NCBI RefSeq assembly: GCF_018413645.1 | Contig: NZ_JAHCDA010000004.1 | Location: 62,001-126,000, forward strand | Origin: Roseococcus pinisoli | GTDB taxonomy: Bacteria > Pseudomonadota > Alphaproteobacteria > Acetobacterales > Acetobacteraceae | Direction of reading: 5' to 3' | Length of the DNA: 64,000 nucleotides | Shown: piece after piece, positions 1 to 64,000 of the stretch | Layout: the number at the start of each line of letters is the position of its first letter | Numbering within the stretch: the stretch's first letter is position 1 | Made by a program: the position numbers and the translations under genes | Notes under the pieces: model-generated | What the model was told of the DNA's origin: nothing | Database searches by the model: none | The model's input: only the letters and a program-made list of their open reading frames with translations

Positions 1-1
1 C

Positions 2-1035
<1,034 letters not shown>

Positions 1036-1036
<1 letters not shown>

Positions 1037-1725
1037 TGGACCTGCCCCTGCCATTAAGTGAGGCCGACGCGGCCACCAGCCTCGTCATGGCGCTGCCCAA
1101 GGGCCGCATCCTCTCCGAGCTGAAGCCTGTGCTGGCTCGCGTCGGCATCGTCCCCGCCGCGGATTTCGAGGATGAGGACAGCCGCCGCCTGCGCTTCGAG
1201 ACGAACCACGCCGGGCTCGACGTCGTGCGCGTGCGGCCCTTCGACGTCGCGACCTTCGTCGCCCATGGCGCCGCGCATATCGGCGTCTGCGGCGCCGACG
1301 TGCTGATGGAATACGAGACCGACCAGATCTACGCGCCGCTCGACCTCGGCATCGGCCGCTGCCGCATCTCGGTCGCGGAGCAGGTGGCGACGGCGGGGCA
1401 GGACGATGCCTCGCGCTGGTCGCGCATTGCGGTGGCCACGAAGTATCCCAACATCGCCCGCCGCCACTTCTCCGCGCGCGGCATCCAGGCGGAGGTCGTG
1501 CACCTCAACGGCGCCATGGAGCTGGCCCCCTCGCTGGGCATCTCGCGCGTCATCGTGGACCTGGTGCAGACGGGCTCCACGCTGAAGGCCAATGGCCTCG
1601 TGGAGACGGAGGTGATCGCGGGCGTCACCTCGCGCCTCATCGTGAACCGCACGGCGCTGAAGACGCGGCCCGAGGAGATCGCGGGCTGGATCGCGCGCTT
1701 CCGCGCCGCCCTCGCCGCGGCCTGA
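1036..1725 (+). CDS. hisG: ATP phosphoribosyltransferase, short form
   Basis: Catalyses the first step of histidine synthesis, joining ATP and PRPP to phosphoribosyl-ATP. At 229 residues it is the short form (HisG-S), which lacks the C-terminal histidine-binding regulatory domain and in known organisms needs HisZ as partner; no hisZ lies in this window. Visible family motifs are ALPKGRILSEL near residue 18, the GVCGADVLMEY block, and the PRPP-binding region around DLVQTGSTLKANGLVE. The ATG overlaps the murA stop by one base (TGATG) and hisD follows after two bases, giving a compact murA-hisG-hisD run. A later Met at residue 18 could also start the protein, but the coupling to murA favours the first. 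Confidence 0.95.
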
Positions 1726-1727
1726 GC

Positions 1728-3035
1728 ATGGAAATCCTCTCCACGGCCCAGGCCGATTTCGAGCCGCGCTTCCAGGCGCTGCTGGACGATGCGCGCGAGA
1801 CGACCGCGCGCGTGGACGGCGCCGTCTCGGCCATCATCGGCGAGGTCCGCGCCGAGGGCGACGCCGCGCTGCTGCGCCTGACCTCCCGCTTCGACGGCTG
1901 GGCGCCGGAGGGCGTCGCGGCACTCCGCGTCACGCCCCAGCAGATCGACGCCGCCGTCGCCTCCATCGAGCCTGGGCTGATGCAGGCGCTCGACACCGCC
2001 GCCACGCGCATCGAGGCCTTTCATCGCGCGCAGCTGCCTGCCGACATCGACCTTCCCGGCACGGACGGCGTGGCGCTCGGCATGCGCTGGAACGCGCTCG
2101 ACGCCGTCGGCCTCTACGTGCCCGGCGGCAAGGCCGCCTACCCCTCCTCGGTGCTGATGAACGCGCTGCCGGCCCGCGTCGCGGGCGTGGAGCGCGTGGC
2201 CATGGTCGTCCCCACGCCCGGCGGGGCGCTGAACCCGCTGGTGCTCGCCGCGGCCAAGCGCGCGGGCGTGGCGGAGATCTGGCGCGTCGGCGGCGCACAG
2301 GCCGTGGCCGCGCTGGCCTGGGGGACGGAGAGCATCGCCCCGGTCGACCGCATCGTCGGCCCCGGCAATGCCTATGTGGCCGAGGCCAAGCGCCAGGTCT
2401 TCGGCCGCGTCGGCATCGACAGCATCGCCGGCCCTTCCGAGGTGCTGGTGCTGGCGGATGCGCGGAACGACCCCGCCCATGTGGCCATGGACCTGCTGGC
2501 CCAGGCCGAGCATGACGAGGCGGCGCAATCCATCCTCATCACCGACGACGCCGCCTTCGCGGAGGCGGTGATCCGTGAGGTCGAGAAGGCGCTCACCACC
2601 CTGCCCCGCCGCGCCATCGCCGGCGAGAGCTGGGCACGGCATGGCGCGGTGATCCTGGTGCGCGACTGGGACGAGGCCTGCGCCCTGGCCAACCGCCTGG
2701 CGCCCGAGCATCTGCAGATCATGCTGGACGACCCGCGGGCGGTCTTCGGCAAGATCCGGCACGCGGGCGCGGCCTTCCTCGGCCGACACACGCCCGAAGC
2801 GATCGGCGACTACGTGGCCGGGCCGAACCACGTGCTGCCCACCGGGCGCAGCAGCCGCTTCTCCTCGGGCCTGTCGGTCTTCGACTTCCTCAAGCGCACG
2901 ACCTGGGTGCAGGCCGAGCCGCATGGGCTGCGCGCGATCGGGCCGGCCGCGGTGCTGCTGGCCGAGGCCGAGGGGCTGGGCGCGCATGGCGCCAGCGTCC
3001 AGATCCGCCTGGACGAGATGCAGCTCCGCCGCTGA
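1728..3035 (+). CDS. hisD: Histidinol dehydrogenase
   Basis: Performs the last two oxidations of histidine synthesis (histidinol to histidine) with NAD and a catalytic zinc. The 435-residue length is normal for the family. Clear signatures are YVPGGKAAYPSSVLMNALPA, the GPGNAYVAEAKRQVFG loop, the IAGPSEVLVLAD block, AEHDEAAQS (zinc-ligand histidine), and EAIGDYVAGPNHVLPT carrying the conserved Asp and His. It starts two bases after the hisG stop. It converges on the cardiolipin synthase gene with only six bases between the stops, so transcription probably ends within or just past that gene. The long open frame antisense to hisD is a GC-skew artefact. Confidence 0.97.
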   Translation: MEILSTAQADFEPRFQALLDDARETTARVDGAVSAIIGEVRAEGDAALLRLTSRFDGWAPEGVAALRVTPQQIDAAVASIEPGLMQALDTAATRIEAFHRAQLPADIDLPGTDGVALGMRWNALDAVGLYVPGGKAAYPSSVLMNALPARVAGVERVAMVVPTPGGALNPLVLAAAKRAGVAEIWRVGGAQAVAALAWGTESIAPVDRIVGPGNAYVAEAKRQVFGRVGIDSIAGPSEVLVLADARNDPAHVAMDLLAQAEHDEAAQSILITDDAAFAEAVIREVEKALTTLPRRAIAGESWARHGAVILVRDWDEACALANRLAPEHLQIMLDDPRAVFGKIRHAGAAFLGRHTPEAIGDYVAGPNHVLPTGRSSRFSSGLSVFDFLKRTTWVQAEPHGLRAIGPAAVLLAEAEGLGAHGASVQIRLDEMQLRR

Positions 3036-3041
3036 GGGGCT

Positions 3042-4451
3042 CTACAGCAGCGGGCTGACCACCGCGACCGTGTTGTTCCAGAGCCGGCGCCAGGCCGGCC
3101 AGGCCGCGACCTCCTCGCGCGTCACCTCGCGGCTCGCGGCGATATAGGCCTCCTGCCGTGCACGCACCGCCGCCGTGGTCGCCGGGTCCTGCAGCAGGAT
3201 GTTGTTCTCGTAGTTCAGGTCGAAGCTGCGCCGGTCCATGTTGGCCGAGCCGATGAGCGTCACCTCGCCGTCCAGGGTCAGCGTCTTGGCGTGCAGCAGG
3301 CCGAGCGGATATTCCAGCAGCCGCACGCCCGCCGCCAGCAGGTCGGCGTAATAGCTGCGGCTCGCCGCCGCGACCGCCCAGTTGTCGTTGCGCGCGGGCA
3401 CCACCAGCGTGGTCGCGACGCCCCGGTGGCCGGCCGCGCAGAGCGCCGCCTGCAGCGGCCCGTTCGGCACGTAATAGGGCGTCGTCACCACCAGCTCCCG
3501 CCGGGCCGCGTAGATCAGCGTCTGGAAGATCTCGGGCATGGCGGAGTTGCGCTCGGTCGGGCCGCTGGCGATCACCTGCGCGGCGAAGCCCTCGCCCGAG
3601 CCTTCGCAGGCATCGCGCAGCAGGGCGCTGATGTCGTCCCCGCCCCAGCTCATCCAGTCGCTGGCGAAGAGGTGCTGGTTCTGCAGCGCGATCGGCCCCT
3701 CCAGGCGCATCATCGTGTCGACCCAGGGCGCGAAGCGCGGCTTCACGCGGAACTCCGGATCGGCGCAGTTCTGGCTGCCGCACCAGGTGATGCGGTTGTC
3801 GATGACGACGATCTTGCGGTGGTCCCGCAGGTCGATGCGGCCCTGCAGCGGACGCAACAGCGGGAAGCCCACGCGCAGCGCGCGGGCGAGGCGGACGCCG
3901 TCCCCCTCCATGGCCGCCCAGTGCGGGCTGCGCACCAGCGCGCGCGAGCCGATATCGTCCACCATCGCCCGGCAGGCCACGCCGCGACGGGCCGCGCGCC
4001 GCAGCGCCTCCACGACGCGCAGGCCGTTCCCGTCATCCAGCCAGATGTAGAAGAGGACGTGGACGTGGTCCGTCGCGGCGTCGATGTCGGCGACCAGCCC
4101 CACGATGGCGGCATTGGAATCCTCGGCCAGCCGCGCCGTGTTGCCGCCGACCGGGGGATAGCCGCTGATCGACCGGCCCGCGTGGAAAAGCTGCTCGTAG
4201 CGCGGGGGAACATCGGGCGCGGGATCGGAGACCGGCGGCGGCAGGGCTTCCAGCGCGAGCCGGACGCGGGCGGCGCGCCGGCGGCCGATGCTGGTCTCGC
4301 CCATCAGGAGATATCCGATCACCCCCACGACCGGCACGGCCAGCACCACGGCGACCCAGGAGATGCGCGAAGCGGGGTCCCGATGCGGCCGGAGCAGCAC
4401 CCGGATGATGGTGGCGATCTGGGTGGCGATGACGGAAAGGGCGAGAAGCAT
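3042..4451 (-). CDS. cls: Cardiolipin synthase (phospholipase D family)
   Basis: Membrane enzyme of the PLD superfamily that condenses two phosphatidylglycerols into cardiolipin. Two N-terminal transmembrane segments are visible (LLALSVIATQIATIIRVLL and ISWVAVVLAVPVVGVIGYLL), followed by two HKD half-sites: HRKIVVIDNRITWCGSQN in the middle and HAKTLTLDGEVTLIGSANMD near the C-terminus, then the family motif RRSFDLNYENN. I start the protein at the Met directly before the first membrane segment (469 aa), preceded by GAGGGA. An ATG 69 bases upstream (4520) is in frame but would add a polar tail unusual for the family. It stands alone, convergent with hisD and divergent from the SWIB gene. Confidence 0.93.
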   Translation of the reverse strand: MLLALSVIATQIATIIRVLLRPHRDPASRISWVAVVLAVPVVGVIGYLLMGETSIGRRRAARVRLALEALPPPVSDPAPDVPPRYEQLFHAGRSISGYPPVGGNTARLAEDSNAAIVGLVADIDAATDHVHVLFYIWLDDGNGLRVVEALRRAARRGVACRAMVDDIGSRALVRSPHWAAMEGDGVRLARALRVGFPLLRPLQGRIDLRDHRKIVVIDNRITWCGSQNCADPEFRVKPRFAPWVDTMMRLEGPIALQNQHLFASDWMSWGGDDISALLRDACEGSGEGFAAQVIASGPTERNSAMPEIFQTLIYAARRELVVTTPYYVPNGPLQAALCAAGHRGVATTLVVPARNDNWAVAAASRSYYADLLAAGVRLLEYPLGLLHAKTLTLDGEVTLIGSANMDRRSFDLNYENNILLQDPATTAAVRARQEAYIAASREVTREEVAAWPAWRRLWNNTVAVVSPLL

Positions 4452-4644
4452 TCCCTCAATCGTGGCCCGAAATGACCGCGCGGGCGAATTCAATTGCCGT
4501 TCCGCTGCGCTCAGGTCCACGATTTCCGCCGCGAATCGAGGAGATGGCCTTCTCGCGGCGCGTGAAACGGTGGCATTCCCGGGGCGTTAGCGACCCTGGA
4601 GCCGGGGAGTGAACGGCGCCATCCCAACCAACCGGAGCGACTCG

Positions 4645-4980
4645 ATGCCCAGCAAGACGCCTGAGAAGAAGCCGACCGCGAAGTCGGCGGCCGCGGCAAC
4701 CTCCACCAAAGCGGACGATAAGAAGGCCGCGCCGAGCAAGCCCAACGCCCTGCAGCAGCCGCTCACGCCTTCGGCCGAACTCGGCGCCGTCGTCGGAACG
4801 GCGAAGATCGCCCGCGGCGAAGTGGTCAGCAAGATGTGGGAGTACATCAAGGCCCACAACCTGCAGAACCCTGAGAACAAGCGGGAAATCCTGGCCGACG
4901 ACAAGCTCAAGAAGGTCTTCGGCAAGGACAAGGTCACCATGTTCGAGATGAACAAGTACCTCTCCGCCCATCTGAAGTAG
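4645..4980 (+). CDS. SWIB/MDM2-domain protein
   Basis: Small basic protein of 111 residues with a Lys/Ala-rich N-terminal tail (residues 1-35, KTPEKKPTAKSAAAATSTKA) and a C-terminal SWIB/MDM2 fold. The latter is recognisable from ALQQPLTPSAELGAVVG, KMWEYIKAHNLQNPENKREI and FEMNKYLSAHLK. SWIB domains in chlamydiae and plants are thought to act on chromatin or DNA topology; the bacterial role is unsettled, so DNA association is an inference from the basic tail. The start at 4645 has GGAG eight bases upstream; an in-frame ATG at 4609 has no comparable site. A strong hairpin follows the stop. Confidence 0.88.
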   Translation: MPSKTPEKKPTAKSAAAATSTKADDKKAAPSKPNALQQPLTPSAELGAVVGTAKIARGEVVSKMWEYIKAHNLQNPENKREILADDKLKKVFGKDKVTMFEMNKYLSAHLK

Positions 4981-4986
4981 TCGAAT

Positions 4987-5010
4987 GCCCCCGGCCGCGC
5001 GGCCGGGGGC
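4987..5010. terminator. GC-rich hairpin between convergent genes
   Basis: Perfect inverted repeat, arms GCCCCCGGCC/GGCCGGGGGC around GCGC, between the SWIB gene and the convergent small exported protein. It has no T-run on either side, so it may act as a bidirectional barrier or rely on Rho. Confidence 0.6.
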
Positions 5011-5028
5011 AATCTGGCCCTGCGGCGC

Positions 5029-5505
5029 CTATCGGCGGGCGCAGCGCTCGACGATGGTGCCGCCCGCGGGCTCGGTCAGCACGGTGCGGGCATTGGCCAG
5101 CGGGAATTCCTGCCGCCAGTTGAGTTCCGGAATCTCGGCGACGAAGCTACGGGCGTTGCTCGCCGAAATGGCCTGAGCGGCCTGGATCACGCTCGCATCC
5201 CGGTTCGCCACGCCGTTCAGCAGCGGCATGGAGAGGCTCTGCCCGTCGACCACGAGCTGCAGGGTCTTGGGCCCGTCCAGCGAGCGGCCATGGGCTTCGA
5301 CGGAGATCGACGCTCCCTGCTGGAACTCGGCATTCGAGCAGTTGAACGCGACATAGGACTGGTCGGGCGAGCGGATCATCGCTTGCAGCACGCCCTGGCC
5401 GTAGCCGGTGGCCCACTGATAGGACAGAGGCTGTTGCTGCTGCGCCAGCGCGCCGCCGGAAATGGCGCAGAGCGCGCCCAGTGCCAAAAGTGCCTTGCGG
5501 GCCAT
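5029..5505 (-). CDS. Small exported protein of unknown function
   Basis: 158 residues with a clear Sec signal peptide, MARKALLALGALCAISGGALA, cleaved before a Gln-rich stretch, so the mature protein is periplasmic. The rest is a soluble, mostly beta-type sequence with one early Cys (FNCSNAEF) and one at the end (VERCARR), which could pair as a disulfide. I do not recognise the family. The ATG at 5505 is preceded by AAGGGA at good spacing; the frame stays open much further upstream but without coding character. It is monocistronic, convergent with the SWIB gene. The 131 bases between it and the molybdenum hydroxylase stop show nothing recognisable. Confidence 0.75.
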   Translation of the reverse strand: MARKALLALGALCAISGGALAQQQQPLSYQWATGYGQGVLQAMIRSPDQSYVAFNCSNAEFQQGASISVEAHGRSLDGPKTLQLVVDGQSLSMPLLNGVANRDASVIQAAQAISASNARSFVAEIPELNWRQEFPLANARTVLTEPAGGTIVERCARR

Positions 5506-5636
5506 GGTTTTATCCCTTCGTTCGGATTCTGCTTCGTGACATTGAATGCAGAAGCCACCCGAAGGGTTGCCCGCCGCCCGACGGAGGGACCGCGCCCGGT
5601 ACTTCCCCTGACGCGGCCCGACCGTGGTCGCGGCCG

Positions 5637-7835
5637 TCAGCTGCTCTGCGCCGCCGCCCGGAACTTGGCGGGCAGGAAGGGCACCGAGCGCAGCCGCACG
5701 CCGGTCGCGTCGAAGACCGCGTTCGACACCGCCGAAGGCACGATCGCGGCCGAGGGCTCGCCCGCGCCCCAAGGCACCTCAGCGGGGCGGTCGATGAGCT
5801 CGATCTCGATCCGGGGCACCTCCGGGAAGGCGATGACGCGATAGCTGCCCCAGTCAAGGCTGGTCACCGCGCCACGGTCGAAGGTGATTTCCTCGAACAG
5901 GGTGCGGCTGAGCGTGTGGATGATATTGCCCTCCACCTGCGACCGCACGCCGTCGGGATTGATGATCTGGCCGCAGTCATGCGCGCAGAAGAAGCGCGTG
6001 ACGCGAATCTCCCCGCTGTTGCGGTTGACCGACACCTCAGCGACCCCGGCCACATAGGTGCGGACGAGCTCGTATTTGCAGTAGGTCACGCCCCGGCCGG
6101 TCACCCATTCGCCGGAGATGTCGCGCTGCGGGCTCGGGCGCTTCTGCCAGTTGGCCAGGCGCGCCACGCGCTCCAGCACCTCCCGCCCGCGCGCCTCGTC
6201 CGGTGGAAGCAGCCGCAACCGGTAGTCGATGGGGTCCACCTTCGCCTCGGCGGCGCATTCGTCGAGGAAGGCCTCGTTCGCGAAGGTGTTCTGCATGCGC
6301 CCGGGCGTGCGGATCCAGCTCGGCCGAAACGGCGTGGTCTCGAGCCGCCGGCAGGTCGTCTTCACCGCCGGCAGCGCATAGGGCAGCGCGAGGTTGTGGA
6401 CGATGTTGCCCGGACTCAGCAGCGATTCCCGCGGTGCCCCGGCCAGCTCGGCTGCCGTGAGATCGACATTGCCGCCGGCGCCCTTCGGGATGAAGGCCTC
6501 GCTTTCCCAGCCGAGGATGCTTCCCGAGGCATCCAGCCCCGCGCGGAGATCCACCAGATGCGGCGGGCCCTTGGGGTCCCAGCCATGCTCGTCGGCCCGC
6601 ATCCATTGCACGCGGACCGGCCGGCCCACGGCCTTGGCCAGCATCGCCGCATCGGCCGCCGCATCCTCGTGGCCGTTGCGCCCGTAGCAGCCGGCGCCCT
6701 CGACATAGATGCAGCGCACCGCCTCCGCCGGAATGGCGAGCATCAGGGCGAGCTGCTTGCGGAGATTGTGCGTCGCCTGGCTGGCCGACCATGTCGTCAG
6801 CCGGCCATCCTTGAACTCGGCCACCGCGCAGGAGGGGCCCATGGAGCCATGGGTGTGGATGGCGAAGTCGTAGGTCGCGGAAAGCCGCTTCGGCGCGCCG
6901 GCCAGACCCGCCGCCGCATCGCCGCGCTCCTGCGTCACCTGCGTCTGCGCGACCGGGGTGGCGCGGACATGCTCCCAGATCTTCGCCTGGTCCGGCAGGG
7001 CCTCCCAGGCGGACCAGCGCACCTTCAGCTCTCGCGCGGCCCGGACGGCCGACCATTCGTCCTCGGCGACCACACCGACGAAGGCGCCCTGGTGCACGAC
7101 CCGCACGATGCCCGGGATATGGGCGATGCTGGCCTCGTCCACCGCCTCGGCCGTGGCGCCCATCTGCGGCGGCCGGATGGGGCGGCCATGCAGCATGCCC
7201 TCCCGCCGGACGTCATGCACATAGACCGGCCGGCCGAAGACCTTGTCCGGGATGTCCACGCGTGGCACGGCCTGGCCGACGACCCGCCTGGCCCCCGGCG
7301 CCTTGATGGGCGCGGCGGTGTCCACCTTCATCTCGAGCCCGCCGGCACGGACGAGCTCCCCGTAGGAGACGCGGCCGGAGGGGCCGATGACCACGCCTTC
7401 CTCCACCCGCAGGGCCGCGACGGGCGCGCCGAGCCGCCCGGCCGCCCGCGTCAGCAGCTCGCGCCGGGCCGTGGCCGAGGCGGCACGCAGCGCCACGCCG
7501 GCCACCTGGATGGAGAGCGAACCATAGGTCGGCCCCTGATCCGGCGTCAGCGCCGTATCGCCCTCGACGACGCCGACGCGCGCCAGCGGTACATCCAGCT
7601 CCTCGGCAGCGATCTGCATGAAGCCCGTGCGGATGCCGGTGCCGAGATCGACCTTGCCGACGAAGACCGTGACCTTGCCCTCCGGATCGATGGCCAGGAA
7701 CGAGGCGACCTCGTCCGCCGCCACCGGCTTTTCCGTCCAGGCCGAGGCCGGGCGAGGCAGGCCCGCCGCGAAGCCGACGATCAGGGCCCCGCCGGCATTG
7801 AGCCAGGAGCGGCGGTCCATGTGGATGGCGTTCAT
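5637..7835 (-). CDS. Molybdopterin-binding subunit, xanthine dehydrogenase family (IorB-like)
   Basis: Large catalytic subunit of a periplasmic-type molybdenum hydroxylase, 732 residues, resembling the beta subunit of isoquinoline 1-oxidoreductase. The N-terminus has a twin-arginine-like leader (MDRRSWLNAGGALIVGFAAG), typical of IorB-type subunits. Further on are GKVDLGTGIRTGFMQIAAEE, GGNVDLTAAELAG, the C-terminal molybdenum-site block FFCAHDCGQIINPDGVRSQV and WGAGEPSAAIVPSAVSNAVF with the family's catalytic Glu. It follows the [2Fe-2S] subunit by 12 bases, one operon. The substrate cannot be told from sequence; N-heterocycles or aldehydes are typical for the family. No cofactor-insertion gene or cytochrome partner is adjacent. 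Confidence 0.9.
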   Translation of the reverse strand: MNAIHMDRRSWLNAGGALIVGFAAGLPRPASAWTEKPVAADEVASFLAIDPEGKVTVFVGKVDLGTGIRTGFMQIAAEELDVPLARVGVVEGDTALTPDQGPTYGSLSIQVAGVALRAASATARRELLTRAAGRLGAPVAALRVEEGVVIGPSGRVSYGELVRAGGLEMKVDTAAPIKAPGARRVVGQAVPRVDIPDKVFGRPVYVHDVRREGMLHGRPIRPPQMGATAEAVDEASIAHIPGIVRVVHQGAFVGVVAEDEWSAVRAARELKVRWSAWEALPDQAKIWEHVRATPVAQTQVTQERGDAAAGLAGAPKRLSATYDFAIHTHGSMGPSCAVAEFKDGRLTTWSASQATHNLRKQLALMLAIPAEAVRCIYVEGAGCYGRNGHEDAAADAAMLAKAVGRPVRVQWMRADEHGWDPKGPPHLVDLRAGLDASGSILGWESEAFIPKGAGGNVDLTAAELAGAPRESLLSPGNIVHNLALPYALPAVKTTCRRLETTPFRPSWIRTPGRMQNTFANEAFLDECAAEAKVDPIDYRLRLLPPDEARGREVLERVARLANWQKRPSPQRDISGEWVTGRGVTYCKYELVRTYVAGVAEVSVNRNSGEIRVTRFFCAHDCGQIINPDGVRSQVEGNIIHTLSRTLFEEITFDRGAVTSLDWGSYRVIAFPEVPRIEIELIDRPAEVPWGAGEPSAAIVPSAVSNAVFDATGVRLRSVPFLPAKFRAAAQSS

Positions 7836-7848
7836 CTGCCCGCCCCCC

Positions 7849-8316
7849 TCAGCCCTGCGCCGCGGCGCGCATCACGGCGGCCACGACGCGCGGATGGGTG
7901 CCGCATCGACAGATGTTGTTGGCCAGTTCCTCGCGCACCTGGTCCTCGGTGGGCCGCGGCGTGCGGACCAGCAGCGCCGCCGACTGCATGATCATGCCGT
8001 TGGCGCAGTAGCCGCACTGCACCGCCTGCTCGGCGATGAAGGCCTGCTGCAGCCGGTGCGGGCTCGCCGGCGTGCCCAGCCCCTCGAGCGTCACGATGGC
8101 CCTTCCCTCGACGGCGGAGACCGGGGTGACGCAGCTGCGCGCGGCCTCGCCGTCCAGATGCACCGTGCAGGCGCCGCATTGGCCGAGGCCGCAGCCGAAA
8201 TGCGGCCCGCTCAGCCCCAGCTGGTTGCGCAGCGCGTAGAGCAGCGGCATGTCGGGGTCGTCGAAGGTGACGGTGGTGGCGCGACCATTGACGGTCATGG
8301 CCAGTGTCTGGCTCAT
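7849..8316 (-). CDS. [2Fe-2S]-binding subunit of molybdenum hydroxylase (IorA-like)
   Basis: 155-residue electron-transfer subunit. The N-terminal plant-ferredoxin-type cluster site is HFGCGLGQCGACTVHLDG with its fourth Cys in ARSCVTPV. The second, all-helical cluster domain has QCGYCANGMIMQ and NNICRCGTHPRV. Eight cluster cysteines are thus present, as in CoxS/IorA-type subunits. It is the first gene of the two-gene operon with the molybdopterin subunit. The GGAGGAAAACG before the ATG gives a good ribosome site. The 198 bases upstream, shared with divergent infA, contain no further gene. Confidence 0.93.
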   Translation of the reverse strand: MSQTLAMTVNGRATTVTFDDPDMPLLYALRNQLGLSGPHFGCGLGQCGACTVHLDGEAARSCVTPVSAVEGRAIVTLEGLGTPASPHRLQQAFIAEQAVQCGYCANGMIMQSAALLVRTPRPTEDQVREELANNICRCGTHPRVVAAVMRAAAQG

Positions 8317-8514
8317 CGTTTTCCTCCTGGCGCCGTTGGTTCGGCAGCGCGGTGAAGGCGATATTCAGCGCCGCACCGCCTGCCGAAGCAACAGAAACGC
8401 GCCTCAAACTTGACCTTATGGGGTGGAGAGCGCATTTCACGCCTGCCCGTGCCGGGGCCTGCCCGCGGCGCGATCCCGCGCGCCCGCGCAGTCTGCACCC
8501 TCGCAAGGATAAGA

Positions 8515-8733
8515 ATGTCGAAAGAGGATATGATCGAGTTCAGCGGCCAGGTCGTTGAACTTCTGCCCAACGCCATGTTCCGCGTGAAGCTCGACAACGA
8601 GCACATGGTTCTGGCCCACACCTCGGGGAAGATGCGCAAGAACCGCATCCGCGTCCTCGCGGGCGACCGCGTGAACGTCGAGATGACGCCTTACGACCTG
8701 ACCAAGGGTCGCATCACGTTCCGCTTCAAGTAA
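8515..8733 (+). CDS. infA: Translation initiation factor IF-1
   Basis: 72-residue OB-fold protein that binds the ribosomal A site during initiation. Sequence [20 protein letters not shown], then [39 protein letters not shown] and KGRITFRFK is canonical. The ATG at 8515 is preceded by AAGGA at six bases; the frame is open upstream to 8410 but without coding signal. Followed closely by maf, RNase E/G-like and yacG on the same strand, a gene order common in alphaproteobacteria. Confidence 0.98.
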
Positions 8734-8747
8734 ACGGGCCGCCTCAG

Positions 8748-9335
8748 GTGACCGCGAGCGGGGAACGCCCGCCCCTGGTCCTGGCCTCGGCGAGCCCGCG
8801 CCGGGTCGAACTTCTCGCCCGCATCGGCGTGACGCCCGATCGGGTGGCCCCCACCGACATCGACGAAACGCCCCGCCGCGACGAACTGCCCCGCCAGCTG
8901 GCCGCGCGCCTTGCCGCGTCCAAGGCCGAGGCCGCCGCGCAGGCGGACGGGCTGGTGCTCGCCGCCGACACCGTGGTGGGCGTGGGCCGTCGCATCCTCG
9001 GCAAGCCGGCGGACGAGGCCGAGGCCGCGCGCTTCCTCAACCTCCTCTCGGGACGGCGGCACCAGGTGCATACCGGCGTGGTGCTGCGGCGCCCCGACGG
9101 GCGCCTCGGCAAGCGGCTGGTGACCACCGTGCTGGCTTTCCAACGGCTGACCGACCAGCAGATCGCGGCCTATGTCGCGGGCGGCGAATGGCGCGGCAAG
9201 GCGGGCGGCTATGCCCTGCAAGGATCGGCCGAGATGTTCGTGCGCTTTCTTTCCGGCAGTCATTCCAACGTGGTGGGCCTTCCCCTCTTCGAGACGGCGC
9301 AGCTCCTCCGGGGCTGCGGCTGGCTGCGGCCGTGA
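8748..9335 (+). CDS. maf: Maf-type nucleoside triphosphate pyrophosphatase
   Basis: Hydrolyses non-canonical or selected nucleoside triphosphates to the monophosphate; family members act on dTTP/UTP or modified pyrimidines, linked to septum control and pool cleaning. 195 residues with PLVLASASPRRVELLARIGV at the N-terminus, the LAADTVV motif (catalytic Asp) and GEWRGKAGGYALQGSAEMFV, whose GKAGGYALQG is diagnostic for the YhdE subgroup. Translation appears to begin at GTG, 8748, 14 bases after infA. Upstream context and tight packing suggest cotranscription through yacG. Confidence 0.94.
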   Translation: MTASGERPPLVLASASPRRVELLARIGVTPDRVAPTDIDETPRRDELPRQLAARLAASKAEAAAQADGLVLAADTVVGVGRRILGKPADEAEAARFLNLLSGRRHQVHTGVVLRRPDGRLGKRLVTTVLAFQRLTDQQIAAYVAGGEWRGKAGGYALQGSAEMFVRFLSGSHSNVVGLPLFETAQLLRGCGWLRP

Positions 9336-9341
9336 CCGGAC

Positions 9342-10400
9342 ATGATTGAGATCCGACTGGCCCGCTCGCCCGGAGAGCGGCGGGTGGCATTGCTCCGCGA
9401 CGGCGAGCTGGAGGGCTATCGGCTCGAGCGGCCCTACCGGCCCGACGGCGTCGGCGACATCCTCCGCGGACGGATCGCCGCCGCCATGCCCGCGCTCGCC
9501 GGGGCCTTCGTGGCCCTGCCCGACGGCGAGACGGGCTTCCTCCCCGAGGGCGACGTCGAGGGGCGCCGGCTGCCGCCCGAGGGCACCTACCTCACCCTGC
9601 GGGTCACACGCGCCGCCCAGGGCGGCAAGGGCAAGCGCCTGACGGCGCGCATCCCCCAGACGCCCGGCGAGGGCGTGCTCGAGCGCGGACCGGATGCCGC
9701 GCTGCGCTGGGCCCTGGCGCATCCCCAGGCCATCGTCCTCGCCGACGACGCGGCCGAGGTCGCGCGCCTGCGCCGCGCCCTGGCCGGCTCCTCCCGCATC
9801 CGCCAGGCCGCCGCCTTCGACGAGGCGCTGGAGGACGAGACCGCCCGCCTGCACGACGCGTCCTGGTCGTTGCCGGGCGGTGGGTGCCTGATCTTCTCCC
9901 CCCTTCCCGCCCTGACCGCCGTCGACGTCGATTCGGGCGGCGCCGACCTGCGCGAGACGAATCGGATCGCCATCGCGGAATTCGCCCGGCAGCTCCGGCT
10001 GCGGGACCTGGCGGGGCCGATCCTGCTCGACCTCGCCGGGCTTTCGGTGAAGCAGCGCACGGCCCTGGAGCCGGAGCTGCGCGCCGCGCTGGCCCATGAC
10101 GGGCCAACGCAGCTGCTGGGAATCGGCCCGCTCGGGCTTTTCGAGCTCCGGCGGGCGCGCATCCATCCGCCCCTGCACGAGGTGCTGGCCGATCGCTCGC
10201 TGACGGCGGGCCTCGCTCTGCTGCGCCGGGCGGCCCGGGAATCGGCCGTGGCGCCGTCGCGCCGCCTCGCGCTGCATGCGCCCGCCGCGGTGATCGCCGC
10301 GCTCGAATCGATGCCGGAGGCGCTGGCGGAATTCGCGGAAGGCGCGGGCCGCCCGATCGAGCTGCGCGTCGCCGGCCAGGAGGACGTCACCGATGCGTGA
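9342..10400 (+). CDS. Short ribonuclease E/G family protein
   Basis: Likely endoribonuclease of the RNase E/G family, 352 residues, shorter than typical RNase G (about 490). It has a compressed S1-like segment (GDILRGRIAAAMPALAGAF) and the catalytic DNase I-like region: VDVDSGGADLRETNRIAIAE and ILLDLAGL carry the two metal-binding Asp residues. In the usual family the ARKR...SL...L block is followed by a CPxCxGxG zinc-link; here ELRRARIHPPLHEVLADRSL runs on without any such cysteines, so tetramerisation through zinc should be lost. Position between maf and yacG is the standard one for alphaproteobacteria. It overlaps yacG by eight bases. Whether it is the cell's main RNase E/G or a paralogue cannot be told here. 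Confidence 0.85.
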   Translation: MIEIRLARSPGERRVALLRDGELEGYRLERPYRPDGVGDILRGRIAAAMPALAGAFVALPDGETGFLPEGDVEGRRLPPEGTYLTLRVTRAAQGGKGKRLTARIPQTPGEGVLERGPDAALRWALAHPQAIVLADDAAEVARLRRALAGSSRIRQAAAFDEALEDETARLHDASWSLPGGGCLIFSPLPALTAVDVDSGGADLRETNRIAIAEFARQLRLRDLAGPILLDLAGLSVKQRTALEPELRAALAHDGPTQLLGIGPLGLFELRRARIHPPLHEVLADRSLTAGLALLRRAARESAVAPSRRLALHAPAAVIAALESMPEALAEFAEGAGRPIELRVAGQEDVTDA

Positions 10401-10569
10401 GGCCCGCTGCCCGATCTGCCGCAAGCCGGCGGCCAAGCGCGAGGCCGGCCAGAAGTCGGCCTTTCCCTTCTGCTCGGAGCGGTGCCGGCAGGTGGATCTG
10501 GGCCGCTGGCTGACCGAGAGCTACGCCGTTCCGGCCGTCGATCCGGAAGATCAGCAAGAAGAGCCCTAG
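10393..10569 (+). CDS. yacG: DNA gyrase inhibitor YacG (zinc-finger protein)
   Basis: 58-residue zinc protein that in E. coli binds GyrB and blocks DNA binding by gyrase. Sequence begins MREARCPICRKPAAK and has CPIC (Cys6, Cys9) and PFCSERCRQVDLGRWL (Cys27, Cys31), the four zinc ligands and the conserved DLGRWL motif. The ATG lies inside the end of the RNase E/G gene (overlap ATGCGTGA), implying coupled translation. An acidic tail (DPEDQQEEP) ends the protein, as is usual. Confidence 0.95.
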   Translation: MREARCPICRKPAAKREAGQKSAFPFCSERCRQVDLGRWLTESYAVPAVDPEDQQEEP

Positions 10570-10586
10570 GGGTGGCTGGACACCCC
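10569..10586 (+). terminator. Hairpin after yacG
   Basis: GGGGTG/CACCCC stem with a six-base loop directly at the yacG stop, followed by TTCG. It overlaps the proposed tRNA-Phe -35 element, so termination of the infA-yacG run and tRNA initiation are very close. Confidence 0.4.
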
Positions 10587-10605
10587 TTCGCCACTCCGTT
10601 ATCAC
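10577..10605 (+). promoter_or_regulatory. Probable housekeeping promoter of tRNA-Phe
   Basis: TGGACA at 10577-10582, a 17-base spacer and TATCAC at 10600-10605. The expected start near 10612 would leave a leader of about ten bases before the mature tRNA 5' end. Confidence 0.5.
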
Positions 10606-10621
10606 CCGCCCACCCAACGGC

Positions 10622-10697
10622 GCCCAGGTAGCTCAGTTGGTAGAGCATGCGACTGAAAATCGCAGTGTCGGCGGTTCGATTCCGTCCCTGGGCACCA
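10622..10697 (+). tRNA. tRNA-Phe (GAA)
   Basis: 76 bases folding as a complete cloverleaf. Acceptor arms GCCCAGG/CCTGGGC with discriminator A and an encoded CCA; D-loop AGCTCAGTTGGTAGAGC; anticodon stem TGCGA/TCGCA around loop CTGAAAA with anticodon GAA; T-arm with GGTTCGATTCC. Placed just after yacG. Confidence 0.97.
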
Positions 10698-10889
10698 TTC
10701 CTCAAATTTCATTGACTGATCAGCCGTCGCGCTCGTTGCGCCGCGCACAACGTCGTTGCGGATGCTGATCCGGACGTCCGAAGAAATCCGGCACCTTCTC
10801 CCCTCGTCGTACTAGGCTGGCGGTCGGCCCCGGCCCTCCCGCAACCTCTGCGGCCTTGCGCCGTTGGCCCGAGGCAAATGGAGAATGCC

Positions 10890-11459
10890 ATGTCCGACCG
10901 TTTCCTCGACGACCGCCGCACCGGCCTGGAAGAGGCTTTCTTCGCCCGGCAGAACGAAGAGCTCCGCCGCCGCCTCGTGGAGGCCGGCGCGAAGAACGAC
11001 CGCCGCCATGACCTCGCCGAGGCCTCCCATATCCAGGACACCGCGCTTCTGGACCGGCTGCTGGAGCTCGGCCTCGGCGCCGAGACCCTGTCCGCGCTTA
11101 CCCTCGTGCCGCTGGTCCTGGTCGCCTGGGCCGACGGCGACCTCTCCGACCTCGATCGCAAGGCGGTGATGGATGCCGCGGCGCTCGAGGGCATCCATCA
11201 CCGCAGCCCCGGATACGCGCTTCTCCAGGGCTGGCTGCGCACCAGGCCCGGCCCTAACCTCACGGCGGCGTGGAAGGACTATGTAAGCGCCCTGGCCAAG
11301 CCGCTCGACCTCAGCGCGCGGCGCGAGCTCGAGCACCACGTCATGGACCAGGCCCGCAAGGTCGCCGACGCGTCGGGCGGCCTCCTCGGCCTCACCTCCC
11401 GGATCTCCGCCGCCCAGTTCGCCCTGATCTCGGAGCTCAGCACCGCCTTCCACCCCTAG
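10890..11459 (+). CDS. TerB-like protein of unknown function
   Basis: 189-residue soluble, largely helical protein. The central segment LVLVAWADGDLSDLDRKAVM, an acidic ADGxxSxxE/D-type helix start with a helical surround, resembles the TerB/DjlA-N fold, in which such acidic residues bind metal; this is a fold-level guess. The N-terminus is highly charged (RQNEELRRRLVEAG). I chose ATG 10890 because GGAG precedes it at a good distance; an ATG at 10878 is in frame. It lies alone after tRNA-Phe and 65 bases before a Bug receptor, with no visible functional link. Confidence 0.65.
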   Translation: MSDRFLDDRRTGLEEAFFARQNEELRRRLVEAGAKNDRRHDLAEASHIQDTALLDRLLELGLGAETLSALTLVPLVLVAWADGDLSDLDRKAVMDAAALEGIHHRSPGYALLQGWLRTRPGPNLTAAWKDYVSALAKPLDLSARRELEHHVMDQARKVADASGGLLGLTSRISAAQFALISELSTAFHP

Positions 11460-11524
11460 CGCCGGGAGGCGGCGATGCGGGCGGCGCGATTGCGGCACGG
11501 GGCCATGCCGGAAAATATGCCGGC

Positions 11525-12481
11525 ATGATCCGACCGACCCGACGCGCCCTTCTCGCCACGCCGCTCGCTGCCCCGGCCCTGGCGCAATCCGGCTTTCCGA
11601 ACCGACCGATCCGCTTGATCATCCCCTGGCTGCCCGGCGGCGTCGCGGATCACCTGCGCCTGCTGGCCGATCTGGCGGGCCAGAACCTCGGCCAGACGGT
11701 CGTCCCCGAGAACCGGCCGGGTGTCAGCGGCACGCTCGGCCCGGCCCTGATCGCCCAGGAGCCGCGCGGCGACGGGCATCTGATCGGGCAGATCCCCATC
11801 ACCGCCTTCCGCATCCCCGCGATGCTGCGCCGCCCGCCCTTCGATCCGATGGCGGACTTCACCTGGGTCATCCATCTCTCCGGCTATTGCTTCGGCGTGG
11901 TGGTGCGCCAGGACAGCCCCTTCACGACCTGGGAGGAGCTGCTGGCCCATGCCAAGGCCAATCCGGGCCGCATCAGCTACGCCTCGCCCGGCTCGGGATC
12001 GAGCGCGCATATCGCCATGGAGCGCATCGCCGAGGAGAACGGCGCCCCCTTCCTGCACGTGCCCTATCGCGGCGGCTCGGACACGGCGCAGGCGCTGCTC
12101 AGCGGCGCGGTGGACTGCACCGCCGACAGCACGAGCTGGGTGCCCCTGGTGCGGGACGGCACCTTCCGCCTGCTCGTCACCTGGGGGGCGGGGCGCGCGC
12201 GGTCCTTCCCCGAGGTGCCGACGCTGCGCGAGACCGGCATCGACCTCGTCTCCGACAGCCCCTTCGGCCTGGCGGCGCCGAAGAACACCGATCCGGGCGT
12301 GGTCCGCGCCCTGCACGACGCGCTCCGTCCCGCGCTCTTCGACCCGCGGCACGTCGAGATGCTCGACCGTTTCGACATGCCGATGCGCTACATGGGGCCG
12401 GAGGAATACACCGCCTTCGCGCGGCGCCTGAACGAGGAGGAAGGTGCAGCCGTGCGCCGGCTGGGCCTGCGGATGGACTGA
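11525..12481 (+). CDS. Bug-family periplasmic solute receptor (TctC-like), copy 1
   Basis: 318-residue extracytoplasmic binding protein of the tripartite tricarboxylate transporter/Bug family, which binds small carboxylates or amides. It has a signal peptide (RRALLATPLAAPALAQSGF), the Bug N-terminal strand RPIRLIIPWLPGGVADHLRL, PENRPGVSG, the VPYRGGSDTAQALLSG loop and the closing FPEVPTLRETGI. No TctA/TctB membrane genes are nearby, the normal situation for Bug proteins, which are often orphans. It converges on a LysR regulator 11 bases downstream, so that regulator belongs to the MFS gene instead. Ligand unknown. Confidence 0.88.
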   Translation: MIRPTRRALLATPLAAPALAQSGFPNRPIRLIIPWLPGGVADHLRLLADLAGQNLGQTVVPENRPGVSGTLGPALIAQEPRGDGHLIGQIPITAFRIPAMLRRPPFDPMADFTWVIHLSGYCFGVVVRQDSPFTTWEELLAHAKANPGRISYASPGSGSSAHIAMERIAEENGAPFLHVPYRGGSDTAQALLSGAVDCTADSTSWVPLVRDGTFRLLVTWGAGRARSFPEVPTLRETGIDLVSDSPFGLAAPKNTDPGVVRALHDALRPALFDPRHVEMLDRFDMPMRYMGPEEYTAFARRLNEEEGAAVRRLGLRMD

Positions 12482-12492
12482 GCAGCGGCGCC

Positions 12493-13401
12493 TCAGGCGT
12501 CGATCGAGATGCGTTCGGCCAGGAAGTCCAGAAAGGCGCGGACCCGCGCGGGCAGCGGCCCGCCCTGCCCCAGATAGACCGCGTGGATATCCTCGCGGTC
12601 GCCGGGATTGAGCTCCTCCAGCACCGGCACCAGCCGCCCGGCCGCGATGTCCTCCACGAGATGGAACCGGCCGAGCCGGGCGAGGCCGACCCCGCCGATC
12701 GCCAGTTCCCGCGCCACCTCACCGTCGCTGGCGCGCGCGACCGTCCGCGGGGAGGCCATCACCGTTCCCTCGCCGTCGCGGAACGGCCAGCCGCTTCGCA
12801 TCCGGCGGAAGGTCCAGCCGATGCCCCTGTGCCGCGCCAGCTCCGCCAGGCTTCCGGGCGTCCCATGGCGCGCAAGATAGGCGGGGGAGGCCACGACCAC
12901 GACGCGGCTCGTGCCAAGCTTGCGGGCCATCAGGCCGGAATCGCGCAGGGGCCCCACGCGGATGGCGATGTCCGCGCGCTCATGCATCAGGTCGATCACC
13001 GGATCCGACAGCATGAGGTCGAGCGTCATCTCCGGGTAGAGCGCCAGGAATTCCGGGACGAGCGGCAGCAGGTAGCGCCGCCCGACGACGACATTGCTGT
13101 TCACCCGCAGATGCCCGCGCGGCGCGGCGCCGGCGGCGGCCTCGCGCTCCGCCTCGTCGAGCTCGGCCAGGATGCGCAGGGCGCGGTCGTAGAAGGCCTG
13201 GCCCTCGGGGGTGAGCTGGAGCTGCCGGGTGGAACGGTTGAGCAGCCGCGCGGAAAGCCGGGCCTCCAGCCGCGAGACCAGCTTGCTGACGCCGGAGGGC
13301 GTCAGGCGGAATTCGTGGGCGGCGGCGGTGAAGCCTCCGAGCTCCACCACACGGGCGAAGACCTCCATCTCCGCGGCGCGGTTGGTGTCGAGGCGCGGCA
13401 T
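12493..13401 (-). CDS. LysR-family transcriptional regulator
   Basis: 302 residues. The N-terminal winged helix-turn-helix is clear: EMEVFARVVELGGFTAAAHE then LTPSGVSKLVSRLEARLSAR and LLNRSTRQLQLTPEGQAFYD, followed by a coiled linker and the periplasmic-binding-like effector domain (HLRVNSNVVVGRRYLLPLVP). It resembles the large subgroup near DmlR/AaeR-type regulators. Divergent from the MFS exporter gene across 70 AT-rich bases, the classic arrangement for a LysR protein controlling its neighbour, and probably itself. The effector is unknown. Confidence 0.92.
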   Translation of the reverse strand: MPRLDTNRAAEMEVFARVVELGGFTAAAHEFRLTPSGVSKLVSRLEARLSARLLNRSTRQLQLTPEGQAFYDRALRILAELDEAEREAAAGAAPRGHLRVNSNVVVGRRYLLPLVPEFLALYPEMTLDLMLSDPVIDLMHERADIAIRVGPLRDSGLMARKLGTSRVVVVASPAYLARHGTPGSLAELARHRGIGWTFRRMRSGWPFRDGEGTVMASPRTVARASDGEVARELAIGGVGLARLGRFHLVEDIAAGRLVPVLEELNPGDREDIHAVYLGQGGPLPARVRAFLDFLAERISIDA

Positions 13402-13403
13402 GA

Positions 13404-13433
13404 TGAATTCATCTCACATATTATTGTAATTCA
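13404..13433. promoter_or_regulatory. AT-rich divergent promoter region with inverted repeat
   Basis: The 70-base space between the LysR and MFS genes holds TGAATT and AATTCA as inverted arms 18 bases apart. A LysR operator is the natural reading; the arms do not show the strict T-N11-A form. Confidence 0.4.
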
Positions 13434-13471
13434 CGAAGACTAATTCGGCCTGCTGCGGCGCACCATCCTGG

Positions 13472-14683
13472 ATGGCAAATCTTCCTCTGGAGCCCCGGGC
13501 CATGCCCATCGCCGTCCTTGCCCTCACCGCCGGTGCCTTCGGCATCGGCACCACCGAATTCATCATCATGGGCCTGCTGGTCCAGGTTGCCGAAGAGATG
13601 CACGTCGCGATCTCCACGGCCGGCCTGCTCATCTCGGGCTACGCGCTCGGCGTCTTCATCGGCGCGCCCGTGCTGACGCTCGCCACGCGCCGCATGCCGC
13701 GGAAGTTCGTGCTGCTGGCGCTGATGGGCATCTTCACCCTCGGCAATATCGCCTGCGCCATGGCGCCCGACTACGCGACACTGATGGCGGCGCGCGTGCT
13801 GACCTCGCTGGCGCATGGCACCTTCTTCGGCGTCGGCTCCGTGGTGGCCACGAGCCTCGTCCCCGAGGACCGGCGCGCCTCGGCCATCGCGACCATGTTC
13901 GCGGGCCTGACGGTGGCGACCCTGCTCGGCGTGCCCTTCGGCGCCTGGCTGGGGCTGGCCTATGGCTGGCGCGCGACCTTCTGGGCCGTGGCCCTGATCG
14001 GCGTCGCGGCGATGGCGATCCTCGCGGTCTTCGTGCCGGCCCATGTCGGCCGCGACGAGGCGGCGACGCCGATCGGCCAGGAGCTGCGGGCCATCGCGCA
14101 GCCGCAGGTCCTGCTGGGCTTCGCCATGACGGTGCTGGGCTTCGCCGGCGTCTTCACGGTCTTCACCTATATCCAGCCGATCCTGACGCGCGTCACCGGC
14201 TTCTCCGACGCGGCCGTCTCGCCGATCCTGCTGGTCTTCGGGGCGGGCCTGGCCGTGGGCAATATCTGGGGCGGCCGACTGGCCGACCGGGGGCTGGCGC
14301 GGGCCCTGCTGGGCACGCTGGCCGGGCTCGCCCTCGTGCTGCTGCTGCTGACGCCGGCGCTGTGGTCGCCCGTCGCCGTGGTGGTCATGCTGGGCGCACT
14401 GGGCATCGCGGCCTTCGCGACGGTCGCGCCGCTGCAGCTCCGCGTGCTGGAAAAGGCCGGTCCGGCCGGGCGCAACCTGGCCTCCAGCCTCAACATCGCC
14501 GCCTTCAACCTGGGCAATGCCCTGGGCGCCTGGGCGGGCGGCGTGACGATCGACCACGGGCCCGGCCTTGAGGCCCTGCCCATCGTCGCCGCCGCGCTGA
14601 CCGTCGCGGGGCTGGCGGTCGCGCTGATCAGCCTGCGGATGGACCGCGTGGGTTCGACCGCGGCGCTGCGCCCCGCGGCCTAG
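13472..14683 (+). CDS. MFS transporter, drug:H+ antiporter (AraJ-like)
   Basis: 403-residue inner-membrane protein with about 12 hydrophobic segments. The N-terminal MAVLALTAGAFGIG-type helix leads into TTEFIIMGLLVQVAEEMHV, the signature of the DHA1/AraJ-YdhP sugar and drug efflux group, followed by AGLLISGYALGVFIGAPVL and RMPRKFVLLALM (the motif A loop). Export of a toxic or surplus metabolite is the likely role. The LysR gene on the opposite strand probably controls it. A second ATG at 13502 (after GGAG) is a possible alternative start. Convergent with the guanidinium exporter; a palindromic repeat and a hairpin lie between. Confidence 0.9.
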   Translation: MANLPLEPRAMPIAVLALTAGAFGIGTTEFIIMGLLVQVAEEMHVAISTAGLLISGYALGVFIGAPVLTLATRRMPRKFVLLALMGIFTLGNIACAMAPDYATLMAARVLTSLAHGTFFGVGSVVATSLVPEDRRASAIATMFAGLTVATLLGVPFGAWLGLAYGWRATFWAVALIGVAAMAILAVFVPAHVGRDEAATPIGQELRAIAQPQVLLGFAMTVLGFAGVFTVFTYIQPILTRVTGFSDAAVSPILLVFGAGLAVGNIWGGRLADRGLARALLGTLAGLALVLLLLTPALWSPVAVVVMLGALGIAAFATVAPLQLRVLEKAGPAGRNLASSLNIAAFNLGNALGAWAGGVTIDHGPGLEALPIVAAALTVAGLAVALISLRMDRVGSTAALRPAA

Positions 14684-14749
14684 AGCATCACCCGATCAGG
14701 TGGAATCATCTGGCCGGGCAAAGATGCTCGAAAAAACAAAATGCTCTAG
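14680..14749. repeat. Palindromic intergenic repeat unit
   Basis: Ends are inverted (CTAGAGCAT at 14680-14688, ATGCTCTAG at 14741-14749) and the inside contains CACCCGATCAGGTGGAATCA. This looks like the widespread alphaproteobacterial intergenic palindromes beginning with AGAGCAT and containing GATCAGGT. One copy is seen in this window. Confidence 0.5.
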
Positions 14750-14755
14750 CCATCG

Positions 14756-14777
14756 GGTCGGGCGGAAACGCCCGACC
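14756..14777. terminator. GAAA-loop hairpin between convergent genes
   Basis: Perfect nine-base-pair stem GGTCGGGCG/CGCCCGACC closed by GAAA, between the MFS and gdx genes. No T-run follows on the plus strand. Confidence 0.5.
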
Positions 14778-14792
14778 TCTGGGAAAATGCCG

Positions 14793-15113
14793 TTACGAAC
14801 TGGCCGAGAGCTTCATGAGCACGAGGCCGCTCACGACCAGCAGGGCGGCGGCGATCCTCATCGGGTTGATCGCCTCCCCCAGCAAGGTCACGCCGACCAG
14901 GAAGGCGCCCACGGCGCCGATCCCGGTCCAGATCATATAGGCGGTGCCCAGCGGCAGGACGCGCATCGAGAGCGCGAGCAGGCCGAAGCTGCCCACCATG
15001 GAGACCAGCATGACGACGGTCGGCACGAGGCGCGTGAAGCCGTGCGACTGCTTCATCGCGAAGGCCCAGACGATTTCGAGAATGCCGGCGACGAGAAGAT
15101 AGATCCAGGCCAT
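14793..15113 (-). CDS. gdx: Guanidinium exporter, SMR family (Gdx/SugE)
   Basis: 106-residue four-helix small multidrug resistance protein that exchanges guanidinium for protons across the inner membrane. It matches SugE/Gdx closely: WIYLLVAGILEIVWAFAMKQ with the essential membrane Glu, SHGFTRLVPTVVMLVSM, LPLGTAYMIWTGIGAVGAFL and LGEAINPMRIAAALLVVSG. The ATG at 15113 has an excellent ribosome site (AAGGAGG, eight bases upstream) that is partly buried in a hairpin. A guanidine-II riboswitch lies immediately upstream and fixes the function as guanidine detoxification rather than quaternary amine efflux. Monocistronic. Confidence 0.95.
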   Translation of the reverse strand: MAWIYLLVAGILEIVWAFAMKQSHGFTRLVPTVVMLVSMVGSFGLLALSMRVLPLGTAYMIWTGIGAVGAFLVGVTLLGEAINPMRIAAALLVVSGLVLMKLSASS

Positions 15114-15118
15114 GAATC

Positions 15119-15179
15119 GGCCCTCCTTCAAAGGGCCGGGTCGTCCCGGACAGCAGCTCCGATAGGGGAGGTCGTCCTC
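15119..15179 (-). promoter_or_regulatory. Guanidine-II (mini-ykkC) riboswitch
   Basis: Reading the minus strand, two short hairpins each end in an ACGA loop: GAGG-ACGA-CCTC (15168-15179) and CCGGG-ACGA-CCCGG (15136-15149), 18 bases apart. This is the defining mini-ykkC architecture. Directly downstream a third hairpin, GGCCCT/AGGGCC (15119-15137), holds part of the AAGGAGG ribosome site; it shares two bases with the second ACGA hairpin, so the two cannot form fully together. Ligand binding should therefore free the ribosome site and switch gdx translation on. Confidence 0.9.
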
Positions 15180-15187
15180 GCCTCCTT

Positions 15188-15216
15188 CATATAGGGGACC
15201 GCCGAGCCCCGGTCCA
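15188..15216 (-). promoter_or_regulatory. Promoter of the gdx transcript
   Basis: On the minus strand TGGACC, a 17-base spacer and TATATG. The predicted start falls at about 15179-15182, exactly at the first riboswitch hairpin, so the leader consists of little more than the riboswitch. Confidence 0.6.
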
Positions 15217-15368
15217 GGACGGAATGCCCCCTCGCCCGCCGCGCCCGGCATCGACAAAGCCCCGATCCTGGCCAATGGTCGCCGGCCCGCAGGGTCACCA
15301 CCCCGGCCCGCAGGAAGGATCAGCCTCGCCGCCACGGGCGGCCCCAGGCCTTTTTCGGACAGGCACGC

Positions 15369-15716
15369 ATGACGACCACGATCTATGGCATCAAGAACTG
15401 CGACACGATGAAGAAGGCCCGCACCTGGCTCGACACCCAGGGCGTGGCCTACGCCTTTCACGACTACAAGGCCTCGGGCATCGAGGCGACGACCCTCAGG
15501 GGCTGGGCCGGCCAGGTGGGGTGGGAGAAGCTGCTCAACCGCGCCGGCACCACCTTCCGCAAGCTCCCGGAGGCGGATCGCGAGGGGCTCGACGAGGAGA
15601 AGGCCATCGCCCTGATGGTCTCGCAGCCCTCCATGATCAAGCGGCCCGTCCTGGCCCATGGGTCGAAGCTGCTGGTTGGTTTCTCCGCGGACACATATTC
15701 CAAGGAATTCGCCTGA
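15369..15716 (+). CDS. ArsC-family reductase (YffB/Spx-like)
   Basis: 115-residue thioredoxin-fold protein. TIYGIKNCDTMKKARTWLD carries the single N-terminal Cys of the YffB subgroup (not the CX2C of Spx), and QPSMIKRPVLAHGSKLLVGF is the conserved cis-Pro region that in this family follows the ArsC arginine pattern. True arsenate reductases have ars partners; none are present, and YffB-type members are regarded as glutathione-dependent thiol reductases of unclear substrate. Monocistronic, divergent from the gdx transcript. Confidence 0.88.
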   Translation: MTTTIYGIKNCDTMKKARTWLDTQGVAYAFHDYKASGIEATTLRGWAGQVGWEKLLNRAGTTFRKLPEADREGLDEEKAIALMVSQPSMIKRPVLAHGSKLLVGFSADTYSKEFA

Positions 15717-15836
15717 ACGACCGTCGCCAGGCAGGCGAAAGCTTGCATGGGCGGGGTCGAAGCGCGACACAGGGGCGGGCGCAGGATGGACGCGCCCCTT
15801 CGTCATGACGACCAGCAGTGAAAGTCAGGTTCGACC

Positions 15837-16931
15837 ATGACGGCACCCGACGACGATTCACCCCCGATCGAGAAGCTGCTCGACACGCCCGAGCTGGCGG
15901 CCGCGCTGGAAAGCGACCGGTTCAAGCAGTTCCTCGACCACGTACCCTTCGCGATCGCGGTGGCCGAGCTGAACCCGCAGGAGCGGATCACCTACGCCAA
16001 TCCCGAGTTCCGCCGCCTCGTCGGCACGGATGAGACCGCGATCGTCGGGCGCCCCTGGAACCTCGTCGCCGCGGTCGCGGCCGCCGCGGATGGGGACCGG
16101 AAGCTGATCGAGGCGCTGGACGTCGCCGCCGCCACTTCGGGCCAGGAGGATTACGTCGGCGTCTTCGAGATCGATCATCTCGACACGCCGCTGACGGTCG
16201 ATGTCTGGCTCAACCTGATCGAGGACGAGCAGGGCCAACCGGTCTTCCGCCTCCTCGCCCTCGCGCAGAGCCGCCAGCGCGATGCGGCGGAGCTCGCCGC
16301 CTATGAAAGTCGGGTGAAGGAGAAGGACGCCCTGCTGCGCGAATTGCAGCATCGCGTGAAGAACAACCTCCAGATGATCACCGCGCTGATCCGCCTGGAG
16401 GCGCGCAACATGCCGGACGACGCCTCGGGCGAGGCCTTCGAACGGCTGGCCGGGCGCATCGAATCCCTGGCGCTGCTCTACCGCTCCCTCGCCGACCAGG
16501 AGGAGAACGGCACCGTCGATCTCGGCATCTACCTCAGCCAGATCGCCGCCGCCGTGATGCGGGCCCATGCGGTGGAGGGCCTTCGCCTCGACCTCAAGGT
16601 CGATGCCTGGCCGGTCTCGGTGAATGTCGCGATGCCGGCCGGCCTCGTGGTGAACGAGCTGCTGACCAATACGCTGAAACACGCCTTCACGGGACGCGAG
16701 GGCGGGACGCTGACCCTGCACAGCCTCGTCGACGACGAAGGCTGCCGCGTGGTCATCGCCGATGACGGCGTCGGCCTGCCGGAAGGCGTCGAATGGCCCG
16801 ATCCCGGCGGCCTGACGGCGATGATCGTGCAGTCGCTCAAGCAGAACGCCGGCGCGAGCATCGACGTCGTGTCGACGCCCGGCCAGGGCATGCGCGTCAC
16901 CATCAGGTTCGACCGGGCCGACGCCATCTAG
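15837..16931 (+). CDS. PAS-domain histidine kinase, HisKA_2 type
   Basis: Soluble sensor kinase of 364 residues, no membrane segments. A PAS domain (residues about 25-145; FKQFLDHVPFAIAVAELNPQ, ITYANPEFRRLVG) is followed by a HisKA_2 dimerisation domain with phospho-acceptor His172 in LLRELQHRVKNNLQMI, then a HATPase domain with N-box VVNELLTNTLKHAF and G1 box VIADDGVGLPEGV. Such kinases often feed general-stress or light-response pathways in alphaproteobacteria. No response regulator is adjacent, so the partner is unknown. Confidence 0.9.
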   Translation: MTAPDDDSPPIEKLLDTPELAAALESDRFKQFLDHVPFAIAVAELNPQERITYANPEFRRLVGTDETAIVGRPWNLVAAVAAAADGDRKLIEALDVAAATSGQEDYVGVFEIDHLDTPLTVDVWLNLIEDEQGQPVFRLLALAQSRQRDAAELAAYESRVKEKDALLRELQHRVKNNLQMITALIRLEARNMPDDASGEAFERLAGRIESLALLYRSLADQEENGTVDLGIYLSQIAAAVMRAHAVEGLRLDLKVDAWPVSVNVAMPAGLVVNELLTNTLKHAFTGREGGTLTLHSLVDDEGCRVVIADDGVGLPEGVEWPDPGGLTAMIVQSLKQNAGASIDVVSTPGQGMRVTIRFDRADAI

Positions 16932-16946
16932 GCGCCGGCCGGCACC

Positions 16947-17546
16947 TCAGGCCCGGATCCAGGTCTCCGAAAAGGCCAGCATCGCCGTCGAGATGCGCTG
17001 CCCCGCGATATCGCGCGGGACGGGCGCTCCCGGCCTGGCCTTGCCGTTCACCGTGACGCTCGCCTTGTCGCAACCGACGAAGAGCGTCGGCATGTGGTGC
17101 TTGCCCGTGGCCGAACCGCCCGGCGCCAGCGCGAAGCAGAAGGGCTTGCCGAGGCCCGACCAGTCCAGCTTCACCGTCAGATCGCCGGCGCGCACCGTCT
17201 CGCCATAGCGGCCGATGGCATCGCCATCGGCCTCGACGTGATCGAGCTTGCGGAAGTTGATCGACTGAAGCCCCGCGAGCCCGCGCCAGGCGCCGAAATG
17301 CGAGACGTATTCGGCGATCAGCCATCGCGCCAGCGGCTCGTTATCCGTCAGGCAGACATTGCCCGGCGAGGCTTCCTGCGGCGATTGCAGCAGCACCAGC
17401 GCATGCCCGCGCCCATGCGGCGAAAGCACCACCCGGAAGAAGGAGGCCAGCGTGGTGAAGGGCCCGTTCGGGTCCTCCTTCAGCGAGATGCCGGGGTTCT
17501 CGCCGGACCATTCGACGGTGCCGGGGAAGATCGTCGTTTCGGACAT
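16947..17546 (-). CDS. Conserved protein of unknown function
   Basis: 199-residue soluble protein without signal peptide or membrane segment. It opens MSETTIFPGTVEWSGENPGI and contains CLTDNEPLARWLIAEYVSHF and KLDHVEADGDAIGRYGETVR; the C-terminal part looks all-beta (FALAPGGSATGKHHMPTLFV). I do not recognise the family. The start is backed by GGGAG before the ATG. It converges on the PAS kinase with 15 bases between and lies 64 bases downstream of the 2-hydroxyacid dehydrogenase on the same strand, so the two may share a transcript. Confidence 0.75.
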   Translation of the reverse strand: MSETTIFPGTVEWSGENPGISLKEDPNGPFTTLASFFRVVLSPHGRGHALVLLQSPQEASPGNVCLTDNEPLARWLIAEYVSHFGAWRGLAGLQSINFRKLDHVEADGDAIGRYGETVRAGDLTVKLDWSGLGKPFCFALAPGGSATGKHHMPTLFVGCDKASVTVNGKARPGAPVPRDIAGQRISTAMLAFSETWIRA

Positions 17547-17610
17547 GAGGCCGCTCCCTTTGTGTTCTTGCCGCCATTGGGACCGCGGGGGCGGCCCGCG
17601 TCAACGGAGC

Positions 17611-18606
17611 TCAGCCGGGCGCGATCCCCAGGCGCGAGAGCCGGTGCGCGGCGGCCGCATTCACCGCGCCTTCCGGCAGCCGCCCGTCCGCCAGCGCCGC
17701 GATCTGGCGCACGGTGTCCATCGCCTGGTGATAGGCGGCCTCGGGCGTCACGCCGCCGATATGCGGCGTGGCCACCACATCCGGCCGGCGCGCCAGCCGC
17801 GGGCTCGGCATCTGGTCCGGCGCGCGGCCCACATCCATGGCGGCCCCGCCGAGCTGGCCGGAATCCAGGGCCGCCTCCAGCGCCGCCTCGTCCACCAGTT
17901 CGCCGCGCGAGAGGTTGATGAAGAAGGCGCCGCGCTTCATCCGCGCGAAGGCGGAGGCGTCCATCAGATTCGCCGTCTCGGGGCTGGAGATGGCGAGGCA
18001 GACGAGGAAGTCAGCCCGCGCCTGCACCTCCTCGAGGCTGGTCTCCGGTCGCACATGGGGGTCGTGCACCAGCACCTTCATGCCCAGCGCCCGCGCGATC
18101 TCGTCGAGCCGCCGCGCGATGCGCCCATAGCCGATGATGCCCAGCGTGGAGGCCGAGAGCTGAACGTTGCGGCCCGGCGTCGGCGCTTCCCCGCGCCGGT
18201 ACTGCTGGCCCAGGCGCGAGATGCCGCGGGCGAGGTCCACGATCATGCCGATGCCGAGCTCGGCGACGGAATCCACGAAGCCCGGCGTCGCCCGTGTCAC
18301 CAGAATGCCGTGCGAGGAGGCGGCCGGGACGTCGATGGTGCTGATATCCACGGCGCAGCGCAGGAAGGCCACGAGGTCGGGCGTCGCCGCGAAGGTCGCC
18401 TCGGTGCCGGGCGATCCGCGGAAGGCGATGATGGCCTGGCAGCCCTTGGCCGCATCCGCCAGCTCGGCGTCCCGCAGGTCGCGGCCGGTCGGGTTGCGGA
18501 CGACGTCCGCGTGCCGCTGCAATTCCGCCAGCGCCTGGTCCCCGAAATAGCCGGCAAAGGTGTCGGTGCCGTGACTCAGGAAGACCTTCAGTCGATTGCC
18601 GCTCAT
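17611..18606 (-). CDS. D-2-hydroxyacid dehydrogenase, NAD-dependent
   Basis: 331-residue oxidoreductase of the phosphoglycerate dehydrogenase superfamily. The Rossmann nucleotide loop is LGIIGYGRIARRLDEIARAL; NLSRGELVDEAALEAALDSG carries the catalytic Arg and VVATPHIGGVTPEAAYHQAM the catalytic His. One point is unusual: the loop reads GYGRIA where GxGxxG is standard. The start at 18606 follows a strong GGGAGGAAA site. Substrate (glycerate, a 2-ketoacid or other) is open. Divergent from the cytochrome c gene. Confidence 0.88.
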   Translation of the reverse strand: MSGNRLKVFLSHGTDTFAGYFGDQALAELQRHADVVRNPTGRDLRDAELADAAKGCQAIIAFRGSPGTEATFAATPDLVAFLRCAVDISTIDVPAASSHGILVTRATPGFVDSVAELGIGMIVDLARGISRLGQQYRRGEAPTPGRNVQLSASTLGIIGYGRIARRLDEIARALGMKVLVHDPHVRPETSLEEVQARADFLVCLAISSPETANLMDASAFARMKRGAFFINLSRGELVDEAALEAALDSGQLGGAAMDVGRAPDQMPSPRLARRPDVVATPHIGGVTPEAAYHQAMDTVRQIAALADGRLPEGAVNAAAAHRLSRLGIAPG

Positions 18607-18722
18607 GATTTCCTCCCCCGGAGGCGCGAGGATGCGGCCAAGGCAGGGCTCCGTCCACCTTCCCCGGCTTGCCGGATCATGCCGAGGCGCCAAGATGGTC
18701 CCCGCAAATGGGAGCGGATTTC

Positions 18723-19109
18723 ATGCGGTTCACGATCATGGCGGCGGCTCTCCTCGCCTTCGCCCCCTGGCAGGCAAAGGCACAGGACGTCGCGGCGGGG
18801 CAGCGCGTGTTCAACCAGTGCCGGGCCTGCCACACGATCAATGCGGGCGGCCGCAACGGCGTGGGGCCGAACCTGCACGGCGTGTGGGACCGTGCGGCGG
18901 GCGCGGTCGAGGGCTTCCGCTACTCGGCGCCGATGCGCGAGCGGGCGGCGGCTGGCCTCGTCTGGAACGAGGAGAACCTGCTCGCCTACATCACCGACCC
19001 CAAGGCGGTCGTGCCGCGCGGGTCGATGTCCTATGTCGGGCTGCGCAACGAGCAGCAGCGGAACGACCTGATGGCCTATCTGCGGGAAGCCAGCACCGCC
19101 GCCAACTAG
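18723..19109 (+). CDS. Periplasmic class I cytochrome c
   Basis: 128-residue small soluble c-type cytochrome. A signal peptide (MRFTIMAAALLAFAPWQAKA) leads into the haem site QCRACHTI, an N-terminal CXXCH, with the distal Met ligand likely in VPRGSMSYVGLRNEQ. The layout GQRVFNQCRACHT, GVGPNLHGVWDR, and WNEENLLAYITDPKA is that of mitochondrial-like cytochrome c/c2. It probably shuttles electrons to a terminal oxidase. The start at 18723 follows GGGAG; an ATG 15 bases upstream is less likely. Confidence 0.92.
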   Translation: MRFTIMAAALLAFAPWQAKAQDVAAGQRVFNQCRACHTINAGGRNGVGPNLHGVWDRAAGAVEGFRYSAPMRERAAAGLVWNEENLLAYITDPKAVVPRGSMSYVGLRNEQQRNDLMAYLREASTAAN

Positions 19110-19122
19110 GCGAGGCTCGTCA

Positions 19123-19145
19123 CCGCGCGCCGGACCGGCGCGCGG
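19123..19145. terminator. Long GC palindrome between convergent genes
   Basis: Arms CCGCGCGCCGG and CCGGCGCGCGG around a single A, between the cytochrome c gene and the convergent GPP34 gene. No T-run. Confidence 0.5.
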
Positions 19146-19155
19146 TAGCCGGGCA

Positions 19156-19812
19156 TCAATGCGAGCCGGCGAAGGCCAGCATCATGGCATAGACCTCGCG
19201 CGTCACGGCCGACAGCGTGCGGCCGAGTTCCTCGAGGTCGGCCACCTGGTCCACGCGGGGGCCCACCGCCTCCTGCTCTTCCGGCGTCAGGATCAGGGGG
19301 ATGATGCCGGTGGCGCGCGCCAGGCCGATCATCAGCGAATCATGGGGCTCGGGGATGTCGTCCTCCAGCAGCACCTTCCGCAGCCGGGCGCGGACCTCCA
19401 TCACATCGGCCTCGCCCTCAGCGGCCTTGGGATAGCGCCGATCGGGGATGACCCAGAGGAAACGGCCCTCCTCCTTCTTCAGCACGCCCTTCGCCACCAG
19501 CCGGTCCAGGATCATGTGGCGGAAATGGTCGCCCTGCCGGCCGAGCTCCACGATCCAATGCCGGCTGTCGCGCAAGCCGAGGCTGGTCGCGATCTGGGCC
19601 AGCGCCTCGTCCAGCACCGGGTCGCCGGAGGGCTTGTGGCTGGTGACCATCAGCCGTTCGGGATCGGTGTCGATGCGGTTGTCGAGCGAGAGCTGCATGA
19701 GGATGGCGCTGCCCAGCGCATAGTCGCCTGCCGGCGCCGGCCGGCCCACGGGGCGCCCCGTCTTGTCGTCGAGGAGGAGGAGCATGATCTCCTCCGGCAT
19801 CGTGAGCTTCAT
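19156..19812 (-). CDS. GPP34-family (Golgi phosphoprotein 3-like) protein
   Basis: 218-residue soluble helical protein. It opens with LTMPEEIMLLLLDDKTGRPV, the strongly conserved start of the GPP34/GOLPH3 fold, followed by LGSAILMQLSLDNRI and DRRYP. In eukaryotes the family binds PI4P on Golgi membranes; its role in bacteria is unknown though it is common in actinobacteria and some proteobacteria. The start at 19812 has GAGG upstream. Convergent with the cytochrome c gene; the next gene upstream on the same strand, gamma-glutamyltransferase, is 154 bases away. Confidence 0.85.
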   Translation of the reverse strand: MKLTMPEEIMLLLLDDKTGRPVGRPAPAGDYALGSAILMQLSLDNRIDTDPERLMVTSHKPSGDPVLDEALAQIATSLGLRDSRHWIVELGRQGDHFRHMILDRLVAKGVLKKEEGRFLWVIPDRRYPKAAEGEADVMEVRARLRKVLLEDDIPEPHDSLMIGLARATGIIPLILTPEEQEAVGPRVDQVADLEELGRTLSAVTREVYAMMLAFAGSH

Positions 19813-19966
19813 GGCAGGTCCTCTTGGGCGATGCCGCCGCCGGACGGGCGGGCGCTGATCCCGGCGCGATGTTGTTCGCGGCCGCGGCGCCTGTCCAGCG
19901 CCGGGCACGCCCCGCGGACACCCCCTTACCGGCGGCGGGTCGCGCCGCCGGCCCGAGGTTGCGTGC

Positions 19967-21547
19967 CTACTCCGCGATCGCCGCCGACCAGGGCGACATC
20001 ACGTCCGAGACGCCGACCCGCATGCCGCCGCGCTGCAGGATGAGGTTCGGGCAGGCGAAGTTGCCGGGGGCCACGGTGTGCTCCACCACCTCGAGCTCCG
20101 CATCCGCGGCCAGCGCGGCGAGCATCGCCTCGCCCAGGCGCTGATCGGCCATGACGCCGTCCGGCCCGGAGACGTCGAGGCGCGGGTGATGCGCCGCAGC
20201 CTCCGGCTCCATCGCGAAATCGGCGACGTAGGTGAGGTGCTGGAAGACCGAGGCCATGATCTTGCGGCCGCCCGAGGCGCCCATCGCGATCTCCGGATTG
20301 CCTTTCGCATCGAGCGCGATCACCGGGCACATGTTGCACAGCGGCCGCTTGCCCGGCGCGATGGCGTTCGGGCTGCCGGGCTGCGGGTCGAACCACATCA
20401 CGCCGTTGTTCATCAGCACGCCCGTGCCGGGCAGCACCATGCGGCTGCCCATGGAGGAGAGCAGCGTGGTGGTCATCGCGATCATCATGCCGTCCTTGTC
20501 GGCGACGGTCAGATGCGTGGTGCAGCTGTCGGCGCCGACGGGCTCGGCCTCGGTGGGCGTCCCCTCGCCCAGGCCGGCCAGACGCTCGGCATAGGCGGCG
20601 CGAAGCGAGCGCGCGAGATAGGCGTACCAAGCGGCATCCGGCACGGCGCCGTAGGGCGCCTTCTCCATCATCGCCAGCAGGCGCTTGAGCGTCGGCGCGG
20701 CGGTGAGGCCGTTGGCCAGCATCAGCTTGCGGCCGCGGAAGGTGACCTCCATCGCCGGCAGCACGCGCGCCTCGCAGGCGGCGAGGTCCTCGGCGGTGAC
20801 GAAGCCGCCCATCGCCTTCATGTCGGCCGCGATCGAGGCCGCGACGTCGCCCCGGTAGAAATCGTCCAGGCCCGCCGTCTGCAGCCGCTCCAGCGTGTCG
20901 GCCAGCCTGCCCTGCGGGAAGTAGCCCGAGGCGCCCTGGTAGGGCGGGACGGGCGGCAGGCCGTTGGGCAGATAGATCCGCGCGCTCTCGTCATAGAGCC
21001 GCAGCACCGACGCGCTGTTGGCGATCTTCAGCGTCGTGAACCAGTCCTGCGCGAGGCCGCGCTTGGCCAGCGCCACCGCCGGGGCCAGCACGTCCTTGAT
21101 GGGCATGCGGCCGTAGCGCTTGTGGATCTCGGCATAGCCCGCGACGGCCGAAGGGATCAGCGCCGATTTGGGGCCGTGGATATTCGCGTCGCCCACCACC
21201 TCGGGCCAGGCGAAGAGGTCGTTCTTCATCCGCCCGGTCAGCGGATAGGCGGAGGCATCGAGGCTGCGCGGGGCCACGGGGCCGAAGTCGAAGGTCTCGG
21301 CCGCGCCGCCGGGCTTCATCACCTGCGTGAAGCCGATGCCGCCGATGCCGGAGTTCCAGGGCTCGGTCGTGGCCAGCGCGAAGGCCGCCGCGACCGCCGC
21401 ATCGGCGGCCGTGCCGCCGGCGCGCAGGATGGCGACGCCCGCCTCGGCCGCGTCACGCGACTGGCTGGCGACCATGCCTCGCTCGCCGCGGCCGGCGGGC
21501 TTGCGGACGTTCCAGTGCTGCGTGGTGTGCGGAGGGTGACCCATCAT
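19967..21547 (-). CDS. Gamma-glutamyltransferase family protein
   Basis: 526-residue Ntn-hydrolase precursor that self-cleaves into two subunits and transfers or hydrolyses gamma-glutamyl groups (glutathione and analogues). The large-subunit part has QSRDAAEAGVAILRAGGTAA and NSGIGGIGFTQVM; the processing site is in DSCTTHLTVADKDG, where the second Thr is the expected nucleophile, and GASGGRKIMASVFQ matches the conserved C-terminal glycine block. No signal peptide is seen, so it is probably cytosolic, unlike E. coli Ggt. The start at 21547 is one of two adjacent ATGs following AAGGA. Divergent from malate synthase. Confidence 0.9.
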   Translation of the reverse strand: MMGHPPHTTQHWNVRKPAGRGERGMVASQSRDAAEAGVAILRAGGTAADAAVAAAFALATTEPWNSGIGGIGFTQVMKPGGAAETFDFGPVAPRSLDASAYPLTGRMKNDLFAWPEVVGDANIHGPKSALIPSAVAGYAEIHKRYGRMPIKDVLAPAVALAKRGLAQDWFTTLKIANSASVLRLYDESARIYLPNGLPPVPPYQGASGYFPQGRLADTLERLQTAGLDDFYRGDVAASIAADMKAMGGFVTAEDLAACEARVLPAMEVTFRGRKLMLANGLTAAPTLKRLLAMMEKAPYGAVPDAAWYAYLARSLRAAYAERLAGLGEGTPTEAEPVGADSCTTHLTVADKDGMMIAMTTTLLSSMGSRMVLPGTGVLMNNGVMWFDPQPGSPNAIAPGKRPLCNMCPVIALDAKGNPEIAMGASGGRKIMASVFQHLTYVADFAMEPEAAAHHPRLDVSGPDGVMADQRLGEAMLAALAADAELEVVEHTVAPGNFACPNLILQRGGMRVGVSDVMSPWSAAIAE

Positions 21548-21579
21548 GCGCTTCCTTCGTTTCGCTAAGACAAATCTGC

Positions 21580-21643
21580 GCCTTAACCGAGGGATAGGGC
21601 AAGCGGGCGGCCCCTTTCCCCCCGACGCTTTGCCGGTTAAGGC
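21580..21643. promoter_or_regulatory. Inverted repeat upstream of malate synthase
   Basis: Perfect ten-base arms GCCTTAACCG (21580-21589) and CGGTTAAGGC (21634-21643) with 44 bases between, in the space between ggt and glcB. Spacing suggests a pair of binding sites for a dimeric regulator, perhaps with looping, rather than a hairpin. Confidence 0.4.
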
Positions 21644-21675
21644 TCGTTCAGAAGACGTCCTGAGGAGCACTCCCG

Positions 21676-23814
21676 ATGAGCCTGAATGTCGCCGCACCGC
21701 TGAAGAGCTTCATCGAGACCGAGGCACTTCCTGGAACGGGCCTGGACGCCGCCGCCTTCTGGGCCGGCCTCGAGGCGATCCTGCGCGACCTCGCGCCCCG
21801 CAATGCCGCCCTGCTCGCGAAGCGCGACGATCTGCAGGCCAAGATCGACGCCTGGCACCGCGCCAACCCGGCCAAGCCGATCGACGTGCCCGCCTACGAG
21901 GCCTTCCTGCGCGAGATCGGCTACCTGCTGCCCGAGCCCGCCGATTTCGCCGTGACGACCGCGAACACGGACCCCGAGATGGGCGGCGTCGCCGGCCCGC
22001 AGCTGGTCGTGCCGGTCAACAATGCGCGCTACGCGATCAACGCGGCCAATGCGCGCTGGGGCAGCCTCTACGACGCGCTCTATGGCACGGATGCCATCCC
22101 CGAGGCCGACGGCGCCGAGCGTGGCGCCGGCTACAACCCGACGCGCGGCGGCAAGGTCATCGCCTTCGCGCGCAAGGTGCTGGACCAGGCCGTGCCGCTG
22201 ATGGGCGCGGGCCATGCGGAAGCGCTGAAGTATGCGGTCAAGGACGGCGCGCTGGATGTCGTGCTGCAGGGCGGCGGCTCCGTGCCGCTGAAGAACCCGG
22301 CGCAGCTGGTCGGCTTCGTGGGCGAGCCCGGCTCGCCCTCCGCCCTGCTGTTCCGCCACAACGGCCTGCACCTGGAGCTGCGCATCGACCGCGCCAGTGA
22401 GATCGGCAAGACCGATGCCGCCGGCGTCGCGGACGTCGTGATGGAAGCGGCGCTCACCACCATCCAGGATTGCGAGGACAGCGTCGCGGCCGTCGATGCC
22501 GCGGACAAGGTCGAGGTCTATCGCAACTGGCTCGGCCTCATGAAGGGCGACCTCAACGCCGACCTCGAGAAGGGCGGCCGCACCATCACCCGCCGCCTCA
22601 GCGAGGACCGCAGCTACACGACGCCCGCGGGCGGCACGCTGACGCTTCCCGGCCGCTCGGTGATGCTGGTGCGCAACGTCGGCCACCACATGATGACCGA
22701 CGCCGCGACGCTGGACGGCGCCGAGGTCCCGGAGACCATCCTGGACGCCGCGATTACCAGCCTGATCGCGATGCACGACATCAACGGCAAGCGCCTGAAC
22801 AGCCGCGCCGGCAGCGTCTACATCGTGAAGCCCAAGATGCACGGGCCGGAGGAAGTGGCCTGGGCCGTGGAGCTCTTCGGCCGCGTCGAGAAGCTGCTCG
22901 GCCTGCCGCATGCCACGCTCAAGATGGGCATCATGGACGAGGAGCGGCGCACCACCGTTAACCTCAAGGCCTGCATCAAGGAGGCGTCCGAGCGCGTCGC
23001 CTTCATCAATACGGGCTTCCTGGACCGCACCGGCGACGAGATCCACACCTCGATGGAAGCCGGCGCCATGATCCGCAAGAACGACATGCGGGGCACGGCC
23101 TGGATCAAGGCCTATGAGGACTGGAACGTCGATATCGGCCTGATCTGCGGCCTGCGCGGCAAGGCGCAGATCGGCAAGGGCATGTGGGCCATGCCCGACG
23201 CCATGGCCGCGATGCTCGAGCAGAAGGTCGGCCATCCGAAGGCGGGCGCGAACACCGCCTGGGTCCCCTCGCCCACAGCCGCCACGCTGCATGCGCTGCA
23301 CTACCATCAGGTGGACGTGGCCGCACGCCAGGCGGAGATCGCCGCCGGCGGGCGCCGCGCGCAGCTGACCGACCTGCTGACGGTGCCGGTGGCAACGCAG
23401 ACCAACTGGCCCGCGCAGGACCTGCAGGCCGAGCTCGACAACAACGCCCAGGGCATCCTCGGCTACGTGGTCCGCTGGGTGGACCAGGGCGTCGGCTGCT
23501 CCAAGGTGCCGGACATCAACAATGTCGGCCTCATGGAGGACCGCGCGACGCTGCGCATCTCCGCGCAGCACATCGCCAACTGGCTGCGCCACGGCATCGT
23601 GACGCAGGACCAGGTGCTGGAGACGCTGCGCCGCATGGCCGCGGTCGTGGACCGGCAGAACAAGGACGACGAGGCCTATACGCCGATGGCGCCCGATTTC
23701 GGCGGCGTCGCCTTCCGGGCGGCGGCGGCACTGGTGCTGGAAGGCGCCGCGCAGCCCAACGGCTACACGGAGTTCCTGCTCACCAAGTACCGCCGCGCAG
23801 CCAAGGAAGGCTGA
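21676..23814 (+). CDS. glcB: Malate synthase G
   Basis: Condenses glyoxylate with acetyl-CoA to malate, allowing growth on C2 compounds and glycolate. 712 residues, the monomeric G isoform. Recognised from [57 protein letters not shown] with catalytic acidic residues and Arg, [20 protein letters not shown] and [18 protein letters not shown]. The ATG follows GAGGAGC. No isocitrate lyase or glycolate oxidase gene adjoins it, so a glycolate route cannot be confirmed here. A ten-base inverted repeat lies upstream, and a hairpin at 23822-23843 follows. Confidence 0.96.
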
Positions 23815-23821
23815 ATGGAGC

Positions 23822-23843
23822 GCGCCGGGCTCAGGCCCGGCGC
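23822..23843. terminator. Bidirectional hairpin after glcB
   Basis: Perfect nine-base-pair stem GCGCCGGGC/GCCCGGCGC with a TCAG loop; it spans the stop codon of the convergent ABC binding-protein gene. Confidence 0.55.
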
Positions 23844-25414
23844 ACGTTCCAGAACAGCGGGAAGCCCTTCAGCACCCCCTCGAGGTTCGAGCGGTAGGCC
23901 GTCGGCTGGTAGAAGACGCCGAGCGGCAGGTAGGGCACCTCCTGGAAGGCGAGCGCCTGCATCTCGCGGCAGGCCGCCTGCTGGGCCGCGAGGTCCGGCG
24001 CCTGGAACCAGCGATCCCGCAGCGCCTCCAGCCCCGGGCTCGTCGGCCAGCCGAAGGTCGTCGCCCGGCCGATGCCGCGCAGATAGGCCTGGGAGGCCGG
24101 GTTCACGCAGCTCACGCCCAGCGTGTAGTTCGCCCAGATGTGCCAGCCGCCCTGGTCGGCCGGCTGCTGCGAGGCGACGCGCTGCAGCACCGTGCCCCAG
24201 TCCAGCGCCTGGTAGTCGAGGTTGAGGCCGATCCGACGGAACATGTCGCCCGCCACCTCGCTCATCGCATTCAGCGCGGCGAAATCCGTGGGCACGGGGA
24301 AGACGATGCGCTCGCCGCGATAGCCGGCCTCCTGCAGCGCGCGCTTCACCGCATCGAAGTCGCGGGGCCCACGCAGGGCCTCGAGCCCCGCATCATTCGC
24401 CATGGGCGAGCCGGGAGCGAAAAAGCCCACATCCTCCCGCCAGCGGCTGCGGTCCTCGCCCGCGACGGCGATCATGTAGTCCGCCTGCCTGATGGCGCCG
24501 AGCATCGCGCGCCGGATCGCCGGATTGTCGAAGGGCGGCAGCAGGTGGTTGAAGCGCAGCATCGGCAGGAAGCCCAGCGTGTCGAGCACCTCCACCTTCA
24601 GGTCGCGCCGCCGCTGCAGCAGCGGCAGGAAGTCGGAGAGGGGCTGATCCCACCAGTCGATCTCACCGCGCTGTAAGGCCGCCGCGGCGGTGGCGGCGTC
24701 CGGCATGGTGAGCCACTCCACCCGGTCGAAATGAACGTGCTTCGGCCCGGAGAGGTAGTTCGGCGTCCCGCTTTCGCGCGGGACATAGCCGTCGAATTTC
24801 GCATAGACGGCGCGGGAGCCGGCGATGCGCTCATTGGCGACGAAGCGATACGGCCCGCTGCCCACCATCTCCGTGACCTGGCGCAGCCCGTCCTGGGCCG
24901 CCAGCCGCTCCGGCATGATGACGCACACATTCGTGCCGGGCTTGCCGAGGACGTCGGGCAACAGCGGAAAGGGATGCTTCAGGCGGAAGCGGATCTCGCG
25001 GTCGTCGGGCGCCGAGAGCTCGTCCACCGCGGCCATCATGGTCGCCGCATAGGCGTCGCGCGAGGCCCAGCGGCGGATCGAGGCGACGCAGTCGCGCGCG
25101 CGCACCGGCTCGCCGTCATGGAAGCGCAGGTTGGGGCGCAGCCGCATCTTCCAGAGCAGCCCGTCATTCTCGACGACATGGCCCTCCACCATCTGCGGAT
25201 GCGGACGCAGGTCCATGTCCACGCCGTAGAGCGTGTCGAAGACCAGCAGGCCGTGGTTGCGCGTGACGAGGCCGGTGGTCTGCACGGGATCGAGCAGCGC
25301 GAGATCGGCCTGGGGCACGAATTTCAGCACGCGCTGGTTCTGGGCGGCGACGAGCGCCGGCTGTGCGACGGCCCCCGCGCCCGCCGCCCCTAGAAGTTGT
25401 CGGCGCCCGATCAT
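23831..25414 (-). CDS. ABC transporter substrate-binding protein, family 5 (peptide/nickel type)
   Basis: 527-residue periplasmic binding protein of the DppA/OppA type. A leader (IGRRQLLGAAGAGAVAQPAL, possibly twin-arginine-like) precedes the family region: TGLVTRNHGLLVFDTLYGVD, WKMRLRPNLRFHDGEPVRAR with the canonical RxxxxFHDG motif, and MVGSGPYRFVANERIAGSRA. The start ATG overlaps the upstream amidase stop (ATGA), so the two are one operon. No permease or ATPase genes are present: an orphan receptor. A ligand related to the amidase substrate is a reasonable inference. Confidence 0.9.
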   Translation of the reverse strand: MIGRRQLLGAAGAGAVAQPALVAAQNQRVLKFVPQADLALLDPVQTTGLVTRNHGLLVFDTLYGVDMDLRPHPQMVEGHVVENDGLLWKMRLRPNLRFHDGEPVRARDCVASIRRWASRDAYAATMMAAVDELSAPDDREIRFRLKHPFPLLPDVLGKPGTNVCVIMPERLAAQDGLRQVTEMVGSGPYRFVANERIAGSRAVYAKFDGYVPRESGTPNYLSGPKHVHFDRVEWLTMPDAATAAAALQRGEIDWWDQPLSDFLPLLQRRRDLKVEVLDTLGFLPMLRFNHLLPPFDNPAIRRAMLGAIRQADYMIAVAGEDRSRWREDVGFFAPGSPMANDAGLEALRGPRDFDAVKRALQEAGYRGERIVFPVPTDFAALNAMSEVAGDMFRRIGLNLDYQALDWGTVLQRVASQQPADQGGWHIWANYTLGVSCVNPASQAYLRGIGRATTFGWPTSPGLEALRDRWFQAPDLAAQQAACREMQALAFQEVPYLPLGVFYQPTAYRSNLEGVLKGFPLFWNVRRA

Positions 25415-26847
25415 GCCGCCACCTCGCGCGCCCGTTGCGCGGCCGGCGGGCGCTTGTTGGCCCAGGGCCGCGCCGCCTCGAAGGCCGCGGAGGCCTGCAG
25501 CACGCCGAGGTCGTCGAAGCGGCGTCCCACGATCTGCAGCCCGACCGGCAGCCCCTTCTCGGTGAAGCCGCAGGGCACGCTGGCCGCCGGATTGCCGGAG
25601 AAGTTGAAGGGGTAGGAGAACTCCGCCCACATCAGCCAGTCCCAGGGATGCTGCGGCCAGTCCTCGGGCTGGAGGAGATGCGCCGGGAAAGCCGCCGTGC
25701 TGACGGCAGGCGTCAGCAGGAAGTCCCAGTCCTGGAAGGAACGGTGGATCGCCTCGACGTAGTCGAGCTTGGCGGCGCGCATGACGTGGTACTGCTCGGC
25801 CGTGAAGCTGCGCCCCGCCTCCATCATCGCGACGAGCGCGGGCTCCATCTGGTCCCGCCACTTGTCGAGGTAGAGGTTGGCGCGCGCGAGGTAGCCGGCC
25901 GGCCAGAAGAAGCGCGCGAGATCCACGCCCTTCGGTCCCCATTCGGGCCGCACGAGTTCGACGGTGGCGCCCATCTCCTCGAAGGCCGTCACCGCCTTGG
26001 CCACCAGGGCCGCGACATCGGCATCGACGCGGGCATGACCGAAGTCCGGGCTATAGGCGATGCGCTTGCCGCGCAGGTCGGCCTTCAGCAGGTTGGGATA
26101 ATCGGCCGGCGGCGTCTCGCAGGAGGTGTGGTCCCAGGGGTGCGGGCCGGCCATGGCCTTCAGCATCATGGCGCCATCCGCGACGGTGCGGGTCAGCGGG
26201 CCCATATGGGTCGCGTAGTCATTGTTCGGCACCGGCCAGTAGGGAATGCGGCCATAGGTCGGCTTCAGGCCGAAGACGCCGCAGAAATGCGCGGGCATGC
26301 GGACGGAGCCGCCGCCATCCGAGCCCAGATGCAGCGGCCCGTAGCCGGCCGCCGCCCCCACCGCCGCGCCCGCCGAGGAGGCGCCGGCATTGTAGCCGTG
26401 CTTCCAGGGATTGTGGGTGATGCCGTGGAGCGTGCCCTGGCTGACGCCCTTCCAGCCGAACTCCGGCACCGTCGTCTTGCCGAGCATGACCGTGCCGGCC
26501 TCGTGCAGGCGGGCGATGCAGGGCGCGTCCTCCTCCGGCACGTCGTCCTTCGTCGCGAAGGAGCCCATGCTGGTCACGAGGCCCTTGGTGGGGTGCATGT
26601 CCTTGATGGTGACCGGTACGCCCTCGAGCGGGCGCGGCGACCCGCCGGGCGCATAGGCCGCCTCGGCCGCGCGCGCCTGGGCCAGCGCGATCTCCGGCGT
26701 CAGCATCGTGATGGCATTGAGCTTCGGATCAATCGTCTCGATCCGGTCCAGCAGGACCTTCGTCACCTCGACCGGCGAGAGCCGGCGCGCGGCATAGGCC
26801 CGCTGCAATTCCACGGCCGTCATAAAGCCGATGTCTTCACTTCCCAT
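25411..26847 (-). CDS. Amidase-signature family hydrolase
   Basis: 478-residue cytosolic amidase (Ser-cisSer-Lys). The lysine lies in PVTIKDMHPTKGLVTS, the cis-Ser region in YNAGASSAGAAVGAA and the nucleophile in GSDGGGSVRMPAHFCGVFGL. The middle motif differs from the usual GGSSGG but keeps two serines. The start at 26847 is supported by GAAGGAAGG; an in-frame ATG much further upstream would reach into the divergent regulator. First gene of an operon with the ABC binding protein and divergent from a TetR regulator that is its likely controller. Substrate unknown. Confidence 0.9.
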   Translation of the reverse strand: MGSEDIGFMTAVELQRAYAARRLSPVEVTKVLLDRIETIDPKLNAITMLTPEIALAQARAAEAAYAPGGSPRPLEGVPVTIKDMHPTKGLVTSMGSFATKDDVPEEDAPCIARLHEAGTVMLGKTTVPEFGWKGVSQGTLHGITHNPWKHGYNAGASSAGAAVGAAAGYGPLHLGSDGGGSVRMPAHFCGVFGLKPTYGRIPYWPVPNNDYATHMGPLTRTVADGAMMLKAMAGPHPWDHTSCETPPADYPNLLKADLRGKRIAYSPDFGHARVDADVAALVAKAVTAFEEMGATVELVRPEWGPKGVDLARFFWPAGYLARANLYLDKWRDQMEPALVAMMEAGRSFTAEQYHVMRAAKLDYVEAIHRSFQDWDFLLTPAVSTAAFPAHLLQPEDWPQHPWDWLMWAEFSYPFNFSGNPAASVPCGFTEKGLPVGLQIVGRRFDDLGVLQASAAFEAARPWANKRPPAAQRAREVAA

Positions 26848-26956
26848 TTCGGACGCCTTCCTTCGAAGTTGGCTGCCAATTCCTGCCCTCGGGTCCGTGA
26901 TTGCGGCGGGCGGCCGGGGGTGCCAGCCTGCGCCAAACCTCGTTGGACCTCGTTGC

Positions 26957-27598
26957 TTGAATAGCAAGACGCCGCGTTCCGTATGTCAATCGCCAAATGC
27001 GCCGAGCCCGATCCGGGCCGGCCGGCCGCGCAACCCCGCGATCGACGTCGCGATCCAGGAGGCGGCGAAGAGCCTGCTGGCGGAAGTCGGCTGCGGCGCC
27101 TTCACCATGGAGGGCGTGGCCGCACGGGCGGGCATCGGCAAGCAGACGCTCTACCGCCGCTGGCCCTCGCGCGGGGACCTGCTGATCGACCTCTTCTACC
27201 TGGACGAGCTGCAGGAGCCGGAGATCGCGCCCGACCTGCCGGCAGCCGAGGCGCTGGGCGCCTATCTCGATGCCAGCTTGCAGCGGCTCTACCGCCCCTG
27301 GAACCGCAACCTGCTGCGCAGCCTGGCCGTGACCGCCCAGGACGACCCCCTGCTGCGCGAGGTCATGCTGGCGCGCATCACCTGGCCGCGGGTGGAGATG
27401 GGGCGCGCCATCCTGCGCCGCCTGAAGGCCGCCGGGCAGGTCCGCGCCGACCTGGATGTCGAGATGGCGGTGGACATGGCGAACGGGGCCATCTGGTTCC
27501 ACCTCCTCTTCATGCCCGATCCGATCGACGCCGCCCTGCGGGACCGCATCCTGCGGGAGCTGCTGGCGCTCGCGGCGGTGCCTTCGTTGCCTGGATGA
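26957..27598 (+). CDS. TetR-family transcriptional regulator
   Basis: About 213 residues. The N-terminal HTH is clear: AIQEAAKSLLAEVGCGAFTM then EGVAARAGIGKQTLYRRWPS. The C-terminal part is an unrecognised ligand domain. The start is uncertain: the HTH frame has no ATG or GTG close upstream. I give a TTG at 26957; the next ATG in frame (26831) would overlap the first codons of the divergent amidase. The ATG at 26983 is in a different frame. Position suggests repression of the amidase-ABC operon, and perhaps of the Bug gene 43 bases downstream. Confidence 0.82.
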   Translation: MNSKTPRSVCQSPNAPSPIRAGRPRNPAIDVAIQEAAKSLLAEVGCGAFTMEGVAARAGIGKQTLYRRWPSRGDLLIDLFYLDELQEPEIAPDLPAAEALGAYLDASLQRLYRPWNRNLLRSLAVTAQDDPLLREVMLARITWPRVEMGRAILRRLKAAGQVRADLDVEMAVDMANGAIWFHLLFMPDPIDAALRDRILRELLALAAVPSLPG

Positions 27599-27641
27599 CC
27601 CGGCCCCCGCGGTGGTGCAGACTGGCCGCGGAGGAACCAAC

Positions 27642-28610
27642 ATGAAGCGTCGCTCAGCCCTCGCGCTGCTCGCCACCCCTGCGCTTGCCGCCCCTGCGCT
27701 CGCTCAGGCCCAGGCGGCCTGGCCGCAGCGGCCCATCCGCATCATGGTCCCCTTCCCGCCCGGCGGCTCGAACGACGTCATCGCGCGGCCGCTCGCCGAG
27801 CGGATGCAGCAGCGGCTCGGCCAGCCCGTGGTGATCGAGAACCGCCCGGGCGCGGGCGGCTCCATCGGCGCCGGGCAGGTCGCGCAATCGGCGCCGGACG
27901 GCCATACGCTGATGATCAGCAGCAGCAGCTTCGCCGCCTCGGCCGCCATTCAGCAGACGTCCTACGACGCCATCCGCAGCTTCGACACGGTCTCGCTGCT
28001 CGCCCGCGCGCCGTTCCTGGTGCTGACCAACCCGAACTTCCCGCCGCGCGACATCAACGAGCTCATCGCCTATTGCCGGGCCCGGCCGGGCGAGATCGAC
28101 TTCGCCAGCTCCGGCCCCGGGGGCATCAACCACTTCGTGACGGAGCTCTTCGCGCTGCGGGCCGGGCTGCAGCTCAACCACGTGCCCTATCGCGGCATGC
28201 CGCCGGCGGTGACGGACCTCATCGCCGGCCACATCCCGCTGCTGATCACGACCATGGCCAGCGCCTCGGCCGCCATCCGCGAGAACCGCGCCCGGCTGCT
28301 CGCCTATTGCGCGCCCGGCGCGCCGGCCGGCAGCCCGCCCGCGCCGACCGTGAAGGAAGCGACGGGCATCGACTACGAGGCCTCCATCTGGTGGGGCCTG
28401 CTCGCCCCGCGCGGGATTCCGGCCGAGCCCCTGCGCGTCCTGAACGCCGCCGTCGCGGCCAGCCTCGCGGAGCCGGAGGTCGCGCGCATCTACGAGGCCG
28501 AGGGCGCCACGACCGACCCCTCGACCCCCCAGCACTATGCCGAGGTGCTGCGGCGGGACATCGCCGCCTTCCGGGAGGTCGCGCAGGCCGCCAATATCCG
28601 GCTGGACTAG
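27642..28610 (+). CDS. Bug-family periplasmic solute receptor, copy 2
   Basis: 322-residue TctC-like binding protein. Signal peptide MKRRSALALLATPALAAPAL; then WPQRPIRIMVPFPPGGSNDV, the Bug core, VIENRPGAGGSIGAGQVAQS, the loop FASSGPGGINHFVTELFALR and HVPYRGMPPAVTDLIAGHIP. The ribosome site (GGAGG) is strong. It follows TetR on the same strand, so a common transcript is possible. No TctA/B genes. Ligand unknown; the amidase neighbourhood hints at an amide, nitrile or carboxylate. Confidence 0.9.
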   Translation: MKRRSALALLATPALAAPALAQAQAAWPQRPIRIMVPFPPGGSNDVIARPLAERMQQRLGQPVVIENRPGAGGSIGAGQVAQSAPDGHTLMISSSSFAASAAIQQTSYDAIRSFDTVSLLARAPFLVLTNPNFPPRDINELIAYCRARPGEIDFASSGPGGINHFVTELFALRAGLQLNHVPYRGMPPAVTDLIAGHIPLLITTMASASAAIRENRARLLAYCAPGAPAGSPPAPTVKEATGIDYEASIWWGLLAPRGIPAEPLRVLNAAVAASLAEPEVARIYEAEGATTDPSTPQHYAEVLRRDIAAFREVAQAANIRLD

Positions 28611-28691
28611 CGCTCTTTGTCCTCCGGGGCGCCCCCCGACTTATTCCATGGACGAAGCAACCGCGGGGCCCGGGCCGTCATTGAAGCGCGC

Positions 28692-29765
28692 ATGTCTCGC
28701 ACGCTCCTCTCCGCGCTGATCCTCCTCGGCACGCTGCTGCTGCTCTTCATCCTCACGCCCGGGGTCCTGCTGGTCCTTTTCGCCGGGGTGCTGCTGGCCG
28801 TGGCCATCCGGGCCGTCGCCGTCCCCCTCGCCGCGCGGCTCGGCCTCGGCGAGGGCTGGGGCGTGATGATCGTCTCCCTGCTGGCCGTCCTGATGGCGGG
28901 CTTCGCCTTCTGGTTCGCCTCCGACGCCATCTCCTCCCAGGCGGAGAGCTTCCGGCAGCAGCTGCCCGAGCTGGTGCAGCGCGTGCAGGAGCGGTTGTCG
29001 CAATACAGCTGGGGCCGATGGGTGATCGAACAGATCGATCCCCGCCGCCTCGTGCCCTCGGGCCAGACCGCCAGCACGGCCGCCACCTACGCCTTCTCGG
29101 GCCTCGGCGGCCTGCTCGGCGGGCTGGGCGACGTGGTGCTGATCCTGCTGCTCGGCCTCTACCTGGCGAGCGATCCTGCCCCCTACCGCAAGGCGGCGCT
29201 GGCGCTCGTCGCCCCCCCGGGGCGGCCGCGGCTGCTGGCCGTGATGGACCAGGGCGGCCAGGCGCTGCGCGGTTGGCTGCTGGGCCAGCTCTTCTCCATG
29301 GTCGTCACGGGCACCTTCATCGGCCTCGGCCTCTGGGCGCTCGGCGTCCAGATGGCAGGGCTCCTGGCGCTGATCGCGGCCGTGTTCGGCTTCATCCCCT
29401 ATATCGGGCCGCTGATCTCGGTGGTGCCCTCGCTGCTGGTCGCGCTGGGGCAGGACCCTTCCCTGGTGCCCTGGGTGATCGGCCTCTTCGTCGTGTCGCT
29501 GACCGTGGAGGGCAATATCCTCACGCCCATGGTGCAGCGGCAAACGGCCCATCTGCCACCGGCCTATCTGCTCGGCGCCCAGGCGCTGATGGGCTCGGGC
29601 TTCGGCCTGATCGGTGTGATCCTGGCCGCGCCGCTGGCAGCGCTGACCATGGCGGCGGTTAAGGTCGGCTATGTGGAAGGCTGGGTCGAGGCCGAAGGCC
29701 CCTTGCGGGCGCCCGAAGGCAGCCCGGCGGCAAAGGCCGCCACCGCGCCCGAAGGCCGCGGCTGA
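28692..29765 (+). CDS. AI-2E family transporter
   Basis: 357-residue inner-membrane protein with eight or so hydrophobic segments. The family pattern is visible: two N-terminal helices (LLSALILLGTLLLLFILTPG), an amphipathic stretch (SFRQQLPELVQRVQERLSQY), then GLGDVVLILLLGLYLASDPA, FSMVVTGTFIGLGLWALGVQ, the proline-rich FGFIPYIGPLISVVPSLLVA and EGNILTPMVQRQTAHLPPAY. Family members export autoinducer-2 in E. coli (TqsA) or ions in others; the substrate here cannot be inferred. The ATG at 28692 begins directly before the first helix. Confidence 0.9.
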   Translation: MSRTLLSALILLGTLLLLFILTPGVLLVLFAGVLLAVAIRAVAVPLAARLGLGEGWGVMIVSLLAVLMAGFAFWFASDAISSQAESFRQQLPELVQRVQERLSQYSWGRWVIEQIDPRRLVPSGQTASTAATYAFSGLGGLLGGLGDVVLILLLGLYLASDPAPYRKAALALVAPPGRPRLLAVMDQGGQALRGWLLGQLFSMVVTGTFIGLGLWALGVQMAGLLALIAAVFGFIPYIGPLISVVPSLLVALGQDPSLVPWVIGLFVVSLTVEGNILTPMVQRQTAHLPPAYLLGAQALMGSGFGLIGVILAAPLAALTMAAVKVGYVEGWVEAEGPLRAPEGSPAAKAATAPEGRG

Positions 29766-29789
29766 CGCGCGAGGCGCGCCGGAAAGCCA

Positions 29790-29815
29790 GCGCCGCGCCC
29801 CGGGGGGCGCGGCGC
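29790..29815. terminator. Strong hairpin between convergent genes
   Basis: Twelve-base arms GCGCCGCGCCCC/GGGGCGCGGCGC nearly abutting, followed by CTTT on the plus strand; separates the AI-2E transporter from the aldehyde dehydrogenase. Confidence 0.65.
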
Positions 29816-29825
29816 CTTTCGCCGA

Positions 29826-31256
29826 TCAGGCGGTCTCGTAGCCGATGACGGCCTTGATCTCCGTGAAGTCGTCGAGCGCCCACTTGCCGTATTCGCGGCC
29901 GTTGCCCGACTGCTTGTAGCCGCCGAAGGGCGCGGCCGTGTCGCCGACCGGGTAGTTCATGAAGACGTTGCCCGCGCGCATCTGCGAGGAGACCTCACGC
30001 GCCTTCTTCACGTCGCTCGCCTGCACATAGGCCGCGAGGCCGTAGATGGTGTCGTTGGCCATCTCGATGACCTCGGACTCGTCCTTGTAGGGCAGGATCG
30101 AGAGCACCGGGCCGAAGATTTCCTCGCGCGCAATGGTCATGTCGTTGCGCACGCCGGCGAAGATCGTGGGCCGCACGAAGTAGCCGCGGTTGAGGTTCTC
30201 CGGACGGCCGGGGCCGCCCGTCACCAGCTCCGCGCCCTCGTCGATGCCGGCCTGGATCAGGCGCTGGATCTTCTCGAACTGCACCTCGCTCACGACCGGA
30301 CCGAGGTTGGTCTTCGGATCGGCCACGTCGCCCACGACCAGCTTCTCCGCCGCCGCCTTGGCGATGGCCTTGGCTTCCTCGTGACGCGCGGCGGGGACGA
30401 ACATGCGGGTCGGCGCGTTGCAGGACTGGCCGCTGTTGCCCATCATGCCGACGACGCCCTTCGTGACCGCCGTCTGGAGGTCGACATCCGGCAGCAGGAT
30501 ATTGGCCGACTTGCCGCCGAGCTCCTGCGACACGCGCTTCACCGTCGTGGCCGCCGCCTGGGCGACGAGGATGCCCGCGCGGGTCGAGCCCGTGAAGGAC
30601 ATCATGTCGATGTCGGGATGCGAGGACATGGCGGCGCCGACCACGTGGCCCTCGCCCTGCACCATGTTGTAGACGCCCTTCGGCACGCCGGCGGCATGCA
30701 TCACCTCGGACCAGATGATGGCGTTGAGCGGCGCGACCTCGGAGGGCTTGAGCACCATGGTGCAGCCCGCGGCGATGCCCGGCGCGACCTTGCAGACGAT
30801 CTGGTTGATCGGCCAGTTCCAGGGCGTGATGAGCCCGACAACGCCGATCGGCTCGCGCGCGATGAGCGTCGTGCCCTCGAGCTTCTCGAACTCGTATTCC
30901 TCGAGCACCTGGATCATGCGCTTGAGGTGGCCCGTGCCGGTGGCGGCCTGGCGCTCCAGCGCGAACTTCACCGGTGCGCCCATCTCCTGCGAGAGGGCGT
31001 CGGCGATGTCCGACTTGCGCTTCTCGTATTCGGAGAGGATGGCCTTCAGCAGGTCCAGGCGCTGCTCGCGGCTGGTGCGCGAGAAGGAGGGGAAGGCGGC
31101 CTTGGCCGCGGCCACGGCACGGTCCACGTCGGCCGCGCCGCCGACGGCGATCTGAGTGAAGACTTCCTCGGTGGACGGATTGACCACGTCGAGCAGCTTG
31201 GGCTCCAAGGGCTCGACCCAGGCGCCGTTCACATAATGCTGGCGTTCGTGTTGCAT
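29826..31256 (-). CDS. Aldehyde dehydrogenase, NAD(P)-dependent
   Basis: 476-residue ALDH-superfamily enzyme oxidising an aldehyde to the acid. Recognised from GVVGLITPWNWPINQIVCKV, MSFTGSTRAGILVAQAA, VSQELGGKSANI with the general-base Glu, GNSGQSCNAPTRMF with the catalytic Cys, and EEIFGPVLSILPY. It resembles the broad aliphatic or semialdehyde group; the substrate is not determined. The start at 31256 follows GGAGGAATT. Divergent from the second amidase across a 125-base space containing TATATA. Confidence 0.95.
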   Translation of the reverse strand: MQHERQHYVNGAWVEPLEPKLLDVVNPSTEEVFTQIAVGGAADVDRAVAAAKAAFPSFSRTSREQRLDLLKAILSEYEKRKSDIADALSQEMGAPVKFALERQAATGTGHLKRMIQVLEEYEFEKLEGTTLIAREPIGVVGLITPWNWPINQIVCKVAPGIAAGCTMVLKPSEVAPLNAIIWSEVMHAAGVPKGVYNMVQGEGHVVGAAMSSHPDIDMMSFTGSTRAGILVAQAAATTVKRVSQELGGKSANILLPDVDLQTAVTKGVVGMMGNSGQSCNAPTRMFVPAARHEEAKAIAKAAAEKLVVGDVADPKTNLGPVVSEVQFEKIQRLIQAGIDEGAELVTGGPGRPENLNRGYFVRPTIFAGVRNDMTIAREEIFGPVLSILPYKDESEVIEMANDTIYGLAAYVQASDVKKAREVSSQMRAGNVFMNYPVGDTAAPFGGYKQSGNGREYGKWALDDFTEIKAVIGYETA

Positions 31257-31381
31257 GTGGAATTCCTCCGCGGATGGACCGGTGGCCCGGCTCGTTATCT
31301 TCCATTGTATATAGCGTGACGACAAGCCGAGGGGCACCCCCGGGACGTGACGCCGGCCCGCCTTCGGCGCATCCTTCCCCC

Positions 31382-32788
31382 ATGCACGACCTGACCACCA
31401 AGACCGATCCTGCGCTCATGTCCGCGGAGGAGCTGCTAGCGCTCTTCGCCCGCCGCGCGCTTTCCCCCGTCGAAGCGCTGAAAGCGGTCTCCGAGCGCAT
31501 CGCGCGCTACAATCCCTGGGTGAACGCCTTCGCGGCGCTCAATCCCCGCGCCCTGCAGCAGGCCGGCGAGAGCGAGGCGCGCTGGATGGCCGGCCGGCCC
31601 ATGGGCCAGCTCGACGGCGTGCCCGCCACGGTGAAGGACCTGCTGAACCTCGCGGGGTTCCCCACCCGGCGCGGCAGCCGCACGACCGACGCCACGCCCG
31701 CCACGGAGGACGCCCCCTCCGTCCTCGGCCTCAAGCAGGCGGGCGCCGTGATCGTGGGCAAGACGACGACGACGGAATTCGGCTGGAAATCGCCCGGCGA
31801 CTGCCCGCTGCACGGCATCACCCGCAATCCCTGGAACCGCGAGCGCACGCCCGGCGGCTCCTCCAGCGGCGCGGGCGCAGCCGGCGCGGCCTGCTTCAGC
31901 CCGCTGCATATCGGCACCGATGCCGGCGGCTCGATCCGCATCCCCGCCGCCTTCTGCGGCCTGGTCGGCCTGAAGCCGAGCTTCGGGCGCGTCCCGCAAT
32001 GGCCGCTCGGCGCCTTCGCCCATGTCGCCGTCGCCGGCCCCATGGCGCGCTCGGTCCGCGACGCGGCACTGATGTTCAACGCCCTCGCCCGGCACGACCT
32101 GCGCGATCCCTTCTGCCTGCCGGACGACAAGCGCGAATGGCGCGACGGCATCGAGGACGGCGTGAAGGGCATGCGCGTGGGGCTGGTGCGCCGGCTCGGC
32201 TTCGATGCCCCGCTGGATGCCGACGGGGAGACCGCCCTGATCGAGGCGGCCCGGGCGCTGGAGGAGGCTGGCGCCATCGTCGAGGAGGCCGATCCGGGCC
32301 TGCCGGACACGCGCGCCATCTTCGGCCGCGTCTGGGGCGTGGCCCTGGCCCGGCTGGTCGCGACCGTGCCGGCGGAGCGGCGCGCTTTGCTCGACGCCGG
32401 GATCACCGACGTCGCCGAGGCGGAGTCGGCCATGAGCGCGGTGGATTTCCTGGGCGCCGAGGCCCTGCGCTTGGAGGCGGCCCATGCCATGGCACGCTTC
32501 CACCAGCGCTACGACGTGATGCTTACCCCCTGCACGCCGACCGCCGCCTTCGCCGCGGACCAGCCGACGCTGCACCCCCAGATGGCCCTCTGGCGCGACT
32601 GGGCGCCCTGGACCTTCGCCCATAACCTGACCCGCCAGCCCGCGATCTCGGTGCCGGTCGGCCTCGATTCGGAGGGGATGCCCCGCGCCGTCCAGATCGC
32701 CGCGGCGCTCTATCGAGACGACCTCTGCCTCCGCGTGGCGCGGACTCTTGAAATCGCAAGGCAGATCCCCACCGCCCCGGCCTTGTAA
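31382..32788 (+). CDS. Amidase-signature family hydrolase, second copy
   Basis: 468-residue amidase with an intact triad: Lys in VPATVKDLLNLAGFPTRRGS, cis-Ser in RTPGGSSSGAGAAGAA and Ser in GTDAGGSIRIPAAFCGLVGL. It is more canonical than the amidase at 25411. Followed by a fumarylacetoacetate-hydrolase-type gene, a small protein and a Bug receptor on the same strand, and divergent from an aldehyde dehydrogenase: an arrangement that suggests a catabolic route from an amide to a carboxylic acid and then ring or chain cleavage. That route is inference. Confidence 0.92.
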   Translation: MHDLTTKTDPALMSAEELLALFARRALSPVEALKAVSERIARYNPWVNAFAALNPRALQQAGESEARWMAGRPMGQLDGVPATVKDLLNLAGFPTRRGSRTTDATPATEDAPSVLGLKQAGAVIVGKTTTTEFGWKSPGDCPLHGITRNPWNRERTPGGSSSGAGAAGAACFSPLHIGTDAGGSIRIPAAFCGLVGLKPSFGRVPQWPLGAFAHVAVAGPMARSVRDAALMFNALARHDLRDPFCLPDDKREWRDGIEDGVKGMRVGLVRRLGFDAPLDADGETALIEAARALEEAGAIVEEADPGLPDTRAIFGRVWGVALARLVATVPAERRALLDAGITDVAEAESAMSAVDFLGAEALRLEAAHAMARFHQRYDVMLTPCTPTAAFAADQPTLHPQMALWRDWAPWTFAHNLTRQPAISVPVGLDSEGMPRAVQIAAALYRDDLCLRVARTLEIARQIPTAPAL

Positions 32789-32809
32789 CGTAAACGTAAA
32801 GCTGCTTAC

Positions 32810-32832
32810 TCCGCCCCCAGGACTTGGGCGGA
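32810..32832 (+). promoter_or_regulatory. Hairpin in front of the FAH-family gene
   Basis: TCCGCCC/GGGCGGA stem with a nine-base loop, eight bases before the ATG at 32841; the GGCGGA most likely to serve as ribosome site lies in the 3' arm. It may be a weak terminator or a translational control element. Confidence 0.35.
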
Positions 32833-32840
32833 ATTGCAGC

Positions 32841-33725
32841 ATGCGGCTGGTCACATTCACCCGCGCCGGACAGGTGCGGCAGGAAGTGGGTGCGCTCGAC
32901 GCGGAGGGAGCTGTGCTCGACCTCTGCGCGGTCGAGCCCCTGCTCCGCGGACAGACCATGATCGACGTCGCGGCCGGCGAGCCCGCCCTCCTCGACAAGC
33001 TGCGCCAGGCGGCGGCCAAGGCCCCCGTCGTGGTCGATGCCAAGCTCTGCGCGCCCATCCCCCGCACGCCGAAGAACATCTTCTGCGTGGGCAAGAACTA
33101 CCATGAGCACGCCAAGGAATTCGCGGGCTCCGGCTTCGACGGCGGCGCCAAGGACGTGGTGCCGCCCTTCCCCGTCGTCTTCAGCAAGCCGCACACGGCC
33201 ATCATCGCCGATGGCGAGCCCATCCTGGGCCATCTCGATCCGACCGGCGGCCTCGACTACGAGGGCGAGCTCGGCGTGGTCATCGGCAAGGGCGGCCGCG
33301 GCATCTCCAAGGCCGACGCCCTTTCTCACGTCTTCGGCTACACCATCGTCAACGACGTCACGGCGCGCCACCTGCAGAAGCGCCACAGCCAGTGGATCCT
33401 GGGCAAGGGGCTCGACAGCTTCTGCCCGATGGGCCCGGCCCTCCTCACCGCGGACGAAGTGCCCGACCCGACCCAGCTCACCCTCACCACCTGGGTGAAC
33501 GGCGAGCGTCGGCAGCACGCCCCCGTCTCGGACCTCATCTTCGATATTCCGACGCTGATCGAAGCCATCAGCGCCGCCATCACGCTGGAGCCGGGCGACC
33601 TCATCGCCACCGGCACCCCGGCCGGGGTGGGCATCGGCTTCAATCCACCCGTCTTCCTGAAGACGGGCGATGTCGTGCGGATCGAGGTGCCGGGTATCGG
33701 CACCCTGGAGAATCGAGTGGCCTGA
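32841..33725 (+). CDS. Fumarylacetoacetate hydrolase family protein
   Basis: 294-residue metal-dependent C-C hydrolase or decarboxylase/isomerase. The FAH core is plain: PKNIFCVGKNYHEHAKEFAG, PVVFSKPHTAIIADGEPI, LDYEGELGVVIGKGGRGISK with the metal-binding Glu residues, VFGYTIVNDVTARHLQKRHS, KGLDSFCPMGPALLTADEV and LIATGTPAGVG. Substrates of this family include acylpyruvates, homoprotocatechuate intermediates and oxaloacetate. It follows the amidase by 52 bases with a hairpin between. Confidence 0.93.
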   Translation: MRLVTFTRAGQVRQEVGALDAEGAVLDLCAVEPLLRGQTMIDVAAGEPALLDKLRQAAAKAPVVVDAKLCAPIPRTPKNIFCVGKNYHEHAKEFAGSGFDGGAKDVVPPFPVVFSKPHTAIIADGEPILGHLDPTGGLDYEGELGVVIGKGGRGISKADALSHVFGYTIVNDVTARHLQKRHSQWILGKGLDSFCPMGPALLTADEVPDPTQLTLTTWVNGERRQHAPVSDLIFDIPTLIEAISAAITLEPGDLIATGTPAGVGIGFNPPVFLKTGDVVRIEVPGIGTLENRVA

Positions 33726-33761
33726 GGGCCGGATTGCAGCCCCCGCTGCAGGAGATGACGA

Positions 33762-33959
33762 ATGCGTGGCTTTAATCCCCTTCCGGCGGCCCGCCGCCGC
33801 TGCGTGACCGCCGGCCCGGCGAAACGGACCGAGCGCCTGCCGGACGCGGCTTCCTTCTACGAGCCCCCCCGCTCGCTGGAGGAGCCCGAGGGCCGTAACG
33901 CCGAGGACCGGCTGTCCTGGCACAGCCAGACCGTGACCTGGATCGGCCCGAAGGAATGA
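33762..33959 (+). CDS. Small protein of unknown function between FAH and Bug genes
   Basis: 65 residues, no membrane segment or signal peptide: MRGFNPLPAARRRCVTAGPA at the start and RLSWHSQTVTWIGPKE at the end. Supported by an AGGAG site seven bases before the ATG and by a four-base ATGA overlap with the next gene, both signs of a translated, coupled gene. Composition is like its neighbours. Function unknown. Confidence 0.5.
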   Translation: MRGFNPLPAARRRCVTAGPAKRTERLPDAASFYEPPRSLEEPEGRNAEDRLSWHSQTVTWIGPKE

Positions 33960-34933
33960 GGGCGGCGTCGCTATCGCGGCGCCTCCTCCTGGCGGCGCCC
34001 CTCGCCGCCCCTTCCCTGGCCCATGGCCAGGACTTTCCCAGCCGGGCCGTGACCGTCATCGTCGGCTTCCCGCCCGGCGGCCAGGCCGATCTCGCGGCAC
34101 GCCCCGTGGCCGCCGCGCTGGAGCGGATCTTCCGCCAGCCGGTCGTGGTCCAGAACCGTGCCGGCGGCGCGGGCGCCATCGGTTCGGGCTTCGTCGCCCG
34201 CGCGCCCGCGGACGGGCATACCCTGCTCATGGCCCTCTCCTCCCTCGCCGTGATCCCCGAGGCGGAGAAGCTCTTCGGGCGCCCGCCTCCCTATACGGTC
34301 GACCAATTCACGCCCGTCGCGCTGGTGAATGCCGACCCGACCATGCTCGCCGTGCCGGCCGAGGCGCCCTGGCGCTCCATCGACGACTTCGTGCGCGACG
34401 CGAAGGCCCGCCCCGGCGACATCCCCTATGGCTCCTCGGGCGCCTATGGCACGCTGCATGCGGCGATGGAGATGTTCGCCACCGCCGCCGGCATCCGCCT
34501 GCTGCACGTGCCCTTCCAGGGCGCGGGCCCGGCGATCACCGCGCTGCTCTCCGGCAATATCCAGGCCCTGGCGACGGCACCCGGCACCCTGACCCAGCAC
34601 ACGCAGTCGGGGCGTCTGCGCGTGCTCGGCTGCTGGGGGCGTGAGCGCGCGCCGGCCTTCCCCGAGGTCCCGACCTTCATGGAAGCGGGCTTCCCGGAGG
34701 TGGAGTTCTACATCTGGGCCGGCCTCTTCGCCCCCGCGGCGACGCCGGCGCCGGTCCTGTCCCGCCTTCGCGAGGCGATGCGCGGCGCCATGCAGGACGC
34801 CGATCTGCGCCGCGCCTTCGAAGCCGCCGGCTCGCCCCCGCGCTACCTGGACGCCCCGGATTTCGCCCGCTTCTTCGCGGAGGACAGCGCGCGCCTGGTC
34901 GCCGCCGTGCAGCGCATCGGCCGCGTGGAGTAG
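33956..34933 (+). CDS. Bug-family periplasmic solute receptor, copy 3
   Basis: 325-residue TctC-like binding protein. Signal peptide SLSRRLLLAAPLAAPSLAHG; then FPSRAVTVIVGFPPGGQADL, VVVQNRAGGAGAIGSGFVAR, ADGHTLLMALSSLAV, YGSSGAYGTLHAAMEMFATA, HVPFQGAGPAITALLSGNIQ and FPEVPTFMEAGFP. Translationally coupled to the small upstream protein. Together with the amidase and FAH gene it could form a four-gene uptake-and-degradation unit; ligand unknown. Confidence 0.9.
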   Translation: MRAASLSRRLLLAAPLAAPSLAHGQDFPSRAVTVIVGFPPGGQADLAARPVAAALERIFRQPVVVQNRAGGAGAIGSGFVARAPADGHTLLMALSSLAVIPEAEKLFGRPPPYTVDQFTPVALVNADPTMLAVPAEAPWRSIDDFVRDAKARPGDIPYGSSGAYGTLHAAMEMFATAAGIRLLHVPFQGAGPAITALLSGNIQALATAPGTLTQHTQSGRLRVLGCWGRERAPAFPEVPTFMEAGFPEVEFYIWAGLFAPAATPAPVLSRLREAMRGAMQDADLRRAFEAAGSPPRYLDAPDFARFFAEDSARLVAAVQRIGRVE

Positions 34934-35038
34934 GCCGATCGCCACCGCGCCAGGGCGCGCGTTTCACCCGATGTTAACCGGCTTCCCCGACCCTACCTCC
35001 GCCTCCGGATTTTCCGGACGCGAAGGAAAGCCGCACGC

Positions 35039-36532
35039 ATGTTCGACGCCATCCGATCCCGGCTGCACTCCCGGGCGCAGGCCCGGCTGGATGCCGTCCA
35101 TGCCTCCTATGCCGTGATCGAATTCGCGCCCGACGGGACCATCCTCCGTGCCAATCCGCATTTCCTGGCCGCGACCGGCTACAGCGCCGAGGACCTGCGC
35201 GGGCAGAAGCACGCCCTCTTCGTCGACCGGCGCATGGCCGAGAGCGAGGATTACCGCCGCTTCTGGGAGACGCTGCGCAGCGGCCGCCACCTGACCGACG
35301 AATTCCGCCGCCTGCGCAAGGACGGGCGGCCCATCTGGATCCAGGCCTCCTACTGCCCCGTCCTCGATCGGCGTGGCCGGGTGGCGAGCGTGATCAAGTT
35401 CGCCACGGACATCACCGACCGCCGCCTGCGCGCGGCGGACCATGCCGGGCAGGTCGCGGCCATCGGGAAGTCCCAGGCGGTCATCGAATTCGACGTCGAC
35501 GGCACCATCCTCGGCGCCAACGCCAATTTCCTGAACGCGCTGGGCTATACGCTCGAGGAGGTGCGCGGCCGTCATCACCGGCTCTTCGTCGATCCCGCCG
35601 AGGTGGCCCGGCCGGACTATGCTGCCTTCTGGGCCGCGCTCGGCCGGGGCGACTATCAGGCGGGCGAATATCGCCGCCTGGGCAAGGGCGGGCGGGAGGT
35701 CTTCATCCAGGCCTCCTACAATCCCATCCTCGGCCCCGACGGCGCGACGTGGAAGGTCGTGAAATACGCCACCGACGTGACAGCCCAGGTCCGCGAGCGG
35801 CAGCGCCGCGCGGAGGTGGGACGCGACGTCGATGCCCGGCTGGGCGAGGTCGCGGGCGCCGTCTCCTCGACCAATGAGCGGGCCAGCGGCGCCGTCGAGG
35901 CCTCGCGCGAGACCTCCATGAGCGTCCAGGCCGTGGCGGCGGGCGCGGAGGAGCTCGCGGCCTCGGTCGGCGAGATCGGCCGGCGCCTGCTCGACGCCTC
36001 GCGCTCCACCTCTTCCGCCACCGACCAGGCCGAACGCGCGACGCGGATCGTGGGCGAGCTGGTGGCCGCCGCGCAGCGGATCAGCCAGGCGATCGGCCTC
36101 ATCAACGACATCGCGGGGCAGACCAACCTCCTCGCGCTCAACGCCACGATCGAGGCCGCCCGCGCGGGGGAGGCCGGCAAGGGCTTCGCCGTGGTGGCGA
36201 GCGAGGTGAAGGAGCTCGCGAGCCAGACCGCCCGCGCCACGGAGGAGATCTCGGGCCAGGTCGGGCAGGTGCAGGGCGCGGTGGAAGGCGCGGTGCGCGC
36301 CATCGATTCCATCGCCAAGGCCATCGCCGATATCGACGGCATCACCACGAGCATCGCCGCCGCCGTGGAGCAGCAGGCGACAGTGACGCGCGAGATGTCC
36401 TCCCGCATGCAATCCGCGGCCTCGGGCGTGGAGAGCGCCAATCGCACGCTGGAGGAGATCGCGCAGGCGGCGACGGGCGCCGCGGCGCTCACGCGGCAGG
36501 TCGCCGAGAAGTCGAGAACGCTCGCCGCCTGA
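35039..36532 (+). CDS. Soluble chemoreceptor with two PAS domains
   Basis: 497-residue methyl-accepting chemotaxis-type protein without membrane segments, so it senses a cytoplasmic signal, perhaps redox, through PAS. PAS 1 (about residues 20-120; [20 protein letters not shown]) and PAS 2 (about 140-245; [20 protein letters not shown]) are near-duplicates of each other. The C-terminal signalling tip is [20 protein letters not shown] followed by [18 protein letters not shown]. The signalling coiled coil is short and no adaptation motif was identified. It is not adjacent to che genes. Confidence 0.93.
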
Positions 36533-36592
36533 GGTTGCGCCGCGGGACGGGCCATGCTCGCCTGCGGCCGAACGACGGCAGGAGTAGCCCAG

Positions 36593-37789
36593 ATGAATAC
36601 CGAGACCACCGAAGGCAAGATCCTTGCCTGGCTCGCCACGCAGCAGCAGGCGATGATCGACACGCTGGAAGCCATGGTGAACACCGATGGCGGCAGCTAC
36701 GACAAGGCGGGCGTGGACGCGACCGGCAAGATCGTGAAGGATTTCTGCGAGGCCCAGGGCATCACGGTCGAGACCGTGCGCGGCGAGAAGTATGGCGACT
36801 GTCTGCGCGCCGTCCTGCCGCATGAGGGCACGGGCGCGGTGCGCACGCGCGGCAACCAGGCCGCCAACATCGTGCTAATGGGCCATCGCGACACCGTCTT
36901 CCCCAAGGGCGAGCCCACGCGCCGGCCCTTCACCATCAAGGATGGCCGCGCCTATGGCCCCGGCGTCGCCGACATGAAGGCGGGGCTGGTGATGAACATG
37001 TATGTCCTCGCCGCCTTCAAGAAGTTCGGCGGCGCGCCGGGCCCGATGGTCGGCCTCTTCACGGGCGACGAGGAGATCGGCTCCCCCGAGGGCCGCGCGG
37101 TGATCGAGGAGGAGGCCCGCGGCGCCCGCGTCGTCTTCAATTCGGAGCCGGGTCGCCCGACGGGCAATGTGGTCACGGGCCGCAAGGGCGGCGTCTTCAG
37201 CATCTTCGAGATCGAGGGCAAGGCCGCCCATTCCGGCGGCAACTTCGAGGCCGGCATCTCGGCCATCGGGGAACTGGCGAACAAGATCGTCGCGATCCAT
37301 GCGCTGACCGACCTCAAGCGCGGCATCACGCTCAATGTCGGCCTTGTCTCGGGCGGGCAGAGCGTGAACACGGTGGCACCCTCGGCCACTGGCCAGATCG
37401 ACCTGCGCTACGTGAACCCGGCCGACCGCGACGAGATCATGGGCAAGATCCACGAGATCATCGCCAAGAGCTACGTGCCCGGCACCAAGGCCAAGCTCAC
37501 CATCAAGGGCGAGTTCCTGCCCCTCACCCAGGACGAGGCGGCCGCCCGCCTCTTCAGCATGTACCAGGGCGCGGCGAAGGATGCCGGGCTGGACGTGAAG
37601 CCGGAATTCTCGGGCGGCTGCGCGGATAGCGGCTTCACGGCAGCCCAGGGCGCGCCGACCATCTGCTCGGTCGGTCCGGTCGGCGGCCTCGCCCACAGCC
37701 CGGAAGAGTATCTGGAGGTCGCGAGCTTCGTGCCCCGTGCGCAGGCGATGGCGAGTGCCATCCTGCGGCTCGAGAGCGCCAGCCTCTGA
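36593..37789 (+). CDS. M20-family metallopeptidase (carboxypeptidase G2-like)
   Basis: 398-residue zinc hydrolase cleaving a C-terminal amino acid or amide. Metal ligands and catalytic groups are visible: MGHRDTVFP (His, and the catalytic Asp), GPGVADMKAGLVMNMYVL (bridging Asp), GLFTGDEEIGSPEGRAV (catalytic Glu pair), FNSEPGRPTGNVV (acidic ligand) and GGLAHSPEEYLEVASF (His). The dimerisation domain holds GKAAHSGGNFEAGISAIGEL. No signal peptide, so probably cytosolic, though Pseudomonas CPG2 is exported. Start at 36593 after AGGAG. A hairpin follows. Confidence 0.9.
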   Translation: MNTETTEGKILAWLATQQQAMIDTLEAMVNTDGGSYDKAGVDATGKIVKDFCEAQGITVETVRGEKYGDCLRAVLPHEGTGAVRTRGNQAANIVLMGHRDTVFPKGEPTRRPFTIKDGRAYGPGVADMKAGLVMNMYVLAAFKKFGGAPGPMVGLFTGDEEIGSPEGRAVIEEEARGARVVFNSEPGRPTGNVVTGRKGGVFSIFEIEGKAAHSGGNFEAGISAIGELANKIVAIHALTDLKRGITLNVGLVSGGQSVNTVAPSATGQIDLRYVNPADRDEIMGKIHEIIAKSYVPGTKAKLTIKGEFLPLTQDEAAARLFSMYQGAAKDAGLDVKPEFSGGCADSGFTAAQGAPTICSVGPVGGLAHSPEEYLEVASFVPRAQAMASAILRLESASL

Positions 37790-37798
37790 TTTTCGGCC

Positions 37799-37822
37799 GG
37801 CGCGGGGGCAAATCCCCGCGCC
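37799..37822 (+). terminator. Hairpin after the M20 peptidase gene
   Basis: Nine-base-pair stem GGCGCGGGG/CCCCGCGCC with a six-base loop ten bases after the stop; no T-run. Confidence 0.5.
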
Positions 37823-37876
37823 GCCTGCCCGCGCCCATGAATTCGCATTGAGCTTAACAGAAGAATTTGCAGCACT

Positions 37877-37893
37877 CGCAACCTCCAGTTGCG
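37877..37893 (+). promoter_or_regulatory. Small inverted repeat upstream of the small membrane protein
   Basis: CGCAAC/GTTGCG around CTCCA in the AT-richer space between the peptidase and the gene at 37927; could be an operator half-pair. Weak. Confidence 0.25.
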
Positions 37894-37926
37894 GGCCGTC
37901 GTCATCATCGATAGACGTGATTTACG

Positions 37927-38346
37927 ATGCGACAAGAACGGCCGCAGGTCTCATTTCTTCCGGAGATCGCCGTGTCCGGCGGGCCGCTTCGCGTGCCTGC
38001 GAAGCGTGGCGCGTCGCCTCCTGGCAAATTCGGCTCCGCCCTCGCCGTCCTGCTGTTCCTGGCCTTCGGCCTCGCCGGCCCCCTTGCGATCGGCATGATG
38101 CCGCGGGACGGGCAGACGCAATTCGCCGTCATCGCGGCGCCCTGGCGGGGGCTGGAGGAGACGGCGGCGCTGGTCGCCGCAGCGGATGGCCGCATCGTCG
38201 ATGCCGGCGGCCTGCCGAATGTCATTTTTGCTCAATCCGATAGCCCGGCCTTCGTCGCCGCGGCCTATCGCGCCGGTGCCTGGCTCGTGCTCGATCCGGT
38301 GCTGCTGCGCGGTTGCCTTCAAGCCCTTGGGAGGGCCTCGTCATGA
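37927..38346 (+). CDS. Small membrane-anchored protein coupled to hybrid kinase
   Basis: 139 residues: a basic cytoplasmic tail, one hydrophobic segment ([20 protein letters not shown], about residues 37-56) and a soluble C-terminal domain, presumably periplasmic, with [20 protein letters not shown] and [21 protein letters not shown] do not recognise a named family. The stop overlaps the kinase ATG by four bases (ATGA), so the two are made in a fixed ratio; a role as accessory or input subunit of the kinase is an inference. Another Met start is possible, but the membrane segment fixes the frame. Confidence 0.7.
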
Positions 38347-40919
38347 CCGAAATTGAGATGCTGCGGAACCGCTTCGGTCGCGCAATGGTCTGGATCCTCT
38401 GGCTCCACGTCCCGATGATCGCGCTGGCCGCCTACCTCCTCGGCCATGCGCCGGCCCCAGCCGCGGCCTTCTCGGCCGTGCTGGTCGGCGCCTATCACCT
38501 CTGCTGGCGCCTCTGGGGCGCGGCGCCCGTCACGCGCTACATCTCCGCCATCGCCATCATGGGACAGCCGGCGCTGATGCTCTACCTGCTCGCGGGCCAC
38601 CCGTGGCAGATGGACGTACATATGTACTTCTTCGCGGCGCTCGCCCTGCTGATCGGCTGGAGCGACTGGCGCACCATCATCGTCGGCGCCGTGACCATCG
38701 CGCTGCATCACCTCATCCTGAACTTCGCGCTGCCGCTGGCCGTCTTCGCCAACGGGTCCGACCTGCCCCGCGTCTACCTCCATGCCGCGATCGTGCTCTT
38801 CCAGAGCGCGGTGCTCGTGACGCTGAGCAGCACGCTGGTGCGGACCTTCGACCGCATCGCCGCCATGGGGACGGAGGTGCTGATCCAGACGCAGGAGGCC
38901 CAGGCAGCGAACAACGCGAAGACGCTGTTCCTGGCCAATATGAGCCATGAGATCCGCACGCCGATGAACGCGATCCAGGGCTTCAGCCACCTGGCGCTGC
39001 GGACGGAGACCGACCCCCGGCAGCGCGACTACCTGCTCAAGATCAAGACGGCGAGCGGCGCGCTTCTCGGCCTCATCAACGATATCCTGGACTTCTCGAA
39101 GATCGAGGCCGGCAAGCTGCATCTGGAGCGCTCGCCCTTCGATATTCGCGCGGCCCTGGACAGCGTCGTGGCCATCGCCGAGCTGCGGGCGCGGGAGAAG
39201 GGCATCGGCCTGCGCGTCGACATCGACCCGGCCGTGCCGAAGGTGCTGATCGGGGATTCCCTGCGCCTCAACCAGGTCATCCTCAACCTCGTCTCCAATG
39301 CCATCAAGTTCACCGAGCGCGGCTCGGTCACCGTCTCGATCCACTCCGCCTCGGATGTGAGGGACGATATTGCGCTCGAGATCGCCATCCGCGACACGGG
39401 CATCGGCATGACGCCGGAGCAGCAGGCGCGCCTCTTCGCCTCCTTCAGCCAGGCCGATAGCTCCACCACGCGCCGCTTCGGCGGGACCGGCCTCGGCCTT
39501 GCCATCAGCAAGCAGCTGGTCGAGCTCATGGGCGCCAATATCCTGGTTGAAAGCGCGCCCGGCGAGGGCAGCTGCTTCCGCTTCACCATCCGGCTCGGCG
39601 TCGCCGACGCCGCCACCACGGCCAACCGCCCGACGATCGAGGCACTGGGGGCCCTGCGGGTCATGGTGGTCGACGACAACCCCGCGGCGCGCATGACCCT
39701 CGAGGACATGTTCGCGGAGTGGTCGATCAACGTGGAGCTCTTCGCCTCCGCCGCGGAGGCCCTGGCCGAACTGGACGAGTCGGCGCGGCGTGGCACGCCC
39801 TTCGACCTCGTTCTCATGGACTGGAAGATGCCGGGCATGGACGGCATGGAAGCCGCCCGGCGGATCCAGACTTCCGATATCTCCGCGGCCAAGCTCCCCG
39901 TGGTGGTCATGGTCAGCGCCTATGGCCGCGAGGAGATGATGGCCAAGGCCGAAGTGAACGGCATCTCCGCCGTTCTGGTGAAGCCCGTGGACCCCGGGCT
40001 GCTGCTGGAGACGCTGACGAACCTCTTCACCGCCGCCTCCGCCCCGCCCCCTGCCCCCGTGGCCACGCCCCAGGCGCAGGACGCGCTCCCGCAGGTGGCG
40101 CCGCAGTTCCGGGGCGCCCGCGTCCTTCTCGTGGAGGACAACGAGATCAACCGGGAGCTGGCGACGGAGCTGCTGATGGATGCCGGCCTCGTCGTCGACA
40201 CGGCGGAGAACGGCCGGATCGCCTGCGACAAGGTCTTCGCCGACCCGACGGGCTTCGCCGTGGTGCTGATGGACATCCAGATGCCCGAGATGGACGGGCT
40301 CGAGGCCACGATCCGGATCCGTGAGCAGCTTTCGCCGGTCGATCTGCCGATCCTCGCCATGACCGCGCATGCCTATGAGCAGGAGAAGCAGCGCTGCCTC
40401 GAGATCGGCATGAACGACCATATCGCCAAGCCGGTCGATCCGGCCGTGCTGGTCGCGACGCTCGATCGCTGGCTCGGCGCGGCCCGCCCGCCGGCCCGTC
40501 CCGCCGCCCCGCCGGCGCCTGCCCTCGGCCCCGACGACCTGCCGCCCTCCCTGCCGCCCTATGATCTCGCGGCCGCGCTGATCCGCGTGAACGGGAAGCG
40601 GAAGCTGCTGCGCAAGCTCATCGTGGATTTCGGCACCAGCTTCGGCAGCACAGGCGAGACCCTGCGCCAGCAGATCGCCGAAGGACGCATCGACGAAGCC
40701 GCCCGCACCGCCCATGCCCTCAAGGGAACGGCCGCGACGCTCGAGGCGCGTGGCGTGGCCGAGGCGGCCATGCAGCTGGAGGACGCGCTCACCGGCCGCA
40801 AGCCCGGCGATACCGCGCAGCTGGTGAACCGTCTCGAGGCAGAGCTCCGCCCGGCCATCGCGGCGGCCCGGTCGCTCGGGCCCGCGGCTCAGAAGGAATT
40901 GGCGGCGCAGCCGCGCTGA
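38343..40919 (+). CDS. Hybrid histidine kinase with two REC domains and HPt
   Basis: 858-residue membrane sensor kinase. About five or six N-terminal hydrophobic segments (to residue ~175, including [20 protein letters not shown]) form the sensor; then HisKA with His202 in [20 protein letters not shown], HATPase ([33 protein letters not shown]), REC1 with Asp493 ([12 protein letters not shown]), REC2 with Asp644 ([12 protein letters not shown]) and an HPt domain with His791 ([13 protein letters not shown]). All phosphorelay residues are present. Start at 38343 follows GGGAGG. The output regulator is not identified; the REC-PAS-GGDEF-EAL gene downstream is a candidate. Confidence 0.93.
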
Positions 40920-40925
40920 CGCCTT

Positions 40926-40940
40926 GGCGGCCCGGCCGCC
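40926..40940 (+). terminator. Hairpin after the hybrid kinase
   Basis: GGCGGC/GCCGCC stem with loop CCG followed by CTTT. A second GC hairpin (GGCCGCCC/GGGCGGCC) lies at 40960-40983. Confidence 0.5.
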
Positions 40941-41363
40941 CTTTCAATAACGCGATTTGGGCCGCCCGCACGGCCGGGCGGCCGCTCCAGGCTTTGAACA
41001 GTCCGGAAAGCCCCTTCATTTCAAGGCGTGAAGCCCCCCTCCTCGACCCACCGCTGCATCTGCGCGGTGGACGTCCGCGCCGTCAGCCCGCAGGATGAGA
41101 TTCTCCGGACAAGATGCCCGGGGCGGATCGTGCTGATATTGTAGAATGACGGCGACACCCTTGCCGCTTTTGCTTTGCCAGCCGGCCATGGACCTGGGCA
41201 CGATACATGGTCGGGGATGGCGACGCGGGGAATGGGGGAAAATCCTTGACTGTCCATGGACTTCAATCGCGGAGCCCCCCGGGGCCGCCCTCGTCCGATC
41301 GGGACGGGCTGGCGACTGGGATAGTCCGCCCATGGCCATGACGCACAGGAAGGTGCATTGGCA
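40941..41363. other. Intergenic region upstream of the REC-PAS-GGDEF-EAL gene
   Basis: About 420 bases with no gene I can support. It contains the second hairpin noted above, a perfect ten-base palindrome GTCCATGGAC at 41252-41261, and an AGGAAGG ribosome site at 41347-41353. Short open frames on the minus strand show no family resemblance that I would rely on. Confidence 0.5.
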
Positions 41364-43565
41364 ATGCACGGCGGTGATACCGTCGGTTACTCAACCTCGG
41401 CCAGCGCCAGCATGTCTCTGATCCTGATCCTCGACGACCGCGGCACCAATCGTAAGATCCTGGCCCAGCTCGCCGTGTCGGTGGAGCCGTCGGCGGAGGT
41501 CGTCACCTTCGGCAATCCCCTCATCGCCCTCGCCTGGATGGACGAGCACCGGCCCGACCTCGTCATCAGCGACTATCGCATGCCGCATCTGGACGGCGCC
41601 GAGGTGGCCGGCCGCATCCGTTCCAAGACCACGGGCGCCGACGTCCCGATCATCGTCGTCACGGCCTATAACGACCCCGTCTTCCGCCTGCGCGCGCTGG
41701 AAGCCGGTGCCACGGATTTCCTCATCTCGCCGGTCGACCATGCCGAGTTCCGCACGCGCGTGCGCAACCTCCTCGCGCTGCGCCAGCACCAGATCCACGC
41801 CCGCCAGCGGGCACAGGACCTGGCGCGCGACCTGGAAGCCTCGGAGCGCTCGCTCCACGCCATCGTCCGCGAGAGCCGTGAATCCCTGGCCCAGCTGATC
41901 GACACCGTGCCGGCCATGATCAGCGCGACCGATTCCGCCGGGAAGCTGATTTTCGTGAACGCCCGCCAGGCAACGATCGCGGGCTCGACCCCGGCCGCGC
42001 TCGTCGGCCAGGAAGCCCAGTGCATCCTGGGCGAGGGCCGCCTGGAAAAGGCGCTCGCGGCCGATGCGGAGGTCTTCACCTCCGGCCTCCCCATGGCCGG
42101 CTTCGAGGAAGAATTTTCCGACGGGCACGGTGGCTCGCGCACGCTCTTCACGACCAAGGCGCCGCTGCGCGACGGCGAGGGCCGGGTGATCGCGGTCGTC
42201 ACCACCTCGATCGACATCACCGACCGCAAGCGCGCCGAGGAGCAGCTGCTCTATCTCGCGCGGCACGATGCGCTCACCGGCCTGCCCAATCGCTCGATGC
42301 TCAGCGAAAGGCTGCGCGACCGCTGCGTCCATGGCCGCCACGGCCGGGTGGGCGCCCCCTTCGCGCTGCACTTCCTGGACCTCGATCGCTTTAAGGCGGT
42401 GAACGACGCCCTCGGCCACGCGGCGGGCGACCGGATGCTGCGCGAGGTCGCGGCGCGGATCACCGAGGCCCTCGGCGAGGACGACATCGTGGCCCGGCTC
42501 GGCGGCGACGAATTCGCCATCCTGCAGGCCGGCGCCAGCTCAGCCCAGGAGGCCGCGCAATTCGCGCTGCGCATCCGCGACGTGCTGGAGCGCCCCTTCA
42601 CCCTGCTCGGCCGCAGCGTCCAGATCTCGGCCAGCACCGGCATCACCCTCCATCCGGAGGACGCGACCTCCGCCGAGGAGCTCCTCCGGCTTTCCGACCT
42701 CGCCATGTACCGGGCGAAGTCCGAGGGCGGAAACGGCTACAGCTTCTTCGACCCGGCGATGGACCGTGCGGCGCGCGAGGCCATGCAGCTGGAGGCCGAC
42801 CTGCGCAGCGCGTTGGTCCGGGGCGAGTTCGAGCTGATGTGGCAGCCCCAGGTCTGCCTCGCCACCAACCGCATCGTGGGTGCCGAGGGGCTGCTGCGCT
42901 GGCACCATCCCGAGCGCGGCCTGCTCGCGCCTGGCGCCTTCCTGGGCGCTGCCGAGGAAACCGGCCTCATCACCCCCATCACCGCCTGGGTCCTCCGCGC
43001 GGCGGCGCGCCAGGGCGCGGCCTGGGCACGGCTGAAGGGCGGCGGCATCCGGGTCTCGGCCAATATCTCGCCCTCGCTCTTTCGGCAGGCCGACGTCCGC
43101 GGCCTCGTCGCCGCGGCCATCGACGAGGCGGGGCTGTCGCCCGAGATCTTCGACATCGAGCTCACCGAGCGCGTGCCGATGGACGATCTGGAAAAGGTCG
43201 CGGCCACCCTGCGCGAGCTGCGCGAACTCGGTGTCTGTCTCTCGATCGACGATTTCGGGGTCGGCTATTCCTCCCTCGTCTATGTGAAGAGCTTCCCCGT
43301 CCAGCGCCTGAAGATCGATCGCTCCTTCGTTTCGCAACTGCCGGAGAACCATATCGACGCCGCCATCGTCGCCGGCGTCGTCTCCCTCGGCCACAATCTC
43401 GGCATGCGCGTCGTGGCGGAGGGCGTGGAGACGCAGGAGCAGCTGGACACCGTGCGCGCGCTCGGCTGCGACGAGATCCAGGGCTATTTCGTGAGCTATC
43501 CCGTCACCGCCTCTGCCCTGGAGCAGCGGCTGATCGAGGCCGACGCGCCGGTCCACGGCGCGTGA
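41364..43565 (+). CDS. REC-PAS-GGDEF-EAL cyclic-di-GMP regulator
   Basis: 733-residue soluble response regulator for c-di-GMP turnover. Domains in order: REC (residues ~17-135; phospho-acceptor in [16 protein letters not shown]), coiled linker, PAS (~165-290; [16 protein letters not shown]), GGDEF (~300-465; [13 protein letters not shown] and intact LGGDEFAI), EAL (~480-730). The EAL motif reads EGLLRW instead of EALxRW, but other catalytic residues look kept: [46 protein letters not shown]. So synthesis is likely and hydrolysis plausible. Start ATG 41364 follows AGGAAGG; TTG 41358 and ATG 41412 are alternatives. 67 bases before the RpfC-like gene. Confidence 0.93.
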
Positions 43566-43632
43566 CAGGCTGGCCGATGACGCCGGCATCACCCTCGCGA
43601 CGACCACCGGAAGGCGCCCAGGGCGGCCGGCC

Positions 43633-46116
43633 ATGAGCACGCCGTCCTCGCCCACGCCGCGCGCCCGCCTGTTCAGCTTCCGCACGCTGCGGGGGCGGCC
43701 GGACACCGAGCACGAGATGAGCTTCAACCGGCTCGCCTTCGCGCTCATCATCACCGTCTTCCTGCTGCTGGAGAACGCCCCCCGCCACACGCTGGAGGTC
43801 GTGGGCGCCTATTGGCTCCTCGGCCTCGCCATCTTCGCCCACATCCTGATCTTCCCGGCGGTCAACAACCCACGGCGCGTCTTCACCATGTTCGTGGACG
43901 TGGCGCTCCTCTCCTACGAGCTCCATGTCGGCGGCGAGAAGACCTCGGTCATGGCCTCGCTGTACCTCTGGGTGATCATCGGCAACGGCTTCCGCTTCGG
44001 CGTCACCTGGCTGCGCATCTCCCAGGCGATGAGCCTGGTGGGCTTCACCTGCGTCTTCCTCTTCACGCCCTTCTGGCGCGACCAGGTGCATCTCTCGGCC
44101 GGCTTCATCCTGGGCATCATCGCGATCCCGACCTATTCGGCCACGCTGATCCACAAGCTCTCGGCAGCCAAGGCGCAGGCCGAGGCGGCCAACCAGGCGA
44201 AGAGCATGTTCCTGGCCAGCGTGAGCCACGAGCTGCGAACCCCGCTGAACGCCATCATCGGCATGGGCGGGCTGCTGCAGATCTCGGAGCTGAACGCCGA
44301 GCAGCGCGAGATGGCCAGTACGGTCACCGACGCCGGCAGCAACCTGCTGCGCCTCATCGAAAGCATCCTCGACTTCTCCCGCATCGAAGCGGGGCAGATG
44401 CTGATCAAGCCTGCGCCCTTCGATCTGCCGGTCCTGCTGGACGAGGTCCGCCGGATGCTGGCCGCCACCGCGCGCGAGAAGGGCCTGCGCTATTCCTTTC
44501 ACCTGACGCCCCGGACCCCCCGGCATCTGGTGGGCGACGTCTCCCTGACGCGGGAGGTTTTACTGAACCTGGTCGGCAACGCGCTGAAGTTCACCTCCAA
44601 GGGCGGCGTGGTGGTGGCCGTCGACGCGGAGGCCTCGAATACCGGGACCCGGCTGCGCTTCGAGGTGACGGATACCGGCATCGGCATCGCGCCCGAGGCC
44701 CAGACGCGCATCTTCGAAGCCTTCTCCCAGGCCGATGCCACCATCATCAACCGCTTCGGCGGTACCGGCCTGGGCCTGGCGATCAGCCGCCGGACGGCCC
44801 AGCTGCTGGGCGGCGAGATCGGCGTCGACAGCATGGAGGGGGTGGGCAGCACCTTCTGGTGCACGCTGCCCATGGAGGTGCAGACCGGGGCCGAAGAGGC
44901 CGCGCCGGGCGAGGCCGTCCTTCTCGCCCCCGGCACCTTGGAGCAGGCCGAGGCCTGGCGCGCGGCCGGGCTGCAGCTGCGGCCCGCGACTACGCTGGCC
45001 GAAGCCGTGGCGGCGCTTGAGGTGCTTCCGGCGGCCGTGCCGCGGATCCTGGTCGTGGATTCGGAGGCGCTGGCCATGCCACCCACCTCCCTGGCCCAGA
45101 CGCTGGAGGCGCTGGATCCGAATGGCGCCTGGCGGACGATCCTGCTGGCGCCCGAGGGAACGGAAGGTCTTCCGGCGGTGCCGCTGCGCCGCGCCTTCCT
45201 CTCCGTATTGCCCCCTGCCCCGGCGGCCGCTCAGCTGGCGGCGGCACTGCGCTTGGCCGGCAGCGCGACACGAAGCCAAGAGGAAATGCTGCCGCAGCGG
45301 CTGCCGCGCCGCCGCCTCAACGTCCTGGTCGCGGACGACAACCGGGTGAACCTGCGCGTGGTCTCGCGCATCCTCGAGACGGTCGGCCACGAGCCCACCC
45401 TCGTCTCGGATGGCGAGGAGGCGCTGGATATCCTGGAGGAGCGGGAATTCGATTTGGTCCTGATGGACCTGAACATGCCCGGCATCGGCGGGATCGAGGC
45501 CGCGAAGCTCTATGCGATGCAGTCGCTCGGGCGCCGCACCATCCCCTGGCTCGCCGTCACGGCGGATGCGACGGATGAGGCGAGGCAGCGCTGCGAGGAG
45601 GCGGGCTTCGCGGCCTGCCTCGTGAAGCCGCTCACGCCGGCGGCGCTCCTGGCCGCCATCGACGAGCTCGACCTGCCGGACGAGCCGCAGCAGGAAAGGC
45701 CGAAGGAAATCGCGGCCATCGCGAGCCATCCGCGCTTCCGGCCGACAGGTCCCGTGCTGGTCGACCAGCGCGCGCTGGACGATCTGGAGCTGCTCGGCGG
45801 CCCCGAATTCGCGCGCGAGGTGGTGACCGAGTTCCTGGAAGACGCCGAGATCACCCTAGGCGAGCTGGCCCGGGCCGTGAGTGCCGGCGATTCCAGCACT
45901 TTCCGGGCGAAGGCCCATGCGCTGCACAGCGCGGCCGCCAATGTCGGCGCCCGCGCCCTTTGCGAGCTCTGCCAGCTCTGCCGGAACGTCGGGCCCGACG
46001 TCCTGAAGGAGCAGGGCCGCTCGATCGTCGACCGCCTCGCCACCGAGGTGGAGCGCGCCCGCCCGCTGCTGCTGCGGGAAGGCACGGGTAGCGGGATGGG
46101 CCAGCGGCGCAACTGA
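43633..46116 (+). CDS. rpfC: RpfC-like hybrid sensor kinase (DSF receptor candidate)
   Basis: 827-residue membrane kinase. The N-terminus has [20 protein letters not shown], close to the D(S/T)EH start of the RpfC sensor domain, and about five membrane helices to residue ~175. HisKA with His199 ([16 protein letters not shown]), HATPase ([36 protein letters not shown]), REC with Asp612 ([14 protein letters not shown]) and C-terminal HPt with His762 ([15 protein letters not shown]) follow, the exact RpfC order. A second, receiver-like segment without clear acidic pocket lies at ~430-540. In Xanthomonas RpfC binds DSF and phosphorylates RpfG. Here the convergent gene is an RpfF-like synthase, which supports the naming. 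Confidence 0.88.
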
Positions 46117-46174
46117 CCTCCCCGCTCCCGCCGGTCTCCGCTAACGCAGCGGCGCCGCGTGAACGGGACCTCCG

Positions 46175-46203
46175 GCCGACGGGCCTGCTCGGGCCCCGTC
46201 GGC
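46175..46203. terminator. Hairpin between rpfC-like and rpfF-like genes
   Basis: Nine-base-pair stem GCCGACGGG/CCCGTCGGC with further partial pairing inside; likely ends both convergent transcripts. Confidence 0.55.
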
Positions 46204-46239
46204 TGCCCTGCTCCGGGCTTTCCGCGTCTCGCCAAGGCG

Positions 46240-47187
46240 TCACTCCGCCGCCATGGCCACCGGCATCCGCACGCCGACTTCCGCCGTCAGGCGCTTCTCC
46301 TGAGCCTGGGTGAGGCGCAGCATCTTGCGGATATCCATGTCGGAAACGCCCAGCGCCGTCTCGGCCCAGATGTCCACGACGTCCTTGAGCTCGGGCAGCG
46401 TCACCGGGTTCACGCGGCGGCGGACGCGCAGCAGCGCCTGCTGGGCATTGTGCTTGCGGGTGCCGTTGGCGATGTAGTCGCGGACGGCCGCCTCGCCCTC
46501 GCCCGGCTCGGCCAGGACGTTCACGATGCCCATCGCGTGCAGTTCCTCAGCCGAATAGAGGCGGCCGGACATGATCATCTTCTCCGCCTCGAACTGGCCG
46601 ATCCGGCGCGAAAGGAAGCTGTAGGCGCCCATGCCGGGGAAGAGGTTGAAGAGGATCTCCGGCAGGCCGAACTTCGCCTGGCGCTCGGCCACAATGACGT
46701 CGAAGGCCAGGGCGCATTCGAAGCCGCCGCCGAGCGCGTCGCCCTGGACGAGGGCGATGGTGATCACCGGGGCCTGGAACGCTTCCGCATTGCCGTGGAT
46801 GGCCTCGACGCAGAGGTGGCCGTAGCGGCGCAGCGCGGTCAGGTCGCGGTTGCGGATCTTCTCCGCGAAGAGGGCGAGGTCGCCGCCGAGGTTGAAGATG
46901 CCCGGCAGCCGGCTGCCCATGACGTAGTAGCGCAGCGCCGTGCCGAATTCCGACCGCCGCTCGGCCGAAAGGGCATCACGGAGCAGGGCCTGCTGGGCCA
47001 GGATGTCCTGCAGCAGCTCCAGCGTGAAGCTCGGCTTCGGGCCGGGGCGCATATAGGCCCAGAAGCTCGCCGTATCGGCCTCGAGACGGGTCTCGAGCGC
47101 GTTGAAGCGGGCGGCCGCCAGAAGCGCGGAAGGATCGCCGAAGGAACGCGGGGCGGTCTGGGTTTCCGGCTGGGAGAGGAAGGTCAT
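46240..47187 (-). CDS. rpfF: RpfF-like DSF synthase (crotonase superfamily)
   Basis: 315-residue enoyl-CoA hydratase-fold enzyme. RpfF makes cis-2-unsaturated fatty acid signals (DSF) from acyl-ACP by thioester cleavage and dehydration. The match to RpfF rather than ordinary crotonases is strong: FNLGGDLALFAEKIRNRDL, ALVQGDALGGGFECALAFDV with the first catalytic Glu, KFGLPEILFNLFPGMGAYSF with the second, SGRLYSAEELHAMGIVNVLA, and the C-terminal ELKDVVDIWAETALGVSD. Start at 47187 after GGAG. It is convergent with the RpfC-like kinase. Chain length of the product cannot be read from sequence. Confidence 0.92.
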   Translation of the reverse strand: MTFLSQPETQTAPRSFGDPSALLAAARFNALETRLEADTASFWAYMRPGPKPSFTLELLQDILAQQALLRDALSAERRSEFGTALRYYVMGSRLPGIFNLGGDLALFAEKIRNRDLTALRRYGHLCVEAIHGNAEAFQAPVITIALVQGDALGGGFECALAFDVIVAERQAKFGLPEILFNLFPGMGAYSFLSRRIGQFEAEKMIMSGRLYSAEELHAMGIVNVLAEPGEGEAAVRDYIANGTRKHNAQQALLRVRRRVNPVTLPELKDVVDIWAETALGVSDMDIRKMLRLTQAQEKRLTAEVGVRMPVAMAAE

Positions 47188-47540
47188 TTTGGAGCTCCAT
47201 TTTGGGGGTGATCGGCAGTTGTGGCGGGTCCGAAGGCCGGCTGGCCGACGGACCATTTTAACCACGAACGCATCGCGCTTGAGTTGTAAACCGTGGCGAC
47301 GACTCGCATCCGACGCGAGGAAGCCGATGGTTGAACGACGCGCGATGACTGACCGTTTTCAAGTCACCTGCAAAATAAGAAGCCCATGCCTCTGGCAATC
47401 TTCAGAAGATCGAACAGCTTTCCGACATCATTTCGATATCATAACGTCATATCTACATGGCTCCTGCTGCACGGATGGCGGGCATTCCCTAGCCCAAGGG
47501 CAGGGCGGCCATGTGAGACGGGCATGGTGCGCCGCACACG
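47188..47540. other. AT-rich upstream region of the rpfF-like gene
   Basis: About 350 bases without a supported gene. It is strikingly AT-rich for this window: I count 23 G+C in the 60 bases 47401-47460. It holds CCACG/CGTGG arms around 47262-47296 and a short inverted repeat GATAT/ATATC at 47435-47453. It should carry the promoter and controls of the rpfF-like gene. Confidence 0.5.
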
Positions 47541-47572
47541 AAAAAGGCGGCGCCGGTTTCCCGACGCCGCCT
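47541..47572 (-). terminator. Rho-independent terminator of rpoH
   Basis: On the minus strand a long stem (GGCGGCG/CGCCGCC plus CGGG/CCGG with one mismatch) is followed by TTTTT, 30 bases after the rpoH stop. The clearest intrinsic terminator in the window. Confidence 0.8.
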
Positions 47573-47601
47573 TTCGCCTTCCGTAGCCGCTGTCCCGGCG
47601 C

Positions 47602-48483
47602 TCAGCCGACCGAGAGCCGGCGCTCGACGATCTGCTGCTTCATGCTCTTCTGAAGCTTCTCGAAGGCGCGCACCTCGATCTGGCGCACGCGCTCGCGGCT
47701 GATGTTGTACTGCTGGCTGAGCTCCTCGAGCGTGGTGGGCTCGTCCTTCAGGCGCCGCTCGATCAGAATGTGGCGCTCGCGCTCGTTCAGGGTGCGCAGC
47801 GCGCCGTTCAGCATGTCCTTGCGGTTGGACATGTCCTGCCGCTCGGCGAGCTCCTCCTCCTGGCTCTCGGTCTCGTCCACCAGCCAGTCCTGCCACTCGC
47901 CCTCGCTATCGGCGCGGACGGGGGCATTCAGGCTGTTGTCCGGCGAGGCGAGGCGGCGGTTCATGCTCACCACGTCCTGCTCCGGCACCGCGAGGGTCTT
48001 CGCGATCTTGGCCACGACCTCCGGCTGGAGGTCGCCTTCCTCGAGCGCCCCGATCTGGCCCTTGAGGCGGCGCAGATTGAAGAACAGCTTCTTCTGCGCG
48101 GCCGTGGTGCCCATCTTCACGAGCGACCAGCTGTGCAGGATGTATTCTTGAATCGCGGCGCGAATCCACCACATGGCATAGGTAGCAAGACGGAAGCCGC
48201 GATCCGGATCGAAGCGCTTCACCGCCTGCATCATACCGACGTTGCCCTCGCTGATGAGCTCGCCGACCGGCAGGCCGTAGCCCCGGTAGCCCATGGCGAT
48301 CTTGGCCACGAGACGCAGATGCGAGGTGACGAGCTTATGGGCCGCGCCCTCGTCGCCGACATCGCGCCAGCGCTTGGCCAGGTTCAGCTCCTCCTCGGGG
48401 GCAAGCATGGGGAACTTGCGGATGTCCTGCAGGTAGCGGGACAGGTTGCCTTCGGGGGCCATGGGGATGCTGAGGGATGCCAT
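47602..48483 (-). CDS. rpoH: RNA polymerase sigma-32 factor (heat shock)
   Basis: 293-residue alternative sigma factor for heat-shock promoters. Region 2 shows NVGMMQAVKRFDPDRGFRLA and TYAMWWIRAAIQEYILHSWS; the RpoH box, KKLFFNLRRLKGQ, distinguishes it from RpoD. Region 4 ends TLEELSQQYNISRERVRQIE. Start ATG 48483 follows GGAAGG; an ATG 30 bases upstream is less likely. Alphaproteobacteria often have two RpoH paralogues; which one this is cannot be told. Own terminator; possible promoter at 48654-48682. Confidence 0.97.
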   Translation of the reverse strand: MASLSIPMAPEGNLSRYLQDIRKFPMLAPEEELNLAKRWRDVGDEGAAHKLVTSHLRLVAKIAMGYRGYGLPVGELISEGNVGMMQAVKRFDPDRGFRLATYAMWWIRAAIQEYILHSWSLVKMGTTAAQKKLFFNLRRLKGQIGALEEGDLQPEVVAKIAKTLAVPEQDVVSMNRRLASPDNSLNAPVRADSEGEWQDWLVDETESQEEELAERQDMSNRKDMLNGALRTLNERERHILIERRLKDEPTTLEELSQQYNISRERVRQIEVRAFEKLQKSMKQQIVERRLSVG

Positions 48484-48653
48484 AGAAAGCCTTCCATCTG
48501 CGTCGCGCCCCACCCCGTGACGGCGGCGGGTGCGCGGACTTGGAGCGATAACGTCCCCGGGGCCCTCCCGGCTGCATCCGCCCCGGTCACGGAGAGGGCG
48601 GTGGCAGCAGCCTGGATCTTCAGCGGCACCCCAGGGGTCTTACCAATGTCGTA

Positions 48654-48682
48654 GCCTTAGCCGGATCTCGCGTCTTTGTCCA
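48654..48682 (-). promoter_or_regulatory. Possible rpoH promoter
   Basis: On the minus strand TGGACA, 17 bases, TAAGGC, about 170 bases before the rpoH ATG, leaving a GC-rich, structured leader. Tentative. Confidence 0.35.
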
Positions 48683-48714
48683 GATAAACCGACCATTCTA
48701 GTACGGATAGGAAA

Positions 48715-49746
48715 TCACTGGCCTTTGATGAGATCCGCGGCGTTCGACGTGGGGTTCCCGCCAAGCTGGGCGAGCAGGTCCTGCATGTCCTTCGGCGGAT
48801 CCGAGCGAAAGGTTAGCGCCGCCCCCGTGACGGGATGGCGGAAGGCGAGCGACGTCGCGTGCAGGGCCTGCCGCGGGAAGGCGAGCAGGCTTTCGCGCAG
48901 CTCCTCGGGCAGCGCCTTACTCGCGGCGGGGGTGCGACGCAGATAGACCGGGTCCCCCACCAGCGGATGGCCGCGATGCGCCAGGTGCACGCGAATCTGG
49001 TGCGTCCGGCCGGTCATGAGCTTGCAGCGCAGCAGGGCGGTCGCGCCGAACCACGTCGTCTCGGTGGAATAGCGGGTAATGGCGTGCTTTCCCGAGGTGG
49101 CGCCGGCGGCCCCTCCCCGCGACCGCGGCTCCACCACGGCCATGCGCTTGCGGTCCGTGGCATGGCGGCCGATCGCGGCCTCGATCTCGTCCTTGGCCGG
49201 ATTCGGCACGCCCCAGACCAGCGCGAGGTATTCGCGGTCGAGGTCGCGGGCGGCGAAGGCCTCGGAGAGAGCCTGGTGGGCCGGCTGCGTCTTGGCCACG
49301 ACCATGATGCCGGAGGTGTCCTTGTCGAGCCGATGGACGATGCCCGGCCGCTTCTCCCCGCCGATTCCCTCCAGCTCCTCGCCCGCATGGGCCAGGAGCG
49401 CGTTCACCAGGGTGCCGTCGGCATTGCCCGGCGCCGGATGGACGACGAGCCCCGCCGGCTTGTCGAGCACGATCAGGTCCCGGTCCTCGTAGAGGATGTC
49501 GAGATCCATCGCCTGGGCTTCCGGTTTGGCGGGCACGGGCGATGGCGGCGAGATCGCGTAGAGCGCGCCGGCGCGCACGCCATGGGACGGTTCGGTCACC
49601 ACCACGCCGTCGCGGGAGGCATGCCCCTGCTCGATCAATGCCTTGACGCGGGAGCGCGAGAGGCCGCCTATCCGCTCCGCAAGGAAACGGTCCAGGCGCA
49701 TGCCCTGGTCGGATTCGAGCGCGGCGATCTCATGGGTCTTGGACAA
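48715..49746 (-). CDS. rluD: RluD-type 23S rRNA pseudouridine synthase
   Basis: 343-residue RluA-family enzyme that converts uridines in helix 69 of 23S rRNA to pseudouridine. An N-terminal S4 RNA-binding domain (MRLDRFLAERIGGLSRSRVK) is followed by the catalytic domain with the family motif RPGIVHRLDKDTSGIMVVAK (catalytic Asp), LVWGVP, and LMTGRTHQIRVHLAHRGHPL. The start appears to be TTG at 49746, since an ATG is not available before the S4 domain except internally. Its first codon abuts the first codon of a divergent gene. Confidence 0.92.
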   Translation of the reverse strand: MSKTHEIAALESDQGMRLDRFLAERIGGLSRSRVKALIEQGHASRDGVVVTEPSHGVRAGALYAISPPSPVPAKPEAQAMDLDILYEDRDLIVLDKPAGLVVHPAPGNADGTLVNALLAHAGEELEGIGGEKRPGIVHRLDKDTSGIMVVAKTQPAHQALSEAFAARDLDREYLALVWGVPNPAKDEIEAAIGRHATDRKRMAVVEPRSRGGAAGATSGKHAITRYSTETTWFGATALLRCKLMTGRTHQIRVHLAHRGHPLVGDPVYLRRTPAASKALPEELRESLLAFPRQALHATSLAFRHPVTGAALTFRSDPPKDMQDLLAQLGGNPTSNAADLIKGQ

Positions 49747-50037
49747 ATGCGGGCACTCAAATTCCTGGTTGTGACAATGGGGGTGCTGATCGTGGCCGGC
49801 ACCGTGGCCCTCGTCGTGCTGCTCGTCCAGCGCGCCGGGCGCGGGGGTGGATCGTCCCTGCCACCGATGAGCCTCGAACTGCCGGCCGGTAGCCGGATCG
49901 TCGGAATCGCCGGGGCCGAGGGGCGCTTCGCCGTACTGGTGCAGCGGCCGGACGGCGACCGGATCGTGTTCCTCGACGCGCGCACCGGACGGCCCGTGGG
50001 TGAGGTCATTCCTGGCGCCGGAGTACCTGTGCGCTGA
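49747..50037 (+). CDS. Small single-pass membrane protein
   Basis: 96 residues: one N-terminal transmembrane segment (ALKFLVVTMGVLIVAGTVAL) and a soluble domain ending in SRIVGIAGAEGRFAVLVQRP and DRIVFLDARTGRPVGEVIPG, which looks like a small beta unit. It resembles a short conserved alphaproteobacterial membrane protein family (possibly DUF6476), low confidence. The frame stays open far upstream but that part is antisense to rluD. No strong ribosome site is visible before the ATG. Function unknown. Confidence 0.65.
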   Translation: MRALKFLVVTMGVLIVAGTVALVVLLVQRAGRGGGSSLPPMSLELPAGSRIVGIAGAEGRFAVLVQRPDGDRIVFLDARTGRPVGEVIPGAGVPVR

Positions 50038-50076
50038 CCCGGGCGCTGAAAATGCACAAACTTTGCCGCCCCCCGC

Positions 50077-50105
50077 TTGATCCCGGAAAGAAGCCCGACT
50101 AGAAG
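50077..50105 (+). promoter_or_regulatory. Probable promoter of tRNA-Glu
   Basis: TTGATC at 50077-50082, 17-base spacer, TAGAAG at 50100-50105; the predicted start is about ten bases before the mature tRNA. Confidence 0.5.
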
Positions 50106-50120
50106 CTCGACACCGGCCAC

Positions 50121-50196
50121 GTCCCTTTCGTCTAGAGGCCTAGGACACCGCCCTCTCACGGCGGCAACAGGGGTTCGAATCCCCTAAGGGACGCCA
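50121..50196 (+). tRNA. tRNA-Glu (CTC)
   Basis: 76 bases with full cloverleaf. Acceptor arms GTCCCTT/AAGGGAC, discriminator G, encoded CCA; anticodon stem CCGCC/GGCGG around CTCTCAC with anticodon CTC; T-arm GGGGTTCGAATCCCC. The 245 bases between it and the ptsN-like gene show nothing I can name. Confidence 0.96.
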
Positions 50197-50441
50197 GCCG
50201 CCATCCTCCGGATCGGCGAGTTCTGGCCAACCACTCATCAGAAAAGTATCCTGCCCTCCCTACCGGTACGCCCCCTCGCGCGAATCCGTCGCGAGACCTT
50301 GCCTGACGCCCTGCCTCCCGCCACCTGAAGCGCAAGCTCGGGATTGTCGGGCGTCATCGATTCCTTCGGCTAGCATGAACAAAGCGTTAGCTTTAAGACG
50401 TCGCAACCCATCATTCGGACCCACTTGCTCCGGAGGCTCCC

Positions 50442-50903
50442 ATGGCCCTTGCCGATCTGTTCCCCGCTTCCAGCGGGGTCCTGACTCTCTCGCCCTCCAA
50501 TAAGAAGGAGCTGTTCGAGATGCTCGCGGCCGAGGTGGCCGCGCGGATCGATCAACCGCAGGAGCGAATCCTCGACGCCATCCTGGCGCGCGAGAAGCTC
50601 GGCCCCACCGCCCTGGGCCGCGGCGTGTCGCTGCCCCATGCGCGGGTGGACTGGCTCGACAATCCGGTCGCCATCCTGGCCCGCCTGACCCGCGGCATCG
50701 ACATGGAGGCCCGCGACGGCGAGCCGGTCGATCTCGTCTTCCTGGTCCTTTGGCCGGAAGCCGCGTCGGAGGGTTTCCTCCCGGCCCTGTCCGGCATCTG
50801 CCGGGTCCTGCGCGACAACCAGCTTCCGCGGCAGCTTCGCCAGGCCCAGTCCGCCGACGAGGCCCTCGAGACCCTTCGGGCCGCCGAACGCGCCCAGGAC
50901 TGA
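50442..50903 (+). CDS. ptsN: PTS IIA protein, nitrogen-PTS type (PtsN-like)
   Basis: 153-residue cytosolic phosphocarrier of the IIA-Ntr class. The phosphorylated His lies in LGRGVSLPHARVDWLDNPVA, with the typical ILDAILAREKLGPTALG before it and EPVDLVFLVLWPEA after. In E. coli and rhizobia IIA-Ntr links phosphate-relay state to potassium transport and nitrogen control. Usually ptsN follows rpoN and hpf; here it stands instead 80 bases before the Mrp antiporter operon on the same strand. The ATG follows CGGAGG. Confidence 0.9.
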   Translation: MALADLFPASSGVLTLSPSNKKELFEMLAAEVAARIDQPQERILDAILAREKLGPTALGRGVSLPHARVDWLDNPVAILARLTRGIDMEARDGEPVDLVFLVLWPEAASEGFLPALSGICRVLRDNQLPRQLRQAQSADEALETLRAAERAQD

Positions 50904-50983
50904 CCGCCACGAGGTCCGCCACCTTCCGGCACCGCCTTGCGAGCGGCGCCGAAATCCAGAACTGACGGAGAGCCCGCCGCCCG

Positions 50984-53860
50984 ATGCCCGATACTTTCTA
51001 CCTCATCGCAGCGGTCCTACTCCCTTTTCTAGGCGCCATGGTGGCGATGATGCTGCCGCAAAGCGCCCGGCTCGAGGCCTGGCTGGCGGGGGCCGTCGCG
51101 CTGCTGACGCTGGTGATGGTGGTCCTCGGCTACTCCTCCATGGCGGCCGGCAGGATGCCGCGCGTCGAGATCCCCTGGGTGCCGGAGCTCGGCCTGTCCT
51201 TCGTGCTGCGGATGGACGGCTTCGCCGCCGCCTTCGCCATGATGGTCTCGGGCATCGGCTTCCTCATCGTCCTCTACGCGCGCTACTACATGTCGCCGGA
51301 CGACCCGATCCCGCGTTTCTTCGCCTTCCTCCTCGCTTTCATGGGCTCGATGCTGGGGATGGTGCTCTCGGGCAACCTCATCCAGCTCGTCTTCTTCTGG
51401 GAGCTGACGAGCCTCTTCTCCTTCCTGCTGATCGGCTACTGGCAGAACGTCGCCGCCGCGCGCGACGGCGCGCGCATGGCCCTGACCGTGACGGCGGGCG
51501 GCGGCCTCGCCCTTTTCGCGGGCATGCTGGTGCTGGGGCACATCGTTGGCAGCTATGACCTCGACGTCGTCCTGGCCTCCGGCGACCTGATCCGGAACCA
51601 TCCGCTCTATCACGTCGCGCTGGTCCTGATCCTGCTCGGCGCCCTGACCAAGAGCGCGCAGTTCCCCTTCCACTTCTGGCTGCCGCACGCCATGGCGGCG
51701 CCGACCCCGGTCTCGGCCTACCTCCACTCCGCGACGCTGGTGAAGGCCGGCATCTTCCTGATGGCGCGGCTCTGGCCCGTCCTGGCGGGGACGGATGCCT
51801 GGTTCTGGATCCTCTGCCCGATCGGGCTGATCACGCTGCTGCTGGGGGCCTATGTCGCCATCTTCCAGCACGACATGAAGTCGCTGCTGGCCTATTCGAC
51901 GATCAGCCATCTCGGCCTGATCACGCTGCTGCTCAGCCTCAACAGCGACCTCGCGATGGTCGCCGCCGTCTTCCACACGATGAACCACGCCACCTTCAAG
52001 GCGTCGCTGTTCATGGCGGCCGGCATCATCGACCACGAGACGGGCACACGAGATATCCGGCGACTCTCCGGGCTGAACGAGACCATGCCCTTCACGGCGC
52101 GGCTCGCCCTGGTGGCCGCGGCCGCGATGGCCGGCGTCCCGCTGCTGAACGGCTTCATCTCCAAGGAGATGTTCTTCACCGAGGCGCTGACCGCCTCGAC
52201 GATGCCGACCTTCATGCACGGCATCCTTCCCATCGCCGCGACCATCGCGAGCATCTTTGCCGTCACCTATTCGCTGCGCTTCATCCACGGCGCCTTCTTC
52301 GGCCCCGCCACCGACGACCTGCCCAAGCGCCCGCACGAGCCGCCGCAGTTCATGCGCGTGCCGGTCGAGGTGCTGGTCTTCACCTGCATGGTCGTCGGCA
52401 TCCTTCCGGCGGCGACCATCGGCCCGCTGCTCGATGTCGCGGTCCGCTCGATCCTCGGCGACGCCACGCCCGAATACAGCCTCGCGGTCTGGCACGGCTT
52501 CAACCTGCCGCTCGTGATGAGCCTCCTGGCGCTGGCGGGCGGTGCGCTGATGTACCGGCTGCTCTACCGCCACCTGAACGCCGGCATCGACGGCACGCCC
52601 CTGCTGTCCGGCCTCGACGGGCGCCGCGCCTTCGACCAAGTGATGGTGTTCCTGTCCTGGCGCTTCGCCCGCACGGTCGAGCGGCTGATGGGCACGGACC
52701 GCCTGCAGATGCAGCTGCGCCTTGTGGTCTGCATCGCCTTCCTGGCAGCCACGCTGACGCTGCTGCCGCACGGGCTGCGCGCCGGCGACCTGCGCCTGAC
52801 CCCGGTCGACCCCGTGGTGGCGATCCTCTGGGCCATTGGCGGCGCCTGCGCGATCGGCGCGGCCTACCAGGCCAAGTACCATCGCCTCGCGGCCGTCGTC
52901 CTGCTCGGCGGCACCGGGCTTATCACCTGCCTGACCTTCGTCTGGTTCTCCGCGCCCGACCTCGCGCTCACCCAGCTGCTCGTGGAGGTCGTGACGGCGG
53001 TGCTGCTGCTGCTGGGTCTGCGGTGGCTGCCCCGGCGCTTCGAATCCGCCGGCTCGGGCGACCTGCTGGCACGCTTCCGGCGCCTGCGCGATCTCGTCAT
53101 CGCCGTGGCCGCCGGCGGGGGCCTGGCCGCGATCTCCTACGCGATGATGACCCGCGCCTCGCCCGAGGGGATCTCGCGGCAGTTCCTGGCGCGCGCCTAC
53201 GCCGAGGGCGGCGGCACCAACGTGGTGAACGTCATCCTCGTGGACTTCCGCGGCTTCGACACGATGGGCGAGATCACCGTCCTCGGCATCGTGGCGCTGA
53301 CGGTCTTCGCCCTCCTCCGGCGCTTCCGCCCGGCCCCCGAGAGCGTCGGCGTGCCGGACCAGCAGCAGGGCGATGCCCGCGACTGGCTGCTGGTGCCGGC
53401 CGTGACCATGCGCATGCTCTTCCCGATCATCTTCGCGGTCGCGGTCTATCTGCTGCTGCGCGGGCATGACCTGCCGGGCGGCGGCTTCGCGGCGGGGCTG
53501 ATGCTCTCCATCGGCATCCTGCTCCAGTACATGGCGGGCGGGGCGCGCTGGGTGGAGGACCACCTGCGCGTGCTGCCGCTGCGCTGGATGTCGGTCGGCC
53601 TGCTGCTGGCCGTCGGCACCGGCACGGCCGCGACCTTCTTCGGCAAGCCCTTCCTCACCTCCTACTTCGCCTATGCGAATCTGGGGCCGCTCGGGAAGCT
53701 GCCGCTGGCCAGCGCGGTCATCTTCGACCTCGGCGTCTTCGCCCTCGTCTTCGGGGCGACGGTGCTGATCCTCATCGCGCTCGCGCACCAGTCGGTGCGC
53801 AGCCAGCGCGCCGCCCCGCCCCCGCCCCCCGAAGCCCCGGCCCGCGTGGGAGAGGACTGA
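50984..53860 (+). CDS. mrpA: Mrp cation/proton antiporter subunit A, fused with B
   Basis: 958-residue polytopic inner-membrane protein, homologous to complex I NuoL at its N-terminal two-thirds. Signature segments include ELTSLFSFLLIGYWQNVAAA with the conserved Glu, TKSAQFPFHFWLPHAMAAPT, ISHLGLITLLL and NHATFKASLFMAAGIIDHET. From about residue 800 (TMRMLFPIIFAVAVYLLLRG, DLPGGGFAAGLMLSIGILLQ) it continues into the MrpB domain, as in the group 2 PhaAB type of rhizobia. The Mrp complex exports Na+ or K+ in exchange for protons. Stop TGA shares a base with mrpC ATG. Confidence 0.95.
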   Translation: MPDTFYLIAAVLLPFLGAMVAMMLPQSARLEAWLAGAVALLTLVMVVLGYSSMAAGRMPRVEIPWVPELGLSFVLRMDGFAAAFAMMVSGIGFLIVLYARYYMSPDDPIPRFFAFLLAFMGSMLGMVLSGNLIQLVFFWELTSLFSFLLIGYWQNVAAARDGARMALTVTAGGGLALFAGMLVLGHIVGSYDLDVVLASGDLIRNHPLYHVALVLILLGALTKSAQFPFHFWLPHAMAAPTPVSAYLHSATLVKAGIFLMARLWPVLAGTDAWFWILCPIGLITLLLGAYVAIFQHDMKSLLAYSTISHLGLITLLLSLNSDLAMVAAVFHTMNHATFKASLFMAAGIIDHETGTRDIRRLSGLNETMPFTARLALVAAAAMAGVPLLNGFISKEMFFTEALTASTMPTFMHGILPIAATIASIFAVTYSLRFIHGAFFGPATDDLPKRPHEPPQFMRVPVEVLVFTCMVVGILPAATIGPLLDVAVRSILGDATPEYSLAVWHGFNLPLVMSLLALAGGALMYRLLYRHLNAGIDGTPLLSGLDGRRAFDQVMVFLSWRFARTVERLMGTDRLQMQLRLVVCIAFLAATLTLLPHGLRAGDLRLTPVDPVVAILWAIGGACAIGAAYQAKYHRLAAVVLLGGTGLITCLTFVWFSAPDLALTQLLVEVVTAVLLLLGLRWLPRRFESAGSGDLLARFRRLRDLVIAVAAGGGLAAISYAMMTRASPEGISRQFLARAYAEGGGTNVVNVILVDFRGFDTMGEITVLGIVALTVFALLRRFRPAPESVGVPDQQQGDARDWLLVPAVTMRMLFPIIFAVAVYLLLRGHDLPGGGFAAGLMLSIGILLQYMAGGARWVEDHLRVLPLRWMSVGLLLAVGTGTAATFFGKPFLTSYFAYANLGPLGKLPLASAVIFDLGVFALVFGATVLILIALAHQSVRSQRAAPPPPPEAPARVGED

Positions 53861-54201
53861 TGGAACTCGCACTTGCCCTCGCCATTGGCATCCTCGGCGG
53901 CTCCGGCGTCTGGCTGCTCATGCGGCCGCGCACCTTCCAGCTCATCATCGGCCTGTCGCTGCTGTCCTATTCGGTGAACCTCTTCATCTTCAGCATGGGC
54001 CGCTTCCCGATCGGATCGCCGCCCATCCTCGAGCCGGGCGGCGCCGGTGACCCGGCGAACTATGCCGACCCCCTGCCCCAGTCGCTGGTGCTGACGGCCA
54101 TCGTGATCGGCTTCGCCACCACGGCGCTGTTCCTCGTCGTGATGATGGCCGCCCGGGGCCTGACGGGCGGCGACCATGTGGATGGGAGGCCGCCGCGATG
54201 A
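53860..54201 (+). CDS. mrpC: Mrp antiporter subunit C
   Basis: 113-residue NuoK-like subunit with three membrane helices. LALAIGILGGSGVWLLMRPR, FQLIIGLSLLSYSVNLFIFS, DPLPQSLVLTAIVIGFATTA is the canonical MrpC pattern; the last segment carries the family motif DPLPQALVLTAIVI. Overlaps mrpA by one base and mrpD by four. Confidence 0.95.
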   Translation: MELALALAIGILGGSGVWLLMRPRTFQLIIGLSLLSYSVNLFIFSMGRFPIGSPPILEPGGAGDPANYADPLPQSLVLTAIVIGFATTALFLVVMMAARGLTGGDHVDGRPPR

Positions 54202-55805
54202 CCGGCTGGCTCGAACACCTCATGATCGTCCCGGTCGCGCTGCCGCTGATCGTGGGCGCGATCATGGTGGCGCTGGACGAACAGCGGTACCGGCTCAAGG
54301 CCGCGATGGGGATCCTCTCGATCCTCGTGATGCTCGGCACCTCCATCACCCTCGCCGTGCAGGCGCATGCCGGCGGCGCCGTCTCCCTCGGCGTCTATCC
54401 GCTGGGGAACTGGCCCACGGCCTTCGGCATCGTCCTGATGCTCGACCGGCTCTCGGCGCTGCTGCTGATCCTCTCCTCGGTGCTGGGCCTCGCCGCCCTG
54501 CTCTATGCGCTGCCGCGCTGGCAGCGGATGGGCGCGCATTTCCACGCCCTGCTCCAGTTCCAGCTCATGGGGCTGAACGGCGCCTTCCTCACCGGCGACC
54601 TGTTCAACCTCTTCGTCTTCTTCGAGGTCCTGCTCGCCGCCTCCTACGGCATGGCGCTGCACGGCTCGGGCGTCGCACGCGTGAAGGCGGGGCTGCACTA
54701 CATCTCGGTCAACCTGGCCGCCTCGCTGCTCTTCCTGATCGGCGTGAGCATGATCTACGGCGTCGCGGGCACGCTCAACATGGCGGACCTCGCCGCGCGC
54801 ATCCCCAACATGCCGGCCGAGAACCGCCCGCTGCTGGAGGCGGGGGCCGCGATCCTCGGCATCGCTTTTCTCGCCAAGGCGGCGATGTGGCCGCTGGGCT
54901 TCTGGCTGACGCCCACCTATGCGGCCGCGAGCCCGCCCTCGGCCGCGATCTTCTCGATGATGAGCAAGGTCGGCGTCTATGCGGTCATGCGGCTCGTGCT
55001 GCTGCTCTTCGGGGCGGAATCCGGCGCCTCGGCCGGCTTCGGCGGCACCTGGCTCATGGTCGGCGGCATCGCGACCATCCTCTTCGGCGCGGTCACCGTC
55101 CTCGCCACGCAGGACCTGCCGCGCCTTGCCGGCGCCAGCGTCTTCATCTCCTCGGGCACGCTGCTGGCCGCGGTCGGGGCCGGGCAGGTTTCGGTGACCG
55201 GCGGCGCGCTCTTCTATCTGACGAGCTCCGCCCTCGCGATCGGGGCCTTCTTCCTGCTGATCGAGCTCATCGAGCGCGGCCGCGAGGTCGGCGCCGACGT
55301 GCTGGCCGTGACGCTGGAGGCCTTCGGCGACGGCGACGAGGAGGAAGAGGAGGATGAGGAAATCGGCGCCCCCATCCCCGCCACCATGGCGGTGCTGGGC
55401 GCCTGCTTCCTCTGCTGCGCCATCCTGTTGGCCGGCCTGCCCCCCCTCTCGGGCTTCATCGCGAAATTCGCGATGCTGAGCGGGATCCTGAACCCCCATG
55501 GGCTCGGCGAGGGCCCCGCGCTGGTCGCGCCCAGCGGCTGGGGGCTGCTGATCGCCCTGATCCTGTCGGGCTTCGCGACGATCGTCGCCATGGCCCGTGC
55601 CGGCATCCGCAACCTCTGGGCCATCGCCGACCGGACCGTGCCGCGCGTGGGCGCGGTGGAGATCGCGCCGGTGCTGATGCTGCTTTTCATCTGCATCGGC
55701 ATGACGGTCGCGGCGGGGCCGACCATGCGCTACATGCAGGCCGCCGCCGTTTCCCTGCACACGCCGCAGGAATATGTGCGGCAGGTCATGGAGGACGGCC
55801 CATGA
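54198..55805 (+). CDS. mrpD: Mrp antiporter subunit D
   Basis: 535-residue NuoN/M-like proton-translocating subunit with about 14 helices. Recognised from TGDLFNLFVFFEVLLAASYG (key Glu), GLHYISVNLAASLLFLIGV, AKAAMWPLGFWLTPTYAAAS and GLPPLSGFIAKFAML. An acidic loop, EAFGDGDEEEEEDEE, at about residue 380 is unusually charged. ATGA overlaps on both sides tie it to mrpC and mrpE. Confidence 0.95.
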   Translation: MTGWLEHLMIVPVALPLIVGAIMVALDEQRYRLKAAMGILSILVMLGTSITLAVQAHAGGAVSLGVYPLGNWPTAFGIVLMLDRLSALLLILSSVLGLAALLYALPRWQRMGAHFHALLQFQLMGLNGAFLTGDLFNLFVFFEVLLAASYGMALHGSGVARVKAGLHYISVNLAASLLFLIGVSMIYGVAGTLNMADLAARIPNMPAENRPLLEAGAAILGIAFLAKAAMWPLGFWLTPTYAAASPPSAAIFSMMSKVGVYAVMRLVLLLFGAESGASAGFGGTWLMVGGIATILFGAVTVLATQDLPRLAGASVFISSGTLLAAVGAGQVSVTGGALFYLTSSALAIGAFFLLIELIERGREVGADVLAVTLEAFGDGDEEEEEDEEIGAPIPATMAVLGACFLCCAILLAGLPPLSGFIAKFAMLSGILNPHGLGEGPALVAPSGWGLLIALILSGFATIVAMARAGIRNLWAIADRTVPRVGAVEIAPVLMLLFICIGMTVAAGPTMRYMQAAAVSLHTPQEYVRQVMEDGP

Positions 55806-56287
55806 GGTGGCTCCTGCCCCACCCGCTGGTCTCCCTCGGCCTCCTCGTGCTGTGGCTGCTGCTGAACCGCACCTACGCGCCGGGCCCCGCTTTGGTCGGC
55901 ATCATCGTCGCGCTGATGGGCGGATGGGCGCTGGCGCTTCTCGACCCGGGACGCCCCCGGCTGCGGCGCCTGGACGTCGTCCTGAAGCTGACGCTGCATG
56001 TGCTGCTGGACATCGCCAAGTCCAACCTCGCCGTCGCGCGCAACATCCTCGAGCGGAAGTCCGATCGCCGCGCCGGCTTCCTCCGCATCCAGCTCGAGCT
56101 GCGCGAGCCGCAGGCCCTCGCGGTCCTGGCCTGCATCGTCACCGCGACGCCCGGCTCCGCCTGGGTGGAGTTCGACCCCGAGGACGGCCAGCTCCTCCTC
56201 CATGTCCTCGACGTCGGCGAGGAGGCGGATTGGGTGCGCCTCATCAAGGAACGCTACGAACAGCCGCTGATGGAGATCTTCGCATGA
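55802..56287 (+). CDS. mrpE: Mrp antiporter subunit E
   Basis: 161 residues; two to three N-terminal helices (PLVSLGLLVLWLLLNRTYAP, LVGIIVALMGGWALALL) and a soluble C-terminal part with ANITATPG-type segment VLACIVTATPGSAWVEFDPE typical for MrpE, and LHVLDVGEEADWVRLIKERY. Four-base overlaps with mrpD and mrpF. Confidence 0.93.
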   Translation: MRWLLPHPLVSLGLLVLWLLLNRTYAPGPALVGIIVALMGGWALALLDPGRPRLRRLDVVLKLTLHVLLDIAKSNLAVARNILERKSDRRAGFLRIQLELREPQALAVLACIVTATPGSAWVEFDPEDGQLLLHVLDVGEEADWVRLIKERYEQPLMEIFA

Positions 56288-56565
56288 CCGTGACCCTGCT
56301 GAGCTGGTCGCTGCTGCTCGCGCAGCTGATGATCGGCACCGCGATGCTCTTCGCGACCTGGCGCGTGCTCTGGGGCCCCCGGGCGCAGGACCGGGTCCTC
56401 GGCCTCGACACGCTCTATGTGAACGCCATGCTGCTGCTCGTCACCTTCGGCATCCGCGCCGGGACGGACGTCTATTTCGAGGCGGCGCTGGTGATCGCGC
56501 TGCTCGGCTTTGTCAGCTCCGTGGCGCTGGCCAAGTTCCTCATGCGCGGCGAGGTGATCGAATGA
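56284..56565 (+). CDS. mrpF: Mrp antiporter subunit F
   Basis: 93-residue three-helix subunit: LSWSLLLAQLMIGTAMLFAT, the conserved GPRAQDRVLGLDTLYVNAML with the essential Asp, and EAALVIALLGFVSSVALAKF. The ATG at 56284 overlaps the mrpE stop (ATGA). Confidence 0.95.
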   Translation: MTVTLLSWSLLLAQLMIGTAMLFATWRVLWGPRAQDRVLGLDTLYVNAMLLLVTFGIRAGTDVYFEAALVIALLGFVSSVALAKFLMRGEVIE

Positions 56566-56909
56566 TCGAGATGACGGCCGAGCTCCCCTGGATCGCGGCG
56601 GTGCCGGTGGCGCTGCTGCTGCTGATCGGGGCCGGGCTCACCCTGGTGGGCTCCTTCGGGCTGCTTCGCCTGCGCAGCTTCTACGAGCGGGTTCATGCCC
56701 CCACGCTCGGCACTTCCTACGGCATGGGCTGCACGCTGCTGGCGTCGATGATCTTCTTCTCGGTCCTGCAGGGGCGGTTCGTCATCCACGAGATCGTAAT
56801 CGGCTTCCTCATCCTGGTGACGACGCCGGTGACGCTGATGCTCCTGGCGCGCGCCTCGCTGCACCGCGACCGGCTGGAGAAGAACGAGCAGGTTCCGCCG
56901 CCGCGGTAA
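56562..56909 (+). CDS. mrpG: Mrp antiporter subunit G
   Basis: 115-residue three-helix subunit, last of the operon. IAAVPVALLLLIGAGLTLVG, SFGLLRLRSFYERVHAPTLG and HEIVIGFLILVTTPVTLMLL match the MrpG family (LRLxDxxxRxHAPT). Overlaps mrpF by four bases. It converges on the HWE kinase gene with 21 bases between stops. Confidence 0.95.
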   Translation: MIEMTAELPWIAAVPVALLLLIGAGLTLVGSFGLLRLRSFYERVHAPTLGTSYGMGCTLLASMIFFSVLQGRFVIHEIVIGFLILVTTPVTLMLLARASLHRDRLEKNEQVPPPR

Positions 56910-56930
56910 GGCCGCCCGATCCCCGATGGA

Positions 56931-58778
56931 TCAGCGCGGTAACTCCGCCGGAAGGAACCGCGACACCGCCGCCACCAGATCGGTCCCCGAGAAGGGCTTC
57001 GGCACGATGGCGACATGCTCGAAGTCGCGCGGCAGGTGCTCCCGCCCATAGCCGCTCACGAAGACGAAGGGCACGCCGCGCGCCGTCAGGGCGGAGGCCA
57101 CCTCCTCCACCGGCAGGCCGCGCAGGTTGCCGTCGAGCAGCGCCCCGTCGAGAGACAGGTTCTCGATCGTCTTCAGCGCCTGCTCGATGGTTCCGGCCGT
57201 GCCGGCGATGACCGCCCCGGCCTGCTCCAGCACCGCGGCCATCTGCATCGAGATGATGGGCTCGTCCTCGATCAGGAGCAGCCGCATTCCCCCGAGATTC
57301 TCCTCGGACGGGTCGCTCCTGCGCGGCGGCCTCGCCGCCTCCCCGCGCGCCGCGGCGGGCGCGCCCGCCTCCAGGCTCCAGCCCTCGACCTGGAGGGGAA
57401 CCGCGATCTCCCAATCCATGCCGTCCGGCCCGTAATGCGCCCGTGCGGACCCGCCCTCGGTGCCCACGCTCTGCTCGATGAGCTTCGTGCCGAAGCCCGT
57501 CCGGCTGGGCGGCGCGACGGGGCCCGTGCCCCATTCCTTCCAGCGGAAATGCAGCACGTCCTCCAGGACGCTCCATTCCATCGTCAGCCGGCCCATGGGC
57601 TTGGAGAGGGCGCCGTGCTTGTTCGCGTTGGTCGTCAGCTCATGCAGGATGAGCGCCATGTGAAGCGCGATCTGCGGCGCGAGCTGGAGGTCCCGGCCCG
57701 AGACCGTCAGCCGATCGGCATCGATGGTGCCCAGCCGGAGCTGGCCTTCGATCAGCTCCTTCAGCATCGCGCCCCGCCAGGTGGAATCGCTCAGCAGCGA
57801 ATGTGCGCGCGCCAGCGCCTGGATGCGGCCCGAGAAGTCGGTGACGAAATCGGCCGGGTCGGCGGCGCGGTGAAGGCCCTGGGCCGCGATCGCCTGGACC
57901 GTGCCGAGCATGTTCTTCACCCGGTGGTTGAGCTCGCCGATCAGCAGCCGCTGGGTCCGCTCCGCCCGCCGGCGCTCCGTGATGTCGAGGATCTGCGCGG
58001 AGATGGAGACGAGCGCCCCGTCGGGCACGCGCAGCGCCGAGCAGTACCACTCGCAATCCACGCCCATACCGTCCTTGCGCCGCAGCGGGATCTCCCCGAC
58101 GGCGCGGGGTGCCTCCCCGGCCTGCAGCTCCGCCTCCAGCGCCTTGAGCGCGGGCATGTCCTCCGGCTGGAGCCAGCCGAGCTCCCGCACGCTGCGGCCC
58201 ATGGCCTCGCTCCGCGACCAGCCGAAGATGCGCGCCGCGCCGAGCGACCAATCGGTGATGCGGAAGGCGGCATCGAACTCCACCAGCGCCAGCGGCGAGT
58301 TGTCGGCATGGGCGCGGAACTGCGTCAGCGCCTCCTCCAGCTTCACCGCGCCGAAGCGGATGTCGTCGCGCTGCCGTGCCAGCTCCTGCCGCTGCCGCGC
58401 GAGGTCGAAGAAGACCCCGGCCTTGCTCGTGAGCATGTGCGTGTCGATGGGCTTGAAGAGGAAGTCCACCGCGCCGGTCTCGTAGCCGCGGAAATGCCGC
58501 CGCTCATCGGTCGCGACGGCGGTCAGGAAGATGATCGGCACGCGCCGCGTGCGGCCCGTGCCGCGCATCAGCTCCGCGAGCTCGAAGCCGTCCATCCCCT
58601 CCATCTGCACGTCGAGCAGCGCCAGCGCGAAGTCGTGCCGCAGCAGCAGCTCCAGCGCCTCGGGCCCCGACTTCGCCCGGAACAGCTGCAGGCCGTCGCG
58701 GCGCAGCAGCGCCTCGAGCGCGAAGAGGTTCTCCTCCAGGTCGTCCACCAGGAGGAACTTCACGTCATCAGGCGGCAT
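56931..58778 (-). CDS. REC-PAS-HWE histidine kinase-REC protein
   Basis: 615-residue soluble signalling protein. REC1 (residues ~5-125; KFLLVDDLEENLFALEALLR, phospho-Asp in LALLDVQMEGMDGF), a short coil, PAS (~155-270; ALVEFDAAFRITDWSLGAAR), HWE/HisKA_2 kinase with His285 in LLIGELNHRVKNMLGTVQAI, HATPase (MALILHELTTNANKHGALSK), linker, REC2 (~490-610; RLLLIEDEPIISMQMAAVLE; Asp in GALLDGNLRGLPVEE). It is the last gene of a three-gene operon, overlapping cheR by 11 bases, and so presumably the output or feedback unit. Start after GGGAGGG. Confidence 0.92.
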   Translation of the reverse strand: MPPDDVKFLLVDDLEENLFALEALLRRDGLQLFRAKSGPEALELLLRHDFALALLDVQMEGMDGFELAELMRGTGRTRRVPIIFLTAVATDERRHFRGYETGAVDFLFKPIDTHMLTSKAGVFFDLARQRQELARQRDDIRFGAVKLEEALTQFRAHADNSPLALVEFDAAFRITDWSLGAARIFGWSRSEAMGRSVRELGWLQPEDMPALKALEAELQAGEAPRAVGEIPLRRKDGMGVDCEWYCSALRVPDGALVSISAQILDITERRRAERTQRLLIGELNHRVKNMLGTVQAIAAQGLHRAADPADFVTDFSGRIQALARAHSLLSDSTWRGAMLKELIEGQLRLGTIDADRLTVSGRDLQLAPQIALHMALILHELTTNANKHGALSKPMGRLTMEWSVLEDVLHFRWKEWGTGPVAPPSRTGFGTKLIEQSVGTEGGSARAHYGPDGMDWEIAVPLQVEGWSLEAGAPAAARGEAARPPRRSDPSEENLGGMRLLLIEDEPIISMQMAAVLEQAGAVIAGTAGTIEQALKTIENLSLDGALLDGNLRGLPVEEVASALTARGVPFVFVSGYGREHLPRDFEHVAIVPKPFSGTDLVAAVSRFLPAELPR

Positions 58779-59640
58779 CGGACCCTCCCCAGACCGCCGG
58801 AAGCGTGTCGCTGCGTCGCCAGATCCGCTGCTCGGAGGCGAAGTCCGAGAAGGAATCCGAATGGCTCGAGAAGCGCAGCGTCTCCTGCGCGCCCAGACCG
58901 AGGAAGCCGCCATGCACCAGGGAGTTGGCGAAGAGGCCGATGGAACGGTCCTGCAGCTCGCGGTCGAAGTAGATCATCACGTTGCGGCAGGAGATGAGGT
59001 GCATCTCGGCGAAGACCGCGTCCGAGACCAGGCTGTGCTCCGAGAAGACCGTGCGCGCCCGCAGCGTCCGGTCGAAGACCGCGGCCCCATAGCCCGCGGA
59101 GTAATACTCTGACAGGGATTGCAGGCCGCCGGATTTCCGGTGGTTCTCGGTGAAGAGGGCGATGCGGTCGAGATCGTAGATGCCCGCCTCTGCCTTGCGC
59201 AGGGCGGCGGGGTTGATGTCGGTGGCGTAGAAGATGGTCCGCGCGTCGAGCCCTTCCTCCCGGAAGAGGATCGCCAGCGAATAGAGCTCCTCGCCATTCG
59301 CGCAGCCGGGCACCCAAACCTTCAGCGAAGGATAGGTCCGCAGATGCGGGATCACCTTCTCGCGCAGCTGCCGGAAGTAGTCCGGGTCCCGGAACATCTC
59401 GCTGACCTGGATGGTCATGAGACCGATCAGCTCGGGCAGGATGGCCGGCTCATGCAGCAGGCGGCTCTGCAGCATCGAGAGGTTGGCGCAGCCCAAGCGC
59501 TGCCGCGCCTCCTCCAGCCGCCGGGCGACGGAGCTGCGGGAATAGCCGCGGAAATCATAGTGGTAGCGCTGATGGAGCGCCTCCAGCAGCAGGCTGACCT
59601 CGATCTCCTCGGTGGCCTGCGGAGCCGTCCAGACCCTCAT
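58768..59640 (-). CDS. CheR-family protein glutamate methyltransferase
   Basis: 290-residue S-adenosylmethionine-dependent methyltransferase with the CheR fold. N-terminal helical domain (YHYDFRGYSRSSVARRLEEA), MTIQVSEMFRDPDYFRQLRE, the SAM site LKVWVPGCANGEELYSLAIL, FYATDINPAALRKAEAGIY and DLISCRN-type LISCRNVMIYFDRELQDR. CheR normally methylates chemoreceptors; here it sits between two kinases with no receptor, so the substrate may be one of these sensors (inference). ATG overlaps the hybrid kinase stop by four bases. Confidence 0.93.
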   Translation of the reverse strand: MRVWTAPQATEEIEVSLLLEALHQRYHYDFRGYSRSSVARRLEEARQRLGCANLSMLQSRLLHEPAILPELIGLMTIQVSEMFRDPDYFRQLREKVIPHLRTYPSLKVWVPGCANGEELYSLAILFREEGLDARTIFYATDINPAALRKAEAGIYDLDRIALFTENHRKSGGLQSLSEYYSAGYGAAVFDRTLRARTVFSEHSLVSDAVFAEMHLISCRNVMIYFDRELQDRSIGLFANSLVHGGFLGLGAQETLRFSSHSDSFSDFASEQRIWRRSDTLPAVWGGSDAA

Positions 59641-62600
59641 CGCGGCATCCAGACCCGCACCAGCGAGAGCAGCTTGTCCACGTCCAGCGGCTTGGCCAGG
59701 TAGTCGTTGGCGCCGGCGGCCAGGCACTGCGCCTGATCCTCCGGTCGGGCCTTGGCCGTGAGGGTGATGATCGGCAGGTTGCGCCACTCCGCGCGCTTGC
59801 GGATCTCGCGCGTCGCGGTCAGCCCGTCCATCTCGGGCATCATCACGTCCATCAGCACGATGTCGATCGGCTCGGCATCGCCGCGCGCGCTGCGGTCCAG
59901 CGCCGCCAGCGCCTCGATGCCGTTGCGAGCGATGGTCACCGTCGCGCCATGCGGCTCGAAGATGCTGGTCAGGGCGAAGACGTTCCGCACGTCGTCCTCG
60001 ACCACGAGGATGTTGCGCCCCTCGATGGCGGCGTCGCGGTTCATGGAGCGCGCGAGCATGCGCTGCTGCTTGTCCGGCAGGTCGGAGACGACCTGGTGCA
60101 GGAAGAGCGTCGCCTCGTCCAGCAGCCGCTCGGGCGACTTCGCGCCCTTGATGATGATGGAGCTGGAATACCGCCGCAGCCGCAGCTCCTCCGCGGCAGT
60201 GAGGTCGCGGCCCGTATAGACGATGACCGGCGGGAACGGCGTGTCCTCGTCGCCGCGCAGCTGCTCCAGCACCTCGAAGCCCGAGGCGTCGGGCAGGCTG
60301 AGATCCAGCACCATGCAGTCGAAGGTCTGCTGGCGCAGTTCCTCCAGCGCGCCGGCCGCCGTGCGGACGCCGATCGCCTTCACATCGTCCGAGGCGAGGA
60401 GCGACTTCAGGCTCTCCAGCTGGTTGACGTTATCCTCGACGATCAGGATCCGGCGCACGCGCTCGGCGAAGCGCTTGTCCATCCGCTCCAGCGCCTGGAT
60501 CAGCTGCTCGCGCTTCACCGGCTTGAGCATGTAGCCGACGGCGCCGAGGGACATGGCCGTCTGCGTGTAGTCGCTGACCGAGACCACATGGACCGGGATG
60601 TGGCGCGTGCGGATATCGCGCTTCACGCGGTCCAGCACCGAAAGGCCGGTGTGATCCGGCAGGCCCATATCCAGGATGATGGCCTGCGGCAGGAATTCCT
60701 TCGCCGCCTCCACGCCCTCATCCGCGGTGGAGGCCGCGATGCACTGGAAGCCCAGCTCATGCGCCAGGTCGTAGAGGATGCGCGCGAAGGCCGGATCGTC
60801 CTCGACGACGAGGATCACGCGTCGGTCGGCCTCGAGCACGCTGCGGTCGTCCTCGATGAAGCTGGTCCGGCGCGGCGGCGCCTCCAGCACCGGTACCTCG
60901 ACCTTGCGCATCACCGGGCGCGGGTTGTCGATCATCATGGGCGCCGGCCGCAGCCCGCCCGCATCGGTGGCCTGCACGAGGGCCGGGTCGTAGATCTCGG
61001 GCAGCGAGAGGGTGAAGGCGCTGCCCTGGCCGGGCACGCTCTCCACCTCAATGTGACCGCCGAGCAGGCGCGCCAGCTCGCGCGAGATGGAAAGGCCGAG
61101 GCCGGTGCCGCCGAACTTGCGGTTGATGGTGCCGTCGGCCTGCCGGAAGGCCTCGAAGATCGTCTGCTGCTGGTCCGCCGCAATGCCGATGCCGGTGTCG
61201 CGCACCGTGAAGGCGAGCTGGCCGCCCGGCCGGCGGGAGACGCTCAGCCGCACCGTGCCGCGATCGGTGAACTTCACCGCGTTGGAGAGGAAGTTGCGGA
61301 GGATCTGCTCCAGCCGCTGCAGGTCGGTCTCCATCTCGGTCGGCGCATCGGCCGCGATCTCGGCCCGCAGCTCGACGCCCTTTTCGGCCGCCATGGCGCG
61401 GAAGGTCGCCGCCAGCTTCTCCACCAGCGGCGCCACGCGGCCGCGGGTGGTGAGGAGCTCCAACTTGCCCGCCTCGATCTTCGAGATGTCGAGGATGTCG
61501 TTGATCAGCAGCAGCAGGTCGTTGCCCGAGGATTCGATGGTCCGGGCGAAGGTCACCTGCTCGGTCTGCAGGTTGCCGGCGCGATTCTCCGCCAGCAGCC
61601 GGGCCAGGATGAGCAGCGAGTTCAGCGGCGTGCGCAGTTCGTGCGACATATTGGCCACGAATTCGGACTTGTAGCGGCTGGCCTGCTCCAGGTCCCGCGC
61701 CTGGGCGCGGAGCGCCGTCTGGGCCTGGCTGAGGTCGTCGCGCTGGACCTCGAGCATGCGCGTCTGGGTCTCGAGCTGGGCATTGGTCTGCTCGAGCTCG
61801 CGCTGCTGGGTCTCCAGCTCGACCTGCGAGGCCTTGAGCGAGCGGCTCTGCTCCTCCAGCTCCTCGTTGGAGGCGCGCAGCTCCTCGCTCTGCACTTGCA
61901 GCTCGTCGGACTGGCGGCGTGTTTCCTCCAGCAGTTTCCGAAGCTCGCCGCGATAGTTCGCCGACCGCACCGCGATGGCGATTGACGTCGAGGTTTGCTC
62001 CAGAAGAGCGATCACGCTGTCGTCAACCGGACGGAGAAGTCCCAGCTCGATCACCGCGTTCACAGATCCATCGACGCTGACAGGCAAAATGACGAGATGT
62101 TTCGGCTTGTCTTGCCCCAAGGCAGAGCCGAACGAGAGATATCCTTCCGGGATGTCGCTCAGCACTTTGGGGCGATTTTCCACGGCAGCCTGGCCTAACA
62201 AACCTTCCCGAAGTGCAAAACGCGCCGGGACCGAGGTGTCCTGCGGCACGCCGTAAGTCGAGGCGCGTCTATAGCCATCCTGGTCGCCAACGAAGACCGC
62301 ACCGGCAACCGCGCTCACGTAGCCCGTCAGGAAGTCCAGGATGTTATTGCCGAGCTGCTCGATATGCTGGTCGCCCAGCATGGCCGACGACAGGCCGGCG
62401 TGTCCCCCCTGGAGCCATTCCTCGCGCCGGCGGGCCAAGGTGGCCCGCCGAATCAAAAGGCTTACCGTCCCCGTCAGAAGGATACCCAGAAGGCCGGATA
62501 GAAGGCCTGTCGCCAGGGCGGTATTCTGGGCGCTGTTCATCTCCTGGAGCCGGAGTGACCGCTGCAACGCTTCTTCAGCGGACATTGCCATGATCTGGGC

Positions 62601-63179
62601 GCGGATCGCGTCCATTTCGGCCTTACCCCGGTCCGTCATGACCGCCGCCAGCGCGGCCTCAAGCGTCCGTGTCCGGCGAAGATCGATTGTCTCCACAAGT
62701 TCGGCGAGTTTGGCGTCAACATGCTGTCGAAGCGCATTGACCCTGACTTGCTGCGCTGGGCTGTCCCGCGTCAACCGGGCGGCAGTATCGAGCTTTGATG
62801 AGATCGAACCGACGGCGGCATTGTAAGGCTGAAGATACGCCTCGTCATTCGTCAGAAGAAATCCACGCTGGCCCGTTTCGGCGTCCTGCACGGTCGACAG
62901 CAAATCATCGAGCACGACAATGACGTCATGAGACTGAACGATCCTCTGATTGCCCTCCCGCAAAGCCTGCAGGTTGAAATAAGCGACCGTGCCGCTGATC
63001 AGGAAGAAGACGACCGAGCCTGCGAGAGCAAAGGCGACGATGGGATCCAGTCCCAGGGTTCGCCGGAAGGTATCGGGGGTTCGGATTTGTCGGCTCATAT
63101 CAAATCCATCATCGATGGTTTCGGGCTGGCGGGAAGGCACGTCCCATTGACGGTCCGGCTCGACAGAGGCGGCGTCCAT
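59637..63179 (-). CDS. CHASE3-GAF hybrid histidine kinase with three REC domains
   Basis: 1180-residue membrane kinase. Order: membrane helix (PIVAFALAGSVVFFLISGTV), CHASE3 sensor (~65-205; DAETGQRGFLLTNDEAYLQP), second helix (LATGLLSGLLGILLTGTVSL), GAF (~265-405), coiled coil rich in Glu/Gln (~410-500), HisKA with His513 ([20 protein letters not shown]), HATPase (NFLSNAVKFTDRG, GGTGLGLSISREL), then REC1 (IILDMGLPDHTG), REC2 (MVLDLSLPDASG) and REC3 (VLMDVMMPEMDG). The start is uncertain; ATG at 63098 is an alternative. The codons for roughly residues 1-405 are less G+C-rich than the rest, suggesting a mosaic gene. Confidence 0.92.
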   Translation of the reverse strand: MDAASVEPDRQWDVPSRQPETIDDGFDMSRQIRTPDTFRRTLGLDPIVAFALAGSVVFFLISGTVAYFNLQALREGNQRIVQSHDVIVVLDDLLSTVQDAETGQRGFLLTNDEAYLQPYNAAVGSISSKLDTAARLTRDSPAQQVRVNALRQHVDAKLAELVETIDLRRTRTLEAALAAVMTDRGKAEMDAIRAQIMAMSAEEALQRSLRLQEMNSAQNTALATGLLSGLLGILLTGTVSLLIRRATLARRREEWLQGGHAGLSSAMLGDQHIEQLGNNILDFLTGYVSAVAGAVFVGDQDGYRRASTYGVPQDTSVPARFALREGLLGQAAVENRPKVLSDIPEGYLSFGSALGQDKPKHLVILPVSVDGSVNAVIELGLLRPVDDSVIALLEQTSTSIAIAVRSANYRGELRKLLEETRRQSDELQVQSEELRASNEELEEQSRSLKASQVELETQQRELEQTNAQLETQTRMLEVQRDDLSQAQTALRAQARDLEQASRYKSEFVANMSHELRTPLNSLLILARLLAENRAGNLQTEQVTFARTIESSGNDLLLLINDILDISKIEAGKLELLTTRGRVAPLVEKLAATFRAMAAEKGVELRAEIAADAPTEMETDLQRLEQILRNFLSNAVKFTDRGTVRLSVSRRPGGQLAFTVRDTGIGIAADQQQTIFEAFRQADGTINRKFGGTGLGLSISRELARLLGGHIEVESVPGQGSAFTLSLPEIYDPALVQATDAGGLRPAPMMIDNPRPVMRKVEVPVLEAPPRRTSFIEDDRSVLEADRRVILVVEDDPAFARILYDLAHELGFQCIAASTADEGVEAAKEFLPQAIILDMGLPDHTGLSVLDRVKRDIRTRHIPVHVVSVSDYTQTAMSLGAVGYMLKPVKREQLIQALERMDKRFAERVRRILIVEDNVNQLESLKSLLASDDVKAIGVRTAAGALEELRQQTFDCMVLDLSLPDASGFEVLEQLRGDEDTPFPPVIVYTGRDLTAAEELRLRRYSSSIIIKGAKSPERLLDEATLFLHQVVSDLPDKQQRMLARSMNRDAAIEGRNILVVEDDVRNVFALTSIFEPHGATVTIARNGIEALAALDRSARGDAEPIDIVLMDVMMPEMDGLTATREIRKRAEWRNLPIITLTAKARPEDQAQCLAAGANDYLAKPLDVDKLLSLVRVWMPR

Positions 63180-63189
63180 CAGATTCCAC

Positions 63190-63252
63190 TTTTATCGCTG
63201 TCAGGCGATCGCTACGAGAAGGGTACAGAGGCAGCGGCCAACAGCGATAAAA
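63190..63252. promoter_or_regulatory. Twelve-base inverted repeat upstream of the hybrid kinase
   Basis: Perfect arms TTTTATCGCTGT (63190-63201) and ACAGCGATAAAA (63241-63252) with 39 bases between, in the AT-richer space between the kinase and selD. Could be paired operator sites or a leader stem. Confidence 0.4.
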
Positions 63253-63451
63253 ATTCCCGCGCCGGCAAAGTTGGCCACCCCGCGCGTTTCCTGGCTATTC
63301 GACACTTGTTCTAAAAGCATCCCAAAATGGGAAAGTAATGGCGGATCAAAGCATAAGGCGCAGCTAACAGCTCGGGGCAGCCGGCACAATTCGCTCGGCG
63401 ATTCGGGATGGCAAAGTCGCCAGATAACCATTCCAAGATGGAGAACCTGCC

Positions 63452-64000
63452 ATGGACGTCCCGATGATCCGCCTCACCGAGCTCGCCCATGGCGGCGGCT
63501 GCGGCTGCAAGCTCGCCCCCTCCGTACTCCAGAGCCTGCTGGCAGACCAGCCGATGGCCGGCCCCTTCGCCCAGTTGCTTGTGGGCTCCGAGACCGCCGA
63601 CGACGCTGCGGTCTGGAAGGTGGATGACAACCTCGCCGTCATGGCGACGACCGACTTCTTCATGCCCATGGTCGACGATCCGGAGGATTTCGGCCGCATC
63701 GCCGCCACCAATGCGATCTCCGACATCTATGCCATGGGCGGCAAGCCGATCATGGCCCTGGCCATCCTCGGCATGCCCATCGGCAAGCTCGACCCCTCCG
63801 TGGTCCGGCGCATCCTGGCCGGCGGCGCGTCGATCTGCGCCGAGGCCGGCATCCCCGTGGCCGGCGGGCATTCCATCGACTGTCCCGAACCCGTCTATGG
63901 CCTGGCCGTGATCGGCCTCGGCCGGCCGGACCGCGTGCTGCGCAATACCGGTGCCCGGGCCGGGGACGCGCTGATCCTGACCAAGGGGATCGGCGTCGGC
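63452..64000 (+). CDS. selD: Selenide, water dikinase, 3'-truncated
   Basis: Makes selenophosphate from selenide and ATP, the selenium donor for selenocysteine and selenouridine. 183 residues run to the window edge without a stop; the family is about 340-350. The catalytic motif [11 protein letters not shown] has Cys17 and Lys20 as in E. coli, so the enzyme uses cysteine, not selenocysteine. Further motifs are [40 protein letters not shown] and [23 protein letters not shown] at 63452 has GGAG about eight bases upstream. Partner genes (selA, selB, mnmH) would lie beyond the window. Confidence 0.95.

Follow-up and report, generated by a model that had tools for sequence, protein, structure and literature searches.

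A putative DSF-family signalling circuit with a GGDEF-EAL regulator in an alphaproteobacterium

DSF signalling is best known from xanthomonads (Xanthomonas) and Burkholderia, and the question raised by this locus of Roseococcus pinisoli is whether an alphaproteobacterium carries a comparable system of its own. An earlier note on the window (the whole stretch of 64,000 nucleotides analysed here) had described a GGDEF-EAL regulator, an RpfC-like kinase and a convergent RpfF-like synthase, and all three genes were found where it had placed them, in the list of open reading frames and with Pfam (Table 1). Gene content, homology, linkage, co-occurrence, receiver kinship and intact catalytic motifs are established from the sequence. 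On these grounds we propose, with a probability of roughly 0.78, that the three genes as a whole encode a complete circuit for DSF-family (cis-2-unsaturated fatty acid) signalling.

Table 1. Features of the putative DSF-family locus, in coordinates of the window.
Feature	Position	Strand	Remarks and basis
REC-PAS_4-GGDEF-EAL response regulator	41358..43565	+	longest open reading frame; candidate starts 41358, 41364 and 41412; Pfam
RpfC-like hybrid sensor kinase	43633..46116	+	N-terminal membrane sensor, then HisKA, HATPase_c, Response_reg, Hpt; Pfam
Region of the DSF-sensing motif, RPDTEHEM	43696..43719	+	kinase residues 22-29; compared with Xanthomonas RpfC
Convergent gap, kinase stop to synthase stop	46117..46239	none	123 bp; G+C-rich hairpin
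RpfF-like DSF-family synthase	46240..47187	-	crotonase fold, ECH_1; longest open reading frame 46240-47265; Pfam and NCBIfam

The regulator frame opens at the first of its candidate starts, the next Met being the left end chosen in the earlier note, and the matches in relatives start at residues 2 to 21. The right end chosen there, 47187, probably marks where the synthase starts, since two close relatives have the same Met in the alignment. A terminator in the convergent gap was considered and dropped, as the hairpin has a z-score of -1.06 and 32 of 200 shuffles were at least as good. Within the genus, the synthase occurs in just 6 of 21 genomes. In the triad-free genomes, rpoH and, after it, an open reading frame resembling a pseudouridine synthase (named by eye) were kept in 8 of 8 tested; the stretch fetched from these same eight held no triad, and the window's other hybrid kinase and its M20 peptidase were not found there at >45% identity. 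Because these two neighbours were also unseen, a clean insertion of the triad was rejected, and the site differs by turnover of a larger block.

Does the crotonase belong with the DSF synthases? It scores 362.1 bits against PRK08788 (NCBIfam; cut-off 177), and a PDB sequence search ranks four RpfF/DfsA entries first (E 4e-52 to 4e-47), followed by 5wyb, titled P. aeruginosa DspI, at E 8e-18. When its model (mean pLDDT 83.9) was searched with Foldseek, the first 12 matches were RpfF or DfsA chains, with TM-scores to the target of 0.90-0.94 and RpfF 7zq7 and 3m6m and DfsA 5fus as the best matches. Both catalytic Glu motifs had been claimed to be kept, and E182 and E202 (numbering of the longest open reading frame), placed by alignment to solved RpfF, indeed do not vary in any of the 19 homologues aligned; the catalytic Glu pair of X. 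campestris RpfF is E141 and E161. Grouping with housekeeping hydratases, named beforehand as an outcome that would count against the claim, was checked in a quick tree with long outgroup branches, the outgroup being 8 of the genome's 18 other ECH_1 proteins: the synthase falls with the solved DSF synthases, 129 RpfF-like rows (including four segments of those solved enzymes) being split from the genome's own hydratases with SH-aLRT 100. Against NF053515, the RpfF equivalog, it reaches 212.9 bits, below the cut-off of 550; the two yardsticks, both partial chains, gave 526.7 bits (X. campestris segment) and 184.8 bits (DfsA segment). Because this cut-off marks close xanthomonad orthologues, the synthase is not filed under that equivalog, but the miss is no test of DSF synthesis; the DfsA segment scores even below the synthase. 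The assignment of the crotonase as an RpfF-like DSF-family synthase is supported, and its family suggests a cis-2 fatty acid as the probable product.

The kinase shares with xanthomonad RpfC the domain order that had been claimed for it (membrane sensor, HisKA, HATPase_c, REC, Hpt), as confirmed by Pfam, with a membrane region of about 185 residues ahead of HisKA (model of residues 1-190, mean pLDDT 93.5), and the DTEH start of the sensor is also present, as a motif of the D(S/T)EH type found in RpfC. Among the PDB chains matching the receiver alone, the best is 3m6m_D (E 4.7e-24), which is the receiver of RpfC in complex with RpfF; in RpfC this domain binds the synthase and inhibits it. In the part of PMC5391125 available to us, R15, D17, S18, E19 and Q22 are the residues of Xanthomonas RpfC needed for DSF sensing, and S18T leaves function intact. 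The window kinase keeps four of the five (R, D, T for Ser18, and E) and differs at position 22, where Gln, essential in Xanthomonas, is replaced by Met. Glu19 is conserved in 96 of 97 sensors. Position 22 is Met, Ile or Leu, and not Gln, in 66 of the 67 sensors of GGDEF-EAL loci, and Gln in 20 of 21 histidine kinase (HK) or HD-GYP loci. Despite this strong raw association, residue 22 was rejected as a predictor of output type, with only two independent pairs on supported branches. In the synthase tree, L058 has kinase output but sits within the GGDEF-EAL synthase lineage, and L075, with GGDEF-EAL output, sits outside that lineage; both exceptions follow their lineage at residue 22, so the association is one of history and no evidence of function.

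Mean K+R counts alternate along the sensor (6.4, 0.5, 2.9, 0.1, 1.6, 0.4 and 3.0 for the N-terminus, the five loops in order and the C-terminus of 97 sensors) and would, by the positive-inside rule, place six helices in the membrane with the DSEH motif cytoplasmic. This conflicts with work on the homologue PA1396, where, in the accessible text of PMC6536496, fusions to PhoA and LacZ support five helices and an N-terminus outside. The disagreement is confined to the first half of the sensor domain.

That such a locus would extend DSF signalling to Alphaproteobacteria proved correct, and the extension is wider than one locus, as 24 of 385 alphaproteobacterial genomes have the synthase. It occurs together with an RpfC-type sensor in 22 of them (14 families), RpfF alone and the sensor alone being found in two genomes each; the co-occurrence has a Fisher p of 2e-31, with genomes counted without correction for relatedness, and in both sensor-only genomes the contig stops no more than 264 bases from the match to rpfC. 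The loci occur in Acetobacteraceae, Hyphomicrobiales, Sphingomonadales and others, and no alphaproteobacterial DSF synthase appeared in the literature among the matches listed. At the level of loci, rpfC lies inside the fetched stretch in 96 of the 125 RpfF loci surveyed; in 7 of the other 29 the sequence breaks off within 1.5 kb on the downstream side of rpfF, and 13 of the 125 have neither RpfC nor a regulator of the kind discussed below despite at least 7.5 kb seen downstream of rpfF. In an evenly drawn sample of the class, only 2 of the 24 genomes with RpfF carry the GGDEF-EAL form, against 15 with the PAS-HK form, and the layout in the window is thus not the usual one for Alphaproteobacteria.

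An enzyme of the RpfF clade could also release another acyl product, such as a saturated or 3-hydroxy free fatty acid, by thioesterase activity, and the kinase would then sense that product, or general membrane fatty acids, in the service of lipid homeostasis, not of cell-to-cell signalling. The B. cenocepacia enzyme has unspecific acyl-ACP thioesterase activity, also suggested for Stenotrophomonas RpfF (PMC4517397, in the portion available), and sensor position 22, at which most of the window's lineage departs from Xanthomonas, could mean a different ligand. We nevertheless regard this explanation as unlikely, since both catalytic Glu residues are retained and the sensor kinase is almost confined to synthase-bearing genomes, the pattern of a signal pair. 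Absence of an acyl-homoserine-lactone synthase is not claimed, as the LuxI search was without a match in this genome and in every control genome alike.

We then consider the partner of the kinase. The earlier note had listed a GGDEF-EAL regulator, whose output domains are present; it is not, however, a loose neighbour, since the receiver tree shows that it carries an RpfG-type receiver. Its domains are Response_reg, PAS_4, GGDEF and EAL, the last three in the PAS-GGDEF-EAL order of RpfR, and the GGDEF and EAL motifs are both intact; among 67 regulator homologues, DDFG is kept in all 67 and GGDEF is intact in 59. The HD-GYP output of RpfG is absent (Pfam), GGDEF-EAL standing in its place, and the genome's two HD_5 matches both lie on contig C5, the window being on contig C7. 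At the N-terminus there is a receiver, and not, as in RpfR, an RpfF-interaction domain without one. In the receiver tree (125 columns; regulators picked by similarity), 16 GGDEF-EAL, 15 PAS-HK and 6 HD-GYP regulators, the last from RpfF-RpfC loci, are separated with SH-aLRT 97 from 30 other receivers, namely 29 others of the genome and the RpfC receiver. An earlier tree, which this one supersedes, counted L031, a true regulator, as a control; in its best topology the regulators were not a single clade, but a single clade was not rejected (p-AU 0.49).

It could be argued that adjacency is incidental and that the kinase phosphorylates another regulator, not the neighbouring GGDEF-EAL protein. 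The regulator gene does stand apart from rpfC in some loci (L058, L128), and such a regulator is missing from 4 of 96 RpfC loci, in L026 through truncation by the contig. Yet a regulator with an RpfG-type receiver lies at most 8.5 kb away in the other 92 RpfC-bearing loci, and the single lineage of these receivers spans three output types, so we consider a different partner very improbable. The L058 receiver is placed among those of PAS-HK regulators (unstarred support), so this locus may have acquired a whole PAS-HK regulator gene by exchange.

How the proposed circuit would work, from product and ligand to phosphotransfer and the direction of c-di-GMP, we infer from the family, the domains and the Xanthomonas system. 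The RpfF-like enzyme would dehydrate 3-hydroxyacyl-ACP and free a cis-2 fatty acid; the RpfC-like membrane kinase would sense this product and autophosphorylate, and phosphate would pass through the kinase's own receiver and Hpt and on to the receiver of the regulator encoded next to it. Once phosphorylated, that protein would most likely degrade c-di-GMP through its intact EAL domain, lowering c-di-GMP as the signal accumulates. In both known DSF circuits, c-di-GMP falls as the signal accumulates. Because the GGDEF domain is intact too, we give a drop little better than even odds as the direction of the response.

The locus resembles the xanthomonad RpfF-RpfC-RpfG system in its synthase convergent with the two-component genes and in a regulator receiver of one lineage with REC-HD-GYP receivers; it differs in its effector (PAS-GGDEF-EAL, where RpfG has HD-GYP), in its alphaproteobacterial host, and in that no rpfB-like or rpfH-like protein was found among the five neighbouring proteins scanned (Pfam, NCBIfam). 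With the RpfF-RpfR BDSF system of Burkholderia and Cronobacter it shares an RpfF-type synthase near a PAS-GGDEF-EAL protein and a c-di-GMP output, but in the window a membrane kinase lies between synthase and output protein. The FI domain of RpfR lies at its N-terminus. Where RpfR has this domain (named after the title of 6dgn), the window regulator begins with a receiver. Leptospirillum rpfFCG likewise places RpfF and RpfC homologues beyond xanthomonads, with DSF-family compounds in culture, but its regulator is an RpfG with HD-GYP output and its genes all run the same way, as described in the available part of PMC8357829. PA1396 of Pseudomonas aeruginosa senses DSF and has an input domain that is related to that of RpfC and keeps the conserved Glu, but it is described as detecting signals made by other species, and no adjacent synthase is mentioned (PMC6536496, same portion as above).

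The likeness to RpfR also allows for two sensors, in which the regulator's PAS domain may be a second, internal receptor: PAS_4 would bind the signal inside the cell, like the PAS domains of RpfR and RpfS, and RpfC report its level outside or in the membrane. REC-PAS-GGDEF-EAL reads as an RpfR-like order (PMC4504480) with an N-terminal receiver, and DSF is reported to bind PAS_4 in RpfS (PMC5391125). PAS_4 is a common domain, however, and family membership says nothing on the ligand; we hold this extension, which is compatible with the proposed circuit, to be doubtful, if less so than another acyl product.

Since an RpfG-type receiver is joined to GGDEF-EAL or histidine kinase output instead of HD-GYP, synthase, sensor and receiver seem to have been retained while the effector differs. 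A 2015 review, in the part available, divides DSF perception into two core pathways, RpfC-RpfG and RpfR (PMC4504480), and the loci suggest a third layout beside them. We lean slightly towards a third core circuit, in which RpfF, RpfC and an RpfG-type receiver form the conserved core and the effectors are exchangeable, with PAS-GGDEF-EAL or PAS-histidine kinase in Alphaproteobacteria and HD-GYP in genomes from different classes of the phylum, the output type having changed along the way. If this is true, one receiver lineage with three effector types would be a natural experiment on phosphorelay rewiring, and one would expect soil, plant and marine communities, in which fatty-acid signals are rarely sought, to contain them. 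The loci are found in culturable genera, among them Gluconacetobacter, Acetobacter, Microvirga, Pseudovibrio and Ancylobacter.

The DSF locus that the earlier note proposed, a GGDEF-EAL regulator with an RpfC-like kinase and a convergent RpfF-like synthase, is correct, as ORFs and Pfam place all three genes in this 4.79-Mb, 12-contig genome. The RpfC-like kinase gene lies 67 bp downstream of the REC-PAS_4-GGDEF-EAL gene on the same strand, and the RpfF-like crotonase gene is convergent with it. The main value of this locus goes beyond the mere presence of rpf genes in one alphaproteobacterium: the circuit joins a different effector to a retained synthase, sensor and receiver. A second hybrid kinase sits directly upstream, and occupies the same place in G008, a genome of the same genus.

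Four solved proteins are closest in sequence to the synthase, namely 3m6m (RpfF of the RpfF-RpfC complex), 7zq7, 6dgn (Cronobacter RpfF) and 5fus (B. cenocepacia DfsA), with E values from 4e-52 to 4e-47, followed by DspI of P. aeruginosa (5wyb, E 8e-18). Similarly, the first 12 Foldseek matches of its AlphaFold2 model (mean pLDDT 83.9; residues 1-40 below 50) are RpfF/DfsA chains (E 6e-27 to 3e-23, TM to target 0.90-0.94), other crotonases following from E 8e-17 on with TM to target of at most 0.83 among the best 50 rows. We built a quick maximum-likelihood tree of 137 rows, with long outgroup branches, from 124 of the 125 surveyed RpfF loci (L203 was too short), the window, four PDB segments and 8 of the genome's 18 other ECH_1 proteins. 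The 129 RpfF-like rows split from the eight hydratases with support 100, placing the synthase outside those tested and bearing out its assignment as RpfF-like. It falls within a clade of 89 rows (support 96) whose record titles are mainly alphaproteobacterial, the exceptions being L126 (Mycobacterium), L130 (Terriglobia) and L166 (Burkholderiales). The NCBIfam RpfF equivalog cut-off is not reached by this synthase, and the DfsA segment falls short by more.

The kinase has a membrane region some 185 residues long, followed by HisKA, HATPase_c, REC and Hpt (Pfam). The RpfC domain order and the DTEH motif claimed for it therefore stand. Of the five residues that Xanthomonas RpfC is reported to need for sensing DSF, where S18T is functional (PMC5391125), R, D and E are present in the window, with T in place of S18 and M in place of Q22. 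Glu19 is retained in 96 of the 97 sensors compared (the window's and those of 96 loci). At position 22, 66/67 sensors from GGDEF-EAL loci have Met, Ile or Leu, and 20/21 from PAS-HK and HD-GYP loci have Gln, a difference between output types that tracks lineage. Modelled from 49 sequences, residues 1-190 form six long helices (mean pLDDT 93.5). The distribution of charges in the window's sensor and 96 homologous ones predicts that the membrane is crossed by six helices and that the DSF motif lies in the cytoplasm; in contrast, PhoA/LacZ fusions are reported to support a five-helix, outside model for PA1396, the RpfC-related sensor of Pseudomonas aeruginosa (PMC6536496).

Of 67 GGDEF-EAL regulators, 59 have an intact GGDEF motif, and all have DDFG, K(I/V)D and the E-x-L-x-R signature. 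In a receiver tree of 125 columns, with weak inner forks, the regulator receivers near RpfC (16 GGDEF-EAL including the window, 15 PAS-HK and 6 HD-GYP) fall together on one side of a branch (support 97), although their choice by similarity to the window's receiver (E < 1e-15) favours this grouping. The opposite side holds 29 other receivers of the genome (the best 30 of 52 matches were taken, one being the window's own) and the RpfC receiver.

Two core pathways of DSF perception have been named (PMC4504480). In Xanthomonas, the HD-GYP phosphodiesterase is believed to be freed from inhibition once the RpfG receiver is phosphorylated (PMC3749722). For Burkholderia, RpfR is reported to be activated for c-di-GMP degradation when it binds BDSF (PMC4504480). 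The most likely working of the present circuit is that RpfF would make a cis-2 fatty acid, which RpfC would sense, relaying phosphate to the RpfG-type receiver, whose attached EAL domain would lower c-di-GMP. On the simplest reading, the output would have the same sign here as in Xanthomonas and Burkholderia. At loci with a kinase output, the signal would feed a further phosphorelay. Leptospirillum is reported to carry rpfFCG with an HD-GYP output (PMC8357829), unlike the GGDEF-EAL output of the window.

We examined 130 loci and surveyed 125, leaving out four duplicates (L027, L028, L060 and L185) and also L031, where RpfF is missing. RpfC accompanies REC-GGDEF-EAL at 66 loci, REC-PAS-HK at 15, REC-HD-GYP at 6 and another REC protein at 5, and stands alone at 4 (at one, L026, a contig end cuts the GGDEF-EAL gene). 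Where RpfC is absent, 8 loci have a receiver-less GGDEF-EAL protein, one (L062) has a REC-PAS-HisKA_2 protein, and 20 have none; the sequence breaks off no more than 1.5 kb downstream of rpfF in 7 of these 20 and continues further in the other 13. All these shares are biased, as 80/130 loci are closest relatives among the matches listed from a named collection. Relative to the nearest RpfC, rpfF is convergent at 88 of 96 loci, co-directional at 4 and divergent at 4, of which three are from Microvirga and the fourth is L033, where a second RpfC is convergent. The synthases of 3/6 HD-GYP loci group with Xanthomonas segments (support 100). In three Inquilinus-type loci (L116, L115 and L126), rpfC and the regulator are separated by one or two additional short proteins that have the RpfC sensor and the beginning of a kinase and are reminiscent of Xanthomonas rpfH. 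The layout of L162, L167 and L186, whose synthases belong to the window's clade, is RpfR-like. At nine further loci with RpfF of this clade (L122, L130, L132, L139, L141, L148, L152, L160 and L179), the roughly 8 kb downstream hold neither RpfC nor a receiver regulator; L122, L130 and L139 form one tight group in the synthase tree.

Coordinates of features in the window and in the surveyed RpfF loci
Location	Feature	Domains
window 38313-40919	Second hybrid kinase	HisKA, HATPase_c, two REC, Hpt (Pfam)
window 43633-44187	Sensor region of the RpfC-like kinase	
L033:8127-10487	Second RpfC-type kinase, flanking rpfF on its other side (genome G049)	
L116:11827-13936	Extra short proteins	HisKA the sole Pfam match in 12989-13936
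L115:4145-5068	Extra short protein(s)	
L126:11902-13649	Extra short protein(s)	
L162:9127-11487	GGDEF-EAL protein (about 790-840 aa, as in the next two) near RpfF, no RpfC	PAS_7-GGDEF-EAL (Pfam)
L167:8883-11396	GGDEF-EAL protein near RpfF, no RpfC	
L186:5512-7887	GGDEF-EAL protein near RpfF, no RpfC	PAS_7-GGDEF-EAL (Pfam)
L128:5532-7373	Regulator near an RpfF-RpfC pair, Roseomonas populi	Receiver, PAS_4, GAF, PAS_3; no output domain detected by Pfam

Among the matches listed for literature on DSF and sensor topology, which covered few subscription papers, we found no alphaproteobacterial DSF synthase, and earlier reports may exist. In the available text of these sources, an RpfB-like FadD, a signal-inactivating enzyme, is described in Bradyrhizobium and RpfF is not named (PMC10226988); 'rpf' does not occur in the main text of a study that surveys c-di-GMP proteins across five orders of Alphaproteobacteria (PMC9756655); a review of acetic acid bacteria names DSF as a signal class only (PMC7889782); and a review of acidophiles mentions DSF genes in an annotation of 83 species, alphaproteobacteria not being named (PMC10972369).

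RpfF-like synthases (E <= 1e-40) occur in 24/385 genomes drawn evenly from the class, so the proposed extension of the DSF synthase to Alphaproteobacteria holds, and in 62/398 genomes of the phylum, many from one family (f188). The RpfC-type sensor profile also matches 24/385 class genomes, and synthase and sensor occur together in 22 genomes spread over 14 families (Fisher p 2e-31, kinship ignored); in the two genomes with the sensor alone, it lies on contigs of 4145 and 5366 bases, each of which stops beside rpfC. Within the 22, rpfF and rpfC lie at distant loci in G268 and G383, and on different contigs, rpfF near a contig end, in G182, G252 and G361. The 24 RpfF genomes comprise 15 of the PAS-HK form, 2 of the GGDEF-EAL form (the window and G166), 3 cut by contig ends, G383 with the form of L062, 2 without RpfC nearby, and G318, whose locus was outside those retrieved. 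Three further alphaproteobacterial GGDEF-EAL loci (G499, G655 and G761) are among those retrieved from the phylum draw.

Within the genus, the synthase is found in 6/21 genomes and the sensor in the same six plus G013, whose contig ends inside rpfC. G008 has the same gene order as the window from rpoH to the M20 peptidase; in G012 and G016, rpfF is co-directional with rpfC and no rpoH match lies near the triad. This patchy presence, in two settings, suggests that the cassette has been lost or transferred.
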